Assembly: GCA_016207645.1 (NCBI GenBank)
Contig: JACQPH010000101.1
Span: forward strand, 1 to 64,000
DNA: 64,000 bases
Reading direction: 5' to 3'
DNA from: Elusimicrobiota bacterium
GTDB lineage: Bacteria; Elusimicrobiota; Elusimicrobia; Elusimicrobiales; UBA9959
Shown: positions 1 through 64,000 of the stretch, one piece after another
Layout of the letters: every line of letters begins with the position of its first letter
Position numbering within the stretch: the first letter of the stretch is position 1
The notes under the pieces: model-generated
What the model was told of the DNA's origin: nothing
What the model saw: the letters and a program-made list of their open reading frames with translations, nothing else
Database searches by the model: none
Position numbers and translations under genes: made by a program

Positions 1-57
1 CCATCTTTCGGGGTTCGCGGGGCAAAACCCCGGCCAACCCGAACCCTGAACAGTTAG
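1..57 (+). repeat. MITE-like element, copy A (right end only, truncated by window)
   Basis: CGGGGTTCGCGGGGCAAAACCCCGGCCAACCCGAACCCTGAACAGTTAG matches the right half of copies D/E. Confidence 0.8.
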
Positions 58-193
58 ACCTTAATATTCTGAACGTAACTGTTAGTACACGCAACAAAAA
101 ATACATACTTTTGCGTATAACTGTGTTATATAATATTGGAGCATGCGAGCGGAGCGCCCGGTCGCGCGCTTGCGGTTTTCCACGGCTAACAAG

Positions 194-1528
194 ATGATAC
201 GAAAACTCGCGGCGGTCCTGTTGTTTTCCTGGCCGGCCCTGCTGCCGCCGGCGGCGCGCTGCGCCTGGGAGAACATCCGTTACTCCGACGCCCCGCTGGC
301 CGTGGTCTACGCCTCCACCGGCGCCTATGAAGTGGCCTATACCGCGGGGGAGGACTGCGCCAGCCCTTCCGAACTTGTCTCCTCCCCGGTTTCCGCCTGG
401 TCGGGCTACCTTTCCCTGGTGCCGGCCAATATGGTGAACCAGGGCGTCGTCGGCTTCGTCTCCACCTCCTCCGTGGCCCTGGACGGCGCGCTCTGGGGGA
501 ACCCGCCCGGCAACAGCGTACAGCTCCTTTTCGGGGAGGACCTCGCGCCTTCGCTTTCCGCTCCGGCGGTGAACGTCACCAGGGTCTATGACAATACGGG
601 CGGCGTGGTCAACTCCAGCTGGGCGGTTACGTTCGGCTATTCCGGCCGGCAGCTGATCATCTCCCCCTCGGCCGACTGGCCCAAGGGCAGCGTCTTCTCG
701 GTCTATATTTCCTCTTCCATAGTGGATATAACCGGCTCTCCGGTCTCGGAGGCGGCCACGGTCTATTTCTCCGTGCTGATGGACTACCAGACGGACAATA
801 CCGCCGCCGCTTTCTCGGACCGCCGGGTGCGCGTGGCCGTTCCGGCCAACGCTTATTCGCAGGATTTCTATCTCACCCTCTCCACCGACTCGGGCCGCCG
901 GGAGGTGGCGGAGGCCAACGCCAGGCTGGCCGCCCTGCCGGGCGCGCCCGAGTTCCTCAATACCGTCGATGTGCGCCCTTACGATCCCGCCGGCAACCCG
1001 GTGCAGCCGGGCGCCCCCTGCGTGGTTACGCTGCCCTACCCGGACGACGACGGGAACGGGGTGATAGACGGCTCCGTCTCCAGGCTCAAGGCCTCGAACC
1101 TCGCGGTCTGGCACCTGGACGAGCAGCGGGGCCTCTGGGTGAAGCAGACCGGGGCCTCGCTGGACGCCTCTTCCAGGCTGGTGTCGCAGCCCGTCTCGCA
1201 TTTCTCCAACTACGCGCTCCTGGCCCTGCCCGACGCCGACGTCACCCCGGTCTACGCCTTCCCGGTGCCTTTCAGGCCCAATGCCGGCAACGCGGCGAGG
1301 TACGGCAGCTGGAGCGACCTGATCACTTTCACCAACCTGCCGGTACAGGGGAAGATACGGATCTACACCGTGACCGGGGCCCTTGTGCGCGAACTGGCCG
1401 TAACGCCGCCCTCGATGAAGTGGGACGTGAAGAACAAGGACGGGGAGCTGGTGGGCAGCGGCGTTTACCTGTGGGAAGTGACCTCCGGGAAGAACCGCAA
1501 GACCGGCAAGCTGGTGGTAATAAAGTAG
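194..1528 (+). CDS. secreted protein with C-terminal FlgD-like/T9SS type A-like sorting domain
   Basis: Signal peptide MIRKLAAVLLFSWPALLPPAARC; C-terminus PVYAFPVPFRPN...GKIRIYTVTGALVREL...WDVKNKDGELVGSGVYLWEVTSGKNRKTGKLVVIK is typical of FlgD-like Ig/T9SS CTDs. Start moved inward from ORF 143 to ATG 194. Confidence 0.75.
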   Translation: MIRKLAAVLLFSWPALLPPAARCAWENIRYSDAPLAVVYASTGAYEVAYTAGEDCASPSELVSSPVSAWSGYLSLVPANMVNQGVVGFVSTSSVALDGALWGNPPGNSVQLLFGEDLAPSLSAPAVNVTRVYDNTGGVVNSSWAVTFGYSGRQLIISPSADWPKGSVFSVYISSSIVDITGSPVSEAATVYFSVLMDYQTDNTAAAFSDRRVRVAVPANAYSQDFYLTLSTDSGRREVAEANARLAALPGAPEFLNTVDVRPYDPAGNPVQPGAPCVVTLPYPDDDGNGVIDGSVSRLKASNLAVWHLDEQRGLWVKQTGASLDASSRLVSQPVSHFSNYALLALPDADVTPVYAFPVPFRPNAGNAARYGSWSDLITFTNLPVQGKIRIYTVTGALVRELAVTPPSMKWDVKNKDGELVGSGVYLWEVTSGKNRKTGKLVVIK

Positions 1529-1540
1529 GGCCCGCTTATA

Positions 1541-2692
1541 ATGAAGAACAGGACCTTTCTGAAATTGATCGCGGCCGCCTGCTGCGCGCCGGCGCTCTTT
1601 CCCGCGGCCTCTTACGCCGGGGCCGGCAGGTCCGGCGGGGAATTCCTGCGCATCGTGCAGAGCCCCAGGGCCGTCGGCATGGGCGAGTCCGGCGCGGGAG
1701 CGCATGGCGACCTGCTGGGCGCCCTGGCCCTTAATCCCGCCGCCCTGGCCCGCTCCGGCTACAAGGAAACCGCTTTTACCTATAATTCCTGGCTCGAGGG
1801 GATAACCTCGCAGCAGGCCGCTTACGCCCACCCGCTGGCCGGCGGCAAAGGCGTGCTGGCCGCTTCGCTCAATATCCTGAGCGTCCCGTCCATAGACGGC
1901 TATAACAACGCCGGCGCGCCCGCCGGCGGCGTGGACGCCGGCGACCTGGCTTTCGGGGTCAGCTACGCGAGGCGGCTCGCCGGCCCCTGGGAGGACCTGC
2001 GCTCCGGGCTCTTCGCCGGCGGCTCGGTAAAATACGCGAGGGAGACGCTCGGGCCGGTCAAGGCCGGAGCGGCGCTCTTCGACGCCGGCGCCCTCTGGCT
2101 GAAAAGGCTGGGCAGCAGCATGCTGGGCCTGGGGCTTTCGGCGCAGTCGCTCGGCGGGGGTTTCAAGTTCGATTCCGTCGCCGAGAAGGCGCCCGCGGTG
2201 TACCGGGCCGGCGCTTCGTACATCATGGTGGTTTCCGGCGACCCGATAACGCTTTCCCTGGACTGGAAAAAACCCTGGGACTCCGGCGCCGCCGTCTGCG
2301 CCGGGGCCGAGTACCAGGCCTGGCGCGTTCTGTCGCTGCGGGCCGGCTATATCTCCGGGGAGGACCTGGGCGGCGGCCTGCGGCTGGGCGGCGGCGTGGC
2401 CATTAAACTGCTGCAGTTCGATTATTCGCTTTCTTCCTACGGCAAATTCGGCCCGGCCCACAGGTTCGGCCTGTCCTACAAATTCGACAAGCCGGTGGAA
2501 GTCACCAGATACCTGACCTGGGACCAGGAGCAGGCCAGGCAGAAGACGGAGCGGGCCCGCCTCATGATCAGGGAAAGCCGCTATTACGACGCCGTCCTGG
2601 AGCTTAACGGGGCGCTCATCCTGGACCCCGGCAACAAAGAGGCGCTGGAGCTCATGCGCAAGGCGCGGGGGCTGGTGGAGGTCTCTAAATAA
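1541..2692 (+). CDS. PorV/PorQ-family outer-membrane protein with C-terminal TPR-like extension
   Basis: N-terminal FLRIVQSPRAVGMGESGAGAHGDLLGALALNPAALA matches the PorV/PorQ-type motif; C-terminal YYDAVLELNGALILDPGNKEALELM is TPR-like. Confidence 0.75.
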   Translation: MKNRTFLKLIAAACCAPALFPAASYAGAGRSGGEFLRIVQSPRAVGMGESGAGAHGDLLGALALNPAALARSGYKETAFTYNSWLEGITSQQAAYAHPLAGGKGVLAASLNILSVPSIDGYNNAGAPAGGVDAGDLAFGVSYARRLAGPWEDLRSGLFAGGSVKYARETLGPVKAGAALFDAGALWLKRLGSSMLGLGLSAQSLGGGFKFDSVAEKAPAVYRAGASYIMVVSGDPITLSLDWKKPWDSGAAVCAGAEYQAWRVLSLRAGYISGEDLGGGLRLGGGVAIKLLQFDYSLSSYGKFGPAHRFGLSYKFDKPVEVTRYLTWDQEQARQKTERARLMIRESRYYDAVLELNGALILDPGNKEALELMRKARGLVEVSK

Positions 2693-3540
2693 TGCTCCCG
2701 CTCGGGTTAGCGCTGGTCCTGGCCGCTCTCCAGCCCGCCGCCGCCCAGACCGCGGCGGGCGGGGGTGAACCCGGCGCGAAAGCCGCCAGGGCCGCGGTGG
2801 ACGATTCCCGCGCCGGGATGCTGAAGCTCATGGACCGGGTGATCGCCGATCCCTCCGACGAGCAGGCCCGGAGGGAACTGCGCGTGGCCGCGGGGCTGGC
2901 GGTGGAGAAGGAGCGGCTGGCCTTCGCCGCGGAGCGCGAAGAGCTCCTGGCCGGAGCGGGGCGGGAGAGGGGAAAGATAATGGCTATGCGCGCGGCCAGG
3001 AAAAAGCGGCAGGACAGCTGGGACAGGGATTTTTTGAAGGCCTGCGGGCTGGCCTCCGAGGCCCATACCGTGAAGGAAGCCGTGTCCGCCTATGAGAGCC
3101 TGCTGGAGACTTTTCCGGTCTACTCGGACAACAGGGCCTATCTGCTGGCTTCCGGGGCGAAGATAAAGGGCATCTTTTACAAGGTCATCAAGGAGATCTA
3201 TCCGTACCTGCTGGCCGGGCGCGACTCGGTGGACGAACGCACTTTGGCGGCGCTGCAGTTCTCCCGGGTGGCCGCGATGCAGGAATACGGCGGTCACCCG
3301 GACACCACCGCCGCCGAGAAAGAGCTGAAGAAGGCGGAGCGGTTCAGGCGCCTGGAGCGGGAGCTGCTGCTGAAGCACGAGAACATCAAGACCGCGATGG
3401 ACCTCTACGAGATAAAGCGCTACGCCGATTCGCTGAAGAATTTCGACCAGGCCCTGGCCTACGACAGGAATAACGAAGAGGCGCTGTTCTACCGGGCGCT
3501 GGCCAGGAAAAAAGCCGGCCTGCGGGAAGACGAGAGGTGA
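2692..3540 (+). CDS. TPR/coiled-coil protein
   Basis: Starts overlapping the upstream stop (TAATG); C-terminal YADSLKNFDQALAYDRNNEEALFYRALARKKAG is TPR-like. Confidence 0.65.
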   Translation: MLPLGLALVLAALQPAAAQTAAGGGEPGAKAARAAVDDSRAGMLKLMDRVIADPSDEQARRELRVAAGLAVEKERLAFAAEREELLAGAGRERGKIMAMRAARKKRQDSWDRDFLKACGLASEAHTVKEAVSAYESLLETFPVYSDNRAYLLASGAKIKGIFYKVIKEIYPYLLAGRDSVDERTLAALQFSRVAAMQEYGGHPDTTAAEKELKKAERFRRLERELLLKHENIKTAMDLYEIKRYADSLKNFDQALAYDRNNEEALFYRALARKKAGLREDER

Positions 3541-3544
3541 GCTT

Positions 3545-6500
3545 GTGAAGATAAAACACGGACTTGCGGCCGCGGCCGCTCTGGCTTTCCTGTTCCTGGC
3601 GGGCGTTCAGACCTTCGCCGCCTCGCCCGCCCAGGTCAGCTACCAGGGCACGCTCAGGAAGAACGGCGTGCTTTTCAGCGGCACCGCCGCCATGGAGTTC
3701 CGCATTACCAACGCCGACGGCTCCGCGGTCTATTGGGCTTCCGGGTCCACGGACGTGGTGGTCTCCACCGGTCTTTTCCGCTACGCTCTCGGCTCCCCCA
3801 ACGAGGTCGATTTCGGCAATATCGTCTGGAAAGAGATCACCCCTTACGTGCAGATGAACCTGGACGGCGGCTGGCTGCCGCGCGAGCCGCTGTATACCTC
3901 CGTCTACTCGCTGCATTCCAGGACGGCCGAGTCCTCCACCGGGACTTTCACCGTCAACGGCGGCGACCTGAAGCTCGTTTCCGCCACCGGCAGCAAGGGC
4001 ATTTATTTCCAGGACGGCACCGCGCAGTACAGCGCCCCCGGCTGGGTCGTCACCGGCGCTTACACTTCTTTCGCGGGAGGGGCCGGCGTCGGTACCCTGA
4101 CCCCGGCCACCAGGCTGGACGTGAAGGGGGCCGCCGCCGACCCTTATATACAGTTCTGGCGCGACGAGAACGGGGTGGTGAAGGCCACCATGACCGCGGC
4201 CGGCCTGCTTTACGCCGACGGCTCGCAGCTGAGCAACCTGCCGGCGGGGGCCGACAATATGGGGAACCATACCGCTACCCAGGCCCTGAGCATGGCCGCT
4301 TTCCCCGTAAATAACGCCGGGGCGATAACCGCCAACGGCCAGGTCACCACTTATTCCAGCGCCACGGTAGTTTCGGCTTTCGGCCTCGGCGCGCCCAGGG
4401 TCAGGCTGGCGGGCGGGGTAGAGGTGTCCTCCTACTCGGCCGGCGGCGTCTATATTTCCTCTAACGTGACCCTCGCTTCCGGGGGCAGATATTTCGGCGA
4501 CGGCTCCAGGCTGACGGGTGTTAACGACAGCCTTGGCAGCCATATAGCTACCCAGACCCTGAACATGGCGGGCTACGAGATCTCCGGCGTCTCTACGATC
4601 ACCGTTGCCGCGGCCCTGCGCTTCGACGCTAACGTGGCTGTCTCTTCCGCCGCCGGACTTTACAGCGGGATATATATTTCCACCAACGTGAACATAGCTC
4701 CCGGCGCCCGATATTACGGCGACGGCTCGGGCCTGACCGGGATAGTCGGCGTGGACAACCTGGGAAACCACACCATGACGCAGGGCCTGGCCACCGGCCC
4801 GAACTGGATCTCCTACGACGGCTCCCCCTCCGGGCTTAACCTGGACGCCCTGGGGAATATAGGCGTGAACCAGGCGGCGGGTTCCGCCAGCCTGGACGTG
4901 CGCGGCGCCGGCGGCAGCTATATACAGATCTGGCGCAACTCCTCCGGGGTCATCAGGGCCTCGATGACGGTCGCGGGCGCGTTCTACGCCGACGGCTCGC
5001 AGCTGCGCAATGTGCCGGCCGGCGGCACCGCCAACCAGGCGCTGAACATGGCTTCTTTCGATATCGCCAATGTTTCCACGGTCACGCTGAGTTCCGTGAC
5101 CAGTTCCGGGATAGGGGTGGTGTTCAGTACCAATGTGCTGCTGATGAACGGGCGGCTGGGCGTCAATACCTCTCTTCCGCAGGAAAGCCTGGACGTGAAC
5201 GGCAATTTCAAGAGTTCCAGCCTGTCGGGTTTCGGGAATCAATGCGTTTACGCCGATGATAACGGCAGGCTTCTCCTGTCCGGAAGCGGACTGTGCGGCA
5301 GCGCTTCCGGTTTGGATAATCTGGGCAACCGGATCATGCTCGGCAATCTTATCACCGGCAGCAACTGGATCTCCTTCGACGGCAGCGCCGGCGGCCTGTC
5401 GGTGAACGTCAGCAGCAATGTCGGCATAGGCGTCCTCTCGGCCGCGACGCGGCTGGACGTGCAGGGGCGGAGCGGGGACAGCTACGTGCAGATCTGGCGC
5501 GATTCCGCCGGGGTGATAAAGGCTTCTATGACGGCCGCCGGCCTGCTCTACGCCGACGCTTCGCAGATGGTCAACCTGCCTTCAGGCGGGGACAGCCTCG
5601 GCGATCATACTTCCACGCAGACCCTTGATATGTCCGGTTTCCAGATAGTGAACGCGGGCTCGGTCACGGTCACCGCGGCCGCCGGAGTGGGCGCCGCCAG
5701 GCTGAGTCTCAATACGAACGTGGAGATCTCTTCCGAGACCGATCCAGCGCTGGGCGCGGGCTTGCGCGTTTCCTCTAACGTGTATATAGTCGGTTTCTCT
5801 TCCGCGGCCAAATATTACGGCGACGGCTCCGGCCTGACCGGTGTTATCAGCTCGCCCGACGGCCTGGGCAACCATACGGCCACGCAGGACCTGGCCATGA
5901 CCTCCTTCGATATCACCGGCGTCTCCACTATTACGGTCAGTTCCGTCACCGGCACCGGCATAGGCGTAGTGTTCAGCACCAATGTGCTGATCATGAGCGG
6001 GAACCTGGGCGTGAACAAGGCTCTGCCGCAGGCGAGCCTGGACGTGAACGGGAATATAATGAGCTCCAGCCTTTCCGGCGCCGGGGATCAGTGCGTATAT
6101 GCCGATAATACCGGCCGCCTGCTCCTGTCCGGGGTAGGGACTTGCGGAAGCGCGGCGGGGCTGGATAACCTGGGCAACCGGATCATGCTCGGCAATCTTA
6201 TCACCGGCAGCAACTGGATCTCTTTCGACGGCAGCAACGGCGGCCTGTCGGTGAATATCAGCAGCAATGTGGGCATCGGCATCCTGTCGGCCGCCACGCG
6301 GCTGGACGTGCAGGCGGCCGCGGGGGACATTTACGCGCAGATCTGGCGCAACTCCGCGGGGGTCATCCAGGCCTCGATGTCGGCCACCGGGGAGCTGTAT
6401 GCGGACGCTTCCAGGATGCGCAACCTGCCTTCAGGGGCGGACGACCTGGGCAGCCACACGGCCACGCAGGACCTGGACCTGGCCTCCAGCGATATAATCG

Positions 6501-9500
6501 GCGTTTCCACCATCACGGCGGGCTACCTGACCAGCGCCGGCCCCGGCGTGATCTTCAGCACCAATCTGCTGGTCATGGACGGCAGCCTGGGCGTGAGCAC
6601 CCTGGTGCCGCAGGAAAAACTGCATGTCACGGGCAAGATACGCGCTTCCAGCCTGTCCGGCTCCGGCAACAGGTGCGTCCAGGCCAACGATTCCGGCGTG
6701 CTGGGGCTTTCCGCCGACGCCTGCGGCCTGGCAGGGGCGGGCGGGGACAACCTGGGCGACTATACCATGACCTTCAACCTGCTGACCAACGGCAACTGGC
6801 TCTCGGGAGACGGCGGGAACGAGGGTATACAGATAGACTCGCTCGGGAACGTTTCCATCGGGGACTCCGCCAATAATGCCCGCCTCGACGTGCGCGGCGG
6901 CGCGCTCACTAATATCCAGGTATGGCGCGACGTGGCGGGGGTGACGCGGGCTTCCATAAGCAGCGGCGGCGGCCTGGCCGCCAGCAGCGCTACCGTCAAC
7001 GGCCAGCTCACCGTTAATTCCAGCGCCACCGTGACCGCGGCCCAGGGTCTGGGCTCGCCCAAGCTGAAGCTCTCCTCGAACGTGGAGATCTCCTCCGAGA
7101 CCGCCGCCTCCTACGGCGGCGGCGTGCGCGTTTCCTCCAACGTGTACATAGTGGGCTATTCCTCGGCCGCCAGGTATTACGGCGACGGCTCCGCGCTGAC
7201 CGGCCTGACCGGGCTGAACGCCTCCAATATCAGCGCGGGTACGCTTTCCGACGCCAGGCTTTCCGCCAACGTGCCCCTGCTCGACGCGGTCAATACTTTC
7301 TCCAGCAGCCTCACGGTGACCGGCGCCGGCGGCGCCAGGCTCGCCCGTATCGGTTTCAACGACGCGGTGGAGTTCTCTTCCGCCGCGGCCGGCAGCTACG
7401 GCGGCGTGCAGTTCTCCACCCATGTCTTTCTGCCGGCCGGCGCGAAGTATTACGGCGACGGCTCGCAGCTGACCGGCGTGAGCGGTTCCGACGACCTGGG
7501 GAACCATACCGCCACCCAGGACCTGGACCTGAACACCTTCAACCTGGTGAACGTGGCCTCCCTGACCGCCAGGGGCGCCGTGACCGCCTATTCCAGCGTT
7601 ACCGTGGCCGGCGACCTCGGCCTGGGCGCCGCTTTGCGGTTCGACAATAATGTGGAACTCTCCTCCTCCACCGGGCTGAACCGGGGGATCCAGATCTCCA
7701 CCAACGTCTACATAGTCGGCATCGCTTCCGCCGCGAAGTATTACGGCGACGGCTCCGGCCTCTACGGCGTGACCGGCGACAATATCATCGATACCCTCGC
7801 GGCCACGCTGACAGCCGGCTCCGACGCCGGCGGTTCCAGTATAACCAACCTGGGCTCGCTGACGGCCGGCGCCGATATAACCGCCGGCGGCTCCGTGGCC
7901 GCCAGCGGGGATGTAACGGCTGCCGGGCATGTCACGGCCGGCGGCCCTCTCACCACCTATTCCAGTGCCACCGTCGCGGGGGCGCTGGGCCTTGGCGCGG
8001 CCAGGCTCCGTTTCAGCGCCGGCGTTGAGATCTCCTCCCAGACTTCCGCCGCGCTGGGCGGCGGCGTCGGCGTCTCCTCGAACGTGTACATAGTAGGTTT
8101 CTCTTCCGCCGCCAAATATTACGGCGACGGCTCTTCTCTCACCGGGGTCTCCGACGATCTGGGGAACCATACGGCCACGGCCGACCTGAACATGGCCTCG
8201 AACGATATCCTCTCGGTCTCCACCATTACCGTCGGGTACCTTTTCAGCCAGGGCGCCGGCGTGGCTTTCACCACCAATGCTTTTATCCTTGGCGGCCGGC
8301 TCGGCATCAATACGTCTTTGCCGCAGGAAAGTCTGGACGTGAACGGCAACATCATGAGCGCCAGCCTGTCGGGCTTCGGAGACCGGTGCGTGTATGCCGA
8401 TACTACAGGTAAGCTCCAATTGGCCGGAGATGTATGCGGAACCGGCGCCGGGACTGATAATATGGGCAACCACACGATGACCCAGAATCTTAAAACCGGC
8501 GGCAACCTGATAACTTATGGCCCCGGAGTCGGCAGCGGCCTGTCTATCAATATAAGCAGCAATGTCGGCATAGGCCTTTCTAACGCCGCGACCAGGCTGG
8601 ACGCGCAGACGGGGCTGGGGGACCCTTATATGCAGTTCTGGCGCGACTCGGGCGGCACCATTATAGCTTCCATGTCGGCCACCGGCAGCCTCATGTCCTC
8701 GCGGTTCGTGGGCGACGGCTCCGGCCTGAGCAAGCTGCCGCCCCTGCCGGAGAACCTGATCACCAACGGCTTCTGGCTGTCCAATGACGGAGTTAACGGC
8801 GGCATTTACGTGAACGCCTCCAACAATGTCGGCGTCGGTACTCCTTTCCCCGGCGCCAGCCTGGACGTTAAGGCTTCCGGCGCTTACGCGCAGCTCTGGC
8901 GCGATTCCGGGGACCTGGCCGTGGCCACGATGACCGCGGAGGGCCTGTTCAGCGTCTCCTCCAACGTGTATATAGCCGGCTTCTCCTCGGCTTCCGTGTA
9001 TTACGGCGCCGGCTCGGCCCTTACCGGCCTGAACGCTTCCAATATCGGCGCGGGGACGCTGGCTGACGCGCGGCTTTCCGCCAATGTGCCCCTGCTGGAC
9101 GCCGCCAATACCTTCTCCAGCAGCATCACGGTGACCGGGGTTGCCGGCGCCAGGCTGGCCCGGATCGGTTTCAACGACGCGGCGGAGCTCTCTTCCGCGG
9201 CGGCCGGCAACTACGGCGGCGTGCAGTTCTCCACCAACGTCTTCCTGCCGGCGGGTGCGAAGTATTACGGGGACGGTTCCGCGCTGACCGGCATAAGCGG
9301 CCCCGATGATCTGGGCAACCATATCGCAACCGCCGACTTGAACATGAATAACTTTAACCTGCTCAATGTAGGCGCCATAGCCCCCGATCCGGCGTCCAGC
9401 GTGACCGTGGTAGGGGTGCTGCAGTCGTTCGGGAGCGGTTATACGCAGATCTGGCGCAATTCGATAGGCGTCGCGGTGGCCTCGATGACGGACGCCGGCG

Positions 9501-10486
9501 TGCTTTACGCCGACGGCTCCCAGCTCACCGGCGTGGCCGGCGGCGGCAGCCTGTCGGCGCTGCTGGCCTCCAGCCCCGACGCGGCGAACGGCTATATTAT
9601 CAACCTCAGCAGCCTGGCCGCCGGCCGGTCCGTGGCTTACGCGCCGCTGGACGTGCAGGCGTCCGCCGCCGGTACCAACAGCCAGATCTGGCGCGACGAG
9701 GCGGGCGTCTATGTGGCGTCGATGTCGGCCGCCGGAGCGTTCTACGCCGGAAGCGCGGTTATGAACAGCGCGGAGCTGTATTCTTCCCTGGTGGTTAACA
9801 ATGTGGAGATAAGCTCCCATATGTCGGTGGGCAATCAGGGCGGGGTAGCGCCTTCCGTCGTCGTTATGGCCTCAAGCGTTATAGAGGAGGCGGATATAGA
9901 CAATGTCAATCCGAACGTCGGGGTGCTGGGCGCCGCTCTGCTGAACCCCACCGCCGTCAGAAGCGGAAGCGGCCCCGAGATGGTTATCGGCGGCAATTTC
10001 CGGGGAGGAATAGTTCCGGGGATGGGCGTCGACAAGGACTTCCCCACTCTCATGGGCTTGAGGACCGCCGCCTGGGCCAATACCTCGGGCCAGGTGACGA
10101 ACGCCTACGGTATCTGGGTGCAGAACGAGCAGACCGCGGGGGTAGTAGTGAATAATTACGGCGTTTATGTGGCGACCCCTGTATTAAGCGGCGGGGCCAT
10201 AACCAACAATTACGGTATTTATATAAGCACCCAGTCGGGGTTAGGCGCTGCTACGGACTACAACATCTATTCCGCGGGCGCCGGCAGCGTTAATCGCTTC
10301 GAGGGCGCGGTCCGGGTGGACGGAGCGTTGAGGCTGGCGTCCAAAACAAAAGCGGAGATATTGCTGCTCGATCCCGTTGATGTGGGAGAGATGTATTACT
10401 GCTCGGATTGCACCCCGAAGACCATGGTCGTTTCCACCGGGACCGCGGTCGGCAATTTCGCTAATGGCGCCGGCGGAGCTTTCTAA
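3545..10486 (+). CDS. giant repetitive secreted/surface protein (2313 aa, tail-fibre-like repeats)
   Basis: Signal peptide MKIKHGLAAAAALAFLFLAGVQTFA; N-terminal VSYQGTLRKNGVLFSGTAAMEFRITNADG domain; about nine (K/R)YYGDGSxLTG motifs plus many DNLGNHTATQ, NASNIxAGTLxDARLSANVPLLDA and LYADGSQL modules. Confidence 0.85.
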   Translation: MKIKHGLAAAAALAFLFLAGVQTFAASPAQVSYQGTLRKNGVLFSGTAAMEFRITNADGSAVYWASGSTDVVVSTGLFRYALGSPNEVDFGNIVWKEITPYVQMNLDGGWLPREPLYTSVYSLHSRTAESSTGTFTVNGGDLKLVSATGSKGIYFQDGTAQYSAPGWVVTGAYTSFAGGAGVGTLTPATRLDVKGAAADPYIQFWRDENGVVKATMTAAGLLYADGSQLSNLPAGADNMGNHTATQALSMAAFPVNNAGAITANGQVTTYSSATVVSAFGLGAPRVRLAGGVEVSSYSAGGVYISSNVTLASGGRYFGDGSRLTGVNDSLGSHIATQTLNMAGYEISGVSTITVAAALRFDANVAVSSAAGLYSGIYISTNVNIAPGARYYGDGSGLTGIVGVDNLGNHTMTQGLATGPNWISYDGSPSGLNLDALGNIGVNQAAGSASLDVRGAGGSYIQIWRNSSGVIRASMTVAGAFYADGSQLRNVPAGGTANQALNMASFDIANVSTVTLSSVTSSGIGVVFSTNVLLMNGRLGVNTSLPQESLDVNGNFKSSSLSGFGNQCVYADDNGRLLLSGSGLCGSASGLDNLGNRIMLGNLITGSNWISFDGSAGGLSVNVSSNVGIGVLSAATRLDVQGRSGDSYVQIWRDSAGVIKASMTAAGLLYADASQMVNLPSGGDSLGDHTSTQTLDMSGFQIVNAGSVTVTAAAGVGAARLSLNTNVEISSETDPALGAGLRVSSNVYIVGFSSAAKYYGDGSGLTGVISSPDGLGNHTATQDLAMTSFDITGVSTITVSSVTGTGIGVVFSTNVLIMSGNLGVNKALPQASLDVNGNIMSSSLSGAGDQCVYADNTGRLLLSGVGTCGSAAGLDNLGNRIMLGNLITGSNWISFDGSNGGLSVNISSNVGIGILSAATRLDVQAAAGDIYAQIWRNSAGVIQASMSATGELYADASRMRNLPSGADDLGSHTATQDLDLASSDIIGVSTITAGYLTSAGPGVIFSTNLLVMDGSLGVSTLVPQEKLHVTGKIRASSLSGSGNRCVQANDSGVLGLSADACGLAGAGGDNLGDYTMTFNLLTNGNWLSGDGGNEGIQIDSLGNVSIGDSANNARLDVRGGALTNIQVWRDVAGVTRASISSGGGLAASSATVNGQLTVNSSATVTAAQGLGSPKLKLSSNVEISSETAASYGGGVRVSSNVYIVGYSSAARYYGDGSALTGLTGLNASNISAGTLSDARLSANVPLLDAVNTFSSSLTVTGAGGARLARIGFNDAVEFSSAAAGSYGGVQFSTHVFLPAGAKYYGDGSQLTGVSGSDDLGNHTATQDLDLNTFNLVNVASLTARGAVTAYSSVTVAGDLGLGAALRFDNNVELSSSTGLNRGIQISTNVYIVGIASAAKYYGDGSGLYGVTGDNIIDTLAATLTAGSDAGGSSITNLGSLTAGADITAGGSVAASGDVTAAGHVTAGGPLTTYSSATVAGALGLGAARLRFSAGVEISSQTSAALGGGVGVSSNVYIVGFSSAAKYYGDGSSLTGVSDDLGNHTATADLNMASNDILSVSTITVGYLFSQGAGVAFTTNAFILGGRLGINTSLPQESLDVNGNIMSASLSGFGDRCVYADTTGKLQLAGDVCGTGAGTDNMGNHTMTQNLKTGGNLITYGPGVGSGLSINISSNVGIGLSNAATRLDAQTGLGDPYMQFWRDSGGTIIASMSATGSLMSSRFVGDGSGLSKLPPLPENLITNGFWLSNDGVNGGIYVNASNNVGVGTPFPGASLDVKASGAYAQLWRDSGDLAVATMTAEGLFSVSSNVYIAGFSSASVYYGAGSALTGLNASNIGAGTLADARLSANVPLLDAANTFSSSITVTGVAGARLARIGFNDAAELSSAAAGNYGGVQFSTNVFLPAGAKYYGDGSALTGISGPDDLGNHIATADLNMNNFNLLNVGAIAPDPASSVTVVGVLQSFGSGYTQIWRNSIGVAVASMTDAGVLYADGSQLTGVAGGGSLSALLASSPDAANGYIINLSSLAAGRSVAYAPLDVQASAAGTNSQIWRDEAGVYVASMSAAGAFYAGSAVMNSAELYSSLVVNNVEISSHMSVGNQGGVAPSVVVMASSVIEEADIDNVNPNVGVLGAALLNPTAVRSGSGPEMVIGGNFRGGIVPGMGVDKDFPTLMGLRTAAWANTSGQVTNAYGIWVQNEQTAGVVVNNYGVYVATPVLSGGAITNNYGIYISTQSGLGAATDYNIYSAGAGSVNRFEGAVRVDGALRLASKTKAEILLLDPVDVGEMYYCSDCTPKTMVVSTGTAVGNFANGAGGAF
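4485..9300 (+). repeat. protein-coding repeat array with near-identical DNA segments
   Basis: YYGDGSxLTG recurs at about 4491, 4711, 5810, 7171, 7446, 7736, 8113, 8997 and 9261; 5321-5373 and 6170-6222 are identical over 53 bp. Confidence 0.8.
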
Positions 10487-10493
10487 AAGGAAC

Positions 10494-11795
10494 TTACTCC
10501 CTTTCGAAGACCAGCAGGGTTTCGGCGTGGGGGGTATTGGGGTAGAAATCGAAGCCGGCGGCGCGGACTATCCTGTATTTCTCCAGGAAGAAAGCCGCGT
10601 CCCGGCCCTGCGTTATAGGGTTGCAGGACAGGTAAATTATCCTCTTAGGCAGTATTTCCATTATCCGCTTGACGACCTTGCCGTGCAGGCCGGCGCGCGG
10701 CGGGTCCAGCACCAGGATGTCCGTGCCGGAGAAAAGGTCCTCCCCGGTCTTCTCGGAAAGGGAACAGACGATCTCGAAATTCGAGGCCCCGTTGGCGGAG
10801 GCGTTCAGCGCGGCGTATTTCACCGAGTTGGGCGAGCATTCCACCGCGTAGACCTTTTCCGCCAGGTCCCGCAGGGTCAGCCCTATCACGCCCACGCCGG
10901 AATAAAGGTCCACCAGCTTCCCGCATTTCCCGCGGGCGGGCAGGGCGGGGAGGGCGGCGGCGCGTATTTCCCGCAGCGCCTCGGCGAAGAGCTCCATATT
11001 GTTCTGGAAGAAGCAGTCGAAGCCGTACGAGAATTTCCCGCCCAGTATTTCCTCGGTGACGAAGTCGTCGCCCCAGGAATTTACTATCCCGTCCGCCTGG
11101 CTGACCGAGCTGACGGGGTCGGAATAGACGGCCAGGAAGCCTTCCAGGCCCTCTATGTTCATCTCGGGGAGGGTTATGTCGCGCCGCTTCATGAACAGGG
11201 CGGCCACGCGCGAACCGGGGTTCCCGGCTTCGCGTATTATGAGCGTCTTCAGGTCCGCCGTGGAAAGCTTCAGGTCGTTGAGTATTTTCAGCACCTTCAG
11301 CGCCGCGGCGTTGGTCTCCGGGCCGATCAGCGCGCAGCCTTCCGGCAGGAGGTATTTTTCGCGGTAGTTGCCGCGCTTGTGGAAGGCGAAGGAGAGGGCG
11401 CCCGGCTCGCCTGTGAAGCTGTACTCTATCTTGGTGCGGTAGCCGAAGGTTTCCTTCGCCGCGTAGAACTTGTCCAGGCGGATGGTCTCCTTCGTGGTCT
11501 GGTAAAGCAGGTCCTCGATGAGGCCTTTCTTGGTCTCGCACTGGAAGGCGTAGTCCATCACCTGCCAGGGCGAACAGCTCAGGTAGTGGTCCTCCCTTGG
11601 CGCCACCCGCTTCGGGGAGGGTTTTATTATCTCCAGCAGCTCGGCCTCGGCGAAATTCTTTTTCTCGAAAGTGACCCTGACGCGGGCGGTCTCCTCCGGC
11701 AGCACGCCGTAGCAGAACACCACCTTGCCCTCGCTCCTGCCCAGGGCCTTGCCCTCGCCGACTATTTTCTTGAATTCAAGCGTGATCTCGCGCAT
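10494..11795 (-). CDS. rlmD: RlmD/RumA/TrmA-family RNA (uracil-5-)-methyltransferase
   Basis: VDLYSGVGVIGLTL, LDPPRAGLHGKVV, IIYLSCNP motifs of RNA m5U methyltransferases; exact substrate not determinable. Confidence 0.8.
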   Translation of the reverse strand: MREITLEFKKIVGEGKALGRSEGKVVFCYGVLPEETARVRVTFEKKNFAEAELLEIIKPSPKRVAPREDHYLSCSPWQVMDYAFQCETKKGLIEDLLYQTTKETIRLDKFYAAKETFGYRTKIEYSFTGEPGALSFAFHKRGNYREKYLLPEGCALIGPETNAAALKVLKILNDLKLSTADLKTLIIREAGNPGSRVAALFMKRRDITLPEMNIEGLEGFLAVYSDPVSSVSQADGIVNSWGDDFVTEEILGGKFSYGFDCFFQNNMELFAEALREIRAAALPALPARGKCGKLVDLYSGVGVIGLTLRDLAEKVYAVECSPNSVKYAALNASANGASNFEIVCSLSEKTGEDLFSGTDILVLDPPRAGLHGKVVKRIMEILPKRIIYLSCNPITQGRDAAFFLEKYRIVRAAGFDFYPNTPHAETLLVFERE

Positions 11796-11865
11796 GTAAA
11801 ATCCTTTAGAAGCCGTCCGGTTGTTTTATATACTACTATTAATAACAGGGGTTGCCAAAATACCG

Positions 11866-13047
11866 ATGGAAAAACTGTTCAACGCACTCGTTAAGTTCGA
11901 CAGGCCGCGCGTTTTCCTGGGCCTGCTCTCCTGCGTGGCGGCCGTCTCGCTGGCCTACAGCGTCGCCGCCTCCTGGAAGGTCTACAGGCATGAGCCGCTC
12001 AGGGAGGCCGCTTCCCGCTCCCTGCTGGCCGTCAACTCCTCGTTCTTCTACGACTCCGGGCTGGCCGAGCCGCTGCCGGTCTTAGCGCTGAAGCTGGCCA
12101 TGGCGGCCGGCGCCGACCCGGACGCGGCGGTAAGGGCCGAAGGGCTGGCGGTTTTTATCGCCCTGTTCTTCCTCACCATCTTCGTGCTCCGGGGCCGCTT
12201 CGGCGGGCAGTGCGCCGTCCTCGCGGCGCTTTTTCTGGCCGCGAACCCGTATATGTGCTATTACGCCATGCAGGGCGGCTCCCATCTTTATTCCCTGTTC
12301 TTCCTGCTGCTTTTCTGGCATTACTTCGATCCCCCGGAACCTTCGCGCCGGGGCGCCCTCCTGGCCGGGCTTTACGGCGGGCTGGCCTGCCTGAGCCGGC
12401 TGGACGCCGCCTGGGCGCTGCTGATAATAGCGGCCCTGTCCTGGGCGGCCAGGCGCGGCGGCTTCGGCCTCAAGGCCGCGGGGCTGTCCCTCGCTCTGGC
12501 CTTCGCGCTGGCGTTGCCTTACGCGGTTTACCAGCGTACGCAGTACGGGAATTCCCTGTACGCCCAGGAACTCGGCCTGCGCCGCTGGGCCAATGTGGAC
12601 AGGTACGCCTACGGGTCCTGGGACGGCGCCCCCGCGGGCCCGCTCAGCGTCCCCGCTTTCCTCTTCCGCGACGGGCCCGGCGGCGCGGCGCGCGACGCTT
12701 TCAGCGGGCTGGGCCGCAGCCTGGCCTACGAACTGCCGCGCACCCTTTATTATAAGTTCCTGCTGGTCCTGCTTTTCCTGGGGGTGTACGCGGCCTTTAT
12801 CCGGGGGAAGGACCGCCTGCTTTTCTTCCTGGCGGCGGCCCTGCTGCCGGTGCTCCCCCTGGCCGCCATAAAGCAGGTGCCCGCCACCGGCGGGATAGAA
12901 CTGCGTTATTATCTCTGGTCGCTCTGGGCGCTCTGCGCCCTGGTGGGGCTGGGCTTCCAGGAAACGCTGGCCTGGACGGAGAGCGGCATAGGCAAATGGG
13001 TAGAGGGCAGGCTGAAGACGGCTAAGAGCGCCGGCGGGAACAAATGA
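11866..13047 (+). CDS. GT39-like polytopic membrane glycosyltransferase
   Basis: Multiple TM helices, FLAANPYMCYYAMQGGSHLYSLFFLLLF and ACLSRLDAAWAL typical of ArnT/PMT-like proteins. Confidence 0.6.
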   Translation: MEKLFNALVKFDRPRVFLGLLSCVAAVSLAYSVAASWKVYRHEPLREAASRSLLAVNSSFFYDSGLAEPLPVLALKLAMAAGADPDAAVRAEGLAVFIALFFLTIFVLRGRFGGQCAVLAALFLAANPYMCYYAMQGGSHLYSLFFLLLFWHYFDPPEPSRRGALLAGLYGGLACLSRLDAAWALLIIAALSWAARRGGFGLKAAGLSLALAFALALPYAVYQRTQYGNSLYAQELGLRRWANVDRYAYGSWDGAPAGPLSVPAFLFRDGPGGAARDAFSGLGRSLAYELPRTLYYKFLLVLLFLGVYAAFIRGKDRLLFFLAAALLPVLPLAAIKQVPATGGIELRYYLWSLWALCALVGLGFQETLAWTESGIGKWVEGRLKTAKSAGGNK

Positions 13048-13997
13048 CCGAAGGACGGCTTCCACCAATGAAAGAGAACAATAAATACAAATTCATGGCC
13101 GCGGTAACGGGGCTTTTCCTCGTGCCCTTCCTGATACTGAGCAGCCACTTCATCTACGGAGAGAGCGAGCTGCAGAAAAAGGACGCGCTGAGCTACCTGG
13201 AACTGCGCACGGGCACGGGCGCGGGGATAATCTCCGACGTGCTTAACCTGAACTACAGCCTCTCCAGGCTGGCCGGGGGCAAGGCCGGCGCCGGGGCCGC
13301 GGCGCTTAAAGAGGAACTGGCCGCGAGGGTCAGGGCGAACCCGTTCATCTATTCCGAGCTGGCGCTGCTGGGGAGTTCCGGCGCGGAGCTGGCCCGGTTC
13401 ACGGCCGACAAAAGCGTAAGCTCGCGTCCGGACTATTCGGGAACGCAGATCTTTTCCGAGGCCAAAAGGACCCTTTCGCCCGCCGGGGCGGTGGAGTACG
13501 GGGAATACACGCCCCCGGCGCTGGTCCTCGCGGAGCCGCTCATGAAGAGCGGCCCGGCGCCGGCTTATTATCTGGCCGGCCGGCTCAGCCTGGCCTACGT
13601 GGGCGAGGTGGTCCGGCTGATGGGGCGCAATTCGTACGGCAATTTCGGCCTCGTGGACATGGGCGGGCAGGTGATCGCGGACTCCATGAGCATGTCGATC
13701 GTGAAACCGGGGCTGAAAGCCCCGGCCGAGGTCATAAAGCTGCTTTCCCTGGCCGCCGACGGCGATACGCCGAATTTCGCGAGCGAGGTCTATTTCCGCG
13801 GCCGCGTCCTGCTGGTCTCGGTCTCCAACGTGGCCGGCTCGAAATGGTGGATCTATGAAATAATGGACTCCGCCGACCTGCCGGCGCGCAAAGCGTCTTC
13901 CTGGGCCTGGCGGGTGGTGCTGTCCGGCGTCCTCCTGATCGTTCTCTTCGGCGTGATCACCTACAAGCTGGCCCTGCTCTGGCTTAAGGACGAATAA
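13044..13997 (+). CDS. membrane protein with extracytoplasmic Cache-like sensor region
   Basis: N- and C-terminal TM segments flanking a periplasmic region (LRTGTGAGIISDVLNLNYSLSRL...); ATGA overlap with upstream gene. Confidence 0.5.
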   Translation: MTEGRLPPMKENNKYKFMAAVTGLFLVPFLILSSHFIYGESELQKKDALSYLELRTGTGAGIISDVLNLNYSLSRLAGGKAGAGAAALKEELAARVRANPFIYSELALLGSSGAELARFTADKSVSSRPDYSGTQIFSEAKRTLSPAGAVEYGEYTPPALVLAEPLMKSGPAPAYYLAGRLSLAYVGEVVRLMGRNSYGNFGLVDMGGQVIADSMSMSIVKPGLKAPAEVIKLLSLAADGDTPNFASEVYFRGRVLLVSVSNVAGSKWWIYEIMDSADLPARKASSWAWRVVLSGVLLIVLFGVITYKLALLWLKDE

Positions 13998-14019
13998 GCG
14001 AGCCCTTACCGCCCTGATT

Positions 14020-14028
14020 TGCTATAAT
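14020..14028 (+). promoter_or_regulatory. extended -10 promoter element
   Basis: TTTGCTATAAT (TGnTATAAT) in the short gap upstream of the GH13 gene; no clear -35. Confidence 0.4.
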
Positions 14029-14065
14029 CGGGTCTGGGGAAAACCGTTCCAATAAAGGCAGGAAT

Positions 14066-15562
14066 ATGCTTCGCGCGAACCCGCATCTCATAGAGATCAA
14101 CACCAGGCTGTGGCTCAAGCAGCTGCGCGTAAAGTATTCCCAGCCCGAGATGAAGCTCTCCGCCATTCCCGACGAGGAATGGCTGGAGCTGCGCCATCTG
14201 GGTTTCGACATAGTCTGGCTGATGGGCGTCTGGGAGCCCAGCCCCGAGTCCGAGCGCATAGCGCGCGGGGACAAGGCGCTGCTGGAAGACCTGAAGAACC
14301 TCCCGCCCGGCTTCGGACCGGAGGCCGTGGGGCCTTCCCCCTATTCCGTGCACTGGTACCGCCTGAACCCGGAGCTGGGCTTCGAGTGGGAGCTGAAGGC
14401 GCTCAAGGAGAAGCTCAACTCCATGGGCATGAAGCTGATGGTGGACCTGGTCTCCAACCATACCGCCAAGGACAATCCCTACATAGCCGAGAACCCGGAC
14501 TGCTTCATAAACGGCACGGAGGAGGATTTCAGGGCGCATCCCGACTGGTTCTTCGAGCTCGAGGCCGGGGACAGGAAGCGCTACATAGCCTACGGGCGCG
14601 ACCCCAACTTCCCGGCCTGGACCGACAGCGCGCAGCTCAACTATTTCAACCCGGCTACCAGGGAGCGCATGCTTTCCGTGCTGCTGCGCATAGCCGACAT
14701 GGCCGACGGCGTCCGCTGCGACATGGTGATGCTCACCCTTAACGAGATCCACGACACCACCTGGGGTTCCCTGCTGGGCCGCGGCGGCTACAAGCGCCCG
14801 CAGGAGGAGTTCTGGGACGGCGCCATCCGCTCCGTGACCGAGAAGCACCCCGGCTTCGTCTTCCTGGCCGAGGTCTACTGGGGCCTGGAATGGCGGGTGC
14901 AGCAGATGGGCTTCGACTATACCTACGACAAGGGCACCTACGACCGGCTGCGCTTCCAGGGCCCGCAGGAGCTGCGCGGCCACCTGCGCGCCGAAAAGCT
15001 TTACCAGAAGCGCTCCGCCCGCTTCATAGACAACCACGACGAGCAGCCCTCGCTGGGCGCTTTCGGCAGGCAGAAGTCCCTGGCCGCCGCCGTGGTGGTC
15101 TCCACGATAAAGGGGCTGCGTTTCTTCAACGACAACCAGCTGGACGGCATAAAGGCGCGGGTCCCGCTCCAGCTCAACGAGCTTTACGAGCGCGTCCCGG
15201 ACCAGGAAGTGAAGAAGTTCTACGCCAAGCTGCTGAAGATCACCGACCATCCCGCCTTCCACGGAGGGGAATGGGCGCTGCTCGACGTGCGGCCCTGCGA
15301 CCAGGAGAACGCCACCAACGCCAATATACTGGCCTGGTCCTGGGCCCAGCGCCGGACCCTGAAGGTTATCGTGGTGAATTACTCCGCCGAGGTCTCCTGC
15401 GGCGTGGTGAACGTCAACATCAGGAGCGAAGGCGAGGCTACCGCCATCTTCGAGGAACTCTCGGACCGGTTCTTCTCCTTCAGATCCTCCGACCTGAACG
15501 GCGGTCTCCGCCTCCTGCAGATGCCCCCGTACTCCGCCTACATCTTCGACGTGGAATTCTAA
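14066..15562 (+). CDS. alpha-amylase family (GH13) glycoside hydrolase
   Basis: KLMVDLVSNHTAKDNP, DGVRCDMVMLTLNE, FLAEVYWGLEW, RFIDNHDEQ motifs of the GH13 (beta/alpha)8 barrel. Confidence 0.85.
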   Translation: MLRANPHLIEINTRLWLKQLRVKYSQPEMKLSAIPDEEWLELRHLGFDIVWLMGVWEPSPESERIARGDKALLEDLKNLPPGFGPEAVGPSPYSVHWYRLNPELGFEWELKALKEKLNSMGMKLMVDLVSNHTAKDNPYIAENPDCFINGTEEDFRAHPDWFFELEAGDRKRYIAYGRDPNFPAWTDSAQLNYFNPATRERMLSVLLRIADMADGVRCDMVMLTLNEIHDTTWGSLLGRGGYKRPQEEFWDGAIRSVTEKHPGFVFLAEVYWGLEWRVQQMGFDYTYDKGTYDRLRFQGPQELRGHLRAEKLYQKRSARFIDNHDEQPSLGAFGRQKSLAAAVVVSTIKGLRFFNDNQLDGIKARVPLQLNELYERVPDQEVKKFYAKLLKITDHPAFHGGEWALLDVRPCDQENATNANILAWSWAQRRTLKVIVVNYSAEVSCGVVNVNIRSEGEATAIFEELSDRFFSFRSSDLNGGLRLLQMPPYSAYIFDVEF

Positions 15563-15570
15563 AACCTCTC

Positions 15571-16299
15571 TTACGGCTCCCTCGCCAGCGTATAGGCCGC
15601 GACGGACCTGGCGCCGGCTTTTTTGAACTCGGAGGCGAGTTCTTCGAGAGTCGCGAGGGTGGTGGCTACGTCGTCCACGAGAAGGATGTTCCGGCCCTTC
15701 ACCAGCTCGGGCTTTATTATGGCGAAGGCGCCGGCGATGTTGGACCTTCTCTTTTCCTTCGAGAGGGTAGTCTGGCTTTTGGTGTTCCTGGTGCGGCCGG
15801 CCGCGCCTTCCAGGTGGAAAAGGCCGCAGGAGGGGGCCAGGGCGGCTGCCAGCAGCTCCGCCTGGTTGAAGCCGCGCTCGCGCCGCTTGGCCGGATGCAG
15901 CGGCACCGCTGCCGCGAAAGTGTAGGGCGCCAGCTCCGGGAAAGCGGGGAATGCGGAAGCCATCTTCTCCGCCAGGAAGGCCGCCAGGTCCTCGCGGGCC
16001 CGGTACTTGAAGGCGTGGACCAGGGAGCGCAGCTGCGGGTTGAAGACGAAAGCCGAGCGGGCCAGGGCCAGCGAGCGGGGGGCGCCGCCGCGGCAGTCCC
16101 GGCAGCTGCGCCCGCCGCTGTCCAGCGGCAGGCCGCAGGCTTCGCAGCGCAGGGCCGGGAGAGGCTCCAGACCCCCGCTGCAGGCCGGGCAGAGCGGGGC
16201 GTCGTCCAGGTAATGCAGGTCCAGGCCGCAATGCGCGCAGGTCGCGGGCAGAACGACATTTAAAAGATATTTCCCGATACTTCCCGGATCAAGATCCAT
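15571..16299 (-). CDS. ComF-family phosphoribosyltransferase-like protein
   Basis: N-terminal zinc-finger cysteines (CAHCG..CPAC..CEACG..CRDC), RERGFNQAELLA, ILLVDDVATTLATLEE PRPP-binding motif. Confidence 0.85.
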   Translation of the reverse strand: MDLDPGSIGKYLLNVVLPATCAHCGLDLHYLDDAPLCPACSGGLEPLPALRCEACGLPLDSGGRSCRDCRGGAPRSLALARSAFVFNPQLRSLVHAFKYRAREDLAAFLAEKMASAFPAFPELAPYTFAAAVPLHPAKRRERGFNQAELLAAALAPSCGLFHLEGAAGRTRNTKSQTTLSKEKRRSNIAGAFAIIKPELVKGRNILLVDDVATTLATLEELASEFKKAGARSVAAYTLAREP

Positions 16300-16354
16300 A
16301 ATCCCCCGCCCCCCTCTCTCCGCCGCGCTCTACCCTATACCCTCTACCCCGCTT

Positions 16355-19300
16355 TCAGAACTGGAAAGTCAGCGTGCTGCCGGCCTGGTAGGAGAGGTAC
16401 TCCTCCTGCTTGAGGAACTTATGCCAGAAGCGCTGCAGCCCGGCGTTGAAAGTGAGGCGCAGGTTCTTCGCCGCCTCGTAGTCGGCGCTGGTGTTGAGCG
16501 AGAAAAGCCTGTTGTTGTCGGCTATGGTGATGGGCGAGGATTTGATGGCGTAGCTGAGGGTGGTGGTCCAGACAATGCGGTTGGTGAAGAGTATGGTCTT
16601 CTTCATGAAGGGCAGCTTCAGCCCCTTGGGCAGCTGGAAGTCGGACTTGATCAGCAGGCTGGGGGTTATCGTCCTAGTATTGGCGGTCACCACGCCGAGC
16701 GCCGCCCGGGTCTTGTCGGAAACGTAGTCCGCCTTCGGGGTGAAGCGGAACTTCCTGTAATCGAAGGTGCCCTGCAGCGTGGCGTCGTTATGCGTGACGG
16801 CCTGCGTGCGCTGGTTGACGCGCAGGTCCTTCTTCTCCGTCAGGCGCAGGTTGTAGCTGGCCGCGGTGTCCACCTTGTTGAGCAGCCTGAAGCGCAGGTC
16901 GGTCCCGTAGGTGCCGGAAGTGTCCAGCGAGACCGCCTTCACCTCGTTGGTGTTGCGCGAATACTTCAGGTTAATGGTGGCGCTGGTCGCCCAGCGGCGG
17001 GCCCGCACCAGGGTCTCGAGCTGCGAGAGGGAGAGTATCATGTCCGGGAAAGTGCGGTTGACGCTCTTCGAGATGGTCCCCGTGACCTCGGAGCGCTGCA
17101 CCGAGTTGCTGAAATTGTTGGTCAGCGAAAGAGTGCTGAGCGGCGCCGCCGAGCCTTTGAGCGTGTAGCCCTCGAAAGGCTGCCAGCGCTGCGTGGAGCT
17201 TACGGTGTCGCGCAGCGTCACGGAATTGCGCTGGGCGAAGGGGCTGGCCGGCCTCATGGAGTCGCGCAGCCAGAGGCGGGACCTGGTGTCGTACTCCTTC
17301 TCGACGTTGGCCCAGGAGTCGCCGTCCTGGATCTGGTAGTTCGAGGAGAGCACCAGGGAGCGCAGGAGGCGGTTCCTGGGGGCCAGGTCGTTCATGTTGA
17401 GGGTAAGGCTCACGCCGCCCTGCGCGGTCCGGTTCACGCTCTTGATGCGGCCGGCCGGGAAGAGCTGCGAGGTCTGCGCCACCGTGACGGTGGTGACGTT
17501 GAGATTGTTGCTCTCTATGGTGGTCACGGAATAGTTCACGGCCGGGTTCAGCCAGCGCGCGAACAGCAGGTTGGAATTGGCGTCCACGGTCTGCTGCAGG
17601 GACTTGTTGTAGTGCTCGGACCTCAGCGGGTCGGAGACCGGCGCGCGCTCTTCGCGGGCCGTCTGCAGCGAGTAACCGGGGTTGAGGGAGGAACCGTTCC
17701 AGGGGATGAAGGAGAACTTGGCGCCGTAGGCGTCCGTGCGCTCCTTTGTTCTGAACAGGCTGTCCGCGACCAGCAGCTTGGAGGCGTCGTAATCCACCTT
17801 GCTGAGCCCGAGCGAATAGTTCAGGCTGATGGAACGGGGCAGCACCGGCAGCGCGCCCGGCACCGAGTAGGACAGGTTGGCGGCGTAAAGGTTCCTGTCG
17901 TCCGTGCGGCTGAGCAGGCTGTAGTCCGTTATGCCTTTCGAATAGTTCAGGCCGATCGTGGGCAGGGCCTTTATATTGAGGCTGCCGGAGGCCGCGCCGT
18001 CGAATTTCTTCACGCGCCCCTGCTGCAGGGAGTTCACCAGGTTGTTCGAACCGGTGGTAAGCGTGTTCGGCGTCACGGTTATCTGGCGCGCGGCCGTGAC
18101 GTTCACCGGGAAGAAGGACAGCCGGGTGATATTGAGGTAGCCGGTGTTCTGCTCGTTGTCCTGGTTGGCTATGGCGGTGACCGGAGTCTGGAAGCTGCGG
18201 TCCATGAAGCGGTGCTTGCCGCCGAAGCTGAACCAGCCCGGGATCTCGAAGACGCCCTCCACCTTGCGGGCGCTGCCTGTGCGCGTGAGCGGGTCGGCCA
18301 CGTGCAGCTCGTTGAAATAGACCGTGCCGGCGTGCCCGCTCCCGTCCGTGGCCTCCAGGCCGACGATGAACTGCGGCACCTGCTGCAGGCTGGGTGTGCC
18401 CCTGGAGGAGATCTCCACGCCCTGGGTAGACCGCACCCAGAAGTCGGGTATCTTGTCCCCGCCCGGGGTGTCCTCCTGGCCTATGGTGATAAGCTTCCAG
18501 CCGGTGAAGTCGAGCGGCACCGAGGCCTTGAAGTAATTATTGACGTCGCCGGACTTGACGTAGAAGTTAACCCCGCTCTGCGCCCCGCTCTCGCTCTTGA
18601 CCAGGAAGCGGACCTTCTCGTGCTGGGAAACGTCTATGGCCGTGCTGAACTTGCGGTAGACGTGGACCGTGGAGGAGGAATAGATGTTCTCGTAGTTCAG
18701 GGACAGGGTCTGCTCCGAGAGCGTGCCTGAATTGCTCTTCTGCTTCTGCTCGGAGGCCGAGCCGTAGAGGTCGTTGTAGACTATGGTCGCTTCGCCGCCC
18801 GCCTCGTGGATGGGCGTGTAGCCGGGGTTGTCGACGTTGTTCACCGCTATGGCCTGGATGGAGCCGGTGTTGGTGCTCGACTGCACCGTCCAGGTGTTGC
18901 CCACGGCGGAGATGCGCGCGAATTTGACCACGCCGGAGTTGGACCCTCCCGGCGACTTCTTCAGCGAGATGCGGACCTGCTTCACGGCGTTCCACTTGAA
19001 GGTGTCGGTGGACGTTATGGCCAGCGGCAGGTAAAGGGTATGCCAGCCGTTGAAGTTTATCTGGTTCTTTTCGGTCCCCGAGTCGTTATTGTCCCTGAAC
19101 TTGGAGCCGTTCACGTAGCCGAAGCTGCCGCCGGTGAAATCCTGCGCGTCCAGGCGGCCGTTCTTGTTCAGGTCCTCCGAGTCCAGCCGCCCGTTGCCGG
19201 CGCCGTAGCGCTTCTCGCTGGCGCCCACCTTGTAAAGCCAGCCGATATCCTCGGTGCTGGAGACCTGCTGGTCGCAGTTCAGGTCCTCGCTCTTCGGCGC

Positions 19301-21700
19301 GGCCGTCAGCACCAGGCCGGAGGCGCAGGTGAAGTTCTGCCCGCCGGTATTGTCGGCGTCCTCGTTGATCTGGCCGAGGTGGATATTGAATAAAGGCCCG
19401 GCGGCGCCGGTCGAGCCGTGGACCACCAGTTCCAGCACGTTCTTCTGCGAGAAATCCAGGCCGGTGGCGGAAAGCGGGTAGACTATGGAGATCTCCTGCG
19501 AGGTGGTGAAGTCGTAGCTTACCGACAGCACCTGCTGGGTGCCTTCGGAAGCGGAGGCGGGGTTTATCTCGCTGATCTTTACGTTCTCGTTGTACCAGTC
19601 CTGCGGCAGCGCCAGCGGGTCGGCCGGCCCCGCCGTGGGGTTGGCCGCTATGAACCAGAAATTCTTGTCCATGGACGGGGAATCTTCCTGCTTCACCCCT
19701 TCCATATTGTCTATCAGGGCGTTCTCGTTCAGATTCGGGTTCAGGCGGCTCTGTGCCGCCTCCGCCCCGAGAGAGGCTTTCAGGCCCAGCAGGTTCAGGC
19801 CTTTCAGCTGCGTGTCGCCCTCGTAGACCATCATGCTGTTGGTGAGGTCCGTGATATTGGGCACCGTATTGGCCTTGATGCCGCCCTGGTACAGCAGGGT
19901 GGAGCCGAGCGAGAAATGGCTGCCGAAATCGTAGGAGACCCGGCCGCCTACCAGGGACTGGTTGCCCACGCCGCCGAAGGGGGAGACCTCGTAGACTATC
20001 TCTATCTTGGAGTCCTGGCCCACGCGCTCCGGGTAGTAGAAAGTTATGAAGCCGGAGTCGTAATCGATGAAGTATTCCTCGTTGCGGCCCAGCTTCTTGC
20101 CGTCCACGCGCACCACCTCGGACTGCAGCACGATGCTCGGCTCCAGCAGGAAGGTCTTGAACCGGTAGGAATACTCCACGCGGAGCACGCGCTTGGAGCT
20201 CGGCGCGGCGGAGTAGATCTGCGGATCCGGGCTGGTGGCCGGCTCGCCGTCGAGCGTGAAGGGCTGCTTGAGCTGGAAGATGCCCTGTTCGAAATCCACC
20301 TCGATGGTGTCCGGGTATTTCGGCATGTTGTTGGTAATGGTGGGCAGGACCTCGGTGCGGTTGAGGTCCTGCACCTTCAGTATGAAGTTGCCGTTGCCGT
20401 TGTCGCGCACGATATTGGACTGCCCTATGGAATAATAGGTCTTCAGTTCGCGCTTATGGGAGACCTGCTGCGCCGCCAGGGCCGTGTCGGAGGAGAGCGC
20501 GATATCGCTGGGCGTCTTTATTATGGCCGGTACCGCGAGCGTCGCCGCCGTGTCCAGCGTGGACGTGGAGCTGTTCTGCGACAGCTGGGTGCCGCCGGCG
20601 TTCTGGAAGTCGATGATCACCACTTCCTGCGGGCTGAGCGTACGGTTGAAGGTCACGAGACCCTTGGAGTAGTCCATCACGTAGTCGATGCCGGGGCTCA
20701 GGAGCTGGAAGCGCCCGGTATAGGTGGAGGTCTGCACGGCCAGGTCCTTGCCGGTCAGCGCGAAGACCGTCACGCCGTCCACCTGGGCCAGGGTCTGCTG
20801 GTCTATGTAGACGCGCTCGGTGCCGGATTTGACGGGCAGGCGCGCCGTGTTGCCGAAGGTCACGTCGTAATACTTGCGGCGCAGGTAATTGGTGTCGAGG
20901 ATGTCCACGCCCTGCGACTGGGTGTTGCCGGTGAACTGCCTGGTCTTGGTCTGGCCCTTGGTGCGCGAGCCCACGAAGGTCATCTTGAGGCGGTTGGTCT
21001 TCAGGTCCGCCCTGATGCCGAACAGCTGCTTGTTGTAGGAGACGAACTCGGTGGCGGGCAGCGAGAGGTCTATGTCGCCGAAGGAGACGTTCTGCACCAC
21101 CTCGCTGGGGTCGCCCTGGTAGACCACGGAGATGTCCTGCTTGTCCAGCTTGGTGTCGTCGTAGTCGACGTTGACCGTGATCTTCTGGCCGACCTTGCCC
21201 TGCATGCGCACCTGCATCTGCTGGGTGATCTCGAAGAGGCTGAGGCTGCGCGCCCTGGTGGCGGTGGTCTGCTCGTTCAGGAATTTCTTGCCGCTGTAGC
21301 TGAGGGCTATCACCTTGCGGCCGGTCACGGAGAGGCTGGTGCCGGATTCGCGGAACTCCACCTGCTGCTCCGGGGCGGCCGGCTCCTCGGTCGGGAGCGT
21401 GGCCGGCTGCGGGGGGAGGAGCTCTTCGGATTTGAAGCGGCCGGTCTCCACGGCCTCCCGCGCGGAATTCCAGGAGTCCCGGCTGTAGGAAAAAGGCAGC
21501 TCGCCGGAAAAGTCGCCGGGCTCTCCGGTCTCCGCGGCGGTGGAAACCCCGGGGCTCGAGAGGATCGCGCCCGGGTCCTCCCTTTCCAGCAGCAGGAAGC
21601 GGCCCCCCGACGGCAAGGGCGCGTCGAAATCCTCGGCGCGCAGGGGCGCGGCGCAGGCCAGGGCCGTGAGGAGCAGGATAGTCGTTGCTTTCGCGTTCAC
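16355..21700 (-). CDS. SprA/Sov-like giant outer-membrane protein (1781 aa; putative T9SS translocon-like)
   Basis: Signal peptide; ENALIDNMEGVKQEDSPSMDKNFWFIAANP, VRVDGKKLGRNEEYFIDYDSGFITFYYP, GRLDSEDLNKNGRLDAQDF segments and beta-rich C-terminal barrel ending in aromatic F (LTFQF). Family call from motif recognition only. Confidence 0.6.
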   Translation of the reverse strand: MNAKATTILLLTALACAAPLRAEDFDAPLPSGGRFLLLEREDPGAILSSPGVSTAAETGEPGDFSGELPFSYSRDSWNSAREAVETGRFKSEELLPPQPATLPTEEPAAPEQQVEFRESGTSLSVTGRKVIALSYSGKKFLNEQTTATRARSLSLFEITQQMQVRMQGKVGQKITVNVDYDDTKLDKQDISVVYQGDPSEVVQNVSFGDIDLSLPATEFVSYNKQLFGIRADLKTNRLKMTFVGSRTKGQTKTRQFTGNTQSQGVDILDTNYLRRKYYDVTFGNTARLPVKSGTERVYIDQQTLAQVDGVTVFALTGKDLAVQTSTYTGRFQLLSPGIDYVMDYSKGLVTFNRTLSPQEVVIIDFQNAGGTQLSQNSSTSTLDTAATLAVPAIIKTPSDIALSSDTALAAQQVSHKRELKTYYSIGQSNIVRDNGNGNFILKVQDLNRTEVLPTITNNMPKYPDTIEVDFEQGIFQLKQPFTLDGEPATSPDPQIYSAAPSSKRVLRVEYSYRFKTFLLEPSIVLQSEVVRVDGKKLGRNEEYFIDYDSGFITFYYPERVGQDSKIEIVYEVSPFGGVGNQSLVGGRVSYDFGSHFSLGSTLLYQGGIKANTVPNITDLTNSMMVYEGDTQLKGLNLLGLKASLGAEAAQSRLNPNLNENALIDNMEGVKQEDSPSMDKNFWFIAANPTAGPADPLALPQDWYNENVKISEINPASASEGTQQVLSVSYDFTTSQEISIVYPLSATGLDFSQKNVLELVVHGSTGAAGPLFNIHLGQINEDADNTGGQNFTCASGLVLTAAPKSEDLNCDQQVSSTEDIGWLYKVGASEKRYGAGNGRLDSEDLNKNGRLDAQDFTGGSFGYVNGSKFRDNNDSGTEKNQINFNGWHTLYLPLAITSTDTFKWNAVKQVRISLKKSPGGSNSGVVKFARISAVGNTWTVQSSTNTGSIQAIAVNNVDNPGYTPIHEAGGEATIVYNDLYGSASEQKQKSNSGTLSEQTLSLNYENIYSSSTVHVYRKFSTAIDVSQHEKVRFLVKSESGAQSGVNFYVKSGDVNNYFKASVPLDFTGWKLITIGQEDTPGGDKIPDFWVRSTQGVEISSRGTPSLQQVPQFIVGLEATDGSGHAGTVYFNELHVADPLTRTGSARKVEGVFEIPGWFSFGGKHRFMDRSFQTPVTAIANQDNEQNTGYLNITRLSFFPVNVTAARQITVTPNTLTTGSNNLVNSLQQGRVKKFDGAASGSLNIKALPTIGLNYSKGITDYSLLSRTDDRNLYAANLSYSVPGALPVLPRSISLNYSLGLSKVDYDASKLLVADSLFRTKERTDAYGAKFSFIPWNGSSLNPGYSLQTAREERAPVSDPLRSEHYNKSLQQTVDANSNLLFARWLNPAVNYSVTTIESNNLNVTTVTVAQTSQLFPAGRIKSVNRTAQGGVSLTLNMNDLAPRNRLLRSLVLSSNYQIQDGDSWANVEKEYDTRSRLWLRDSMRPASPFAQRNSVTLRDTVSSTQRWQPFEGYTLKGSAAPLSTLSLTNNFSNSVQRSEVTGTISKSVNRTFPDMILSLSQLETLVRARRWATSATINLKYSRNTNEVKAVSLDTSGTYGTDLRFRLLNKVDTAASYNLRLTEKKDLRVNQRTQAVTHNDATLQGTFDYRKFRFTPKADYVSDKTRAALGVVTANTRTITPSLLIKSDFQLPKGLKLPFMKKTILFTNRIVWTTTLSYAIKSSPITIADNNRLFSLNTSADYEAAKNLRLTFNAGLQRFWHKFLKQEEYLSYQAGSTLTFQF

Positions 21701-21712
21701 ATTGTATAGAAA

Positions 21713-21873
21713 CGTAACTGCTCAGGTCGCTATAGGGAGTTCGGGTTGGCCGGGGTTTTGCCCCGCGAACCCCGGAAGTGGAAACCCTTGCGTCGGTTTC
21801 CCCCCGTAGCGGGGCCCCCCTTCCGCAAGGGGTTCGAGAAAAAAAACCCCCGCCAACCCTCCACTACCTGTAC
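21713..21873 (-). repeat. MITE-like inverted-repeat element, copy B
   Basis: CGTAACTGCTCAGGTCGCTATAGGGAGTTCGGGTTGGCCGGGGTTTTGCCCCGCGAACCCC...GGTTTCCCCCCGTAGCGGGGCCCCCCTTCCGCAAGGGGTTCG...CCAACCCTCCACTACCTGTAC; inverted relative to 54681-54847. Confidence 0.85.
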
Positions 21874-21969
21874 ACAAAACCACAGAGCCGGCCCGATCTC
21901 CCGGGCAGGCCAAATAACGCCGTCGTGAAAAATTTCCACGGCGCCGCCGATATATAATAGAATAAATAA

Positions 21970-23079
21970 ATGGCCGTGCCTATAGCCCGCCTCTACGTGC
22001 TCCGGGTGTTCGCCAGGTTCCTGGCGCTTTCCCTTTTCGTCTTCGTTTCCCTGCTGGTCATGCTGAACTTCGTGCAGGTGGTCAGCCGGGGCGTGCTGTC
22101 CGGCTACTCGTTTTATTTCCTGGCGAAGAGCATGTTCTACCTCCTGCCCGGCATCGTCGGGATGTCCCTGCCGCTGGCCTTCCTGCTGGCCCTGCTGCTG
22201 AGCCTGGGGGCTATGTCGCGGGACGGGGAGATAATAGCCCTGCGCGCCGGCGGCTACTCCTTCTTCGAGATCTTCTCCCTGGTCTTCGGGGCGGCGCTCC
22301 TGTCCTCGCTCCTGCTGGCCGCCGTCAACGGCTGGATCGGCCCCGCCGGGCAGAAGCTCTCCGGGGATTACACCGAGACCATGCTGACCCGCGTCACCAA
22401 GATAGCCCTGAAACCGCGCACCTTCCACAGGCTCTCGGACTGGACGCTCTACGCCGAAGAGGTCAACAGCCTGACCGGCGCCATGCGCGGCGTGAAGCTG
22501 TTCCGGAGGATCAACAAGGGCGAAGCGCCGGCTTTCGCCAACAAGATCAACGCCGCCGCGGGCCGCTACAGCATGCTGAACGAAAGCGGCCTGGAGATAG
22601 AGCTTTCCGACGGCCAGTTCAGCCAGACCGACTTCGGGCGCCCGGAGCAGGCGCTCTACGGGCGTTTCGCCACTTACTCCACCATGCTCCCGTTCTTCTC
22701 CGATTCCGGCGTCCGCCGCAGGCTCGGCCCCAAGGAGCTGACCTCTTCCGAGCTGTTCTCCCGCGCCGCCGCGTCCGGGAACCCGGACCAGGCGGCCAGG
22801 TACAGGGTGGAGGCGCTGTCCAGGTTCGCCATGGCCCTGGCGCCGCTGGCCTTCTTCCTCGTCGGCGCGCCGCTGGGGGTCGGGCTGGAGAAGCGCGGGC
22901 GCTCCGCCGGCTTCGCGCTGGCGCTGCCGGTGATCCTGTTCTTCTACGGGCTGACCGTAGCCGGGATGGTCCTGAGCCGCAAACACCCTGCGCTGTACCC
23001 GTGGGCCATCTTCCTGCCGGGGCTGCTCACTTCCTGCGCGGGCGCCTGGCTGTGGAAGCGCAGGCTTTACGCCAGATGA
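21970..23079 (+). CDS. lptF: LptF/LptG-family LPS export permease (LptF-like)
   Basis: LSGYSFYFLAKSMFYLLPGIVGMSLPLAFLLALLLSLGAMSRDGEIIALRAGGYSFFEI; paired with a second permease gene. Confidence 0.8.
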   Translation: MAVPIARLYVLRVFARFLALSLFVFVSLLVMLNFVQVVSRGVLSGYSFYFLAKSMFYLLPGIVGMSLPLAFLLALLLSLGAMSRDGEIIALRAGGYSFFEIFSLVFGAALLSSLLLAAVNGWIGPAGQKLSGDYTETMLTRVTKIALKPRTFHRLSDWTLYAEEVNSLTGAMRGVKLFRRINKGEAPAFANKINAAAGRYSMLNESGLEIELSDGQFSQTDFGRPEQALYGRFATYSTMLPFFSDSGVRRRLGPKELTSSELFSRAAASGNPDQAARYRVEALSRFAMALAPLAFFLVGAPLGVGLEKRGRSAGFALALPVILFFYGLTVAGMVLSRKHPALYPWAIFLPGLLTSCAGAWLWKRRLYAR

Positions 23080-24164
23080 AAAAGATCTTCTTCCGCTATA
23101 TCGCCAGGAGCTTCTGGGCCCCCTTCGGGTTCGGCCTGGCGGTGTTCTGTCTGCTGCTGCTCTTCGGCAGCCTCTTCGACACCCTTAACTTCTTCATCCG
23201 GAGCGGGGCCGGCGCGGGGGTGTTCTTCCGCTACGTGCTCTACCAGACCCCGTACTTCATGGTCAAGATCGCGCCCATAGCCACGCTGCTGGCCGTACTG
23301 TTCTCCCTCGGCGGCATGATGGCCAGGGGAGAATGGAAGGCGGGCCTCGCCGGCGGCTGGCGGCCGTTCGACATGATAAAGCCGCTGCTGGCCTGCTCGC
23401 TGCTGGCCGGCGCGGGCCAGTTCCTGCTGCAGGAGACCGTGGCCCCTGAACTTTTCCTCCGCTCCACCCACCTGTACGAGGAGAAGATGCGCGGCCGCGA
23501 GGACTGGCAGCGCCTGGTGAAGAAGAACGTGGCTTTCTCCTCCGGCGGCGAGACCTTCGTGACCGCCGCCCTTTTCGACGGGCGCCGCAAGACCATGGCC
23601 GGGCTGGTGGCGAACACGTACCGCGGCGGCCGGCTCTGGCTGGAGGCCAGCGCCGGCAGCGCGCGCTGGGACCCGGGCGAAAAGCGCTGGATCTTCTCCC
23701 GCGCCGTGGTGACCACCTTTTCCGGGGAAGGGAGCCCGCGCACTGAGCGCTTCGCCGAATACGCCTCCGCCGTCGCCGTGCCGCCGGAGGACCTGGTGCT
23801 GGAGCGCCTGGTGCCCGACGGGGTTTCCACCCGCGACGTGCTGCGCCGCCTCTCCCTGCTAAAGGCCGTCGGGGCGCCCTCCAGCGAGGAGAGCACCCTG
23901 CTGTGGGTGAAGCTGGCCGCCCCGCTCGCCAACCCGGTGATGGCGCTCATCGGCGCCGCCATGGCCATGCTGATGCGCGGCGGGAACAGGCTCTTCAGCG
24001 TCGGGTTCGCCGTCGGGGCCGGCTTCCTGTTCTGGGCGATGATTATAATGGGCCAGGAGGCCGGCAATGCCGAGCTCCTGCCGCCGCTGGCCGCCGGCCT
24101 GGCCCCCGCCGGGTTTTTCGCCCTGGCCTCCCTCTGGGGCCTGCGCCGCGCCCGCGCGATTTAG
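23076..24164 (+). CDS. lptG: LptF/LptG-family LPS export permease (LptG-like)
   Basis: MKKIFFRYIARSFWAPFGFGL...ATLLAVLFSLGGMMARGEWKAGLAGGWRPFDMIKPLL; ATGA overlap with preceding gene. Confidence 0.8.
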   Translation: MKKIFFRYIARSFWAPFGFGLAVFCLLLLFGSLFDTLNFFIRSGAGAGVFFRYVLYQTPYFMVKIAPIATLLAVLFSLGGMMARGEWKAGLAGGWRPFDMIKPLLACSLLAGAGQFLLQETVAPELFLRSTHLYEEKMRGREDWQRLVKKNVAFSSGGETFVTAALFDGRRKTMAGLVANTYRGGRLWLEASAGSARWDPGEKRWIFSRAVVTTFSGEGSPRTERFAEYASAVAVPPEDLVLERLVPDGVSTRDVLRRLSLLKAVGAPSSEESTLLWVKLAAPLANPVMALIGAAMAMLMRGGNRLFSVGFAVGAGFLFWAMIIMGQEAGNAELLPPLAAGLAPAGFFALASLWGLRRARAI

Positions 24165-24171
24165 CAGTAAT

Positions 24172-24212
24172 AAAAAAGTCCCCGCCGTACAAGAGACGGC
24201 GGGGACTTTTTT
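24172..24212. terminator. bidirectional rho-independent terminator
   Basis: Perfect 17-bp stem AAAAAAGTCCCCGCCGT-ACAAGAG-ACGGCGGGGACTTTTTT between convergent lptG and tkt. Confidence 0.93.
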
Positions 24213-24226
24213 GGGTGCGGTTCTCG

Positions 24227-26191
24227 CTATCTCACTATCTTCTTCGCCTTGGCCGCTATCGCTTCTGCGGTAATGCCCATCGCCTCGTACACTTTCGCCG
24301 TCGGGGCCGACTTGCCGAAAGTTTCCACGCCCAGCACTTCCACTTCGGCGCCTACCAGGTCGGTCCAGCCGATGCTGCGGCCGGCTTCCACCGCCAGCTT
24401 GGGCAGGTTGGGGAGGAATAAGGATTCCTTGTAGGCCTTGTCCTGCTCGCGGAACAGCTCGAAGGAAGGCACCGAGATGATGCGCGCCGCTATGCCGTCC
24501 TTTTCCAGCAGCGCCGCGGCCTCGAAAAGCGTGGAGACTTCTGAGCCCGACGCTATCAGCTCTATCGAAGGCACGGTGGACGGGCCGCGCAGCAGGTAGG
24601 CGCCGCGCTTGAGGCCGGCCGCTATCTTCTCCCGGTACTGCGTCATCAGCGGCAGCTTCTGGCGGGTGAAAGCCAGGCAGACCGGGCGCTTCAGGCGCAC
24701 GGCGGCTTCCCAGGCGTAAAGCGTTTCCCAGGCGTCGGCCGGGCGCAGCACTAAAAGGCCGGGGATCAGGCGCAGGCTCATCAGCTGCTCCACAGGCTGG
24801 TGGGTGGGGCCGTCCTCGCCCAGGCCTATGCTGTCGTGGGTGAACACGAAAATGGAGGGCGTCCGCATCAGGGCCGCCAGGCGGATGGCCGGGCGCATAT
24901 AGTCCGAGAAGATCAGGAAGGTGGCGCCGAAGGGTATCAGCCCGCCGTGCAGGGCGAGGCCGTTCACTATGGAGGCCATGCCGTGCTCGCGGATGCCGAA
25001 ATGCAGCGTGCGCTCCGGCTCCTTGAGGAAATCCGTCTTGTTGGACGGGCCCAGGTCGGCCGAGCCGCCGGTGAACCCGGGCAGCGCGTCGGCGATCAGG
25101 TTGATCACTTTCCCCGAGGCTTCGCGGGTGGCCACGGGCTTGTCGAAGAAAGTGGTGGGGGGATCGAACAGCTGCTCCGGGATCTCGCGGCCCAGCATGG
25201 CCTTGGCCAGCTCGGCTTTTTCCGGCATGGCCTCGGCGTATTTCTTCCACAGCTTCAACCAGCGCTTGCGGTCCTTCTCGCCGTAGGCGGCCTGCTCGGC
25301 GAAGCGGGCGCGGGCCGCTTCGGGCACGAAGAAAGGTTCTTCGGAGGGCCAGTTCAGCGCTTTCTTGGTGGCCAGGATCTCGGCGGGCTTGAGCGGCTCG
25401 CCGTGCACGCAACTGCTGTCCTGCTTCGGGCTGGCGAAGCCGATATGGGTCTTCACGATTATCATCGAAGGCTGTTCGGTCTCGCGCTTCGCTTTCCTGA
25501 TGGCGGCGTTTATTTCGTCGAGGTTATTGCCGTCCTCCACTTCCAGCACCTGCCAGTCCTGGGACTGGAAGCGCTTCTTCATATCCTCGTTGAAGGCGAG
25601 GCCGGTGGAACCCTCTATCGTGATATTGTTGGAATCGAAAAGGCAGATGAGCTTGCCGAGCTTGAGGTGTCCGGCGAGCGAGGCGGCCTCGTAGGAGACG
25701 CCTTCCATCAGGTCCCCGTCGCCGCAGAGGACGTAAGTGAAATGGTCGACGAGGGAGAAGTCGGGGGTGTTCAGTTTTTTTGCCAGCAGTTGTTCTGCCA
25801 GCGCCATCCCCACGGCGTTGGCGAAGCCCTGGCCGAGGGGGCCGGTGGTGGTCTCGACGCCCTTGGTGTGGCCGTGCTCGGGGTGGCCGGGGGTGAGGCT
25901 GTCGAGCTGGCGGAACTTTTTGAGGTCCTCCATGGTGAGGCCGTAGCCGTAAAGGTGTAACATCGAATAAAGCATGGCGGAGCCGTGCCCGGCGGAGAGC
26001 ACGAAGCGGTCCCGGTCGAACCACTCGGGGTCGGAGGGGACGAATTTGAGGTGGCCGGCCCAGACGGCGTAGGCCATGGGCGAGGCGCCGAGCGGCAGGC
26101 CCGGATGGCCGGAATCGGCCTGCCCGACCATATCTATGGAAAGTGTCCTCAGGGTGTTCACGCACAGGTTGTCGGTAGCGTCGAATTTCAT
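24227..26191 (-). CDS. tkt: transketolase
   Basis: [92 protein letters not shown]. Confidence 0.95.
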
Positions 26192-26757
26192 TTTTTCTCC
26201 TGTAATTTTATCTTCCACGCCTGCAAAGCTATGATGGTCTTGGCGTCCATGACGGCGCCCTTCTTGAGAAGTCCCCAGGCCTTTTCGAAAGTCATGATCT
26301 CGACGTTGACGAACTCGTCCTCGTCGAGGTTCTGCCGCGCGCCGCCGCGCAGCCCGGAAGCGGTATAAATATGGAGCACTTCGCTGGAAAAAGCCGTGGT
26401 GGGCCAGAAAGAAATAAGCGGCTTGATGGAGGCCGCCGTATATCCCGTCTCTTCTTTTAATTCCGCCTTAACCCTCTTCAGCGGCTTGTCGGAAATAGAA
26501 TTCAGCTTCCCCGCAGGTATCTCCAGGGTCGCTTCCGCCACGGGATACCGGTACTGCCTGACAAAAACTATCCGCCCGTCGTCCAGCACCGGCAATACAG
26601 CTACCGCTCCGGGATGCGACATAAAAGCCCTAGTCGCCTTCCTCCCGTTCGGCAAAGTCACCGTATCCGCCCTGAAATCCACCGCCCCCGAATAAACCAC
26701 CCGCTTCTTATGGAACGTCTCTCTCAGTCCCGCATGCCCTCTAACTTTATTCACCAT
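26188..26757 (-). CDS. NUDIX hydrolase (ADP-ribose pyrophosphatase-like)
   Basis: [21 protein letters not shown]...[19 protein letters not shown] box; ATGA overlap with tkt start. Confidence 0.85.
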
Positions 26758-26945
26758 CCTTCAATTATATAATTTCCACAAAACCCCCCGCCTCAATAAA
26801 TCATCAATTTCCTGTTCGCCCGACGTCTGTCGCGGGCGACGGGGGGCGGAACGCAAATACATGTGGGGCAATATGACCCCCTATTACCTCGGTGGCTGAG
26901 AATGGAATTTGTGAATTGCGTGGTTTGGGATAATTTAGAGCACTA

Positions 26946-26976
26946 CTAACCCTCCCCCTCTTTGAGGGAGGGTTAG
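26946..26976. repeat. palindromic REP-like hairpin / possible terminator
   Basis: CTAACCCTCCC-CCTCTTTGA-GGGAGGGTTAG, perfect 11-bp arms at the 3' end of the nucleotidyltransferase gene. Confidence 0.7.
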
Positions 26977-27743
26977 GGTGGGGGGCGCTTTCCAAAGAGC
27001 CTGAGCCGCCGGATGAGCTCCCCCAGGGGCGGAACCGGCTGCTTTTTTGCCAGGAGCATCAGGCCCTGGAGCAGGCTTCTGCGGAATTCTTCAAGCCGGG
27101 CATGGACAACCGCGGGAGTCTCGGCCGGGTCCAGGGCGAAGCCGCAGGCCTCGGAACGCAGTTGGGCGCCTGAGACGCTGATAATCAGGCTCTCGGGGTT
27201 AAGGCCGGCGTCAAGTTCGGCCCCGAGCGCGACCAGCCGCTCCAGGCTCATCCCAGGAACCTGCCCCAGGATCCAGATCAGGTCGTATAGATCCTTCTCC
27301 GCGCAGCGGCTCACCAGGGCGGCCGACTTCATCTTGAGAAGTGTCTCCAGATCCGCGACGATGACGCCATCAGGCAACTCCACGAAACGGCCTGCCCTGA
27401 AGAGAGCAGGATCCTCTACCACATCCACCGTGAAGAAGTGGCCCTTCAACCGGCATACAGCGCGGTAGTAGGGACCCGCATGGTTTTCAGTCTCGAACCC
27501 GGCGCCAATGCTTTTCAGTGAGCGGACAGCGAGGATCGCCGCCTCGTGACTCTGCCGGTCGCGCGCGAAGAGGTCCAGATCGTCGGATCTCCGGTGTCCG
27601 GCATAGAATCCGCTCAGCGCGGTTCCGCCGACCAGGGCGCACCCCGGGTTAGGCCGGTGGAACACCTGCCGGAGCGCCTCAAGGAGAGGGCCCGGCAGCG
27701 CCCGGTCCGCTAGATCCAGCCGAGGCGAGTTGCTGTTGCCCAC
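26973..27743 (-). CDS. AbiEii/AbiGii-like nucleotidyltransferase (putative toxin)
   Basis: CALVGGTALSGFYAGHRRSDDLDLF nucleotidyltransferase motif; GTG start; overlaps the upstream HTH gene. Confidence 0.75.
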   Translation of the reverse strand: MGNSNSPRLDLADRALPGPLLEALRQVFHRPNPGCALVGGTALSGFYAGHRRSDDLDLFARDRQSHEAAILAVRSLKSIGAGFETENHAGPYYRAVCRLKGHFFTVDVVEDPALFRAGRFVELPDGVIVADLETLLKMKSAALVSRCAEKDLYDLIWILGQVPGMSLERLVALGAELDAGLNPESLIISVSGAQLRSEACGFALDPAETPAVVHARLEEFRRSLLQGLMLLAKKQPVPPLGELIRRLRLFGKRPPP

Positions 27744-28189
27744 AGTTCCTCCAACTGCCGCCGGCGCACCGGCGGAAGGTACTTCTTGTATTGCGGAAAA
27801 CGGTCCCAGACAGCCCGCCCCAGCATACGGGCCGATAGGAAGAAGCCATAAACCTCCACCAGGCGCGCCACCGCCCGCCCCTCGCCGCGCACAAGCGCCG
27901 CCGCGAAGAGGCCCGCATCGGGGTAAAGCCGGTCCCAGAGAAGGCCGGCGCCCAGAGCGGCCCGCTGTTCCGGGGATTCCAGGCAGGGCAGCGGCAGAGA
28001 GAGTTCATCCATGCTGGCACCCAGCGCCTGGCTCAATCTTTGCAGGTGGCTGGCGCGGACATCGATCTCCGGGCGCCCCTGCCTGAACCAGCGGGAAACA
28101 GCCTGCCGTGATATCCCGGCCATTCTCGCCAAATCGCTCTGAGAGATTGCGCGGCTACCGGCAATAATTGAAATTGTGTTGATGTTCAT
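27710..28189 (-). CDS. XRE-type HTH regulator (putative antitoxin/autoregulator)
   Basis: SQSDLARMAGISRQAVSRWFRQGRPEIDVRASHLQRLSQALGASMDEL helix-turn-helix; overlaps the nucleotidyltransferase gene by 34 bp. Confidence 0.75.
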   Translation of the reverse strand: MNINTISIIAGSRAISQSDLARMAGISRQAVSRWFRQGRPEIDVRASHLQRLSQALGASMDELSLPLPCLESPEQRAALGAGLLWDRLYPDAGLFAAALVRGEGRAVARLVEVYGFFLSARMLGRAVWDRFPQYKKYLPPVRRRQLEELWATATRLGWI

Positions 28190-28196
28190 TGATAAT

Positions 28197-28239
28197 ATTA
28201 TACATCACAAAAACCAGTTTGTCAACTATAATTGACAAA
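28197..28239 (-). promoter_or_regulatory. consensus sigma70-type promoter with overlapping inverted-repeat operator
   Basis: Minus strand TTGACA-17 bp-TATAAT (28225-28220 / 28202-28197); inverted repeat TTTGTCAA-CTATAA-TTGACAAA at 28218-28239 covers the -35. Confidence 0.8.
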
Positions 28240-28325
28240 TCCTTGAAGTTTTACAAACAGATATACCAGCAAAATCCCCATCGGGGCCTTTCTGTCGCTT
28301 ATTAATGATGGACTAATAATTTTAC

Positions 28326-29798
28326 TTAAGGAACGCGGGTTTCCGGCCCTTCCCCCTCCGGCGCGGTGGAGAACGCATCCTTGAGAAGTTTGGACTGCCG
28401 TTCAAACGCCTGCCGGGCGTTCCTGGGATGGCTCATGAGGGCTATTTCCTGGGTTATCAGCCGGGAGACGTGCATTATATGTCGTTCCCTGTTTTCGGCT
28501 TCCCTGGCGAACAGCGGGTGGTCCCTGTTAATGTGTATGATCTCGCCTTCCGTGAAGGATTCCGGGGCGGAAGCGCCGAAATGGTCCATGATAAGCGCCA
28601 GCCCCTGCCTGCCTATCTTCAGTTTTTTCACCAGGGCGCTCGGCGTGACCTGCCGGAGCTTCGGCCTTTTCGCCCTTTTCTTCCCGGCGGCCGGTTTTGG
28701 GCGCTCCTCCGCCCCGCTCCCGGAGTGTCCGGCGCCCGCGGCTTCTTTTTTCCGCCTCTCGTCCGGGATAAAGCCGGCGGGGCACCACTCAAGGTTTTTC
28801 AGCAGGGCGCTCTGGATGTTGGCCATCACTTCCTTCAGCGCCCTTGAAACCCGCCTGTTCTCCTTTTCATCCCTGAGCGCCGCCAGCTCGTGCGCTATTC
28901 TTTCGCAGACCCGCTTCATGACCTGCGCGAAGGCCGCGTATTCCGCGTTGTCGGTTATGAAACTCGTCCTGTCGGAGGAGATCAGCAGAAAATCCGCGTG
29001 GACCTCCCCCGAGATCCTCGCTGTTTCGCCCCCGATCAGCTTTTCAAGTCCGAAAAGGTCCCGTTTGACGGTCACCTGCCTCACCCTGCATTCTATCCCC
29101 GCCGCCGCCGGGTCCGAATGCGTCCGCGGCGCTATCACGATCTCACCATGGACCACGCCGAAGGGCGTGCCTTCCAGGAACGGGATCCTGGCGCCCACCG
29201 CGAACCGCGGCTGGATCCTGCGGCCGTTCAGGAACACCGAGAATTCCGGGGCTTTAAGCGGCACGCTTTCCTGGAGCCGGCGCTCTACCGTTTCCGGATC
29301 GAAGGCCCTGCTCAGCTCGTGCAGCGTGATCCTGGTGCCGTCCGCCAGGGACGGCTCCGGGGCTTCTATCGTGAGGGGGAGCCGCCAGTGCTCCGCCGAC
29401 CGGTTCCATTCAGATTTGTCGAAGCTGACCGTGGCCGCGAACTCCCCTTTTTTCGTGAAGATCTCGAACCTGTTGCAGGCCGAAAGCGAAGAGAATTTCC
29501 CTATGCCGAACTCCCCTATCCTTTCCCGCTGGAATTTCGGGGTCTTTCGGTGCTGCTTCTTGAAGGTGGAGCCTATGGTGAAATACTGCTTCAGCCCCTC
29601 CCGGTCCATGCCGGAACCGTTGTCGGTTATGACGATCTTATCGGGCCCAAGGGACACACTCACCTCGGTGGCATCCGCGTCATAGGCGTTGTTGACAAGT
29701 TCTCGCACCAGCTCCACAGCCTCGCTGTAGAGCCTTTCACCGATGGTCACTATGTGGCTTTTCTCGATAGTGACCGGTATCGTCTCCGTTTTGTCCAT
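28326..29798 (-). CDS. GHKL (HSP90/MutL/MORC-like) ATPase
   Basis: ELVRELVNNAYDADATEVSV, ITDNGSGMDREGLKQYFTIGSTFK, RIGEFGIGKFSSLSA Bergerat-fold motifs. Confidence 0.8.
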   Translation of the reverse strand: MDKTETIPVTIEKSHIVTIGERLYSEAVELVRELVNNAYDADATEVSVSLGPDKIVITDNGSGMDREGLKQYFTIGSTFKKQHRKTPKFQRERIGEFGIGKFSSLSACNRFEIFTKKGEFAATVSFDKSEWNRSAEHWRLPLTIEAPEPSLADGTRITLHELSRAFDPETVERRLQESVPLKAPEFSVFLNGRRIQPRFAVGARIPFLEGTPFGVVHGEIVIAPRTHSDPAAAGIECRVRQVTVKRDLFGLEKLIGGETARISGEVHADFLLISSDRTSFITDNAEYAAFAQVMKRVCERIAHELAALRDEKENRRVSRALKEVMANIQSALLKNLEWCPAGFIPDERRKKEAAGAGHSGSGAEERPKPAAGKKRAKRPKLRQVTPSALVKKLKIGRQGLALIMDHFGASAPESFTEGEIIHINRDHPLFAREAENRERHIMHVSRLITQEIALMSHPRNARQAFERQSKLLKDAFSTAPEGEGPETRVP

Positions 29799-29966
29799 AA
29801 TGGCTTATTGTGAATATTATATAATTTGCCGCAGGGGAACCCTACACGATCCGGCGACAGACCCCCTCCTCCTTCTCTCCGCAAAATTCCTTTAGTCCCC
29901 TGATTATTTATATAATTAAAGCCGGCGGGTTTGTCTGAACGCCGGCGGTTTCGCTTTATTATATCG

Positions 29967-32900
29967 ATGCAACCTGGATTTATACATCTTCATAACCACT
30001 CCGAGTACTCGCTGCTTGACGGGATGCTGCGCCTTTCGGACGGGCACGGCAATCCCTCCGAGTTCCTCAAAGGCCTCGGCGCGCGGCCAGGCAACGCCCT
30101 CGCCATCACCGACCACGGCAACATGTACGGCGCCATGGAGTTCTACTTCATGGCCAACGCCGCCGGCCTCAAACCCATCATAGGCTGCGAATGCTACGTC
30201 ACCCGCGGCTCCCGCAAGGACCGCGACAAGAGCACCACCCGCCGCGACAACGGCCATATGACCGTCCTCGCGAAGAACGAGACCGGCTACCGCAACCTCA
30301 TGAAGATGGTCTCCGCCTCCTTCCTCGAAGGCTTCTACCACGACCCCAGGATCGACGCCGAGCTCCTCGCCAGGCACGCCGACGGCCTCGTCTGCCTCTC
30401 CGGCTGCCTCAAGTCCCACATCTCCAGGAACTGCGCCGAGAACCATCTCGACGAAGCCGCCAAGATGGCCATGGAGTACCAGGACATCCTCGGCAAAGGC
30501 AACTTCTACCTCGAGCTCATGGACCACACCATCCCGGAGGAAATAGCCGCCATGGCCGGCCTCGTCGAAATAGCCAAACGCACCGGCATCCCTCTCGTCG
30601 CCACCAACGATTGCCACTACCAGAAAAAAGAGGACTGGGAAGCCCACGAAGCCCATGTCTGCATCTCCACCGGCAAGACGCTGGACGACCCCGACCGGAT
30701 GAGGCAGACCCAGCACGAGCTTTACTACAAGTCCCCCGAAGAGATGATCAAGCTCTTCTCCCACACCCCCGAAGCCGTCAAGAACACCCTCGTCATCGCC
30801 GACATGTGCAATATCAAGATCGACACCAAGACGCTGCACCTGCCCGCTTTCGACATTCCCCAGCCGTACAAAGACAAGCACCCCGAAGGCGACGGCGACT
30901 ACTATTATCTTAAGGACCTCTGCGAAGAAGGCCTGAGGAAAAAAGTCCCCAATGCCGGCGAGGACTACCGCAAGCGCCTCGAATTCGAGCTCGACACCAT
31001 CAGGAAGATGGGCTTCTCCAGCTACTTCCTGATAGTTATGGATTTCATAAAGCACGGCCGCGGCATCGGCGTGCCCGTCGGCCCCGGCCGCGGCTCCGGC
31101 GCCGGCTCGCTGGTCGCCTACACCCTCGACATCACCCGCGTGGACCCGCTGCCCAATTCCCTGCTGTTCGAGCGCTTCCTCAACCCCGGCCGCAAGAGCA
31201 TGCCGGACCTCGACATCGATTTCTCCGACGACGGCCGCGAGAAGGTGGTGCAGTACGTCCGCGAGAAGTACGGCTCCAGCCGCGTCGCCAATATCATCAC
31301 CTACGGCACCATCAAGGCCAAGAGCGCCGTGCGCGACGTCGGCCGCGTGATGAGCATCCCGCTCGCCGAGATCAACGCCATCGCCAAGCTGGTCCCCGCC
31401 GAGCTCGGCACCACCCTCTACAAGGCCCTCAACGAGGTCAACGAGCTGAAAGAATACCAGCGCGACCCCAAGCTCAAAAAGATGTTCGAGATAGCGATGA
31501 AGGTGGAGGGCCTGCGCCGCCAGACAGGCGTGCACGCCGCCGGCGTCGTGATCTCCAGGGACGACGTCACCGACTACGTCCCGCTGGCCAACCGCAACAA
31601 CAAGGACGTCATCACCACCCAGTACGACGGCAACATGCTCGGCGCCCTCGGCATGCTCAAGGTGGACTTCCTCGGCCTGCGCACCCTCACCATCATCGAG
31701 ACCGCCTCCGAGTTCATCCGCAAGCTGCCCGGCCAGGAAAATTTCGACATCTACTCGGTCCCGATGGACGACAAGAAGTCCTTCGACCTGCTCTGCGAGG
31801 GCAAGACCACCGGCGTGTTCCAGCTGGAAAGCGACGGCATGAAGAAGCTGGTGAAGGGCCTCAAGCCCACCGCCTTCAGCGACATCGCCGCCCTGGTCGC
31901 CCTGTACCGCCCCGGCCCCATCGAGAGCGGCATGCTGGAGATGTTCGTGGACCGCAAGCACGGCCGCAAGAAGATCACCTACGACCACCCGCTGCTCGAG
32001 CCCATCCTGAAGGACACCTACGGCACGATGGTGTACCAGGAACAGGTGATGGAAATTTCGAAGAAGCTGGCCGACTTCACGCCCAGCGAGGCCGACGATT
32101 TCCGCAAGGCCATGGGCAAGAAGAAGCTCGACGTCATGGAGAAGCTGCGCGTCAAGTTCGTGGAGCAGTCCAGGAAGTACCACGACATCTCCAACAAGCT
32201 CTCCAGCAAGATCTTCGACGATATGGCGAAGTTCGCCGGCTACGGCTTCAATAAGTCCCACTCGGTGGCCTACGCGCTGATCGCCTACCATACCGCCTGG
32301 CTGAAGGCCAATTACCCGGTTGAGTTCATGGCCGCGCTGCTGACCAGCGAGATAGGCAAGAGCGCCGTCAACTCCGAGGAGAAGGAGAACAAGCTGGTCA
32401 CCTATATCGGCGAGGCCCAGGACATGGAGATCCAGATCCTGGGCCCGAGCGTGAACCGCTCCCGGAAGAAATTTTCGATAGAGGAAGTCCAGGGCAAGCC
32501 CGCCATCCGCTTCGCGCTGACCGCCGTGAAGAACGTGGGGGAGGGCGTGGTGGAGACCCTGGTGGCCGAGCGGGAAAGGAACGGTCCTTACCGCTCCTTC
32601 GAGGAATTCACGCTGCGCGCCGACTCCAAGCAGCTCAACAAGCGCGTCGTGGAGTCGCTGGCCAAGGGCGGGGCTTTCGACGGCTTCTACCCGGCCGGGA
32701 AGCCGGAGCTCTCCCGCACGAAGGCCATGGAGGCGGTAGAGGCCTTCTGCGGCGGCAAGATAGCCGATATCAACCAGGCCCTGCTCTTCGGCGAGGAAAA
32801 AAAGGGCCCCGCCGTGATGAGCGAGCACGCGCTGCTCAAGAACGAGCGCGAGGTGCTGGGTTTTTATTTCTCCGGGCACCCGCTGAACAGCTACCGGCGG

Positions 32901-33479
32901 CACCTGAGCATGGTGTCCAACGCGCAGGCTGACAAGGTCCTGGCGGGCGGCTTCGCCGAGGGCGCCATGGTGCGCGTGGCCGGGATAGTGGCGCAGTTCA
33001 AGAATATGCAGAGCAAGAAGACCGGGGAAACCTGGGCTAAATTCGAGGTGGAGGATCTGACCGGGAACGTCGAGGTATGCCTGTTCTCGAAGAAGTACAG
33101 GATGTACGGCTCCCAGCTCGGTCCGAACAAGGTGGTGGTGGTGACCGGCAAGGTGCAGAAATCCGATTTCGGCGAGCAGAACTACGAGCTGATCGCCGAG
33201 GAGGCCTACCCGCTGTTCGAGGCCATGAACAAATGGGCCCGCGGCCTGGTGGTCAATTTGCCGGAGGGCATCCTTTTCGACGAGAAGCAGCTGCACGAGC
33301 TGAAGTCGGCCATAGGCAAAAGCCACGGCTTGTGCCCGGTTTATTTCCAGGTGAACGCCAGGGGGCGGGGCACCTACATGATAGAGACCACGGAGCGGGT
33401 GGCGCTGAGCGACGCGCTGCTGCACGATATCGAACGGCTCCTGGGGGACAAGACCTGGAAAGTGGAAAGCGGATCCTGA
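29967..33479 (+). CDS. dnaE: DNA polymerase III subunit alpha
   Basis: FIHLHNHSEYSLLDGM PHP domain, [87 protein letters not shown]. Confidence 0.97.
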   Translation: MQPGFIHLHNHSEYSLLDGMLRLSDGHGNPSEFLKGLGARPGNALAITDHGNMYGAMEFYFMANAAGLKPIIGCECYVTRGSRKDRDKSTTRRDNGHMTVLAKNETGYRNLMKMVSASFLEGFYHDPRIDAELLARHADGLVCLSGCLKSHISRNCAENHLDEAAKMAMEYQDILGKGNFYLELMDHTIPEEIAAMAGLVEIAKRTGIPLVATNDCHYQKKEDWEAHEAHVCISTGKTLDDPDRMRQTQHELYYKSPEEMIKLFSHTPEAVKNTLVIADMCNIKIDTKTLHLPAFDIPQPYKDKHPEGDGDYYYLKDLCEEGLRKKVPNAGEDYRKRLEFELDTIRKMGFSSYFLIVMDFIKHGRGIGVPVGPGRGSGAGSLVAYTLDITRVDPLPNSLLFERFLNPGRKSMPDLDIDFSDDGREKVVQYVREKYGSSRVANIITYGTIKAKSAVRDVGRVMSIPLAEINAIAKLVPAELGTTLYKALNEVNELKEYQRDPKLKKMFEIAMKVEGLRRQTGVHAAGVVISRDDVTDYVPLANRNNKDVITTQYDGNMLGALGMLKVDFLGLRTLTIIETASEFIRKLPGQENFDIYSVPMDDKKSFDLLCEGKTTGVFQLESDGMKKLVKGLKPTAFSDIAALVALYRPGPIESGMLEMFVDRKHGRKKITYDHPLLEPILKDTYGTMVYQEQVMEISKKLADFTPSEADDFRKAMGKKKLDVMEKLRVKFVEQSRKYHDISNKLSSKIFDDMAKFAGYGFNKSHSVAYALIAYHTAWLKANYPVEFMAALLTSEIGKSAVNSEEKENKLVTYIGEAQDMEIQILGPSVNRSRKKFSIEEVQGKPAIRFALTAVKNVGEGVVETLVAERERNGPYRSFEEFTLRADSKQLNKRVVESLAKGGAFDGFYPAGKPELSRTKAMEAVEAFCGGKIADINQALLFGEEKKGPAVMSEHALLKNEREVLGFYFSGHPLNSYRRHLSMVSNAQADKVLAGGFAEGAMVRVAGIVAQFKNMQSKKTGETWAKFEVEDLTGNVEVCLFSKKYRMYGSQLGPNKVVVVTGKVQKSDFGEQNYELIAEEAYPLFEAMNKWARGLVVNLPEGILFDEKQLHELKSAIGKSHGLCPVYFQVNARGRGTYMIETTERVALSDALLHDIERLLGDKTWKVESGS

Positions 33480-33508
33480 CGCCTACGAATAAATATAAGG
33501 AAGGACTG

Positions 33509-34255
33509 ATGAAAAAACTTAATTCCGTGCTCGCGCTGCTGCTGCTGGCCGCGGTTCCCGCCCCGGCGAAAGACAAGGAGAAAGGCGAGTCCGTTGTCAT
33601 CCCCGACGTGGAAATGATCGACGTGCCGACCGCCGGCATCCTCGACTATTACGGCTTTATGGTCAAGACCCGCTTCTATTCCGGCGGCGGCGTGCTGGGC
33701 GGGCTGAACTTCGGCGTGCAGGAGCGCCTGAACCTCGGGGCCTCGATGTCGGTGGATCGCCTGGTCGGTTCCGATTCCCCGATAAAGATGCGGCGCCCCG
33801 AGATCCAGGTCAAGTTCCGCTTCTTCGACGGCGGCTATTACATACCGGCGGCCGCCGTAGGTTACGACGGGCAGGGCTACTACTACGATCCGGCCGACAA
33901 GAAATACCTGGAGAAGGGCAAAGGCCTCTACCTGGTCGGCTCCAAGGAAATAGGCCTGGCCGGCCTCGCCCTGCACGGAGGCTTCAACGTGCCGGACTTC
34001 GACAATAACTACCTTTTCGGCTTCCTCGGCCTGAACTACACCCTGGAGGACAAGATAGCCTTCATGCTGGAGTACGACAGCCTGTTCCACAGCGACGACC
34101 CGGCCAGGTTCAACGCCGGCATCCGCCTCTACGTCACCCCCTACTTCCAGCTGGACATGGGCGTGCGCGAGATAGGCCGCAACGGCGCCTTCGACAACGG
34201 CGCGAAGCGCAAGGCCGAGCGCATGGTGCAGATGCGGTACAATACGAGCTTTTAA
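33509..34255 (+). CDS. outer-membrane beta-barrel-like protein (YjbH-like/unknown)
   Basis: Signal peptide MKKLNSVLALLLLAAVPAPA; alternating aromatic/hydrophobic strands; C-terminal F. Confidence 0.5.
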   Translation: MKKLNSVLALLLLAAVPAPAKDKEKGESVVIPDVEMIDVPTAGILDYYGFMVKTRFYSGGGVLGGLNFGVQERLNLGASMSVDRLVGSDSPIKMRRPEIQVKFRFFDGGYYIPAAAVGYDGQGYYYDPADKKYLEKGKGLYLVGSKEIGLAGLALHGGFNVPDFDNNYLFGFLGLNYTLEDKIAFMLEYDSLFHSDDPARFNAGIRLYVTPYFQLDMGVREIGRNGAFDNGAKRKAERMVQMRYNTSF

Positions 34256-34285
34256 AGGATGAGGCGGTAATTCAAGGAGAAATTT

Positions 34286-35320
34286 ATGGCGAAAAAAATA
34301 GGCGTACTTACGGGCGGGGGGGACTGCCCCGGGCTTAACCCGGCTATAAAGGGCTGCGTCTGGGCCGCCGAGAAGTTCGGCTATGAATGCTTAGGCCTCA
34401 CCGACGGCTGGAAGGGCCTGGTGGAAGGGCTTACCACGCCGCTGAGCCGTGAGAATACGGAATACATCATAATGAAAGGCGGCACCATGCTGGGCACCTC
34501 CCGCACCAACCCTTTCAAGAAGCCGGAGAACGTGGCGAAATGCCTGGAGACCTTCAAGAAGCTGGACCTGCACGCCCTGGTGGCCATGGGCGGCGAGGAC
34601 ACGCTGGGCGTGGCCACCCGCTTCTACGGCGAGCACAAGCTCAACGTGGTCGGCGTGCCCAAGACCATGGACAACGACCTGAGCGCCACCGACTACACCT
34701 TCGGTTTCGATACCTCGGTGACCAAGGCGATGGAAGCCGCCGAGGCCCTGACGGACACCGGGCGCAGCCACCGCCGGGTGATGGTGCTGGAAGTGATGGG
34801 CCGCCACGCCGGCTGGGTGGCGCTGTTCACGGCCATAGCCTCCTCCGCCGATTTCGTCTGCATCCCCGAGAAGGAGATAGACACCGCGGCCCTCCTGGCC
34901 AAGATAAAGGCGGCCTACGCGAAGAAGAAGTTCGCCCTCGTGGTGACCAGCGAGGCCTCGGCCCTGCCCGCGGCGGGCGAAGGCGGGCAGAAGCGCGAGC
35001 TGGACCAGTTCGGCCACGTGATCCTGAAGGACCGGGGCATGGGCGAGCGCATCGCCGGCTTCATCGAGAAGAACACCGGCTTCGAGACCCGCTCCGCCGT
35101 GATAGGGCATATGCAGCGCGGCGGCGCCCCGACGCTGTTCGACCGCATGCTGGGCGTACGGGTGGGCGTGAAGGCCGCCGAGCTGGTGCGCGACGGGCAG
35201 TTCGGGCAGATGTCGGCCCTCGTCGGCAACAAGATAGTGGGCGTGCCGCTGGAAAAAGCCACCGGCGAGCTCAAGACCGTTTCCAGCGACTGGAACGGCC
35301 TGATGGAAGTCCTCTTTTAG
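34286..35320 (+). CDS. 6-phosphofructokinase (predicted PPi-dependent)
   Basis: KKIGVLTGGGDCPGLNPAIKG, MGGEDTLGVATRF, GVPKTMDNDLSATDYTFGFDT, EVMGRHAGWVAL. Confidence 0.9.
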   Translation: MAKKIGVLTGGGDCPGLNPAIKGCVWAAEKFGYECLGLTDGWKGLVEGLTTPLSRENTEYIIMKGGTMLGTSRTNPFKKPENVAKCLETFKKLDLHALVAMGGEDTLGVATRFYGEHKLNVVGVPKTMDNDLSATDYTFGFDTSVTKAMEAAEALTDTGRSHRRVMVLEVMGRHAGWVALFTAIASSADFVCIPEKEIDTAALLAKIKAAYAKKKFALVVTSEASALPAAGEGGQKRELDQFGHVILKDRGMGERIAGFIEKNTGFETRSAVIGHMQRGGAPTLFDRMLGVRVGVKAAELVRDGQFGQMSALVGNKIVGVPLEKATGELKTVSSDWNGLMEVLF

Positions 35321-35335
35321 CCCTTAGGAGCATTT

Positions 35336-35881
35336 ATGACCGAAAACACCGAAGCTAAAGCGCCGGAGCAGTTCCAGCGAAAGACCATACTTATCAAGAA
35401 GACCCTGCAGTACCACTACATGGCCCTGATCCTGGCCAGCGTGGCGCTGGCCTTCATAGTCTTCGGGCTGGAGGCCATCTGGACCGTTTCCAAGGTGGTC
35501 AACGAGAACCCCTACCTGATGCCGCTGCTCGACATCATAAAGGATATGGCCCCGCTGTTCGCCATCAAGATAGCGACTTACCTGGTGATAGTGATCATCG
35601 TGTCCGCCGTCATCTCCCACCGCATGGCCGGCCCCATCTTCAAGTTCGAGAAAAGCTGCGGCACGGTGGCCGACGGCGACCTGACCCACCGCGTGTACCT
35701 GCGCAAGGGCGACCAGCTGACCGACCTGCAGGACAGCTTCAATATCATGGCGGGCGCGGTCCACGAGATAGTCAAGGAATACGAGAAATTCCGCGTCGAG
35801 GCCGACGCGGCGGGCCTGGGCGCGAAAGCCGAGGCCCTCTCGAAGAAGATAACGGAGATAATGCCGAAGTTCAAGGTGTGA
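35336..35881 (+). CDS. HAMP-domain membrane protein
   Basis: Two TM segments followed by SHRMAGPIFKFEKSCGTVADGDLTHRVYLRKGDQLTDLQDSFNIM (HAMP-like). Confidence 0.65.
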   Translation: MTENTEAKAPEQFQRKTILIKKTLQYHYMALILASVALAFIVFGLEAIWTVSKVVNENPYLMPLLDIIKDMAPLFAIKIATYLVIVIIVSAVISHRMAGPIFKFEKSCGTVADGDLTHRVYLRKGDQLTDLQDSFNIMAGAVHEIVKEYEKFRVEADAAGLGAKAEALSKKITEIMPKFKV

Positions 35882-35887
35882 GGTAAC

Positions 35888-37162
35888 ATGAAGTTCGCCC
35901 TGCTGCTGGCCCTGCTCGCGGCTCCCGCCGCGGCCCGGGAGAGCGGCGAAACGCTCACCATAGACGAAGCCGTCTCCATAGCGGTGAAGAACAGCCCCGC
36001 CGCCCTGGCGGCGGAGCAGGACATAATCATCGCCAGGCAGCGCATGCGCGAGGCCCGCTTCCTGGCCCTCCCGCAGCTCACTCTTTCCGGCACGCTCAGC
36101 CGCGCGAACCTGGAATACCCGGCCCTGCTCGGTCCGGAGCTCGGCGGCCGCTACGTGGACCCCCGGGCCGGGGACGAATTCTACTCCCTGCGCGCGCAGG
36201 CCCTGCAGCCGCTCTATACCGGCGGGATGAACACCAATACGCTCAAGCTGGCCAGGACCGCCCATAGCCGGGCCAAGACCAATTACGAGGCCGTCAGGGC
36301 CGACGCCGCCCTGGCGGCCAAGAAAGCTTTTTACGGCCTGCTTTACCAGCGCCGCCTGGCCGAGTCCGCGGCGCGCTGGCTGGGCCGCGGGCGGGAACTG
36401 GATTCCTCCCTGCGCAAGGACGCTTTCGAGGCCCTGGAAGCGGCCATGCTGCTGTCCGGGCTTTCCGACCACGCCCAGCAGGCGGGCAGCGGGGCCGAGG
36501 CGGCGCTCACCGACCTGCGCCGGGCGCTTAACCGCGAGCCCGGCTACCAGGTCGACATCGACGGCGGTTTCGAGCCGCTCCCGGTAAGGACGGACGCCAC
36601 CGGCAGCCTGGTCACGGCCATGGAGGCCCGCTCCGAGCTGAAGAGCGAGCTCTACAAGGCGCAGATGGACGACATCGCCGTGAACATGGCCCTGGTGCGC
36701 CGCTATCCCACCATCTACCTCGGGGCCAGTTACGACGTCACTTCCTATAATCTCACGCCGCTGACCGGGGACCCGGACAGGTCCAGCAACTGGCTGGCCT
36801 CCCTCGCCATTCATTTCCCGCTCTCCTACGATATCTGGACGCAGGTGCAGCAGCGCAGGGCGCAGCAGCGCCAGGGCGAGCTGAAGCGCGCCGAGCTCCA
36901 GGACGCCATACGGTTCGAGATCCTCTCGGCGCACCGGGAAGCCGCTTTCTGGCAGGCCGAGGCCGCCAAGCTGGGCGCGGAAGTCTCCGGGATGAAGGAA
37001 GATTACGAGGCGGCCCTGCGCGGGGCCGGCCCTTCGATGGCGGCCCTGCGCGCTTTATGCGCGCTTTGCGAGCTGGAGAGGAAGTCGCTGGACGCCGTCT
37101 ATAAGCAGCTGCTCGCCCGCATAAAGCTGGAATGGGCGCAGGGCAGGGACTTGGCGAAGTAA
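35888..37162 (+). CDS. TolC-family outer-membrane efflux protein
   Basis: LTIDEAVSIAVKNSPAALAAEQDIIIARQRMREARFLALPQLTLSG; YPTIYLGASYDV. Confidence 0.8.
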   Translation: MKFALLLALLAAPAAARESGETLTIDEAVSIAVKNSPAALAAEQDIIIARQRMREARFLALPQLTLSGTLSRANLEYPALLGPELGGRYVDPRAGDEFYSLRAQALQPLYTGGMNTNTLKLARTAHSRAKTNYEAVRADAALAAKKAFYGLLYQRRLAESAARWLGRGRELDSSLRKDAFEALEAAMLLSGLSDHAQQAGSGAEAALTDLRRALNREPGYQVDIDGGFEPLPVRTDATGSLVTAMEARSELKSELYKAQMDDIAVNMALVRRYPTIYLGASYDVTSYNLTPLTGDPDRSSNWLASLAIHFPLSYDIWTQVQQRRAQQRQGELKRAELQDAIRFEILSAHREAAFWQAEAAKLGAEVSGMKEDYEAALRGAGPSMAALRALCALCELERKSLDAVYKQLLARIKLEWAQGRDLAK

Positions 37163-37163
37163 A

Positions 37164-37238
37164 CGTAACTACCCGGGTAGTGGAGGGTTGGACGGGGTTT
37201 TGTTTCGCGAACCCCATACAGCGATTTGAGTGGTTATA
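37164..37238 (+). repeat. MITE-like element, internally deleted copy C
   Basis: CGTAACTACCCGGGTAGTGGAGGGTTGGACGGGGTTTTGTTTCGCGAACCCC then CAGCGATTTGAGTGGTTATA (degenerate right terminus). Confidence 0.7.
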
Positions 37239-37251
37239 GTGCGGGTGTAAA

Positions 37252-38211
37252 ATGCGGTTTAAATTAGAACACATTATTCTCTCCTTGCTTTTCGCCGCCT
37301 GCCCCGGCCGTATCTCGGCGCAGGCGACCGACGACGACATCTTGCGGGACGCGCTGTGGACCCGCCTCGCCTCGTCGAAGCCGCCGGCCAGGCCTTCCGT
37401 GGGCCTCGCCCTCTCCGGCGGCGGCGCCCGGGGCTTCGCCCATACCGGGGTGCTGGAGACCCTGGAATACGCGGGTTTCCCGGTGGACTACGTCGCCGGC
37501 ACTTCCATAGGGGCGGTGATAGGCTCGCTTTACGCCTCCGGCTCCACCGTCCCGGACATCTGGCGGTTCGGCAGGGCCGCCAGGGAACTGAAGATCACCA
37601 GGGATTTCAAGAGCATAAAGCTGCTGAGCCTGCTTATCACCAACAGGCTGATAACCCCGACGCACATAAACAGTTTTCTCGACGCGCGCTTCGGGGGGCT
37701 CACTTTCGAGGGCCTCAGGGTGCCTTTCGCCTGCTCCGCCATGGACCTGCGCACCGGCGAGAAAATAGTCTTTACGGAGGGGCCGCTGGCCATAGCGGTG
37801 AAGGCCAGCTCCAACCTGCCCGGGATCTTCGCCCCGGTGCAGTACCGCCACCGCTACCTGGTGGACGGCGGCGTGGTGGATTTCGTCCCCATAGGCGCGG
37901 CCAGGCAGCTGGGCGCCGATTGGGTGCTCGCCAGCGTCATCAGCAACGTCTCCAGCCGCGCGCCGGAGAACGTCCTGATGTCGCTCCTCCAGGTCATAGA
38001 CATCCGCGGCTCGCTGCTGGCGCTTTCGGCGGAGAAGGCGGCGGGGTTCGTCATCAAGTCCGAGGTGGGGGATATGACGGTGGCGGATTTCGACAGGTGC
38101 GAGGAGGCCGGGGAGACCGGGCTGATCGAGGCCAACCGCCGCATCGACGCCGCGCGCGAGGCCCTGCTGCTCTACGCCGCGCCGCGGCTGGCGGAGAAAC
38201 CGGGACCATGA
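37252..38211 (+). CDS. patatin-like phospholipase
   Basis: SVGLALSGGGARGFAHTGVLETLEYAGFPVDYVAGTSIGAVIG (GGGARG, GTSIG) and YLVDGGVVDFVP (DGG). Confidence 0.9.
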   Translation: MRFKLEHIILSLLFAACPGRISAQATDDDILRDALWTRLASSKPPARPSVGLALSGGGARGFAHTGVLETLEYAGFPVDYVAGTSIGAVIGSLYASGSTVPDIWRFGRAARELKITRDFKSIKLLSLLITNRLITPTHINSFLDARFGGLTFEGLRVPFACSAMDLRTGEKIVFTEGPLAIAVKASSNLPGIFAPVQYRHRYLVDGGVVDFVPIGAARQLGADWVLASVISNVSSRAPENVLMSLLQVIDIRGSLLALSAEKAAGFVIKSEVGDMTVADFDRCEEAGETGLIEANRRIDAAREALLLYAAPRLAEKPGP

Positions 38212-39182
38212 GGCTCCTGCTGCCCGCGCTCCTCCTCTTCTGCTCCGTTCCGGCGCAGGCCTTCCTCTTCGGAGGCGCTTCGGATAAAAGGGCGGCGGCC
38301 GGCCTGGAAAAACTGCGCTCCGCCTTCGCGGCCGGCGACTGCGGAGCCGTGCTGGAGCTCTCGCCGGCCTTCCTCAGGGAGAAACCGCCGGCGGAACTGC
38401 GCGAGGAGGGCTACGGCTATATAGGGCGCTGCTACGAGTCTACCGGCGCCGCCGACAAGGCCATCAGCCTTTATAAACTCGCCCAGGGCCTTTACCCGGA
38501 GAACCTGCTGTTCGCCTCCAGGCTGGCGCTCATCTACAACCAGGCCGGCTTCCCCGAGAACGCGGCCCCGCTTTTCCTGAAGGTGCTTTCCAGGAAGAGC
38601 GACGACGCGGCCGCCAACCTCGGCCTGGCCAGGGCCTACGCCGCCCTCGGTTTCCTTACCCGCGCCAAGGAATTCTACTCGCGCGCCGTGATCCTGCAGG
38701 ACTTTCTCGACCAGGCCGTCCTCCGGGAATACGCCCTCTGCATGCTGCGCAAGCGCGACTGGGAGGAAACGCTTTTTATCTCCGGCGTCGGGGCCGGGGC
38801 GGCGCCGCTCTCGCCTTTCTGGCCGCTGGCCGAGGCCAGGGTGAGGGCCGGGCAGGGAAATTACGATAAGGCCCTTTCCGCTATCGACGGGGCGCTGCTC
38901 CTCGGGTCTTCGAGGCAATTGCGGCTGGAGCGGGCCCTTTACCTGCTCCTGGGCGGCCTGCCCCTCCGGGCGATAGAGGCCGCGGACGCCGAGCTGGCCC
39001 TGGACGGGAAGGACCCGCTGGCTTCGGCGGTGAAAGGCATGGCGCTTTATTCGCAGGGGAAGAGGACAGAGGCGGAGCCGTATTTCCTGGCCGCCCGGTG
39101 CGGCGGCCCTTTCACGGCCGGCATAGCCGGGTCTTTTCTCGGCCCGCACCGGAAAGCGGCGGAGGCGGCATGCGAAAAATGA
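38208..39182 (+). CDS. TPR-repeat secreted protein
   Basis: Signal peptide MRLLLPALLLFCSVPAQA; helical repeats; ATGA overlap with patatin gene. Confidence 0.65.
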   Translation: MRLLLPALLLFCSVPAQAFLFGGASDKRAAAGLEKLRSAFAAGDCGAVLELSPAFLREKPPAELREEGYGYIGRCYESTGAADKAISLYKLAQGLYPENLLFASRLALIYNQAGFPENAAPLFLKVLSRKSDDAAANLGLARAYAALGFLTRAKEFYSRAVILQDFLDQAVLREYALCMLRKRDWEETLFISGVGAGAAPLSPFWPLAEARVRAGQGNYDKALSAIDGALLLGSSRQLRLERALYLLLGGLPLRAIEAADAELALDGKDPLASAVKGMALYSQGKRTEAEPYFLAARCGGPFTAGIAGSFLGPHRKAAEAACEK

Positions 39183-39976
39183 AGTTCTGGAAGCTGTCCG
39201 GCGCGGGCAATGATTTCGTCCTGCTGACCGGCGGGCGGCCCGGCGCGGCGGCCCTTAGGAAGCTGGCCAGGAAACTATGCTCCCGGACCCTGGGCGTGGG
39301 CGCCGACGGGCTGCTCCATGCAGGCCGCGCCGGCGGGAACGCCGTGAACGTGCGCTATTTCAACGCCGACGGCTCCGCGGCTTTCTGCGGCAACGGTTCA
39401 CGCTGCGCCGCCTGGTGGGCTTACAGCAGCGGCCTGGTGAAGGGCAGGAAATTCCTGCTTAAGACCGCGGCCGGAGACCTGCCGGCCGAGATAGTTTCGG
39501 CCGGGAAAGTGAAAATGCGGATGCCCGACGTGCCGGAGGTCCGGCTGGACTTCAAGGGAAGATATCCGAAGGGGGTCCATTCGCTGCATTTCCTGAACAC
39601 GGGCGTGCCGCATGCCGTGGTGCCGGTGAAGGACCTGGAGAACACCGACGTGCGGGGACTCGGCAGGGCGCTAAGGTTCAACGGGGCTTTCGGGCCGGCC
39701 GGGGCCAACGTGGATTTCGTGAAAGCGGGGCGCTCCGGCGTCGCGGTGCGCACCTACGAGCGCGGCGTCGAGGACGAGACCCTGGCCTGCGGCACCGGCC
39801 TTACGGCCGGCGCCGTGGCCCTGGCGCTGGCCGGGCTGGCGAAGTCCCCGGTCTCCCTCACCGCGCGCAGCGGCGACAAGTTCAGGGTCTGGCTGAAGCC
39901 GGCGGGGCCGGGCGCCTCGGAGATCTACATCCAGGGTCCGGCCAGGATAGTTTTCAAAGGAGAAATTGAAATATGA
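39179..39976 (+). CDS. dapF: diaminopimelate epimerase
   Basis: MKFWKLSGAGNDFVLL, NADGSAAFCGNGSRCAAWW, VRTYERGVEDETLACGTGLTAGAVAL; alternative start ATG 39170. Confidence 0.92.
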   Translation: MKFWKLSGAGNDFVLLTGGRPGAAALRKLARKLCSRTLGVGADGLLHAGRAGGNAVNVRYFNADGSAAFCGNGSRCAAWWAYSSGLVKGRKFLLKTAAGDLPAEIVSAGKVKMRMPDVPEVRLDFKGRYPKGVHSLHFLNTGVPHAVVPVKDLENTDVRGLGRALRFNGAFGPAGANVDFVKAGRSGVAVRTYERGVEDETLACGTGLTAGAVALALAGLAKSPVSLTARSGDKFRVWLKPAGPGASEIYIQGPARIVFKGEIEI

Positions 39977-40851
39977 AGCTACAAGGCTGTTTTACCGCGA
40001 TAGTGACCCCTTTCAGGAACGGCGCCGTGGACTTCGCGGCGCTGAGGAAAATAGTCCGCTTCCAGGTCCGGAACGGGATAAACGGCCTGGTGCCCTGCGG
40101 CTCCACCGGCGAGGCCGCCACCCTCTCGCCGGAGGAATACCTGGAAGTCATCGGTACCGTGGCGGCGGAGGCCGGCGGGAAGGTCCCGGTGGTGCCCGGC
40201 GTCGGCACTAATTCCACCGCCAAGTCCGTGGAAATGGTAAAGAAGGTCTCGGCCCTCGGCGTGGACGGGCTGCTGGCCATAGTGCCCTACTACAATAAGC
40301 CCACCCAGGAAGGAATGACCGTTCATTTCTCGGAAATAGCCCGGGCCACCAGGCTGCCCGTCATCCTTTACAATATCCCCGGCCGCACCGGAGTGAATAT
40401 GCTGCCTGCCACCGTCCTGGGCCTGCGCGCCAGGTTTTCCAACATAGCCGGGATAAAGGAAGCCTCGGGCAGCCTGGACCAGGTCAGCGAGCTGGTGAAC
40501 GGCGCCGACCCCGGTTTCGCCGTGCTGAGCGGCGACGATTCCCTGACGCTGCCGATGATGTCGGTCGGGGCCAGGGGCGGCATCTCGGTAGTCTCCAACG
40601 TGGCGCCCGCCGCGTCCTCGAAACTGTGCTCGCTTTTCCTGGAGGGAAAGACCGCCGCGGCGGCGCGGCTGCACCATAAGCTCTTCCCGCTCGTCAAGGC
40701 GCTGTTCACGGAGACCAATCCCATCCCGGTCAAATACGCCGTTTCCCTGCTCGGGCTCTGCCGGCCGGAACCGCGCCTGCCGCTGCTGCCGCTCTCCGAA
40801 GCGCGCCGCGCCCCCCTCAAGAAAGCCCTTAAGGCGGCCGGAGTATTATGA
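39973..40851 (+). CDS. dapA: 4-hydroxy-tetrahydrodipicolinate synthase
   Basis: GCFTAIVTPFRNGAVD, NGLVPCGSTGEAATLSPEEY, YYNKPTQEGM, ILYNIPGRTGVNM, IAGIKEASGS. Confidence 0.95.
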   Translation: MKLQGCFTAIVTPFRNGAVDFAALRKIVRFQVRNGINGLVPCGSTGEAATLSPEEYLEVIGTVAAEAGGKVPVVPGVGTNSTAKSVEMVKKVSALGVDGLLAIVPYYNKPTQEGMTVHFSEIARATRLPVILYNIPGRTGVNMLPATVLGLRARFSNIAGIKEASGSLDQVSELVNGADPGFAVLSGDDSLTLPMMSVGARGGISVVSNVAPAASSKLCSLFLEGKTAAAARLHHKLFPLVKALFTETNPIPVKYAVSLLGLCRPEPRLPLLPLSEARRAPLKKALKAAGVL

Positions 40852-40873
40852 CGGGGCGCGCCCGGTAATAACC

Positions 40874-42469
40874 ATGCCGAAGACAGCCGAACTGGCGGCG
40901 GCACTGGCGCTGTCGGCCTGTTTCGCCCTGCTCGCCTTCCGGAGCGGGGCCGGGGAATCGGCCACTTTCGACGAACCGTTCAATATAGTTTCCGGCTGGA
41001 CCTTCCGGCAGACGGGCCGAAGGCCCCCGGCCCAGGGGAACCCGCCTCTGCTGCTGCGTTGGTTCTCGGCGCCGCTGCCGGCGGCCGGCGTACTCAGGCC
41101 TTTCGACGAAGCCGCGTACAGGTCGGGGCCCAGGACCTACGGCTTCAATTTCATTTATTCCAATACGGCCGCCCCGGACAGCCTGCTGAGCCGCTGCCGG
41201 GCCGCCAATATTCTCCTCGGCGTTCTGCTCGCTCTGCTGGCCGGGGCCTGGGCCTTCCGGCTCGGCGGCGCGGCCGCAGGCCTTTTCTCCCTGGCGGCTT
41301 TCGCTTTCATGCCGCCGCTGCTGGCCCACTCCCATCTGGCCACCAGCGACATCGGCAACGCCCTGCTCTGTACGGCGGCGGTCTATCTTTTATGGCGCGG
41401 CGCCCGCGCCCCCTCCGTGAAAGCCGCCCTGGCCGCCGGCCTGGTCTTCGGCCTGGCCCTGGCCGGGAAATATACGGCGGTAGTGCCGGCGCCGCTCTGC
41501 CTTCTTTATCTTTATTTATGGGGAGGGTCGAGGTTGAAATGGTACGCCCTCTGGGTCGGAGGGGCCGCGCTGGGGCTTTGCCTGGGCTGTTACCCGGTCT
41601 CGCCGCTGGAATGGCTGACTACCGGGGCGGCCGTCTTCAGGGAGATGAAGTCCGGCCATCTGACCTACCTGCTGGGTGAAGTCGGCGCCGCGGGAAGCTG
41701 GTATTATTTCCCGCTGGCCTTCCTGCTTAAAACCCCGCTGCCGGCTCTGTTGCTGGCTTCAGCGGGTTTCCGCGGCTTCGACCCGCGCCGCTCCGAAGCG
41801 GACCGGGAGCGGTTCCTCTATTTGCTGGCGCCGGCCGGGGCCTGGCTGCTTATGGGTGTCGTTTCCAGCACGCAGCTGGGGATAAGGCATATACTGCCGG
41901 TCTATCCGCTTTTATGCGTCTGGTCGGGGCTGGCCGCCGCCGGGCTTTGGACCCCGGGCCGGCTGTTGCCGCGCGGAGCGGTCTGCCTGCTGTACGCCTG
42001 GCTGGCCGCCGGCACGCTGCTGGCCTTCCCCGGCTATATTTCCTACTTCAACGAAGCGGCCGGCGGGGCGCGGGGCGGGCACAGGTATTTCCTGGATTCC
42101 AACCTGGACTGGGGGCAGGGTCTGAAAGAGCTGGGGGACTACGTTAAAGAACAGGGCGCGGGCCATATCTATCTCAGCTATTTCGGCTGCGCCGATCCGC
42201 ATGCCTACGGGATAAAATACGCCCCCGTCCTGATGACCGCCTGCGCGAAACTGCCCGGCGACGGCCTGCCGCCGGAAGGGCAGAAAAAGAAGCTCCTGGC
42301 CGTCTCCGTCACGAACCGGTTCGGCTTGTACTATACCCCCAGCACGCTGTTCAGCTGGCTGGACGGACGCGAACCGGTCAAAAGAATAAGGGATTCCATC
42401 TGGGTCTATGATGTAAGCGGAGACAGGCAGGCGCTGAAGCTGCTGGCCTACCCGGGAGTGGCTAAATAG
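40874..42469 (+). CDS. GT39-like polytopic membrane glycosyltransferase
   Basis: SATFDEPFNIVSGWTF, MPPLLAHSHLATSDIGNALL, LGIRHILPVYPLLCVWSG, LDSNLDWGQGLKELGDYV. Confidence 0.75.
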   Translation: MPKTAELAAALALSACFALLAFRSGAGESATFDEPFNIVSGWTFRQTGRRPPAQGNPPLLLRWFSAPLPAAGVLRPFDEAAYRSGPRTYGFNFIYSNTAAPDSLLSRCRAANILLGVLLALLAGAWAFRLGGAAAGLFSLAAFAFMPPLLAHSHLATSDIGNALLCTAAVYLLWRGARAPSVKAALAAGLVFGLALAGKYTAVVPAPLCLLYLYLWGGSRLKWYALWVGGAALGLCLGCYPVSPLEWLTTGAAVFREMKSGHLTYLLGEVGAAGSWYYFPLAFLLKTPLPALLLASAGFRGFDPRRSEADRERFLYLLAPAGAWLLMGVVSSTQLGIRHILPVYPLLCVWSGLAAAGLWTPGRLLPRGAVCLLYAWLAAGTLLAFPGYISYFNEAAGGARGGHRYFLDSNLDWGQGLKELGDYVKEQGAGHIYLSYFGCADPHAYGIKYAPVLMTACAKLPGDGLPPEGQKKKLLAVSVTNRFGLYYTPSTLFSWLDGREPVKRIRDSIWVYDVSGDRQALKLLAYPGVAK

Positions 42470-42505
42470 GGGAGCTCTAAGCTGTCCCGCATTATAATTA
42501 TTCCT

Positions 42506-42679
42506 TGTAACTGTTCAGGTGCTGCTGGAGGGGTGGCCGGGGTTTTGTTTCGCGAACCCCATGCGGAAGGGGGGGCCCCGCCGGGCGGGGGGAAACCGAC
42601 GCAAGGGTTTCCAACTTCCGGGGTTCGCGGGGCAAAACCCCGGCCACCCCGGACCCCGGAGAGGGACCAGAATAGTTAC
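42506..42679 (+). repeat. MITE-like inverted-repeat element, copy D
   Basis: TGTAACTGTTCAGGTGCTGCTGGAGGGGTGGCCGGGGTTTTGTTTCGCGAACCCC...GGAAACCGACGCAAGGGTTTCC...CCGGGGTTCGCGGGGCAAAACCCCGG...AATAGTTAC; flanked by TATTCCT / TATTTCT. Confidence 0.88.
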
Positions 42680-44001
42680 TATTTCTTTAAAATCGCGGCG
42701 GCGGCTTCCAGGCCTTCCTTTACGCTCTCTTCCATGAAGGAATACTTCCAGGCCCCGTAGCGCCCTATGGAGAAGGCCTTCCTCGCCTTGAACCAGTCGA
42801 AGATCACCGGCAGGGCAGCGGCCCGTTCCCGGTTGTAGATGACATAGGCGCAGGGGATCTTCAGCCAGAGCTTCTCCACTATCTGTCCGGCGCTTTTTAT
42901 AAGGCCGCAGGCCTTGAGCCCCTTTATAGCGGCCGCCTCCGCCGAGGCCAGGTCCAGGGGGGAACCCGGGGTCGCGATCTCGATATAGAAAGAGGCGCAG
43001 CCGCGCGGCGCCAGCGCTTTGGAAAAATTGGTGGCGATGCCGGTGCGGTAGAACAGGAACTCGGGCCCGGGGAAATAGCCCCAGTGCATGGGAGACTTTA
43101 CGCCCTTCACGCCGAGGTTAAGCACGTAGACGGTATTGTGGCGGAGGCCGGCGGCGGCCCGCCTGACAGCGGCCGGCGCGTCCGCCGCGCTTTCGACGAA
43201 GTACTTGAGCGGGGAAGTGTTTATCAGCCGCTTAAAATGCACCGGGCCGAAATGCTTCACGTTCGCCACGCCCTTTTTCAGGTCGAGGCTTTCCACTTCC
43301 AGTCCGAGGCGCAGGCCTTTAAGGTCCCGCGCCAGCGCCGCGGGCAGGGCGCCGATGCCGCCGCGCTTCGGGTAATTGAACACGGTATTATAGCCCAGTA
43401 TTTCCGGCTTCCCGCCGTAAGCGCCCTTCAGTACCGTCTCCGGGCTGGGCATGGGCACGAAGGGGGCGCACCATTCCGTGGTCAGCCGCTCCAGCGGGTA
43501 CTGCCAGAGCTTGGCGTTGTAGGGCAGCATGAAATGCTTCGAGATCCCGTCGCCGAAGACGCGCCGGGTCCAGCGGGTGAAAACCTCCGGCTTGTTCCCC
43601 CGCGGCGGGGCTTTCCCGGCGGCCTGCGCCTGCCTGGCCGCGTACGCGGCCAGGAAACCGCTCACGCATTCGGACTTCACGCGGGGCGGCAGGGCGCGGA
43701 GGTTGGCCTGGAAAGGGTAGGGCGTCCAGGCCCCGTGCGCGAAGACGCGGGCGTCGCGCTTTACGCGGGCGCAGTTCCCGCCGAGGGCATCCAGTATGAA
43801 CCTGGAGGTTTCCGGCCAGCGCAGGTGGAGCAGATGGCCGGAATAGTCGAAAAGGAAGGGGCCTTTTTTCAGCGTGGCCGCCAGCCCGCCCGGCCGGTTC
43901 TCGCGTTCGGCTACCAGGTAATCTTTTTTCCCTTCCAGAGCCTTCGCGGCGGAAAGCCCGGCCAGGCCGCCGCCGATGATGAGGACGTCGGTGCTGAGCA
44001 T
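42679..44001 (-). CDS. FAD-dependent amine-oxidase/protoporphyrinogen-oxidase-like oxidoreductase
   Basis: DVLIIGGGLAGLSAAKALEGKKDYLVAERENRPGGLAAT Rossmann FAD motif. Confidence 0.75.
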   Translation of the reverse strand: MLSTDVLIIGGGLAGLSAAKALEGKKDYLVAERENRPGGLAATLKKGPFLFDYSGHLLHLRWPETSRFILDALGGNCARVKRDARVFAHGAWTPYPFQANLRALPPRVKSECVSGFLAAYAARQAQAAGKAPPRGNKPEVFTRWTRRVFGDGISKHFMLPYNAKLWQYPLERLTTEWCAPFVPMPSPETVLKGAYGGKPEILGYNTVFNYPKRGGIGALPAALARDLKGLRLGLEVESLDLKKGVANVKHFGPVHFKRLINTSPLKYFVESAADAPAAVRRAAAGLRHNTVYVLNLGVKGVKSPMHWGYFPGPEFLFYRTGIATNFSKALAPRGCASFYIEIATPGSPLDLASAEAAAIKGLKACGLIKSAGQIVEKLWLKIPCAYVIYNRERAAALPVIFDWFKARKAFSIGRYGAWKYSFMEESVKEGLEAAAAILKK

Positions 44002-44002
44002 G

Positions 44003-45268
44003 TCAGTGTTTCTTGATTATCTCTATCTCGGGAAGAGGGAAGATCAGGCCGATGCCCTTGCTCAGCGCCTCTTTTTCCCTCTCGACGAACTCGGCCTTGA
44101 AATGCCAGGGTAGCACGAGGTAATAATCGGGGGACAGGGCCCTCGATTCCGCCTCGCTGATTATCGGTATATCCGTGCCGAGGGTATGCGCGCCGTATTT
44201 CTCCGGGTTGCGCTCGGCGGCGAAATCCACGACGTGGTTGTCTATCCCGCACCACTGGAGGATGGTGTTGCCCTTGGTGGAGGCGCCGTAGATATGGAGC
44301 TTCTTCCCTTCCTTCTTGAGCTTCCTGAGCAGCAGCTGGAGCTCGTCCCGGTGCAGGGCTATCCTGTCCTGGAAGTTCTTGTAAGGCTTGTCGGTGTCCA
44401 GCTCGAGGTCGAACTCCTCCTGGTGCAGGCGCTGGAGATTCCGCGCGAAATCCCCGCTCCTGTATTTGAAGTTGTCCGCGTGGGTGGCGTAGCAGCGCAG
44501 GCTGCCGCCGTTGATGTCGTTCTGCGCGGCGTTGAAGATCTTCAGCCCGCCGGCCTTGAGGATATGCTCGATGACGGCGAGGCTGTAGTATTCCAGGTGC
44601 TCGTGGCAGATAGTGTCGTAGGAGTTCATCCTGAGCATCGAGGGCATGTAGGACATCTCGAAGATCCAGATCCCCTCCGGGGCCAGCGCGCTCTTTATGC
44701 CTTTGGCGAAAGCTATCGGGTCCTCCAGGTCGTAGAACATCGCTATCGAGGTGACGATGTCGAACTTCTCCAGCCCGACGCGGGCGGCCAGCTCCGCGGA
44801 GGGGAAGGTGTCCCGGACTACCGTGGCGGTCTCCCCGCCTATCCCCTGCGCCACGTCGGAAGGGTCCACGCCGAACTTTTTATAGGCGCCGGGGTAATAG
44901 CTGAAAAGGGTGCCGTCGTTGCAGCCGATATCCAGGACCAGGGCCGCCGGCTTGTTCACTATGGCGGCCGCTTCCTCGGCTATGCCCTTCAGGTGGTTCT
45001 TCATCGTGGCGTTCGTGCCGGAGCGGTACCAGTAGGTGGAATAGAGGATCTCCGGGGGAACGGAGTGCTCCATCTGCAGCAGGCCGCAGGCTTTTTCGTC
45101 CCGCTTCGGGTCGCAGCGGACGAGGGACATAGGGATCTTCCTCTGGGGCGGGAGCTCCTTGCCCGGCTTGACGAACAGGCCCTGCAGGTACTGGTCTCCG
45201 AGGTCTATAACGGGCGTCAGGGCGGCCGAACCGCAGACCCTGCATGTTTTCCTGTGGATCAGGTGCAT
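44003..45268 (-). CDS. NDP-sugar C-methyltransferase-like SAM methyltransferase
   Basis: N-terminal zinc-binding CRVCGSAALTPVIDLGDQYLQG; VLDIGCNDGTLFSYY; C-terminal LHIYGASTKGNTILQWCGID domain. Confidence 0.8.
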   Translation of the reverse strand: MHLIHRKTCRVCGSAALTPVIDLGDQYLQGLFVKPGKELPPQRKIPMSLVRCDPKRDEKACGLLQMEHSVPPEILYSTYWYRSGTNATMKNHLKGIAEEAAAIVNKPAALVLDIGCNDGTLFSYYPGAYKKFGVDPSDVAQGIGGETATVVRDTFPSAELAARVGLEKFDIVTSIAMFYDLEDPIAFAKGIKSALAPEGIWIFEMSYMPSMLRMNSYDTICHEHLEYYSLAVIEHILKAGGLKIFNAAQNDINGGSLRCYATHADNFKYRSGDFARNLQRLHQEEFDLELDTDKPYKNFQDRIALHRDELQLLLRKLKKEGKKLHIYGASTKGNTILQWCGIDNHVVDFAAERNPEKYGAHTLGTDIPIISEAESRALSPDYYLVLPWHFKAEFVEREKEALSKGIGLIFPLPEIEIIKKH

Positions 45269-45329
45269 AGCGTTCTCCTTGCCGAATAACTAATATATAG
45301 ATTTTCGCTGGCTGAAAGCAAACCGCCGC

Positions 45330-46412
45330 TCAGGCCTTTCCCGGTCCCAGGTATTTCCGTACGGCTTCCTTCAGCTTGTTGATATCGATGAGCCCCATGC
45401 AGGCCGGCGCTTCGCACTTGATCCTGGGGGCGGTGCTTTCGTAAGGGTACATGTAGCAGGGCGCGCAGGCCAGCCCCAGCGTTATAGCCGTATTCTTCTC
45501 GCCGTAGGGCGCGGTCACGGCGGGGCTGGTGGGCCCCAGCACGGTAATGGCCGGGGCGCCGGCCGCGGCGGCCAGCGGGCCCAGGCCGCCGTCCGTGTTT
45601 ATGAAGAGACGGCAGTTTTTAAGCAGCGCGGCTATTTTATTGGTCTCGGCGCCGGCCAGCCTGACCGGCCCGCTCTTCGCCAGGTCCAGCACCTTGTCCG
45701 CCGCATCTTTCTCGTCCGGCCCCGCGAACACCAGTACCTTCGCCCCGTATTCCGAAGACAGCCAGTCTATAAGTTCGGCGAAAACGTTTATGTTCCCCGC
45801 GTCCCAGTTCTTGTACACCTGGGCTTTGCTGATGCTCGGGTGCACGCCTACAACCAGGTCGGTCTTCGGGTCTATCCCTTTCTCCCGGAGAAAAGAGAGA
45901 GCGTATTCTTCGTCGGGCGCGGAGAGCCACAGGGACATGTCCGGCTTCCCCGCCGCGGGGTCCAGGCCCAGGCAGGACAGCAGGTCCAGGTTCTTCTCCA
46001 CCTGGTGCTTTTTCCGGTCCGAGTCCACCCGGCAGTCCTGCAGGAAGGGCAGGGTGCGCCAGCGCGCGAAATCGTAGTAATGGCTTATCCTTTTCTTCGC
46101 CCCGGCGCAGAAAGCGAACAGGTTGTAGACCAGCCGGTTGGAGGGGTAGGAGGTGATGCTGGCGTCGTAGCTCTCCCGGCGGAGGGCAAGGAGGGTCTTG
46201 AGATGGCCGTAAAGGCTGGCGGGGTCGGTCTTAGCATACTGTATCAGCACCGGCCTTATATAGGGGCAATTGGCGAAAAGCTCCACGCATTTCCTGTCCC
46301 GCACCACCAGGGTCATCGGCTCTTCGCCGTACTTTTCCCGGAGGCGGCGGATCAGCGGTATCATGTAGACCGTATCGCCCAGGCCTTTGAGGGAGATCAG
46401 CAGTATCTTCAT
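45330..46412 (-). CDS. glycosyltransferase family 9 (heptosyltransferase-like)
   Basis: MKILLISLKGLGDTVYMIPLIRRLREKYG; INTDGGLGPLAAAAGAPAITVLGPTSPAVTAPYG. Confidence 0.85.
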   Translation of the reverse strand: MKILLISLKGLGDTVYMIPLIRRLREKYGEEPMTLVVRDRKCVELFANCPYIRPVLIQYAKTDPASLYGHLKTLLALRRESYDASITSYPSNRLVYNLFAFCAGAKKRISHYYDFARWRTLPFLQDCRVDSDRKKHQVEKNLDLLSCLGLDPAAGKPDMSLWLSAPDEEYALSFLREKGIDPKTDLVVGVHPSISKAQVYKNWDAGNINVFAELIDWLSSEYGAKVLVFAGPDEKDAADKVLDLAKSGPVRLAGAETNKIAALLKNCRLFINTDGGLGPLAAAAGAPAITVLGPTSPAVTAPYGEKNTAITLGLACAPCYMYPYESTAPRIKCEAPACMGLIDINKLKEAVRKYLGPGKA

Positions 46413-48304
46413 GCCGCTTTCTTCCCGGCCACCAGGCAGATCTCGGTATAAGCGCTTTTAAAAGGGGTGCTTTTCACCGGCGGGTCGAAGGAAACGTCGA
46501 ATATTTTCATTATAGCGCCCTGCACGCTGAAAGGGTCGAGACCTATGAAATCGGCCTCTTTGAAGCCGTTGGCGGGGAAAAGCGAGGAGAGCCCGCCGTA
46601 GGTGTAGGACTTTTCATAGTCGTTGCCGGCGAACCAGTAGAGCAGCAGCTGGTAGAAGCGCCAGAGAGAGTACCTGGCAGGGACGAAAGTGACCAGCAGG
46701 CCGTCGTCCTTGAGGATGCGCCGCATCTCTTCGAGGAAAGCCGCCTCGCCGCCGAGATGCTCCATCACCCCCGAGCTGTAGATCAGGTCGAACTTCTTGT
46801 CCTCGAAGGGTGTCTTCTCGCAATCGCCCACGAAGGCCAGCGGGAATTCCTTTTTGGCCAGCTCGATGGCTACCGGGCTCCTGTCCAGGGCGTAGCATTC
46901 GACGTCCGCCCTGCCCCGCTTTATCCTCTTAAGGTTGATGGCCGAGCCGCAGCCCACTTCCAGCACCTTTTTCCTGTCCCCCTTGAGCTTGTCCAGGCAG
47001 CCGTTCAGCACCTTGTCCCTTTGCGAGGCTATCCAGGCCTCGGCCTTGGAGGTCTTATGTGTTTCCCATTTCCTGTCCCAGTCGGCGTTGGTTTCCTCCG
47101 GCCTGGGCCTCAGCCTTTCTATGACGGCGTTCAGCGTGTAAGCGGCCAGGAGGATGAGGAAGGGGTCGATAGGCACCCTGTACCGCATCACGACCACGAA
47201 GAACAGATGCACCAGGGTGTAAGAAGCGAACAGCGCGAGCAGCAGCGAGGTTCTTTTGAACTGCTTCAGGGAAAGGAAGAAGCCTATGAAAGCCAGCGGG
47301 ATATAGAGCCCGGAAGTGGCCATGGCCGCGTATTTCTGCCAGGGGTAGGCCATCATCGGGTAAAGCCGCCAGAAATGTTTGAACCGCAGCCAGCACAGCG
47401 CGTAGAATTTGTCGGGGTTGGCGCTGATCCAGTCGAAGGCCTTCTTCCTGCAGAGCTTGTCCCTTTCCGGGATGGGCAGGGTCAGCAGGTACGGCCAGTC
47501 CTTCGGGATGGCCGGCTCGGTGAGCTCCGCGCTCTGCGGCTGGTCGAGCTCGCCCATCGTTTCGGACCAGAAAGCGGTGTCGCACGAGGAGCCGTAGAGC
47601 TGGCACCAGGGCGTGTTGACGGGCATGATGTAGCTCTTGTCGTAATGGAAATAATTCCTGAAGCTCCAGGGCACTATCACCGCCAGCGCGCAGAGGCCTG
47701 CCAGGAAGCCGGTCCTGAAGCTTTTCGTGTTCCACCAGAGCCAGGCGCAGGCGAACAGGAAGAAGGGGAGCGTGGTGGACTTGGTCAGGCCGGTAAGCCC
47801 GTACAGGACGCCGGTGACGGCGGCGTTCTTCCAGCCCGGCTCCTGGGCGGTCTTCACCGTGCTGAAGACGGCGGCGGCCAGCATGAAAGTTAGGAAGGTC
47901 TCGCTGATCACGTCGCCGGTATAGGCCAGGAGATAGGGATAGAAGCTCAGCAGGACGGCCGCTATCCTGCCGACGTTCTCCGAGAACAGCCTTTTCCCCG
48001 TCTTGTAGATGAGCACGCAGGTGCAGGCCCCGAGCACGGCCTGCAGGACCCTGACCGCCGCGACGGACTTGCCGAACACGGAAAAGATCCCGGCGAGGAA
48101 AAAAGCGAAACCGGGTGCCCGCGTAGTGCCGCCGAAGCCTGAGCCCTGCGCTATCCCCAGCGCTATGTCCATCCAGCTGGAGGCGTCCGGGGACAGCTTG
48201 TCGGGGGAAAGGGGCAGGACATAGGCGAGCCTCAGCGCGAGCGCAAAAAGGAAAACCGCGGCCGGGAATCTGTTTTCTCCGTCCAGGAGCCCGCGGAGCT
48301 TCAT
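46409..48304 (-). CDS. fusion: GT39-like membrane glycosyltransferase + class I SAM methyltransferase
   Basis: N-terminal polytopic region (VGRIAAVLLSFYPYLLAYTGDVISETFLTF); C-terminal VLEVGCGSAINLKRIKRG...FDLIYSSGVMEHLGGEAAFLEEMRRILKDDGLLVTFVP in one ORF. Confidence 0.8.
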   Translation of the reverse strand: MKLRGLLDGENRFPAAVFLFALALRLAYVLPLSPDKLSPDASSWMDIALGIAQGSGFGGTTRAPGFAFFLAGIFSVFGKSVAAVRVLQAVLGACTCVLIYKTGKRLFSENVGRIAAVLLSFYPYLLAYTGDVISETFLTFMLAAAVFSTVKTAQEPGWKNAAVTGVLYGLTGLTKSTTLPFFLFACAWLWWNTKSFRTGFLAGLCALAVIVPWSFRNYFHYDKSYIMPVNTPWCQLYGSSCDTAFWSETMGELDQPQSAELTEPAIPKDWPYLLTLPIPERDKLCRKKAFDWISANPDKFYALCWLRFKHFWRLYPMMAYPWQKYAAMATSGLYIPLAFIGFFLSLKQFKRTSLLLALFASYTLVHLFFVVVMRYRVPIDPFLILLAAYTLNAVIERLRPRPEETNADWDRKWETHKTSKAEAWIASQRDKVLNGCLDKLKGDRKKVLEVGCGSAINLKRIKRGRADVECYALDRSPVAIELAKKEFPLAFVGDCEKTPFEDKKFDLIYSSGVMEHLGGEAAFLEEMRRILKDDGLLVTFVPARYSLWRFYQLLLYWFAGNDYEKSYTYGGLSSLFPANGFKEADFIGLDPFSVQGAIMKIFDVSFDPPVKSTPFKSAYTEICLVAGKKAA

Positions 48305-48329
48305 CTTTCCACGCCCGCGGCGGCGCCGC

Positions 48330-49079
48330 TCATTTCTTCAGCAGCCATATGTAAGTGGGCATCAGCCAGTAAAGGTAGTTGAAAACGAACAGGGCGGCGG
48401 CCTGGGCGAAAGAGCCGGGGGCGACCATCTCGGTCGCCGAGAACCCGACCGGGTCCCGCAGTATCTTCCGGGTGTAGTCGACGACCTCGAATCCGCGGAC
48501 CATATCCCTGATCCCGCCCAGGGTCAGCAGGGTCTCGTAGTAGGAATCGCCGGTCCCGGCCAGCCTGACGTAAACGTGGGCCAGCGGCTTGGGCAGCCAC
48601 GAAAGGAGCGGCAGCCTGTGGTGGGGCTCGAGGAAGCCCAGGCGGTTCGCGGCCGCCAGGTAGCAGACGCCGCCGGGTTTGAGCACCCGGCGGATCTCGG
48701 AGAACAGTTTCGCGCGGTCCGGCACGTGCTCGTACACGTGGTTGCAGACCACGACGTCGAAGGAAGCGTCGGCGAACTCCAGCCCTATCCCGTCCTGCGC
48801 GACGAAGGCCAGGTTCCCGGCCTTGAAGCTCGCTTTGGCGTGCTCGACAGCTCTGATGTCGATATCCGCCCCGACGACCTTCCCGAACTCGGAGGCCAGG
48901 AGGTTGGCGATGAAGCCCATGGAGCAGCCGATGTCCAGCAGTTCCAGACCGCCGAGCGCGCCGCCGTAATGGTCGGAGAGGACGGAAAGTATCTTCCGGC
49001 CCTTCTGTTCCCTTTTGGAACTGTCGGACATTTCAGGCTCTATCGCCGAGTAATCGTATTGGTACTTGTCGTTAGCCAT
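48330..49079 (-). CDS. class I SAM-dependent methyltransferase
   Basis: LELLDIGCSMGFIANLLASEFGKVVGADID; VCNHVYEHVPDRAKLFSEIRRVLKPGGVCYL. Confidence 0.85.
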   Translation of the reverse strand: MANDKYQYDYSAIEPEMSDSSKREQKGRKILSVLSDHYGGALGGLELLDIGCSMGFIANLLASEFGKVVGADIDIRAVEHAKASFKAGNLAFVAQDGIGLEFADASFDVVVCNHVYEHVPDRAKLFSEIRRVLKPGGVCYLAAANRLGFLEPHHRLPLLSWLPKPLAHVYVRLAGTGDSYYETLLTLGGIRDMVRGFEVVDYTRKILRDPVGFSATEMVAPGSFAQAAALFVFNYLYWLMPTYIWLLKK

Positions 49080-49111
49080 AAGGCGGGGCCGGGGGGAAAA
49101 GGCCGGCTCGT

Positions 49112-50071
49112 CTAGTCGCGGCGGTCTTTCTGCTGCTGCAGGAGCAGCCTTTCCAGCAGTTTCCGGTTGGTGTGGATCAGATTGGAGGTGATCCCCATCA
49201 GCAGCATGAAAAAGCCGATTATAAGCAGGCCCACGCCGATGGTGAGGGACTGCGCGTAGCCGGTGGGGATGTTCCGGTACACCGACAGGGTGATATAGTA
49301 ATAAACGAACCTGGCCGTCAGGAAAAGCCCCGGCAGGCAGAAGAGGGCGGACAGGGAAATGAAAACTTTCAGCGGCGAATAGATATAGACCAGGGTCAGG
49401 ATGTCCAGCGTGGACTTCGCCACATATTCCAGGCTGTTGCCCATCAGCCGGGACTTCCTGATGGGCGGGTTCACCGTTATCGGCACGTGCGCGATGCGCA
49501 CCTTATGGCTGGAGAGCCGGACCAGGGTCTCCAGGGTATAGGTATAGCTGCTGGCTATCACGTCTATCCAGAGCGCCGCGCTCCGGCTGAAGGCCCGGAA
49601 GCCGGAGGTGGCGTCGGGTATATGCTGGGAGCAGATGAACGAAACTACCCCGCTGCCGGCCCTCTGGGCCAGTTTTTTCAGGCAGGAGAAATGTTCGATG
49701 TCGTCGATGTTCCTGGCGCCCACCACGAACTCGGCCTGTTTCTCCAGGATGGGCTTTATGAGTTCGGGGATGTACCTGCCGGGATACTGGTTGTCGGCGT
49801 CGGTGTTGACGATGATGTCCGCGGCCAGGCCGAGCGAGGCGTCTATGCCGGCCCTGAAGCCGACGGCCAGGCCCTGGTGGTAGGGGAGCTGCACGACCCT
49901 GGTCACCCTGGGGTGGGCTTTTGCGACTTCGGCCGTCCTGTCCGCGCTGCCGTCGTCGATAACGACGATGCCGATCTCGCTTATGCCCGCGATCTTTTCC
50001 GGGATGTCGTTTATGGCGGCCGCGAGGAATTCTTCCTCGTTGTAGCATGGGATCTGGACCACTAATTTCAT
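49112..50071 (-). CDS. GT2 glycosyltransferase (dolichol-phosphate mannosyltransferase-like)
   Basis: VVQIPCYNEEEFLAAAINDIP, IVVIDDGSADRTAEVAK, NTDADNQYPGRYIPELI, C-terminal TM helices. Confidence 0.85.
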   Translation of the reverse strand: MKLVVQIPCYNEEEFLAAAINDIPEKIAGISEIGIVVIDDGSADRTAEVAKAHPRVTRVVQLPYHQGLAVGFRAGIDASLGLAADIIVNTDADNQYPGRYIPELIKPILEKQAEFVVGARNIDDIEHFSCLKKLAQRAGSGVVSFICSQHIPDATSGFRAFSRSAALWIDVIASSYTYTLETLVRLSSHKVRIAHVPITVNPPIRKSRLMGNSLEYVAKSTLDILTLVYIYSPLKVFISLSALFCLPGLFLTARFVYYYITLSVYRNIPTGYAQSLTIGVGLLIIGFFMLLMGITSNLIHTNRKLLERLLLQQQKDRRD

Positions 50072-50155
50072 CGGTACCCTTTCCTCCCCGCGAAGCGTTC
50101 CCGCCGTAAAACCTGCGGATATTATACTACATAAAGCGCGGCGGCCCGGCGGGGC

Positions 50156-52015
50156 TCAGCCGTACTTTTTCAGCCACAGGAACAGCGAGACCAGGCAGGT
50201 CAGCCTGCGGGTATTGTCGCGGCGCCCTTCGCAGTGCTCCTTCAGCAGTTTTTCGGCGAAAGCGTAGTCGCAGAAGCCGGGGGCGGCGGCGCGCGCCGCG
50301 CTTATGGAATCCAGCGTGAATTCCTTCAGCCCGCCTTTCAGCCATTCCCCGGTGGGCATGCTGAAGCCTTTTTTCGGCATTTTCAATATTTCTTCCGGCA
50401 GGTACTTCCTGAGGGCCTTGCGGATGATGTGTTTCGTGGTGAAGCCCTTCAGCTTCAGGCCGAGCGGGACCTCCTCGGAGAGGTCCATCATCTCATTGTC
50501 CAGGAAAGGCACGCGGGCTTCCTGGGAATTGAACATGGTCACGAGGTCGGTGGCGTGCAGGGCGCAATAGGGCAGGAAGACGTTCAGGTCCAGGTAGAGC
50601 AGCCTGTTCAGCAGGCGGCCGCCGGCCACGTCCGGCAGATGCTGCGCGAACACTTCGAAAGGGTCCTCGTGTTCCACGCCCGGCAGGAGCAGTTTTATCT
50701 CGTCGGCGGTGAAGATCTCCTTGTACTTCAGGTGGGCTACTTCCGGCCTGAAGGCCGCGCCGCGGGTGAAGGACTTCAGCTTGAAGTCCAGGCTGAGGCG
50801 GCTGGTGGAGACGGGGAGGCGCTCCGCGGCCGCGCGCAGGGCCGCCTGCACCGGGCCGGGCAGGTACTGGTAGAAGCGGCCTACCTTGGCGGCGGACAGC
50901 GTCGGGTAGCCGGCGAAAAGTTCGTCCCCGCCCGCGCCGGTCAGCGCCACGGTTATGTCCTTCCTGGACAGCGCCGAGACGCGGCCCATCGCCAGGTAGG
51001 TCCAGTCCCCGTGCGGCTCGGCGAAGCGCTCCACGGCCGCGGGGAGGTCCTTTATGATGTCGGCGGGGCCGAGCAGGCAGTCGTGATGGTCGGTGCCGTA
51101 TTTCCGGGCTACCAGGCGGGCGCCGTCCAGCTCGTTATAGGTGCCGCCGTCCTCGTAGCCCACGGTATAGGTTTTCGGCTTTACGCCGAGTTTGGCCATC
51201 ATGGCCACTATGGCGGTGGAATCGAGGCCGCTGGAAAGGAAGACTCCCAGCGGCACGTCGCTGACCAGCTGGCGCTTCACGGAATTGAGCAGGGCCGCTT
51301 CTATGCGCTCCTCCGCTTCCCGCTCGGTCATCTTCACGGGGCGGAAGCGGTACTGCCAGTAGCGCTTCAACTCGGCTTTCCCGCCGCCTATCTTTATGCA
51401 GTGGCCCTGCGGCAGGCGGCGTATATGCCTGAAGACGGAGCGGGGGGAGGAAATGTAGTAGAAGGAAAGGTAGTTGGCCAGCGCCTGGCCGTCCAGGTCG
51501 CGGGGCACCGCTGTATAGGCCAGCAGGGCCTTTATTTCAGAGGCGAAGAAGAGGGAGCCGCCGATATCGGCGTAGAAAAGCGGCTTCACTCCGGCGCGGT
51601 CGCGCGCGAGGAACAGTTCCTCCTTGCGGGCGTCCCAGACGGCCAGCGCGAACATGCCGTTGAGCCTTTCCAGGCAGTTCTCGCCCAGCTCCTCGTAGAG
51701 GTGGACTATGACCTCCGTGTCGGAATTGGTACTGAAGCGGTGGCGGCCTTCCAGTTCTTTCCGCAGCTCACGGTAATTGTAGATCTCGCCGTTGAGGAAC
51801 ACGGCCAGGGAGCCGTCTTCGCTGTACACCGGCTGGCGCCCGCCTTCCAGGTCTATGATCTTCAGGCGGCGCATCCCCAGGCCGCAGTGGCGGTCTACGA
51901 GCAGGCCCTCGTCCTCCGGGCCGCGGTGGTACATCTCGAAGAGCGGCCCCTTGAGCTCGGCTTCCCGCACCGGGGCCTTCGAGGCGTAGTTTATCCTGCC
52001 GGTTATTCCGCACAT
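50156..52015 (-). CDS. asnB: glutamine-hydrolysing asparagine synthase
   Basis: MCGITGRINYAS, YHRGPEDEG, VPLGVFLSSGLDSTAIVAMMAK, TVALTGAGGDELFAGYP. Confidence 0.93.
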   Translation of the reverse strand: MCGITGRINYASKAPVREAELKGPLFEMYHRGPEDEGLLVDRHCGLGMRRLKIIDLEGGRQPVYSEDGSLAVFLNGEIYNYRELRKELEGRHRFSTNSDTEVIVHLYEELGENCLERLNGMFALAVWDARKEELFLARDRAGVKPLFYADIGGSLFFASEIKALLAYTAVPRDLDGQALANYLSFYYISSPRSVFRHIRRLPQGHCIKIGGGKAELKRYWQYRFRPVKMTEREAEERIEAALLNSVKRQLVSDVPLGVFLSSGLDSTAIVAMMAKLGVKPKTYTVGYEDGGTYNELDGARLVARKYGTDHHDCLLGPADIIKDLPAAVERFAEPHGDWTYLAMGRVSALSRKDITVALTGAGGDELFAGYPTLSAAKVGRFYQYLPGPVQAALRAAAERLPVSTSRLSLDFKLKSFTRGAAFRPEVAHLKYKEIFTADEIKLLLPGVEHEDPFEVFAQHLPDVAGGRLLNRLLYLDLNVFLPYCALHATDLVTMFNSQEARVPFLDNEMMDLSEEVPLGLKLKGFTTKHIIRKALRKYLPEEILKMPKKGFSMPTGEWLKGGLKEFTLDSISAARAAAPGFCDYAFAEKLLKEHCEGRRDNTRRLTCLVSLFLWLKKYG

Positions 52016-53811
52016 GGTTTAAACAGTACCAGTTTATTGCCGTGATAGTCGAAAAGTTTTTCGCGGCAGAGGGCGCCGGCGGCCTCCAGTTCCTTCGCTA
52101 TGGAGGGGAGGTCCGTCCTCAGCCCGGCGAAGGGGCTGTACGGCAGCAGCAGGAAGTCGAAGGCGCCGTCCCGGAAAGCCCGCGCCGCCTTCTCCGCCGA
52201 GAAACCCGGCGGCAGGTCCCTGTCCCAGGCCAGCTTGCCGGCCATGCCGTGTTTGGCCAGGTAGTAGTGGCTCGGCTCCACTTCCATCGGCGCGTAGATC
52301 TTCAGGCCGGGCCTGTTCAGGGACTTGAAATATTCCACGGCCTCCCAGTAGGGGAAGCTGTTCCCGTGATAATTGAACACGGTCCTGCGCTGGTAGGGGT
52401 TCTTCGCGAAGACGGACTGGAAAACGAACAGGGCCAGCAGGCCGGCGGCCAGCGGCTTCGCCAGGCGCCCGGGCAGGGCCGCGGCCAGGTCCGAGACCGC
52501 CAGCAGCAGCATGAGCACCAGGCCGATGTAGAAAGGCTGCGCGTGGCGCACGAAGCCGACGGCCAGGGTGGCGCTTATCATGAGATAATAAGCGGCGGAA
52601 AAGTACAGCAGCAGGGCCGTTTCCAGGTTCCTGCGGCGGTACAGGACATAGGCGGCGGAGGCCGCCAGCAGCGCGGTTATGGGCGCGCCGCAGGTCATAT
52701 AGATCACTTTCAGATTTAAGGTCATTATAGCCGGGTCGTACAGGTATTCGTAGACCAGGGCGGTGTTCCGTATGCCGTAGGCCGCGCTTATCAGAATGAA
52801 AGGCAGCCCGACGAGAAGCGGCATGGCCAGGGTTTTCAGGCCGTATAGCCAGGCTTCGCGCCGCTGCGGATAGACCAACCATAAAGCCGCCAGGGCCGGG
52901 ATGAAGGAGAGCACGAGGCCGAGCAGCAGCTGTTTATAGAAGAAACCGGCCGCGGTCCAGAAGGCGCATTTGAGGAACTCCTCCCGCTCCCCGGTAGCCG
53001 CGGCTTTCATGAAATGGAAAATGGAGGCCGCGAAGAACAGCACCGTGCCGGCCTCCAGCTCGGCGCTGGTGCCCAGGTTGAAGAAGGTGGGGAAAAAGGC
53101 CGCCAGCAGGTAGGCCAGGCGCGGCGGCGGGCCGGCCTTCATCAGTTTCAGCAGGCGCAGCAGGTAGACGGCGGCCAGTACCAGCAGAAAGAACTGCGCC
53201 GCGCGCGGCGCCGCCTCGTTAACTCCCAGCAGCAGGTAGGCCGGCAGGTAGAGGAACTTCGCCAGCGGGGGATAGCGCAGGACGGTCTCGAACCGGCCTA
53301 TGGCTTCGGCCAGGCCGAAGCGCAGCGAGGCGAAGAAGAACAGATTCCCGGCGGCGGCGAGGCCCAGCACGGCGGCGCCCCGGCCCGGCAGTTCCATGCC
53401 TTTCCGGTAAAGCCCGACCGCGGCCGCGGCCGTTATGGCGGCCAGCGGCAGGAAGAGCGCCGGCAGCAGGCGTATGTCCAGACCCAGGGCTGTGGTAGCG
53501 CGGCCCAGCAGCCAGGCCGGCGGACCGGCATGGGACTGGTCGTCGGCGCCGGTGGGAAGGGGGGTAAGCCATAAGAAAAGAGAGGCGGCGGCGGCCAGCA
53601 GGACGGCCGGCCAGAGCTCTTTCAGTTCGGGGAAAGAGGCTTCCGGGGAAACTTCGCCGAGAGGGCTGTAGAGCGCGGCCGCCGAAAGGAGGATAAAAAA
53701 GTTGAGGAGCGCCCACTGCGCGGGCCAGGGCAGCGGCAGATGCCAGACCGGGTAGAAAATATACGAGAAGGCCGTCAGCAGGAAGAGCGCCCAGTTCAGC
53801 CGGACCTTCAT
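52003..53811 (-). CDS. polytopic membrane protein, putative glycosyltransferase
   Basis: Many TM helices, DDQSHAGPPAWLLGRATTALGLDIRLLPAL; within glycan locus; overlaps asnB start. Confidence 0.6.
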   Translation of the reverse strand: MKVRLNWALFLLTAFSYIFYPVWHLPLPWPAQWALLNFFILLSAAALYSPLGEVSPEASFPELKELWPAVLLAAAASLFLWLTPLPTGADDQSHAGPPAWLLGRATTALGLDIRLLPALFLPLAAITAAAAVGLYRKGMELPGRGAAVLGLAAAGNLFFFASLRFGLAEAIGRFETVLRYPPLAKFLYLPAYLLLGVNEAAPRAAQFFLLVLAAVYLLRLLKLMKAGPPPRLAYLLAAFFPTFFNLGTSAELEAGTVLFFAASIFHFMKAAATGEREEFLKCAFWTAAGFFYKQLLLGLVLSFIPALAALWLVYPQRREAWLYGLKTLAMPLLVGLPFILISAAYGIRNTALVYEYLYDPAIMTLNLKVIYMTCGAPITALLAASAAYVLYRRRNLETALLLYFSAAYYLMISATLAVGFVRHAQPFYIGLVLMLLLAVSDLAAALPGRLAKPLAAGLLALFVFQSVFAKNPYQRRTVFNYHGNSFPYWEAVEYFKSLNRPGLKIYAPMEVEPSHYYLAKHGMAGKLAWDRDLPPGFSAEKAARAFRDGAFDFLLLPYSPFAGLRTDLPSIAKELEAAGALCREKLFDYHGNKLVLFKPCAE

Positions 53812-53876
53812 TTCGTCGCCCTTATAAGCGCGCGAGCGGCAGCGAGCTTTCCCCGTAAGTTTAGCCGGACCTTCAT
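53808..53876 (-). other. mini-ORF 2 (identical 22 aa)
   Basis: Identical 69-nt ORF; TGA 53808-53810 overlaps the glycosyltransferase ATG 53809-53811. Confidence 0.6.
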
Positions 53877-53941
53877 TTCGTCGCCCTTATAAGCGCGCGA
53901 GCGGCAGCGAGCTTTCCCCGTAAGTTTAGCCGGACCTTCAT
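53873..53941 (-). other. mini-ORF 1 (22 aa, MKVRLNLRGKLAAARALIRATK) created by the tandem repeat
   Basis: ATG at 53941 overlaps the methyltransferase stop TGA 53938-53940; its TGA overlaps the mini-ORF 2 ATG. Confidence 0.6.
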
Positions 53942-54660
53942 TTCGTCGCCCTTATAAGCAGGGAGCCGGCTATTTCCCGCAGGAGCGGAAGGCGCTCCAG
54001 GAGGGCGCCGAACTTATCGGCGGCCGGGGCCAGCGCCCCGGGCACCCAGGGGTGCAGGAAATCGAAAGGCTCCGTCTTCACCCCGGAAAAGCCGGCGTCC
54101 AGCAGCGTCCCTTTTATCTGCCAGCGGAAAAAAGCGGTCTCGTCGGGCGAGTCGCCCATGAAGGCCTTGAGCGGCGGGATATTCTTCTGGAGCATGATCT
54201 GCGGGTTCAGCATGTTGGGTTCGGTGAAAACGAAGTTCCCGCCGGGCTTGAGCACGCGCAGCATCTCCGGGAGGGCTTTGGGCAGGTTCAGGTGGTGCAG
54301 CACGGAGCTGCCGTAGACGCAGTCGAAGGAATTCTCCGGGAAGTCCAGTTCCTCCACGTTCATGACCCGATACTTCACGTTGGGCGCGGGGTTCTGCGCG
54401 CGGGCCCTTTCCACCAGTTCCGGGGAGAGTTCTACGGCGGTGATGTCCGCGCCGCTGCGGGCTATCAGGGCCGTGAAGATCCCGGTGCCGCAGCCTATCT
54501 CCAGGGCCTTTTTGTGAGGCCCGAGGGCTCCGGCCGACCTATACATCCTCGCCCTGCGCTCGGCGCGGAGCCGCCCGGCCGGGCCGGACCAGCCCCAGTA
54601 GAACTCGGCGTTCCCGGAAATTTTCCGCCCGTGGGCCAGTTCGTTCTCTATTCTTTCCAT
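53938..54660 (-). CDS. class I SAM-dependent methyltransferase
   Basis: ALEIGCGTGIFTALIARSGADITAVELS; FDCVYGSSVLHHLNLPKALPEMLRVLKPGGNFVFTEPN. Confidence 0.87.
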   Translation of the reverse strand: MERIENELAHGRKISGNAEFYWGWSGPAGRLRAERRARMYRSAGALGPHKKALEIGCGTGIFTALIARSGADITAVELSPELVERARAQNPAPNVKYRVMNVEELDFPENSFDCVYGSSVLHHLNLPKALPEMLRVLKPGGNFVFTEPNMLNPQIMLQKNIPPLKAFMGDSPDETAFFRWQIKGTLLDAGFSGVKTEPFDFLHPWVPGALAPAADKFGALLERLPLLREIAGSLLIRATK

Positions 54661-54680
54661 TCAGTCGATCGTAAGGGATC

Positions 54681-54847
54681 CGTAACTGCTCAGGTAGTGG
54701 AGGGTTGGCAGGGGTTTTGTTTCGCGAACCCCTTGCGGAAGGGGGGCCCCGCTTCGGGGGGAAACCGACGCAAGGGTTTCCCTCTTCCGGGGTTCGCGGG
54801 GCAAAACCCCAGCCAGCCCGAACCCCGTAGCGACCTGAGCAGTTACG
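54681..54847 (+). repeat. MITE-like inverted-repeat element, copy E (type copy)
   Basis: Perfect 15-bp terminal inverted repeats CGTAACTGCTCAGGT...ACCTGAGCAGTTACG; 167 bp with nested palindromes; no significant ORF. Confidence 0.93.
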
Positions 54848-54870
54848 GATATTTACAGGTTCTTTACCCG

Positions 54871-56007
54871 TTACTTGCCGACGCTTACCGTGAGCGAAGC
54901 CTTCACGGCGTCGGTCACGGTCTTGATCTGCCCGTCGGTCAGTTCCGGGAACATCGGCAGCGAGAAGACGGTGTCCTGCACGGCTTCGCAGACGGGCAGG
55001 TCGCCGCGCTTGCCGCCCAGCCGCGCGTACGCCTCCTGCAGGTGCAGCGCTATCGGGTAGTAGATCTGGTTGGCGATGCCCTGTTCGGTCAGGTATTTCT
55101 GCGCATTGTCGCGCTTGGCCTTGGTGTCGAAGCGGATGGTGTAATAGTTGAAGGAGTGCCGCGCGTTGGCCGGCACCACCGGGGTGACGCAGACGCCTTT
55201 CAGGGCTTCGGCGTACTTGGCGGCCACCGTGTTGCGCAGCTCGGTCCACTTCTCCACGTGCTTGAGGCGCACTGAGAGCACGGCGGCCTGCACGGTGTCG
55301 AGGCGGCTGTTGAAGCCCTCCATCTCGTGGTGATAGCGCACCTTGCTGCCGTGGTTGCGCAGCTGCTTGAGGGTTTCCAGTATCCTGTCGTCGCTGGTGG
55401 TGACGGCCCCGCCGTCGCCGAAAGCGCCCAGGTTCTTGGCCGGGAAGAAGCTGTAAGTGCCGCAGTCGCCTATGGAGCCGAGGTATTTCCAGCCGCCGCC
55501 GTTCAGCTTGTACTTGCCGGTAAAAGCCTGCGCGGTGTCCTCTATGAGCCTGAGGTCGTGTTTCTTCGCCAGCGCCAGGAAGGCGTCCATGTCGCAGGGC
55601 ATGCCGTAGAGGTGCACCGGGACGATGGCCTTCGTCTTTCTGGTGATCTTCTTCTCCGCCGACCTGGGGTCGAGATTATAGGTCACCGGGTCTATGTCGG
55701 CGAACACCGGGATGGCGCCGACCTGGCTGATGGTCTCGCTGGTGGCTATGAAAGTGAAGGGGGAGGTGATGACCTCGTCGCCGGCCTTTATGCCGCTGGC
55801 GAGGAAGGCCATCCGCAGGGCGTCGGTGCCGTTGGCCACGCCTACCGCGTACTTCGCGCCGTTATGGGCGGCGAACTCCTTCTCGAACCCGGCGACTTCC
55901 TCGCCCAGTATGAAATTGGCCTTGTTGAAAACGTTCTTTACCGCGGTCTCTATCTCGTCCTTTATGGGGGGGTAGCCCGCCAGCATGTCTACCATGGGTA
56001 CTTTCAT
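54871..56007 (-). CDS. DegT/DnrJ/EryC1/StrS-family PLP aminotransferase
   Basis: MKVPMVDMLAGYPPIKDEI, VGVANGTDALRMAFLASGIKAGDEVITSPFTFIAT, IVPVHLYGMPCDMD, SFFPAKNLGAFGDGGAVTT. Confidence 0.92.
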   Translation of the reverse strand: MKVPMVDMLAGYPPIKDEIETAVKNVFNKANFILGEEVAGFEKEFAAHNGAKYAVGVANGTDALRMAFLASGIKAGDEVITSPFTFIATSETISQVGAIPVFADIDPVTYNLDPRSAEKKITRKTKAIVPVHLYGMPCDMDAFLALAKKHDLRLIEDTAQAFTGKYKLNGGGWKYLGSIGDCGTYSFFPAKNLGAFGDGGAVTTSDDRILETLKQLRNHGSKVRYHHEMEGFNSRLDTVQAAVLSVRLKHVEKWTELRNTVAAKYAEALKGVCVTPVVPANARHSFNYYTIRFDTKAKRDNAQKYLTEQGIANQIYYPIALHLQEAYARLGGKRGDLPVCEAVQDTVFSLPMFPELTDGQIKTVTDAVKASLTVSVGK

Positions 56008-56159
56008 GATCTTCCTCCTGAGCGTTCGTCTCATAATTATTATATTAAAGTAAGCCGTGAAAGGCCACCCGCCCGTGTAACTCTTTCTCAACTTTGTTAT
56101 AATCTAAACCGGCATGGCCGTCCGATACGCATAGCGCCCGATACGGCACCGACATAGTC

Positions 56160-56876
56160 ATGAAAACCACTATAGTGATCCCGTCTTATAACGAGATGAA
56201 AACCCTGCCGGCCGTGCTGAAGGCCCTGGCCGGGCTGGCCCTCGAAAAAGAGGTGATAGTGGTGGACGACGGCTCCCGCGACGGCACCCGCGACTGGCTG
56301 GACAAAGCCGTTTCCGCCAAAGAATTTCCCTACGAACTGAAGGTCATAAAGCATGAAAAGAACGCCGGCAAGGGCGGCGCCCTGCTCACGGGATTCGGCG
56401 CGGCCTCCGGGGACATCGTGATAGTCCAGGACGCGGACCTGGAGTACGACCCGAACTACATCCCTTCCATCGTGAAGCCCATCGCGGAGGGCCGGGCCGA
56501 CGCGGTATTCGGCTCCAGGCTCCTCGTCCGGGGCAAGGCCGAGCCCTATAATATCTTCTACCTCTGGGGGAACGAGTTCCTCACTTTCCTCGTGAACATT
56601 TTTTTCGGCTCCAGGATGACGGATTCCTATACCTGCTACAAGGCCTTCCGCGCCCCGCTGCTCAGAAAAATGCGCCTTGTTTCGGCGGGGTTCGAGATAG
56701 AGGCGGAAATGTCCTGCAAGACCGCTTTCCTGGGGCTCAGGTTCGAGGAATTCCCGATAGTCTACGCTTCCCGCTCCCGGCGGGACGGCAAGAAAATAAA
56801 TTACAAGGACGCCATAAAAGGCGTGCTCAAGATACTCGCGCTGAGGTTTACCCTGCGACGGGCGGACTTCGATTAA
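56160..56876 (+). CDS. GT2 glycosyltransferase
   Basis: TTIVIPSYNEMKTLPAVLKALAG, VIVVDDGSRDGTRDWL, VQDADLEYDPNYIPSIV. Confidence 0.9.
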   Translation: MKTTIVIPSYNEMKTLPAVLKALAGLALEKEVIVVDDGSRDGTRDWLDKAVSAKEFPYELKVIKHEKNAGKGGALLTGFGAASGDIVIVQDADLEYDPNYIPSIVKPIAEGRADAVFGSRLLVRGKAEPYNIFYLWGNEFLTFLVNIFFGSRMTDSYTCYKAFRAPLLRKMRLVSAGFEIEAEMSCKTAFLGLRFEEFPIVYASRSRRDGKKINYKDAIKGVLKILALRFTLRRADFD

Positions 56877-57746
56877 ATGAAGGCTTTGATCATAGGCGCT
56901 TCGGGGCAGGTGGGGGGGACTCTGTCCTCCCTCTGCGTGAGGCGCAAGATAGAGGTTTACGGCACTTCCCGCTTCGGGCAGGGCTTCCTTTACCTGGACC
57001 TGGCCGCTCCCGCCAGCGTCTCCGCCGCTTTCGCGAAAGCCCGCCCGGACCTGGTGCTGCTCTGCTCGGCTATGACGCACGTGGACGGCTGCGAGCGCGA
57101 CCCGGAGCTGGCCCGCAGCGTGAACGCCGCCGGCCCGGCCCTGGTGGCCGCCGAATGCCGCCGGTCAGGGGCCAAACTGGCCTATTTCTCCACGGAATAC
57201 GTTTTCGACGGGAGGAACGGGCCCTACGGCGAGGAGGACGCGCCTAACCCGGTGAGCGTCTATGGCCGTACCAAGCTGGAAGGCGAGCGCGCCGTGCTGG
57301 AACTGGAAGGGGCGCTGTCGGTGCGCACTACCGTGGTTTACAGCCACAACCCCGCTTCCAAGAACTTCATCATGCAGCTGATAAACAATCACCGTTCCGG
57401 GCTCAGGATGCGCGTACCCTCGGACCAGGTCTCCAACCCCACCTACGCCCCCGACCTGGCCGCCGCCGTGCTGGACCTGGCGGAGAAAGGCGCTTCCGGG
57501 ATCTATAACGTGGTGGCCCCCGACCGGCTGGGCCGTTACGATTTCGCGCTGAAGGCCTGCGCCGCTTTCGGCTTCGACCCCGGCTTCCTGGAGCCCGCGC
57601 TTACTTCGGAACTCGGCCAGGCGGCCGAAAGGCCCCTGGTAGCGGGCCTTAAGACGGAAAAGCTGGAGCGGGAACTGGGCCGCGGCCTTCCTCCGGCGGA
57701 GGAAAGCCTGCGCAGGATCGCCGCTCTGATAAAGCAATATGAATGA
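56877..57746 (+). CDS. RmlD-like dTDP-4-dehydrorhamnose reductase / SDR sugar reductase
   Basis: ALIIGASGQVGGTLSSLC, AYFSTEYVFDGRNGPYGEEDAPNPVSVYGRTKLEGERAVL. Confidence 0.87.
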   Translation: MKALIIGASGQVGGTLSSLCVRRKIEVYGTSRFGQGFLYLDLAAPASVSAAFAKARPDLVLLCSAMTHVDGCERDPELARSVNAAGPALVAAECRRSGAKLAYFSTEYVFDGRNGPYGEEDAPNPVSVYGRTKLEGERAVLELEGALSVRTTVVYSHNPASKNFIMQLINNHRSGLRMRVPSDQVSNPTYAPDLAAAVLDLAEKGASGIYNVVAPDRLGRYDFALKACAAFGFDPGFLEPALTSELGQAAERPLVAGLKTEKLERELGRGLPPAEESLRRIAALIKQYE

Positions 57747-58776
57747 ACTGCTGGAGAATTTCAGGCTTTACTTCCTCGCTTTCCTGCTGCCGCTGTCGCT
57801 GTCGCTGTGCCTGACCCCGCTGCTGCGGCTCCTGGCCCTGAAGTTCGGCCATCTCGACAAGCCCACCGAGATCAAGACCCATAAACATCCCACTCCGCTG
57901 CTGGGCGGGGCGGCGGTTTTCGCCTCCTTCGCCGCCGCGCTGCTCTTCATGCGGTTTTACACTTCCTTTCCCACCGGCACGCTGCGCGACCTGCGCGTGC
58001 TGCTGCTGGGCGGGGCCGTTATGTTCGCGCTGGGTTTCGTGGACGACATGCGCAAGCCGCACGGCCTCGGCGTGAAGACCAAGTTCGCCGTGCAGTTCGC
58101 GGTGGCCGTCTGCACGGCCTACTACGGCATACGGATACACTTCCTGCACCCGGATTACCTGAGCTTCGCGCTGAGCGTGTTCTGGATAGTGGGGGTTTCC
58201 AACGCTTTCAACATAATCGACATCATGGACGGGCTTTCGGCGGGGCAGGTGGTGCTGGCGGCCTTCGGTTTCCTGCTTATCGCCTTCCCGTCGGAATCCA
58301 TCTACGTGAATTTCGCCTCGGCGGCCCTGGCGGGCGCGGCGCTGGGTTTCCTGCCCTATAACATGTCCCACAGGTACAAGATCTTCATGGGCGATTCCGG
58401 CAGTCTTTCCTGCGGTTTCGTGCTGGCGGTGATAGCCATGGGCACCAAGTATACGGAAGTGAACCCGCTGGGCGTCTACGCACCGCTCATCATCCTGGCG
58501 GTGCCTATTTACGATACGCTTTTCGTTTCGGTGATGCGCATGAGGCGGGGCCATTCCCCTTTCCTGGGCAGCCAGGACCATTTCGCGCTGAGGCTGGAAA
58601 AGATAGGCTTTTCGCGGCGCAAAGTGGTGCGCCTCACTTCGCTGGTCACGCTCGGCCTGGCGGTCTTCGCCTGGCTTATCACCCAGGTCCCCCTGGGCTG
58701 GGGCGTCCTGATAGCCTGCATCCTGGCCGCGGAATTCCTCCTCGTCGGCGCAGCCATCGCCAAGATCAAGATATAA
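57739..58776 (+). CDS. WecA/MraY-type undecaprenyl-phosphate sugar-1-phosphate transferase
   Basis: HKHPTPLLGGAAVF, LGFVDDMRKPHGLGVKTKFAVQF, NAFNIIDIMDGLSAG, IFMGDSGSLSCGFVLA. Confidence 0.92.
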   Translation: MNELLENFRLYFLAFLLPLSLSLCLTPLLRLLALKFGHLDKPTEIKTHKHPTPLLGGAAVFASFAAALLFMRFYTSFPTGTLRDLRVLLLGGAVMFALGFVDDMRKPHGLGVKTKFAVQFAVAVCTAYYGIRIHFLHPDYLSFALSVFWIVGVSNAFNIIDIMDGLSAGQVVLAAFGFLLIAFPSESIYVNFASAALAGAALGFLPYNMSHRYKIFMGDSGSLSCGFVLAVIAMGTKYTEVNPLGVYAPLIILAVPIYDTLFVSVMRMRRGHSPFLGSQDHFALRLEKIGFSRRKVVRLTSLVTLGLAVFAWLITQVPLGWGVLIACILAAEFLLVGAAIAKIKI

Positions 58777-58803
58777 TAACCGAAGCCGCCGCCGCGCGCC
58801 GTC

Positions 58804-59196
58804 TTACTCCGCCGTGACTTCGAATTCCGGGGGGTTGTCCATGGTGCGCTTTACCAGGCACTGGCCGGCGGCTTTGATCAAGGCGTCTTTGTACTTGGGG
58901 GGGAAGTCTTTGGGGAGGGTTATCTTTAAGACGGCCCTGGTCAGGAGGCGGGTGGCGGGGTCCTGTTCGAAAGAGGCGGTTATTTTAAGGCCCTCGGCGC
59001 CCAGGCCGCGGGACTGGAGGAAGCCCAGGGCGAAGATGCCGGCGCAGGTGCCCAGCGAGGCCAGGAAAAGGTCGAACGGGGTGGGGGCCGAGCCTTCTCC
59101 GCCGCCGCTCGCATGCTGGTCGGTCCTGATCTCGAAGCCGTGCCATTGCGCGTTCACTTTTTTTCCGCCCGGGAAAGTTATTTCCATTTCGCTCAT
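58804..59196 (-). CDS. OsmC-family protein
   Basis: GGEGSAPTPFDLFLASLGTCAGIFALGFLQSRGL. Confidence 0.85.
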   Translation of the reverse strand: MSEMEITFPGGKKVNAQWHGFEIRTDQHASGGGEGSAPTPFDLFLASLGTCAGIFALGFLQSRGLGAEGLKITASFEQDPATRLLTRAVLKITLPKDFPPKYKDALIKAAGQCLVKRTMDNPPEFEVTAE

Positions 59197-59231
59197 GATT
59201 TCTTCCCTGAAAAACCTGATTCTTACCGCTT

Positions 59232-59271
59232 GGTAACTACCCGAACCCCTTATAGCGACCTGGGTAGTTAC
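59232..59271 (+). repeat. minimal MITE-like derivative, copy F, with 7-bp flanking direct repeat
   Basis: GGTAACTACCCGAACCCCTTATAGCGACCTGGGTAGTTAC; flanks ACCGCTT (59225-59231) and ACCGCTT (59272-59278). Confidence 0.88.
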
Positions 59272-59286
59272 ACCGCTTAATCCTTA

Positions 59287-60447
59287 CTAGAAAGTGTGCC
59301 GGTTCAGCTCTTTGGTGATGCCGGGGATTATCGTGCTCTTGCCGTCGCCCATGGCGTGCAGCTTGAGGATCTCGCCGTAGGACTTCTCGAAAGCGTCCAC
59401 CACGGCCGGGTCGAAAGCCCTGCCCTTTTCGCCGTTGATGTACTCGCGGGCCTTCTCCGGGTCCCATTTCGGCTTGTAGACCCGCTGCGAGCAGAGGGCG
59501 TCGAAAACGTCGGCCACCGAGACTATGCGCGCGTAGATGGAGATCCGCTCCGCCTTCAGGCGGTTCGGGTAGCCCGTGCCGTCGTATTTCTCGTGGTGCG
59601 AGCCGGCCACCTTGCAGGCTATCTGGAGCAGGTTGCTTTCGGCGTTGCAGAGGATCTTGGCGCCGTAGAGGGTGTGCTTCTTGATCTCCTCGAACTCCTC
59701 GGCGGTCAGCTTGCCGGGCTTGAGCAGGATGGCGTCGGCTATGCCCACCTTGCCTATGTCGTGCAGCGGGCTGGCGTAGCGGATGTTCTCCACCTCCCGC
59801 TCCGGCAGGCCCAGGCCGTGCGCTATCAGCGCGGAGTACTCGCTGATATGGCGCAGATGCACGGCGGTGTCCTGCTGGTCGCGGTACTCGGCGGTCACGG
59901 CCAGGCGGTAAATGGTCTCGAGCTGCGACTTGGAAAGGCTCTCGTAAAGCTGGGCGTTCTCTATGCCCGAAGCGGCCAGCGAGCTGATGAGCTGCAGTAT
60001 GCCCTCGTCGTCCGCGTTGAAGGGGTTGCCGTTCTTGTTCATGGCCTCGAACACGCCGATGATGTGCCCGCTCACGTTCTTGAGCGGTACGGCCAGGATA
60101 TTGTGGGTGCGGTAGCCCGTCAGGCGGTCTATGTCGTGCGTGAAGCGCTGGTCCTGGTAGGCGTCGCGGATGTTGAGGATCTGCCCGGTGGAGGCCACGT
60201 GCCCCACTATGCCCTTGCCGAAAGGCACGCGGATCTCGGTATGCTGCATGCCCAGCGCCACCTTGGACCAGAGCTCGTTGGTCTGGCGGTCGAAAATGAA
60301 GACGCTGCAGCGGTCGCAGGCGAGGATGGTCTTGACCTGCTCGGCAATCAGCTCCAGGAGCTTGTTGAGGTTGGTCTCCTTGGCGACGCCGCCGCCGAAA
60401 TCCACAAGGAGCTTAAGGCGGTTCTCTAATTCTTCGACCCTGGTCAT
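59287..60447 (-). CDS. GAF + HD-GYP domain protein (putative c-di-GMP phosphodiesterase)
   Basis: GAF region (LLELIAEQVKTILACDRCSVFIFD...); HDIGKVGIAD, GSHHEKYDGTGYPNRLKAERISIYARIVSVADVFDAL. Confidence 0.9.
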   Translation of the reverse strand: MTRVEELENRLKLLVDFGGGVAKETNLNKLLELIAEQVKTILACDRCSVFIFDRQTNELWSKVALGMQHTEIRVPFGKGIVGHVASTGQILNIRDAYQDQRFTHDIDRLTGYRTHNILAVPLKNVSGHIIGVFEAMNKNGNPFNADDEGILQLISSLAASGIENAQLYESLSKSQLETIYRLAVTAEYRDQQDTAVHLRHISEYSALIAHGLGLPEREVENIRYASPLHDIGKVGIADAILLKPGKLTAEEFEEIKKHTLYGAKILCNAESNLLQIACKVAGSHHEKYDGTGYPNRLKAERISIYARIVSVADVFDALCSQRVYKPKWDPEKAREYINGEKGRAFDPAVVDAFEKSYGEILKLHAMGDGKSTIIPGITKELNRHTF

Positions 60448-61904
60448 GGTATTATTTTAGCATTATCCCCGCTCATTTCGTCGAGGAAGACGCTGTAGTG
60501 CACCGCGCGGGCGGTGGGGTAGGCTTTCCTGAGGCCGGAGCCTATCTGCGCCAGGCAGGAGGTGGCGCCTACCACCACCGTGTCGGCCTGCACCGAGGCT
60601 ATATGCCTGAGCTTGCGGTCCAGCACCATGCCGGAGAGCTCCGGCTGGGTGAAGGCGAAAGCGCCGGCCCCGCCGCAGCACCAGTCGCTCTCCGGCAGCT
60701 CGCGGTACTGCTTCCCGGCCAGCTTCCGCAGCACCGCCCTGGGCTCCAGGCGTATCCCCTGGCCGTGGCAGGCCCGGCAGGAATCGTGGTAGGTGACGCG
60801 GCCGGCTTTTTCCGCGGCCGGGCCGGCAGGGGGCGCCTGGTCGGGGCGGATGAATTCCAGTATGTCCTTCACCGCGGCGGCGAAGGCTCTGGCCCTGGGG
60901 CGCCACTGTTCGTCGCCCGTAAAAAGCTGCTCGTAGGATTTCATGAAGGCCGCGCAGGAAGAGCAGTCCGCTATCACCGGGAAGTCCCCGGCTTCCGCCT
61001 TAAGTTCCTCGTAGCGGGCGATATTGCGGCGCGCGAACTCGCGGGCGTCCTCCAGGCGGCCGTAGTTGTGGGCCAGCAGGCCGCAGCACTGGCTGTCCAT
61101 GAAGACGCCGTCCCCGGCGCTCCTTTTAAGCACCCGCACCGTGGCCAGGGCGGTTTCCGTGAAAACGTAGTTCGGGCCGCAGGCCGCGAAATAGGCCCAG
61201 TTCACCCCGCGTTTCCCCCCGGGGGCCAGCGCCGGGTCCTTCCGGAGCAGCTCGGCGGCGAAGCGCAGCGGGGCCCGCTCTATGGAACTCTCCGCTTCCG
61301 CCAGTCCCGGCATGCCTATGAAATCGTAAAGCCCCATCCTGGCGGCCAGCCGCGGCAGGCCGGTCCTCTTCGCCAGGTAGGCCAGCTTCAGCCAGAAGCC
61401 GAAGAGCTTAGGCGCGTTCAGCAGCCCGGCCACCGCGGCGCGGGCGAAGAAGCCTTCCCCGTAGCCGGTAAGAGAGCGGCGGCCCTCCAGCACTATGTCC
61501 GGCGTGGCCACCTTGGCGTAGCAGACGCTGGAGCAGGCGCCGCAGAGCAGGCAGGTGGACAGCGATTCGGCCGCCTGGTCCGGGTCCTTCGCCCGCCCTT
61601 CCACCAGCATGCGCACGAACTGGTTGCGGCCGCGCGCGGAGATGGTCTCCCTGCCGGTCAGCATATAAGTGGGGCAGGAGGTCTCGCAGTAGCCGCAGCG
61701 GTTGCATTGCGCGGCGGCGTCGTAAAGGTTCTTTTCGCCGAGATCCGTAAGCAGGTTCCCCAGATGCCCGCCGGAATCCTCGTGCGGGTAAAGTTCGTTC
61801 ACCTCGTTGTGGAAACGGGAGGCGCCGGGGGAGTCCTGGGCCTGCCCCCGTTCCGCCTGGTTCCCCGCCCGCTCTTCGCCGTCCGCCGGTTCGTTCTCGT
61901 TCAT
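60444..61904 (-). CDS. glycolate oxidase iron-sulfur subunit-like (GlcF/CCG-domain) protein
   Basis: CNRCGYCETSCPTYMLTGRE, CLLCGACSSVCY, CCGGAGAFAFTQPELSGMVLDRKL; ORF extends upstream but ATG 61904 is the likely start. Confidence 0.87.
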   Translation of the reverse strand: MNENEPADGEERAGNQAERGQAQDSPGASRFHNEVNELYPHEDSGGHLGNLLTDLGEKNLYDAAAQCNRCGYCETSCPTYMLTGRETISARGRNQFVRMLVEGRAKDPDQAAESLSTCLLCGACSSVCYAKVATPDIVLEGRRSLTGYGEGFFARAAVAGLLNAPKLFGFWLKLAYLAKRTGLPRLAARMGLYDFIGMPGLAEAESSIERAPLRFAAELLRKDPALAPGGKRGVNWAYFAACGPNYVFTETALATVRVLKRSAGDGVFMDSQCCGLLAHNYGRLEDAREFARRNIARYEELKAEAGDFPVIADCSSCAAFMKSYEQLFTGDEQWRPRARAFAAAVKDILEFIRPDQAPPAGPAAEKAGRVTYHDSCRACHGQGIRLEPRAVLRKLAGKQYRELPESDWCCGGAGAFAFTQPELSGMVLDRKLRHIASVQADTVVVGATSCLAQIGSGLRKAYPTARAVHYSVFLDEMSGDNAKIIP

Positions 61905-61927
61905 GGAGGTAATGCCGGTCCTTTCCT

Positions 61928-64000
61928 TCAGCCCAGGGCCTTGTAAACCCACGGGTTCAGCAAGTTCCGCGGGTCGAATTCCTTCTTGAGCCTGGTCTGT
62001 ATGACGCCGGGCTCGAAGGCGTCCCAGCCGGGGCTTTCTTCCGGCCGCTTCCGGGGGGGCACCGCGCCGGCGGAAAGGGCGAAAGTGGCCGCCAGGATCA
62101 CGCCGTAGGCGCCCAGCGAGCCGCAGAACAGCTTCACCGCGTCGTAGCCGGCCACGTTCTTCACGGTCTTGCCGCCCAGCTCCAGCAAAGCGCCGTCCGC
62201 CAGCGCCACCTCGAGCCCCAGCAGGAGGCCGCGTATTTCCGGGCAGGCCTTGGAGGCTATCAGCCCGCCCACGCTGCCCTTCAGCGCGGGGAGGTCCAGG
62301 TGGAAGCCGGCCTCTTTCAACTGCCTGGAAAGCTCGTCGAAAGCCATGCCCGCCTCCACGCGGGCGGTCAGGTTCTCCCTGTCTATATCGGGCTTGCCGG
62401 AAAGCAGGTGAAGTTCCAGCGGCCTGGAGCCCTCCATTATCCGTTCCGCCTTGAGCCTGGTGCCCAGGCCGGTGACCGCGGTGCGGGCGCCGGAGGCGGA
62501 GCGCAGGCGCAGCTCGTCCAGGATGCCGCGCGCGTGCACGCTCAGGGCGGCCCTGCCGGAGAACATGGCGGAAGTTTCCGGCTCCGCCGGCCTGCTCCCG
62601 AAAGCTTTCGAGACCGTGTCGCCGGCGGCCTGGTCGCCGGCCACCGGCAGGATCTTGTCCGGGTTGGCCAGCCCGGCGGGGTCGAAGGCCCGCTTGATGC
62701 CCTGGAAGAGATCCAGTTCCCGGCGGGTGTAGAGCCAGTTCATGGCCACCCGCTTCTCCACGCCTATGCCGTGCTCTCCGGAGATGGTCCCGCCCAGCCT
62801 GATGCAGGCCTTGAGGATCTCGTAGCCGGCCTTTTTCACGCGCTTCACTTCCTGGAGGTCCCGGCGGTCGAAGATGATGTTGGGGTGCAGGTTCCCGTCG
62901 CCGGCGTGGAAAAGCAGGCCGGAAGTGAGCTTGTACTTCGAGATTATCGCGCGGACCTCCCGCAGGGCCTCCGTCAGGCGGGGCCTGGGCACTACGCCGT
63001 CCTCCACCAGCACGTCGGGGGCCAGCCTGGCCATGGCCGGGTAGGCGCCCTTGCGGGCGGCCCACAGCCGCTCGCGCTCGGCTTCGTCCCCGGCCACCCG
63101 GAAAGCGGAGCAGCCTTTCTCCCCGCAGAGCCGGCGCGCGGCTTCGAGGTCGTGCTCTATCTTCGCCGGCTCGTCGCCGTCCAGCTCCAGGAGCAGCACG
63201 GCCTCCGTGCCGGCGGGGAAAGGGTCCTCGCCGCCGCGGCGGGCGGCGTCCAGCGAGACCTTGTCCATGGCCTCCAGGGCGCGCGGCAGGATGCCGCCGC
63301 CGATTATCCGGCTGACCGCGTCCATGGCGCCTTCCAGCGAGGGGAAAGCCGCCGAGGCCGTCTTGATATGCGCGGGGAGGGGCAGGATCTTGAGCCAGGC
63401 GGCGGTCACCACGCCCAGCGTGCCTTCGGAGCCCACCAGCACGCTCATCAGGTCCGGGCCCCTGTCCCGGTAGGACCAGGTGTTCACCTCCCCTTCCGGG
63501 GTCACCACTTCCAGCTTCTCGACGTTGTCGGAGGTGACGCCGTACTTGAGGCAGAGCGGGCCGCCGGCGTTCTCGCCGATGTTCCCGCCTATGGTGGAGA
63601 CTTTCTGGCTGGCGGGGTCCGGGGCGTAAAAAAAGCCGAAAGGCTCGAGCGCCTTCTGCAGCTCCAGGTTGACCACGCCGGGCTCCACCAGGGCCAGGCG
63701 GGCGGCGGTGTCTATCCGCCGGATCTTCCTGAGGCGGACCAGGTTGAGTATGACCCCGCCCTTCAGCGGTATTGTGCCGCCTGAAAGGTTGGTGCCGGCC
63801 AGCCTGGGCAGGAAGGGGATGCCGGCGCCGTAAAGCAGCCTGACCACCGGGGCCACCTGGCCGGCCGAGGTGAAGGTTATCACGGCTTCGGGGCGCGCCC
63901 GGGCCATGCCGGCGTCGTAGGAATACATCAGTATCTCGGCCTCGTCCGTGCGGAGATTCTCCCGGCCCACTATGGCTTCCAGTTCGGCCCGTATAGGCGT
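61928..64000 (-). CDS. GlcD-GlcE-like FAD-linked oxidase fusion (truncated by window edge)
   Basis: AEILMYSYDAGMARARPEAVITFTSAGQVAPVVRLL, GTNLSGG, SGEHGIGVEKR (GlcD-like), then a second FAD-binding-like domain ARVEAGMAFDELSRQL...GSVGGLIASKA...LGGKTVKNVAGYDAVKLFCGSLGAYGVI (GlcE-like); frame open to base 64000. Confidence 0.85.
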   Translation of the reverse strand, partial: TPIRAELEAIVGRENLRTDEAEILMYSYDAGMARARPEAVITFTSAGQVAPVVRLLYGAGIPFLPRLAGTNLSGGTIPLKGGVILNLVRLRKIRRIDTAARLALVEPGVVNLELQKALEPFGFFYAPDPASQKVSTIGGNIGENAGGPLCLKYGVTSDNVEKLEVVTPEGEVNTWSYRDRGPDLMSVLVGSEGTLGVVTAAWLKILPLPAHIKTASAAFPSLEGAMDAVSRIIGGGILPRALEAMDKVSLDAARRGGEDPFPAGTEAVLLLELDGDEPAKIEHDLEAARRLCGEKGCSAFRVAGDEAERERLWAARKGAYPAMARLAPDVLVEDGVVPRPRLTEALREVRAIISKYKLTSGLLFHAGDGNLHPNIIFDRRDLQEVKRVKKAGYEILKACIRLGGTISGEHGIGVEKRVAMNWLYTRRELDLFQGIKRAFDPAGLANPDKILPVAGDQAAGDTVSKAFGSRPAEPETSAMFSGRAALSVHARGILDELRLRSASGARTAVTGLGTRLKAERIMEGSRPLELHLLSGKPDIDRENLTARVEAGMAFDELSRQLKEAGFHLDLPALKGSVGGLIASKACPEIRGLLLGLEVALADGALLELGGKTVKNVAGYDAVKLFCGSLGAYGVILAATFALSAGAVPPRKRPEESPGWDAFEPGVIQTRLKKEFDPRNLLNPWVYKALG

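Follow-up and report, generated by a model that had tools for sequence, protein, structure and literature searches.

ERIC and RUP elements are palindromic, intergenic and MITE-like, and span 100–170 bp; the repeat described here resembles them in these respects, but a search of Rfam gave no sequence match to it. REPs are built from units of about 20–40 bp tagged GTAG or CGTC and form inverted doublets, for which heterodimers have been described (PMC3733652). QMITE2 of Coxiella burnetii is a MITE that folds into a very stable stem-loop; its repeats measure 7–9 bp and its transcript folds at about -113 (PMC10969869). IS66 insertion sequences are recognized, according to the literature, by a direct repeat of 8 bp and by ends that start with GTAAGCG (PMC11946415).

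The window analyzed here, a stretch of 64 kb that forms part of contig C74, comes from an uncultured Elusimicrobia MAG (assembly of 2.8 Mb in 167 contigs, estimated to be 81% complete). It contains an element that is akin to IS66 insertion sequences and MITEs in its GTAA ends, its 8-bp duplications and the finding of its ends around IS66 transposase genes in a sister genus. In contrast to the published IS66 ends, the consensus end GTAACTGCTCAGGT starts with GTAACTG, so that the common GTAA is followed by CTG instead of GCG, and the IS66 element of parental type carries a DruA-domain gene. The interior of the MITE consists of foreign structured sequence. With QMITE2 the element shares its size, its terminal repeats and target duplication, and its folding into a stem-loop at intergenic sites, but the core of the present element is multi-branched, shows compensatory changes class-wide and is independent of the terminal repeats. 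This core, termed D2, and a second unit, D1, resemble REP, BIME and REPIN sequences in that they are palindromic units of high copy number in intergenic space, form inward-facing doublets that are often heterodimeric, and show compensatory changes in their stems; the units are, however, about 137–150 nt long and contain three-way junctions, whereas REPs are hairpins of 20–40 bp. D1 and D2 have no evident GTAG or CGTC tag. We conclude that the element is probably a non-autonomous miniature transposon of the IS66 family that carries a captured D2 module of an older repeat family, which makes the MITE shell and the structured repeat two separable layers.

The Element and Its Copies in the Window

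An earlier note on this DNA described a 167-bp element with perfect 15-bp terminal inverted repeats at 54681–54847, and the sequence reads as claimed: positions 54681–54695 are CGTAACTGCTCAGGT and positions 54833–54847 are its exact reverse complement. Judged by the family consensus, the true element spans 165 bp (Table 1); the C/G pair at its outer edges and the ATC/GAT beside it extend the repeats of this copy by chance. The copy is without a target duplication, as its flanks agree at 3/8 positions. The nested palindromes that had been noted are real and pair as a single long hairpin (z = -10.5 for the RNA fold and -9.2 for the DNA fold). They belong to a separate structured module that occurs genus-wide without these MITE ends, and the interior is no remnant of a parental insertion sequence.

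All six copies or derivatives previously listed for the window were found, with slightly moved boundaries at 21713–21870, 42507–42679 and 59233–59271, and they do occur in both orientations, the copy at 21713–21870 on the minus strand and the rest on the plus strand. The description as MITE-like is borne out by the high copy number, the terminal inverted repeats, the 8-bp target duplication, the lack of an ORF and the internal-deletion derivatives. The window also contains three tandem units of ~65 bp at 53793–53987, the first two of which are 98% identical, and an ORF of 2313 aa at 3545–10486 (+) that is made of many internal repeats of about 40–300 nt.

Table 1. Copies and derivatives of the element in the 64-kb window, with the parts of the copy at 54682–54846.
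Feature	Position	Strand	Details
Complete IS66-type MITE with D2 cargo	54682–54846	+ (strand of best core folding)	Perfect ends GTAACTGCTCAGGT/ACCTGAGCAGTTAC
Left terminal inverted repeat, GTAACTGCTCAGGT	54682–54695	+	
Right terminal inverted repeat	54833–54846	-	
D2 core, long hairpin tipped by a three-way junction	54694–54830	+	Covariance model R1, 130.0 bits
Second complete copy	42507–42679	+	Target duplication TATTCCTT/TATTTCTT, 7/8; D2 core 137.6 bits
Copy with intact end near 21714 and eroded opposite end	21713–21870	-	D2 core 113.8 bits
Internal-deletion derivative: left end and left arm of the hairpin, then degenerate right end	37164–37238	+	
Deletion derivative of only 39 bp that keeps both ends	59233–59271	+	Flanks ACCGCTTG/ACCGCTTA, 7/8, sequence read directly
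Right half of a copy, truncated where the contig begins	1–57 (end approximate)	+	

Copy Number and Genomic Context

BLAST of the element against its own genome listed 48 matches (best 5.7e-83), with 181 first-look candidates. The 13-nt end has 91 matches in this genome, compared with 2 for a reversed control pattern, and a covariance model of the core has at least 92. The genome-wide search that the earlier note had proposed thus places the family far above chance and excludes that it merely consists of a few copies. Many contigs of the assembly begin or stop inside a copy, as is typical of repeats that assemblers cannot resolve, and the repeat explains assembly breaks in these genomes. When 29 D2 core copies from the same genome were examined, both ends were present in 18, one end in 7 and neither in 4, some copies being cut by contig ends. 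An exact search with the core in GTDB genomes returned mainly Elusimicrobia MAGs and some genomes titled only "bacterium", and a search for a phage or plasmid origin gave no match to the element among 50,697 records of phages and 72,556 of plasmids.

The gene context of the copies is intergenic, which agrees with the placement originally claimed, but 18/60 copies overlap an ORF by crude gene calling, probably owing to over-extended start sites. Relative to the flanking genes, 22 copies are co-directional and 12 opposed, while 4 lie between convergent and 4 between divergent genes, again with crude gene calls. A role as a transcription terminator was considered and rejected, as convergent genes are not preferred (4/42) and no U-run follows the element in the copies read.

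Several copies in this genome contain additional palindromic sequence. A module of ~45 nt (GAAGCTATGCTAGTGCCGTATCAAAGGGCTATGCCCCTCAGACGGCC and variants) is inserted within D2 at differing points at loci L020, L026, L027, L029 and L032, and the apical loop of D2 at L327, L036 and L018 holds all or part of a REP-like palindrome, AAAAAGGTGCCAGCC...GGCTGGCACCTTTTT.

An IS66-Type Shell

Direct repeats of 8 bp that agree at 7/8 positions or better flank 14 of the 25 intervals bounded by both ends in the own genome, a few of which share one end; 2000 shuffled pairings gave a mean of 0.71 and a maximum of 5. Among the same 25 intervals there was no signal of a target duplication at any other length. 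Mini-elements of 58–60 bp carry the same ends and perfect duplications. The shell is a true MITE, defined by GTAACTGCTCAGGT ends and an 8-bp target duplication: it is short, has terminal inverted repeats and no transposase ORF, duplicates its target at a fixed length, and has its ends in common with an IS66-type element of the sister-genus genome G033, such an element not having been found in the own genome.

Matches to the 14-nt end, allowing one mismatch, number 0–7 in other members of the genus, compared with 0–2 for the control. The end is abundant in three genomes of the sister genus, with 266 matches in G145, 33 in G033 and 15 in G155, and there encloses unrelated palindromic interiors, mostly with perfect 8-bp duplications. 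Loci L320, L324, L325, L328, L333 and L336 of G145 illustrate such unrelated interiors with perfect 8-bp duplications, one MITE being nested in another. The IS66 profile PF03050 matches only G033 among 59 genomes of the family, and this genome is also rich in the ends. An element of 2436 bp (L339:32-2467) is bounded by them and encodes an IS66 transposase (PF03050, 7e-48; NF033517, 3e-83; zf-IS66) together with a DruA-domain protein. This intact element lacks a target duplication and is mismatched at two positions of its left end. An IS66 fragment is also found between the same ends in a 1202-bp deletion derivative from a sister-genus genome, and a third IS66 gene fragment in G033 abuts a right end. 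The DruA-domain (PF14236) gene is located at L339:122-1009, beside the IS66 transposase gene.

The occurrence of these ends around IS66 genes in G033, the only one of the 59 genomes with PF03050, indicates that the shell belongs to the IS66 family. It has the 8-bp direct repeat of IS66 elements at the insertion site, and a transposase lies between the same ends, the latter in one genome only (G033). That its copies were moved by an IS66 transposase is a well-supported inference. It represents a genuine MITE family of IS66 type that is new as a member.

The search for a parent transposase, another check that had been suggested, therefore led to an IS66-family element with the same ends in a sister genus and to none in the own genome. 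The IS66 transposase profile had no match in any of the 32 genomes of the genus, the own genome included, although the absence from the own genome is weak evidence because the MAG is 81% complete and many of its contigs break at the repeat. A search for an autonomous element in the own genome revealed no inverted pair of ends 1–3 kb apart among the one-mismatch matches listed.

Distribution and Folding of the D2 Core

When the element was compared with the genus genomes by BLAST, it was mostly the core that aligned (query positions about 18–139), whereas the ends did not. We built the covariance model for which the earlier note had called, R1, and it matches the D2 core in 32/32 genus genomes with 1–92 copies each, as well as in 58/342 genomes of the phylum, including eight other families of the class; the weaker of these phylum matches were taken on score, and two, L104 and L105, were inspected. 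Both L104 and L105 carry the D2 core sequence, and L104 also has the tail GACTGGGCATCTCGCGG. Copies read outside the own genome are without GTAAC ends. The core of ~130 nt is not IS66 DNA, but an older and separate structured module.

D2 is folded as a long hairpin of ~130 nt that is capped by a three-way junction. Across 26 sequences, 21 pairs have changed on both sides, and 90% of cells are paired compared with 34–61% when the partner is slid, which is indicative and not a formal test, as shuffle controls keep shared ancestry and the related copies within a genome make the counts non-independent. With RNA parameters, 68/69 copies fold more stably on the plus strand than on the minus strand, as do 65/69 with DNA parameters, and the 182 G-T pairs compare with 26 A-C pairs in an alignment fitted to the structure, which favors an excess of G-T. 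Loop and junction nucleotides are shared base for base. Pairing of UUGCG with the loop sequence CGCAA in a pseudoknot was rejected, since it can form in a single subgroup and is disrupted in the remaining two. No family in Rfam matched at either gathering or permissive thresholds. A description of the D1/D2 family was not found in the literature searched, outside which most subscription journals fell, so that the lack of a name does not establish that the family is new. D2 copies in G024 and G008 (for example L131, L134 and L148) have an extra insert of 70–90 nt in the first tip hairpin, which is similar within each genome.

D1 and Inward-Facing Dimers

In genomes such as GWC2_64_44 (G024) and G008, D2 follows a second hairpin of ~137 nt, D1, after a linker of ~30 nt. 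The corresponding model, R2, matches all 32 genus genomes with 9–99 listed copies each; R1 and R2 are 137 and 144 positions long, respectively, for units of about 137–150 nt. D1 likewise shows covariation: changes on both sides are found in 22 pairs, and pairing stands at 88% compared with 34–46% when slid. Close D1-D1 pairs picked among the matches listed are inward-facing in 14/14 cases, D1-D2 and D2-D2 pairs also occur, and the pairs read combine different subtypes. Inward-facing heterodimers have a total length of 330–450 nt at the loci read, and two D2 units are paired in the same relative arrangement at L346, which comes from a different family within the class. We also considered whether an autonomous D1/D2 element might enclose a gene between its arms, but the sole wide pair found (G028:C40, ~500 nt apart) revealed no obvious mobile gene by eye. 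At L127, L134, L270 and L276, the first 35–45 nt of D1, or a decayed form of this segment, lies directly upstream of a complete D1, which is possibly a signature of insertion.

Proposed Origin and Alternatives

A pathway is proposed where an IS66-family DDE transposase, acting in trans on the GTAACTGCTCAGGT ends, would have cut and inserted the element and thereby generated the 8-bp duplications. The ends, the duplications and the matching ends on IS66 elements of the sister genus are observed; the transposase and its action are presumed, as none was found in this MAG. D2, with its one-strand fold of about 130 nt and three-way junction, sits between the IS66 ends as a captured unit of an older family, which is present in every genus genome and in other families of the class and usually lacks IS66 ends there. 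In several genomes, the loci read place D2 beside the related unit D1 in inward-facing heterodimers of 330–450 nt that are REP doublet- or REPIN-like. The compensatory changes would imply that single-strand folding was selected, most simply, we suggest, because the units require it for their spread or function. In the lineage of the window, capture of D2 between IS66 ends could then have provided a second route of spread that led to ~100 copies. A hairpin repeat family appears to have switched its route of spread via capture between the ends of an insertion sequence.

Whether D1 and D2 themselves constitute a mobile family is a more tentative matter. They could be the two arms of an undescribed, class-wide, giant REPIN-like family (heterodimeric, 330–450 nt, its two three-way-junction hairpins pointing inward) that is spread by an enzyme reading folded single-stranded DNA or RNA, with one arm captured and re-amplified by the IS66 MITE, a possibility that we rate at slightly under an even chance. 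Among intergenic repeats of bacteria, D1 and D2 stand out by their size and elaborate structure. As their fold is kept by compensatory changes across many genomes and no known mobilizing enzyme goes with it, which enzyme or function has selected for this fold becomes a concrete question.

The strong conservation of pairs, the preference for G-U pairs on one strand and the presence of D1 and D2 in 32/32 genus genomes would also be consistent with putative functional noncoding RNAs or RNA-level regulators, such as mRNA stabilizers or attenuators, that the host has multiplied because they are useful. Copies co-directional with both flanking genes outnumber opposed ones (22 vs 12), but this orientation bias is weak and based on crude gene calls. 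Such a role is rather unlikely given that D2 copy number varies from 1 to over 90 among genomes, that Rfam has no match even at permissive thresholds and that copies in a non-systematic sample adjoin unrelated genes with no locus in common. MITEs often retain the interior of the parent insertion sequence, so D2 could in principle be decayed IS66 interior whose likeness to hairpins elsewhere reflects convergence. This is very hard to reconcile with the IS66 elements of G033, which have no D2 match inside, or with the genus-wide occurrence of D2 where no IS66 gene was found and where the D2 copies read have other ends; the identity of the loop and junction nucleotides to the base also argues against convergence.

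Capture of D2 by an IS66-type MITE must also be weighed against mobilization as a REP/BIME-type repeat by a RAYT (Y1 tyrosine) transposase that acts on folded single-stranded DNA, a link suggested by the earlier note. Strand-specific folding, inverted doublets and intergenic position would all suit such a mechanism, and Y1 transposase genes are present in 27/32 genus genomes. Four are found in the own genome, all on contigs other than that of the window, and NCBIfam identifies two of these as REP-associated tyrosine transposases, below its cut-off. When 33 Y1 loci were searched for the link (about 1.5 kb on each side), however, none contained a D1 or D2 unit, with a single match at E = 0.12, and five genomes without a Y1 match still hold 11–37 D2 and 23–51 D1 copies. 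Moreover, the 8-bp target duplications and terminal inverted repeats of the window element are not RAYT features, and described REPs, at 20–40 bp (PMC3733652), are much smaller than these units of ~137–150 nt, which contain a three-way junction. We therefore rejected RAYT mobilization as improbable. No association of D1 and D2 with RAYT genes was thus found at these loci; CGTC REPs likewise lack one (PMC3733652). RAYT-like genes at L070, L071 and L072 in the own genome are each accompanied by a private long inverted repeat that contains GGGACG / CGTCCC, and these private repeats resemble TIRtrons (PMC3733652).
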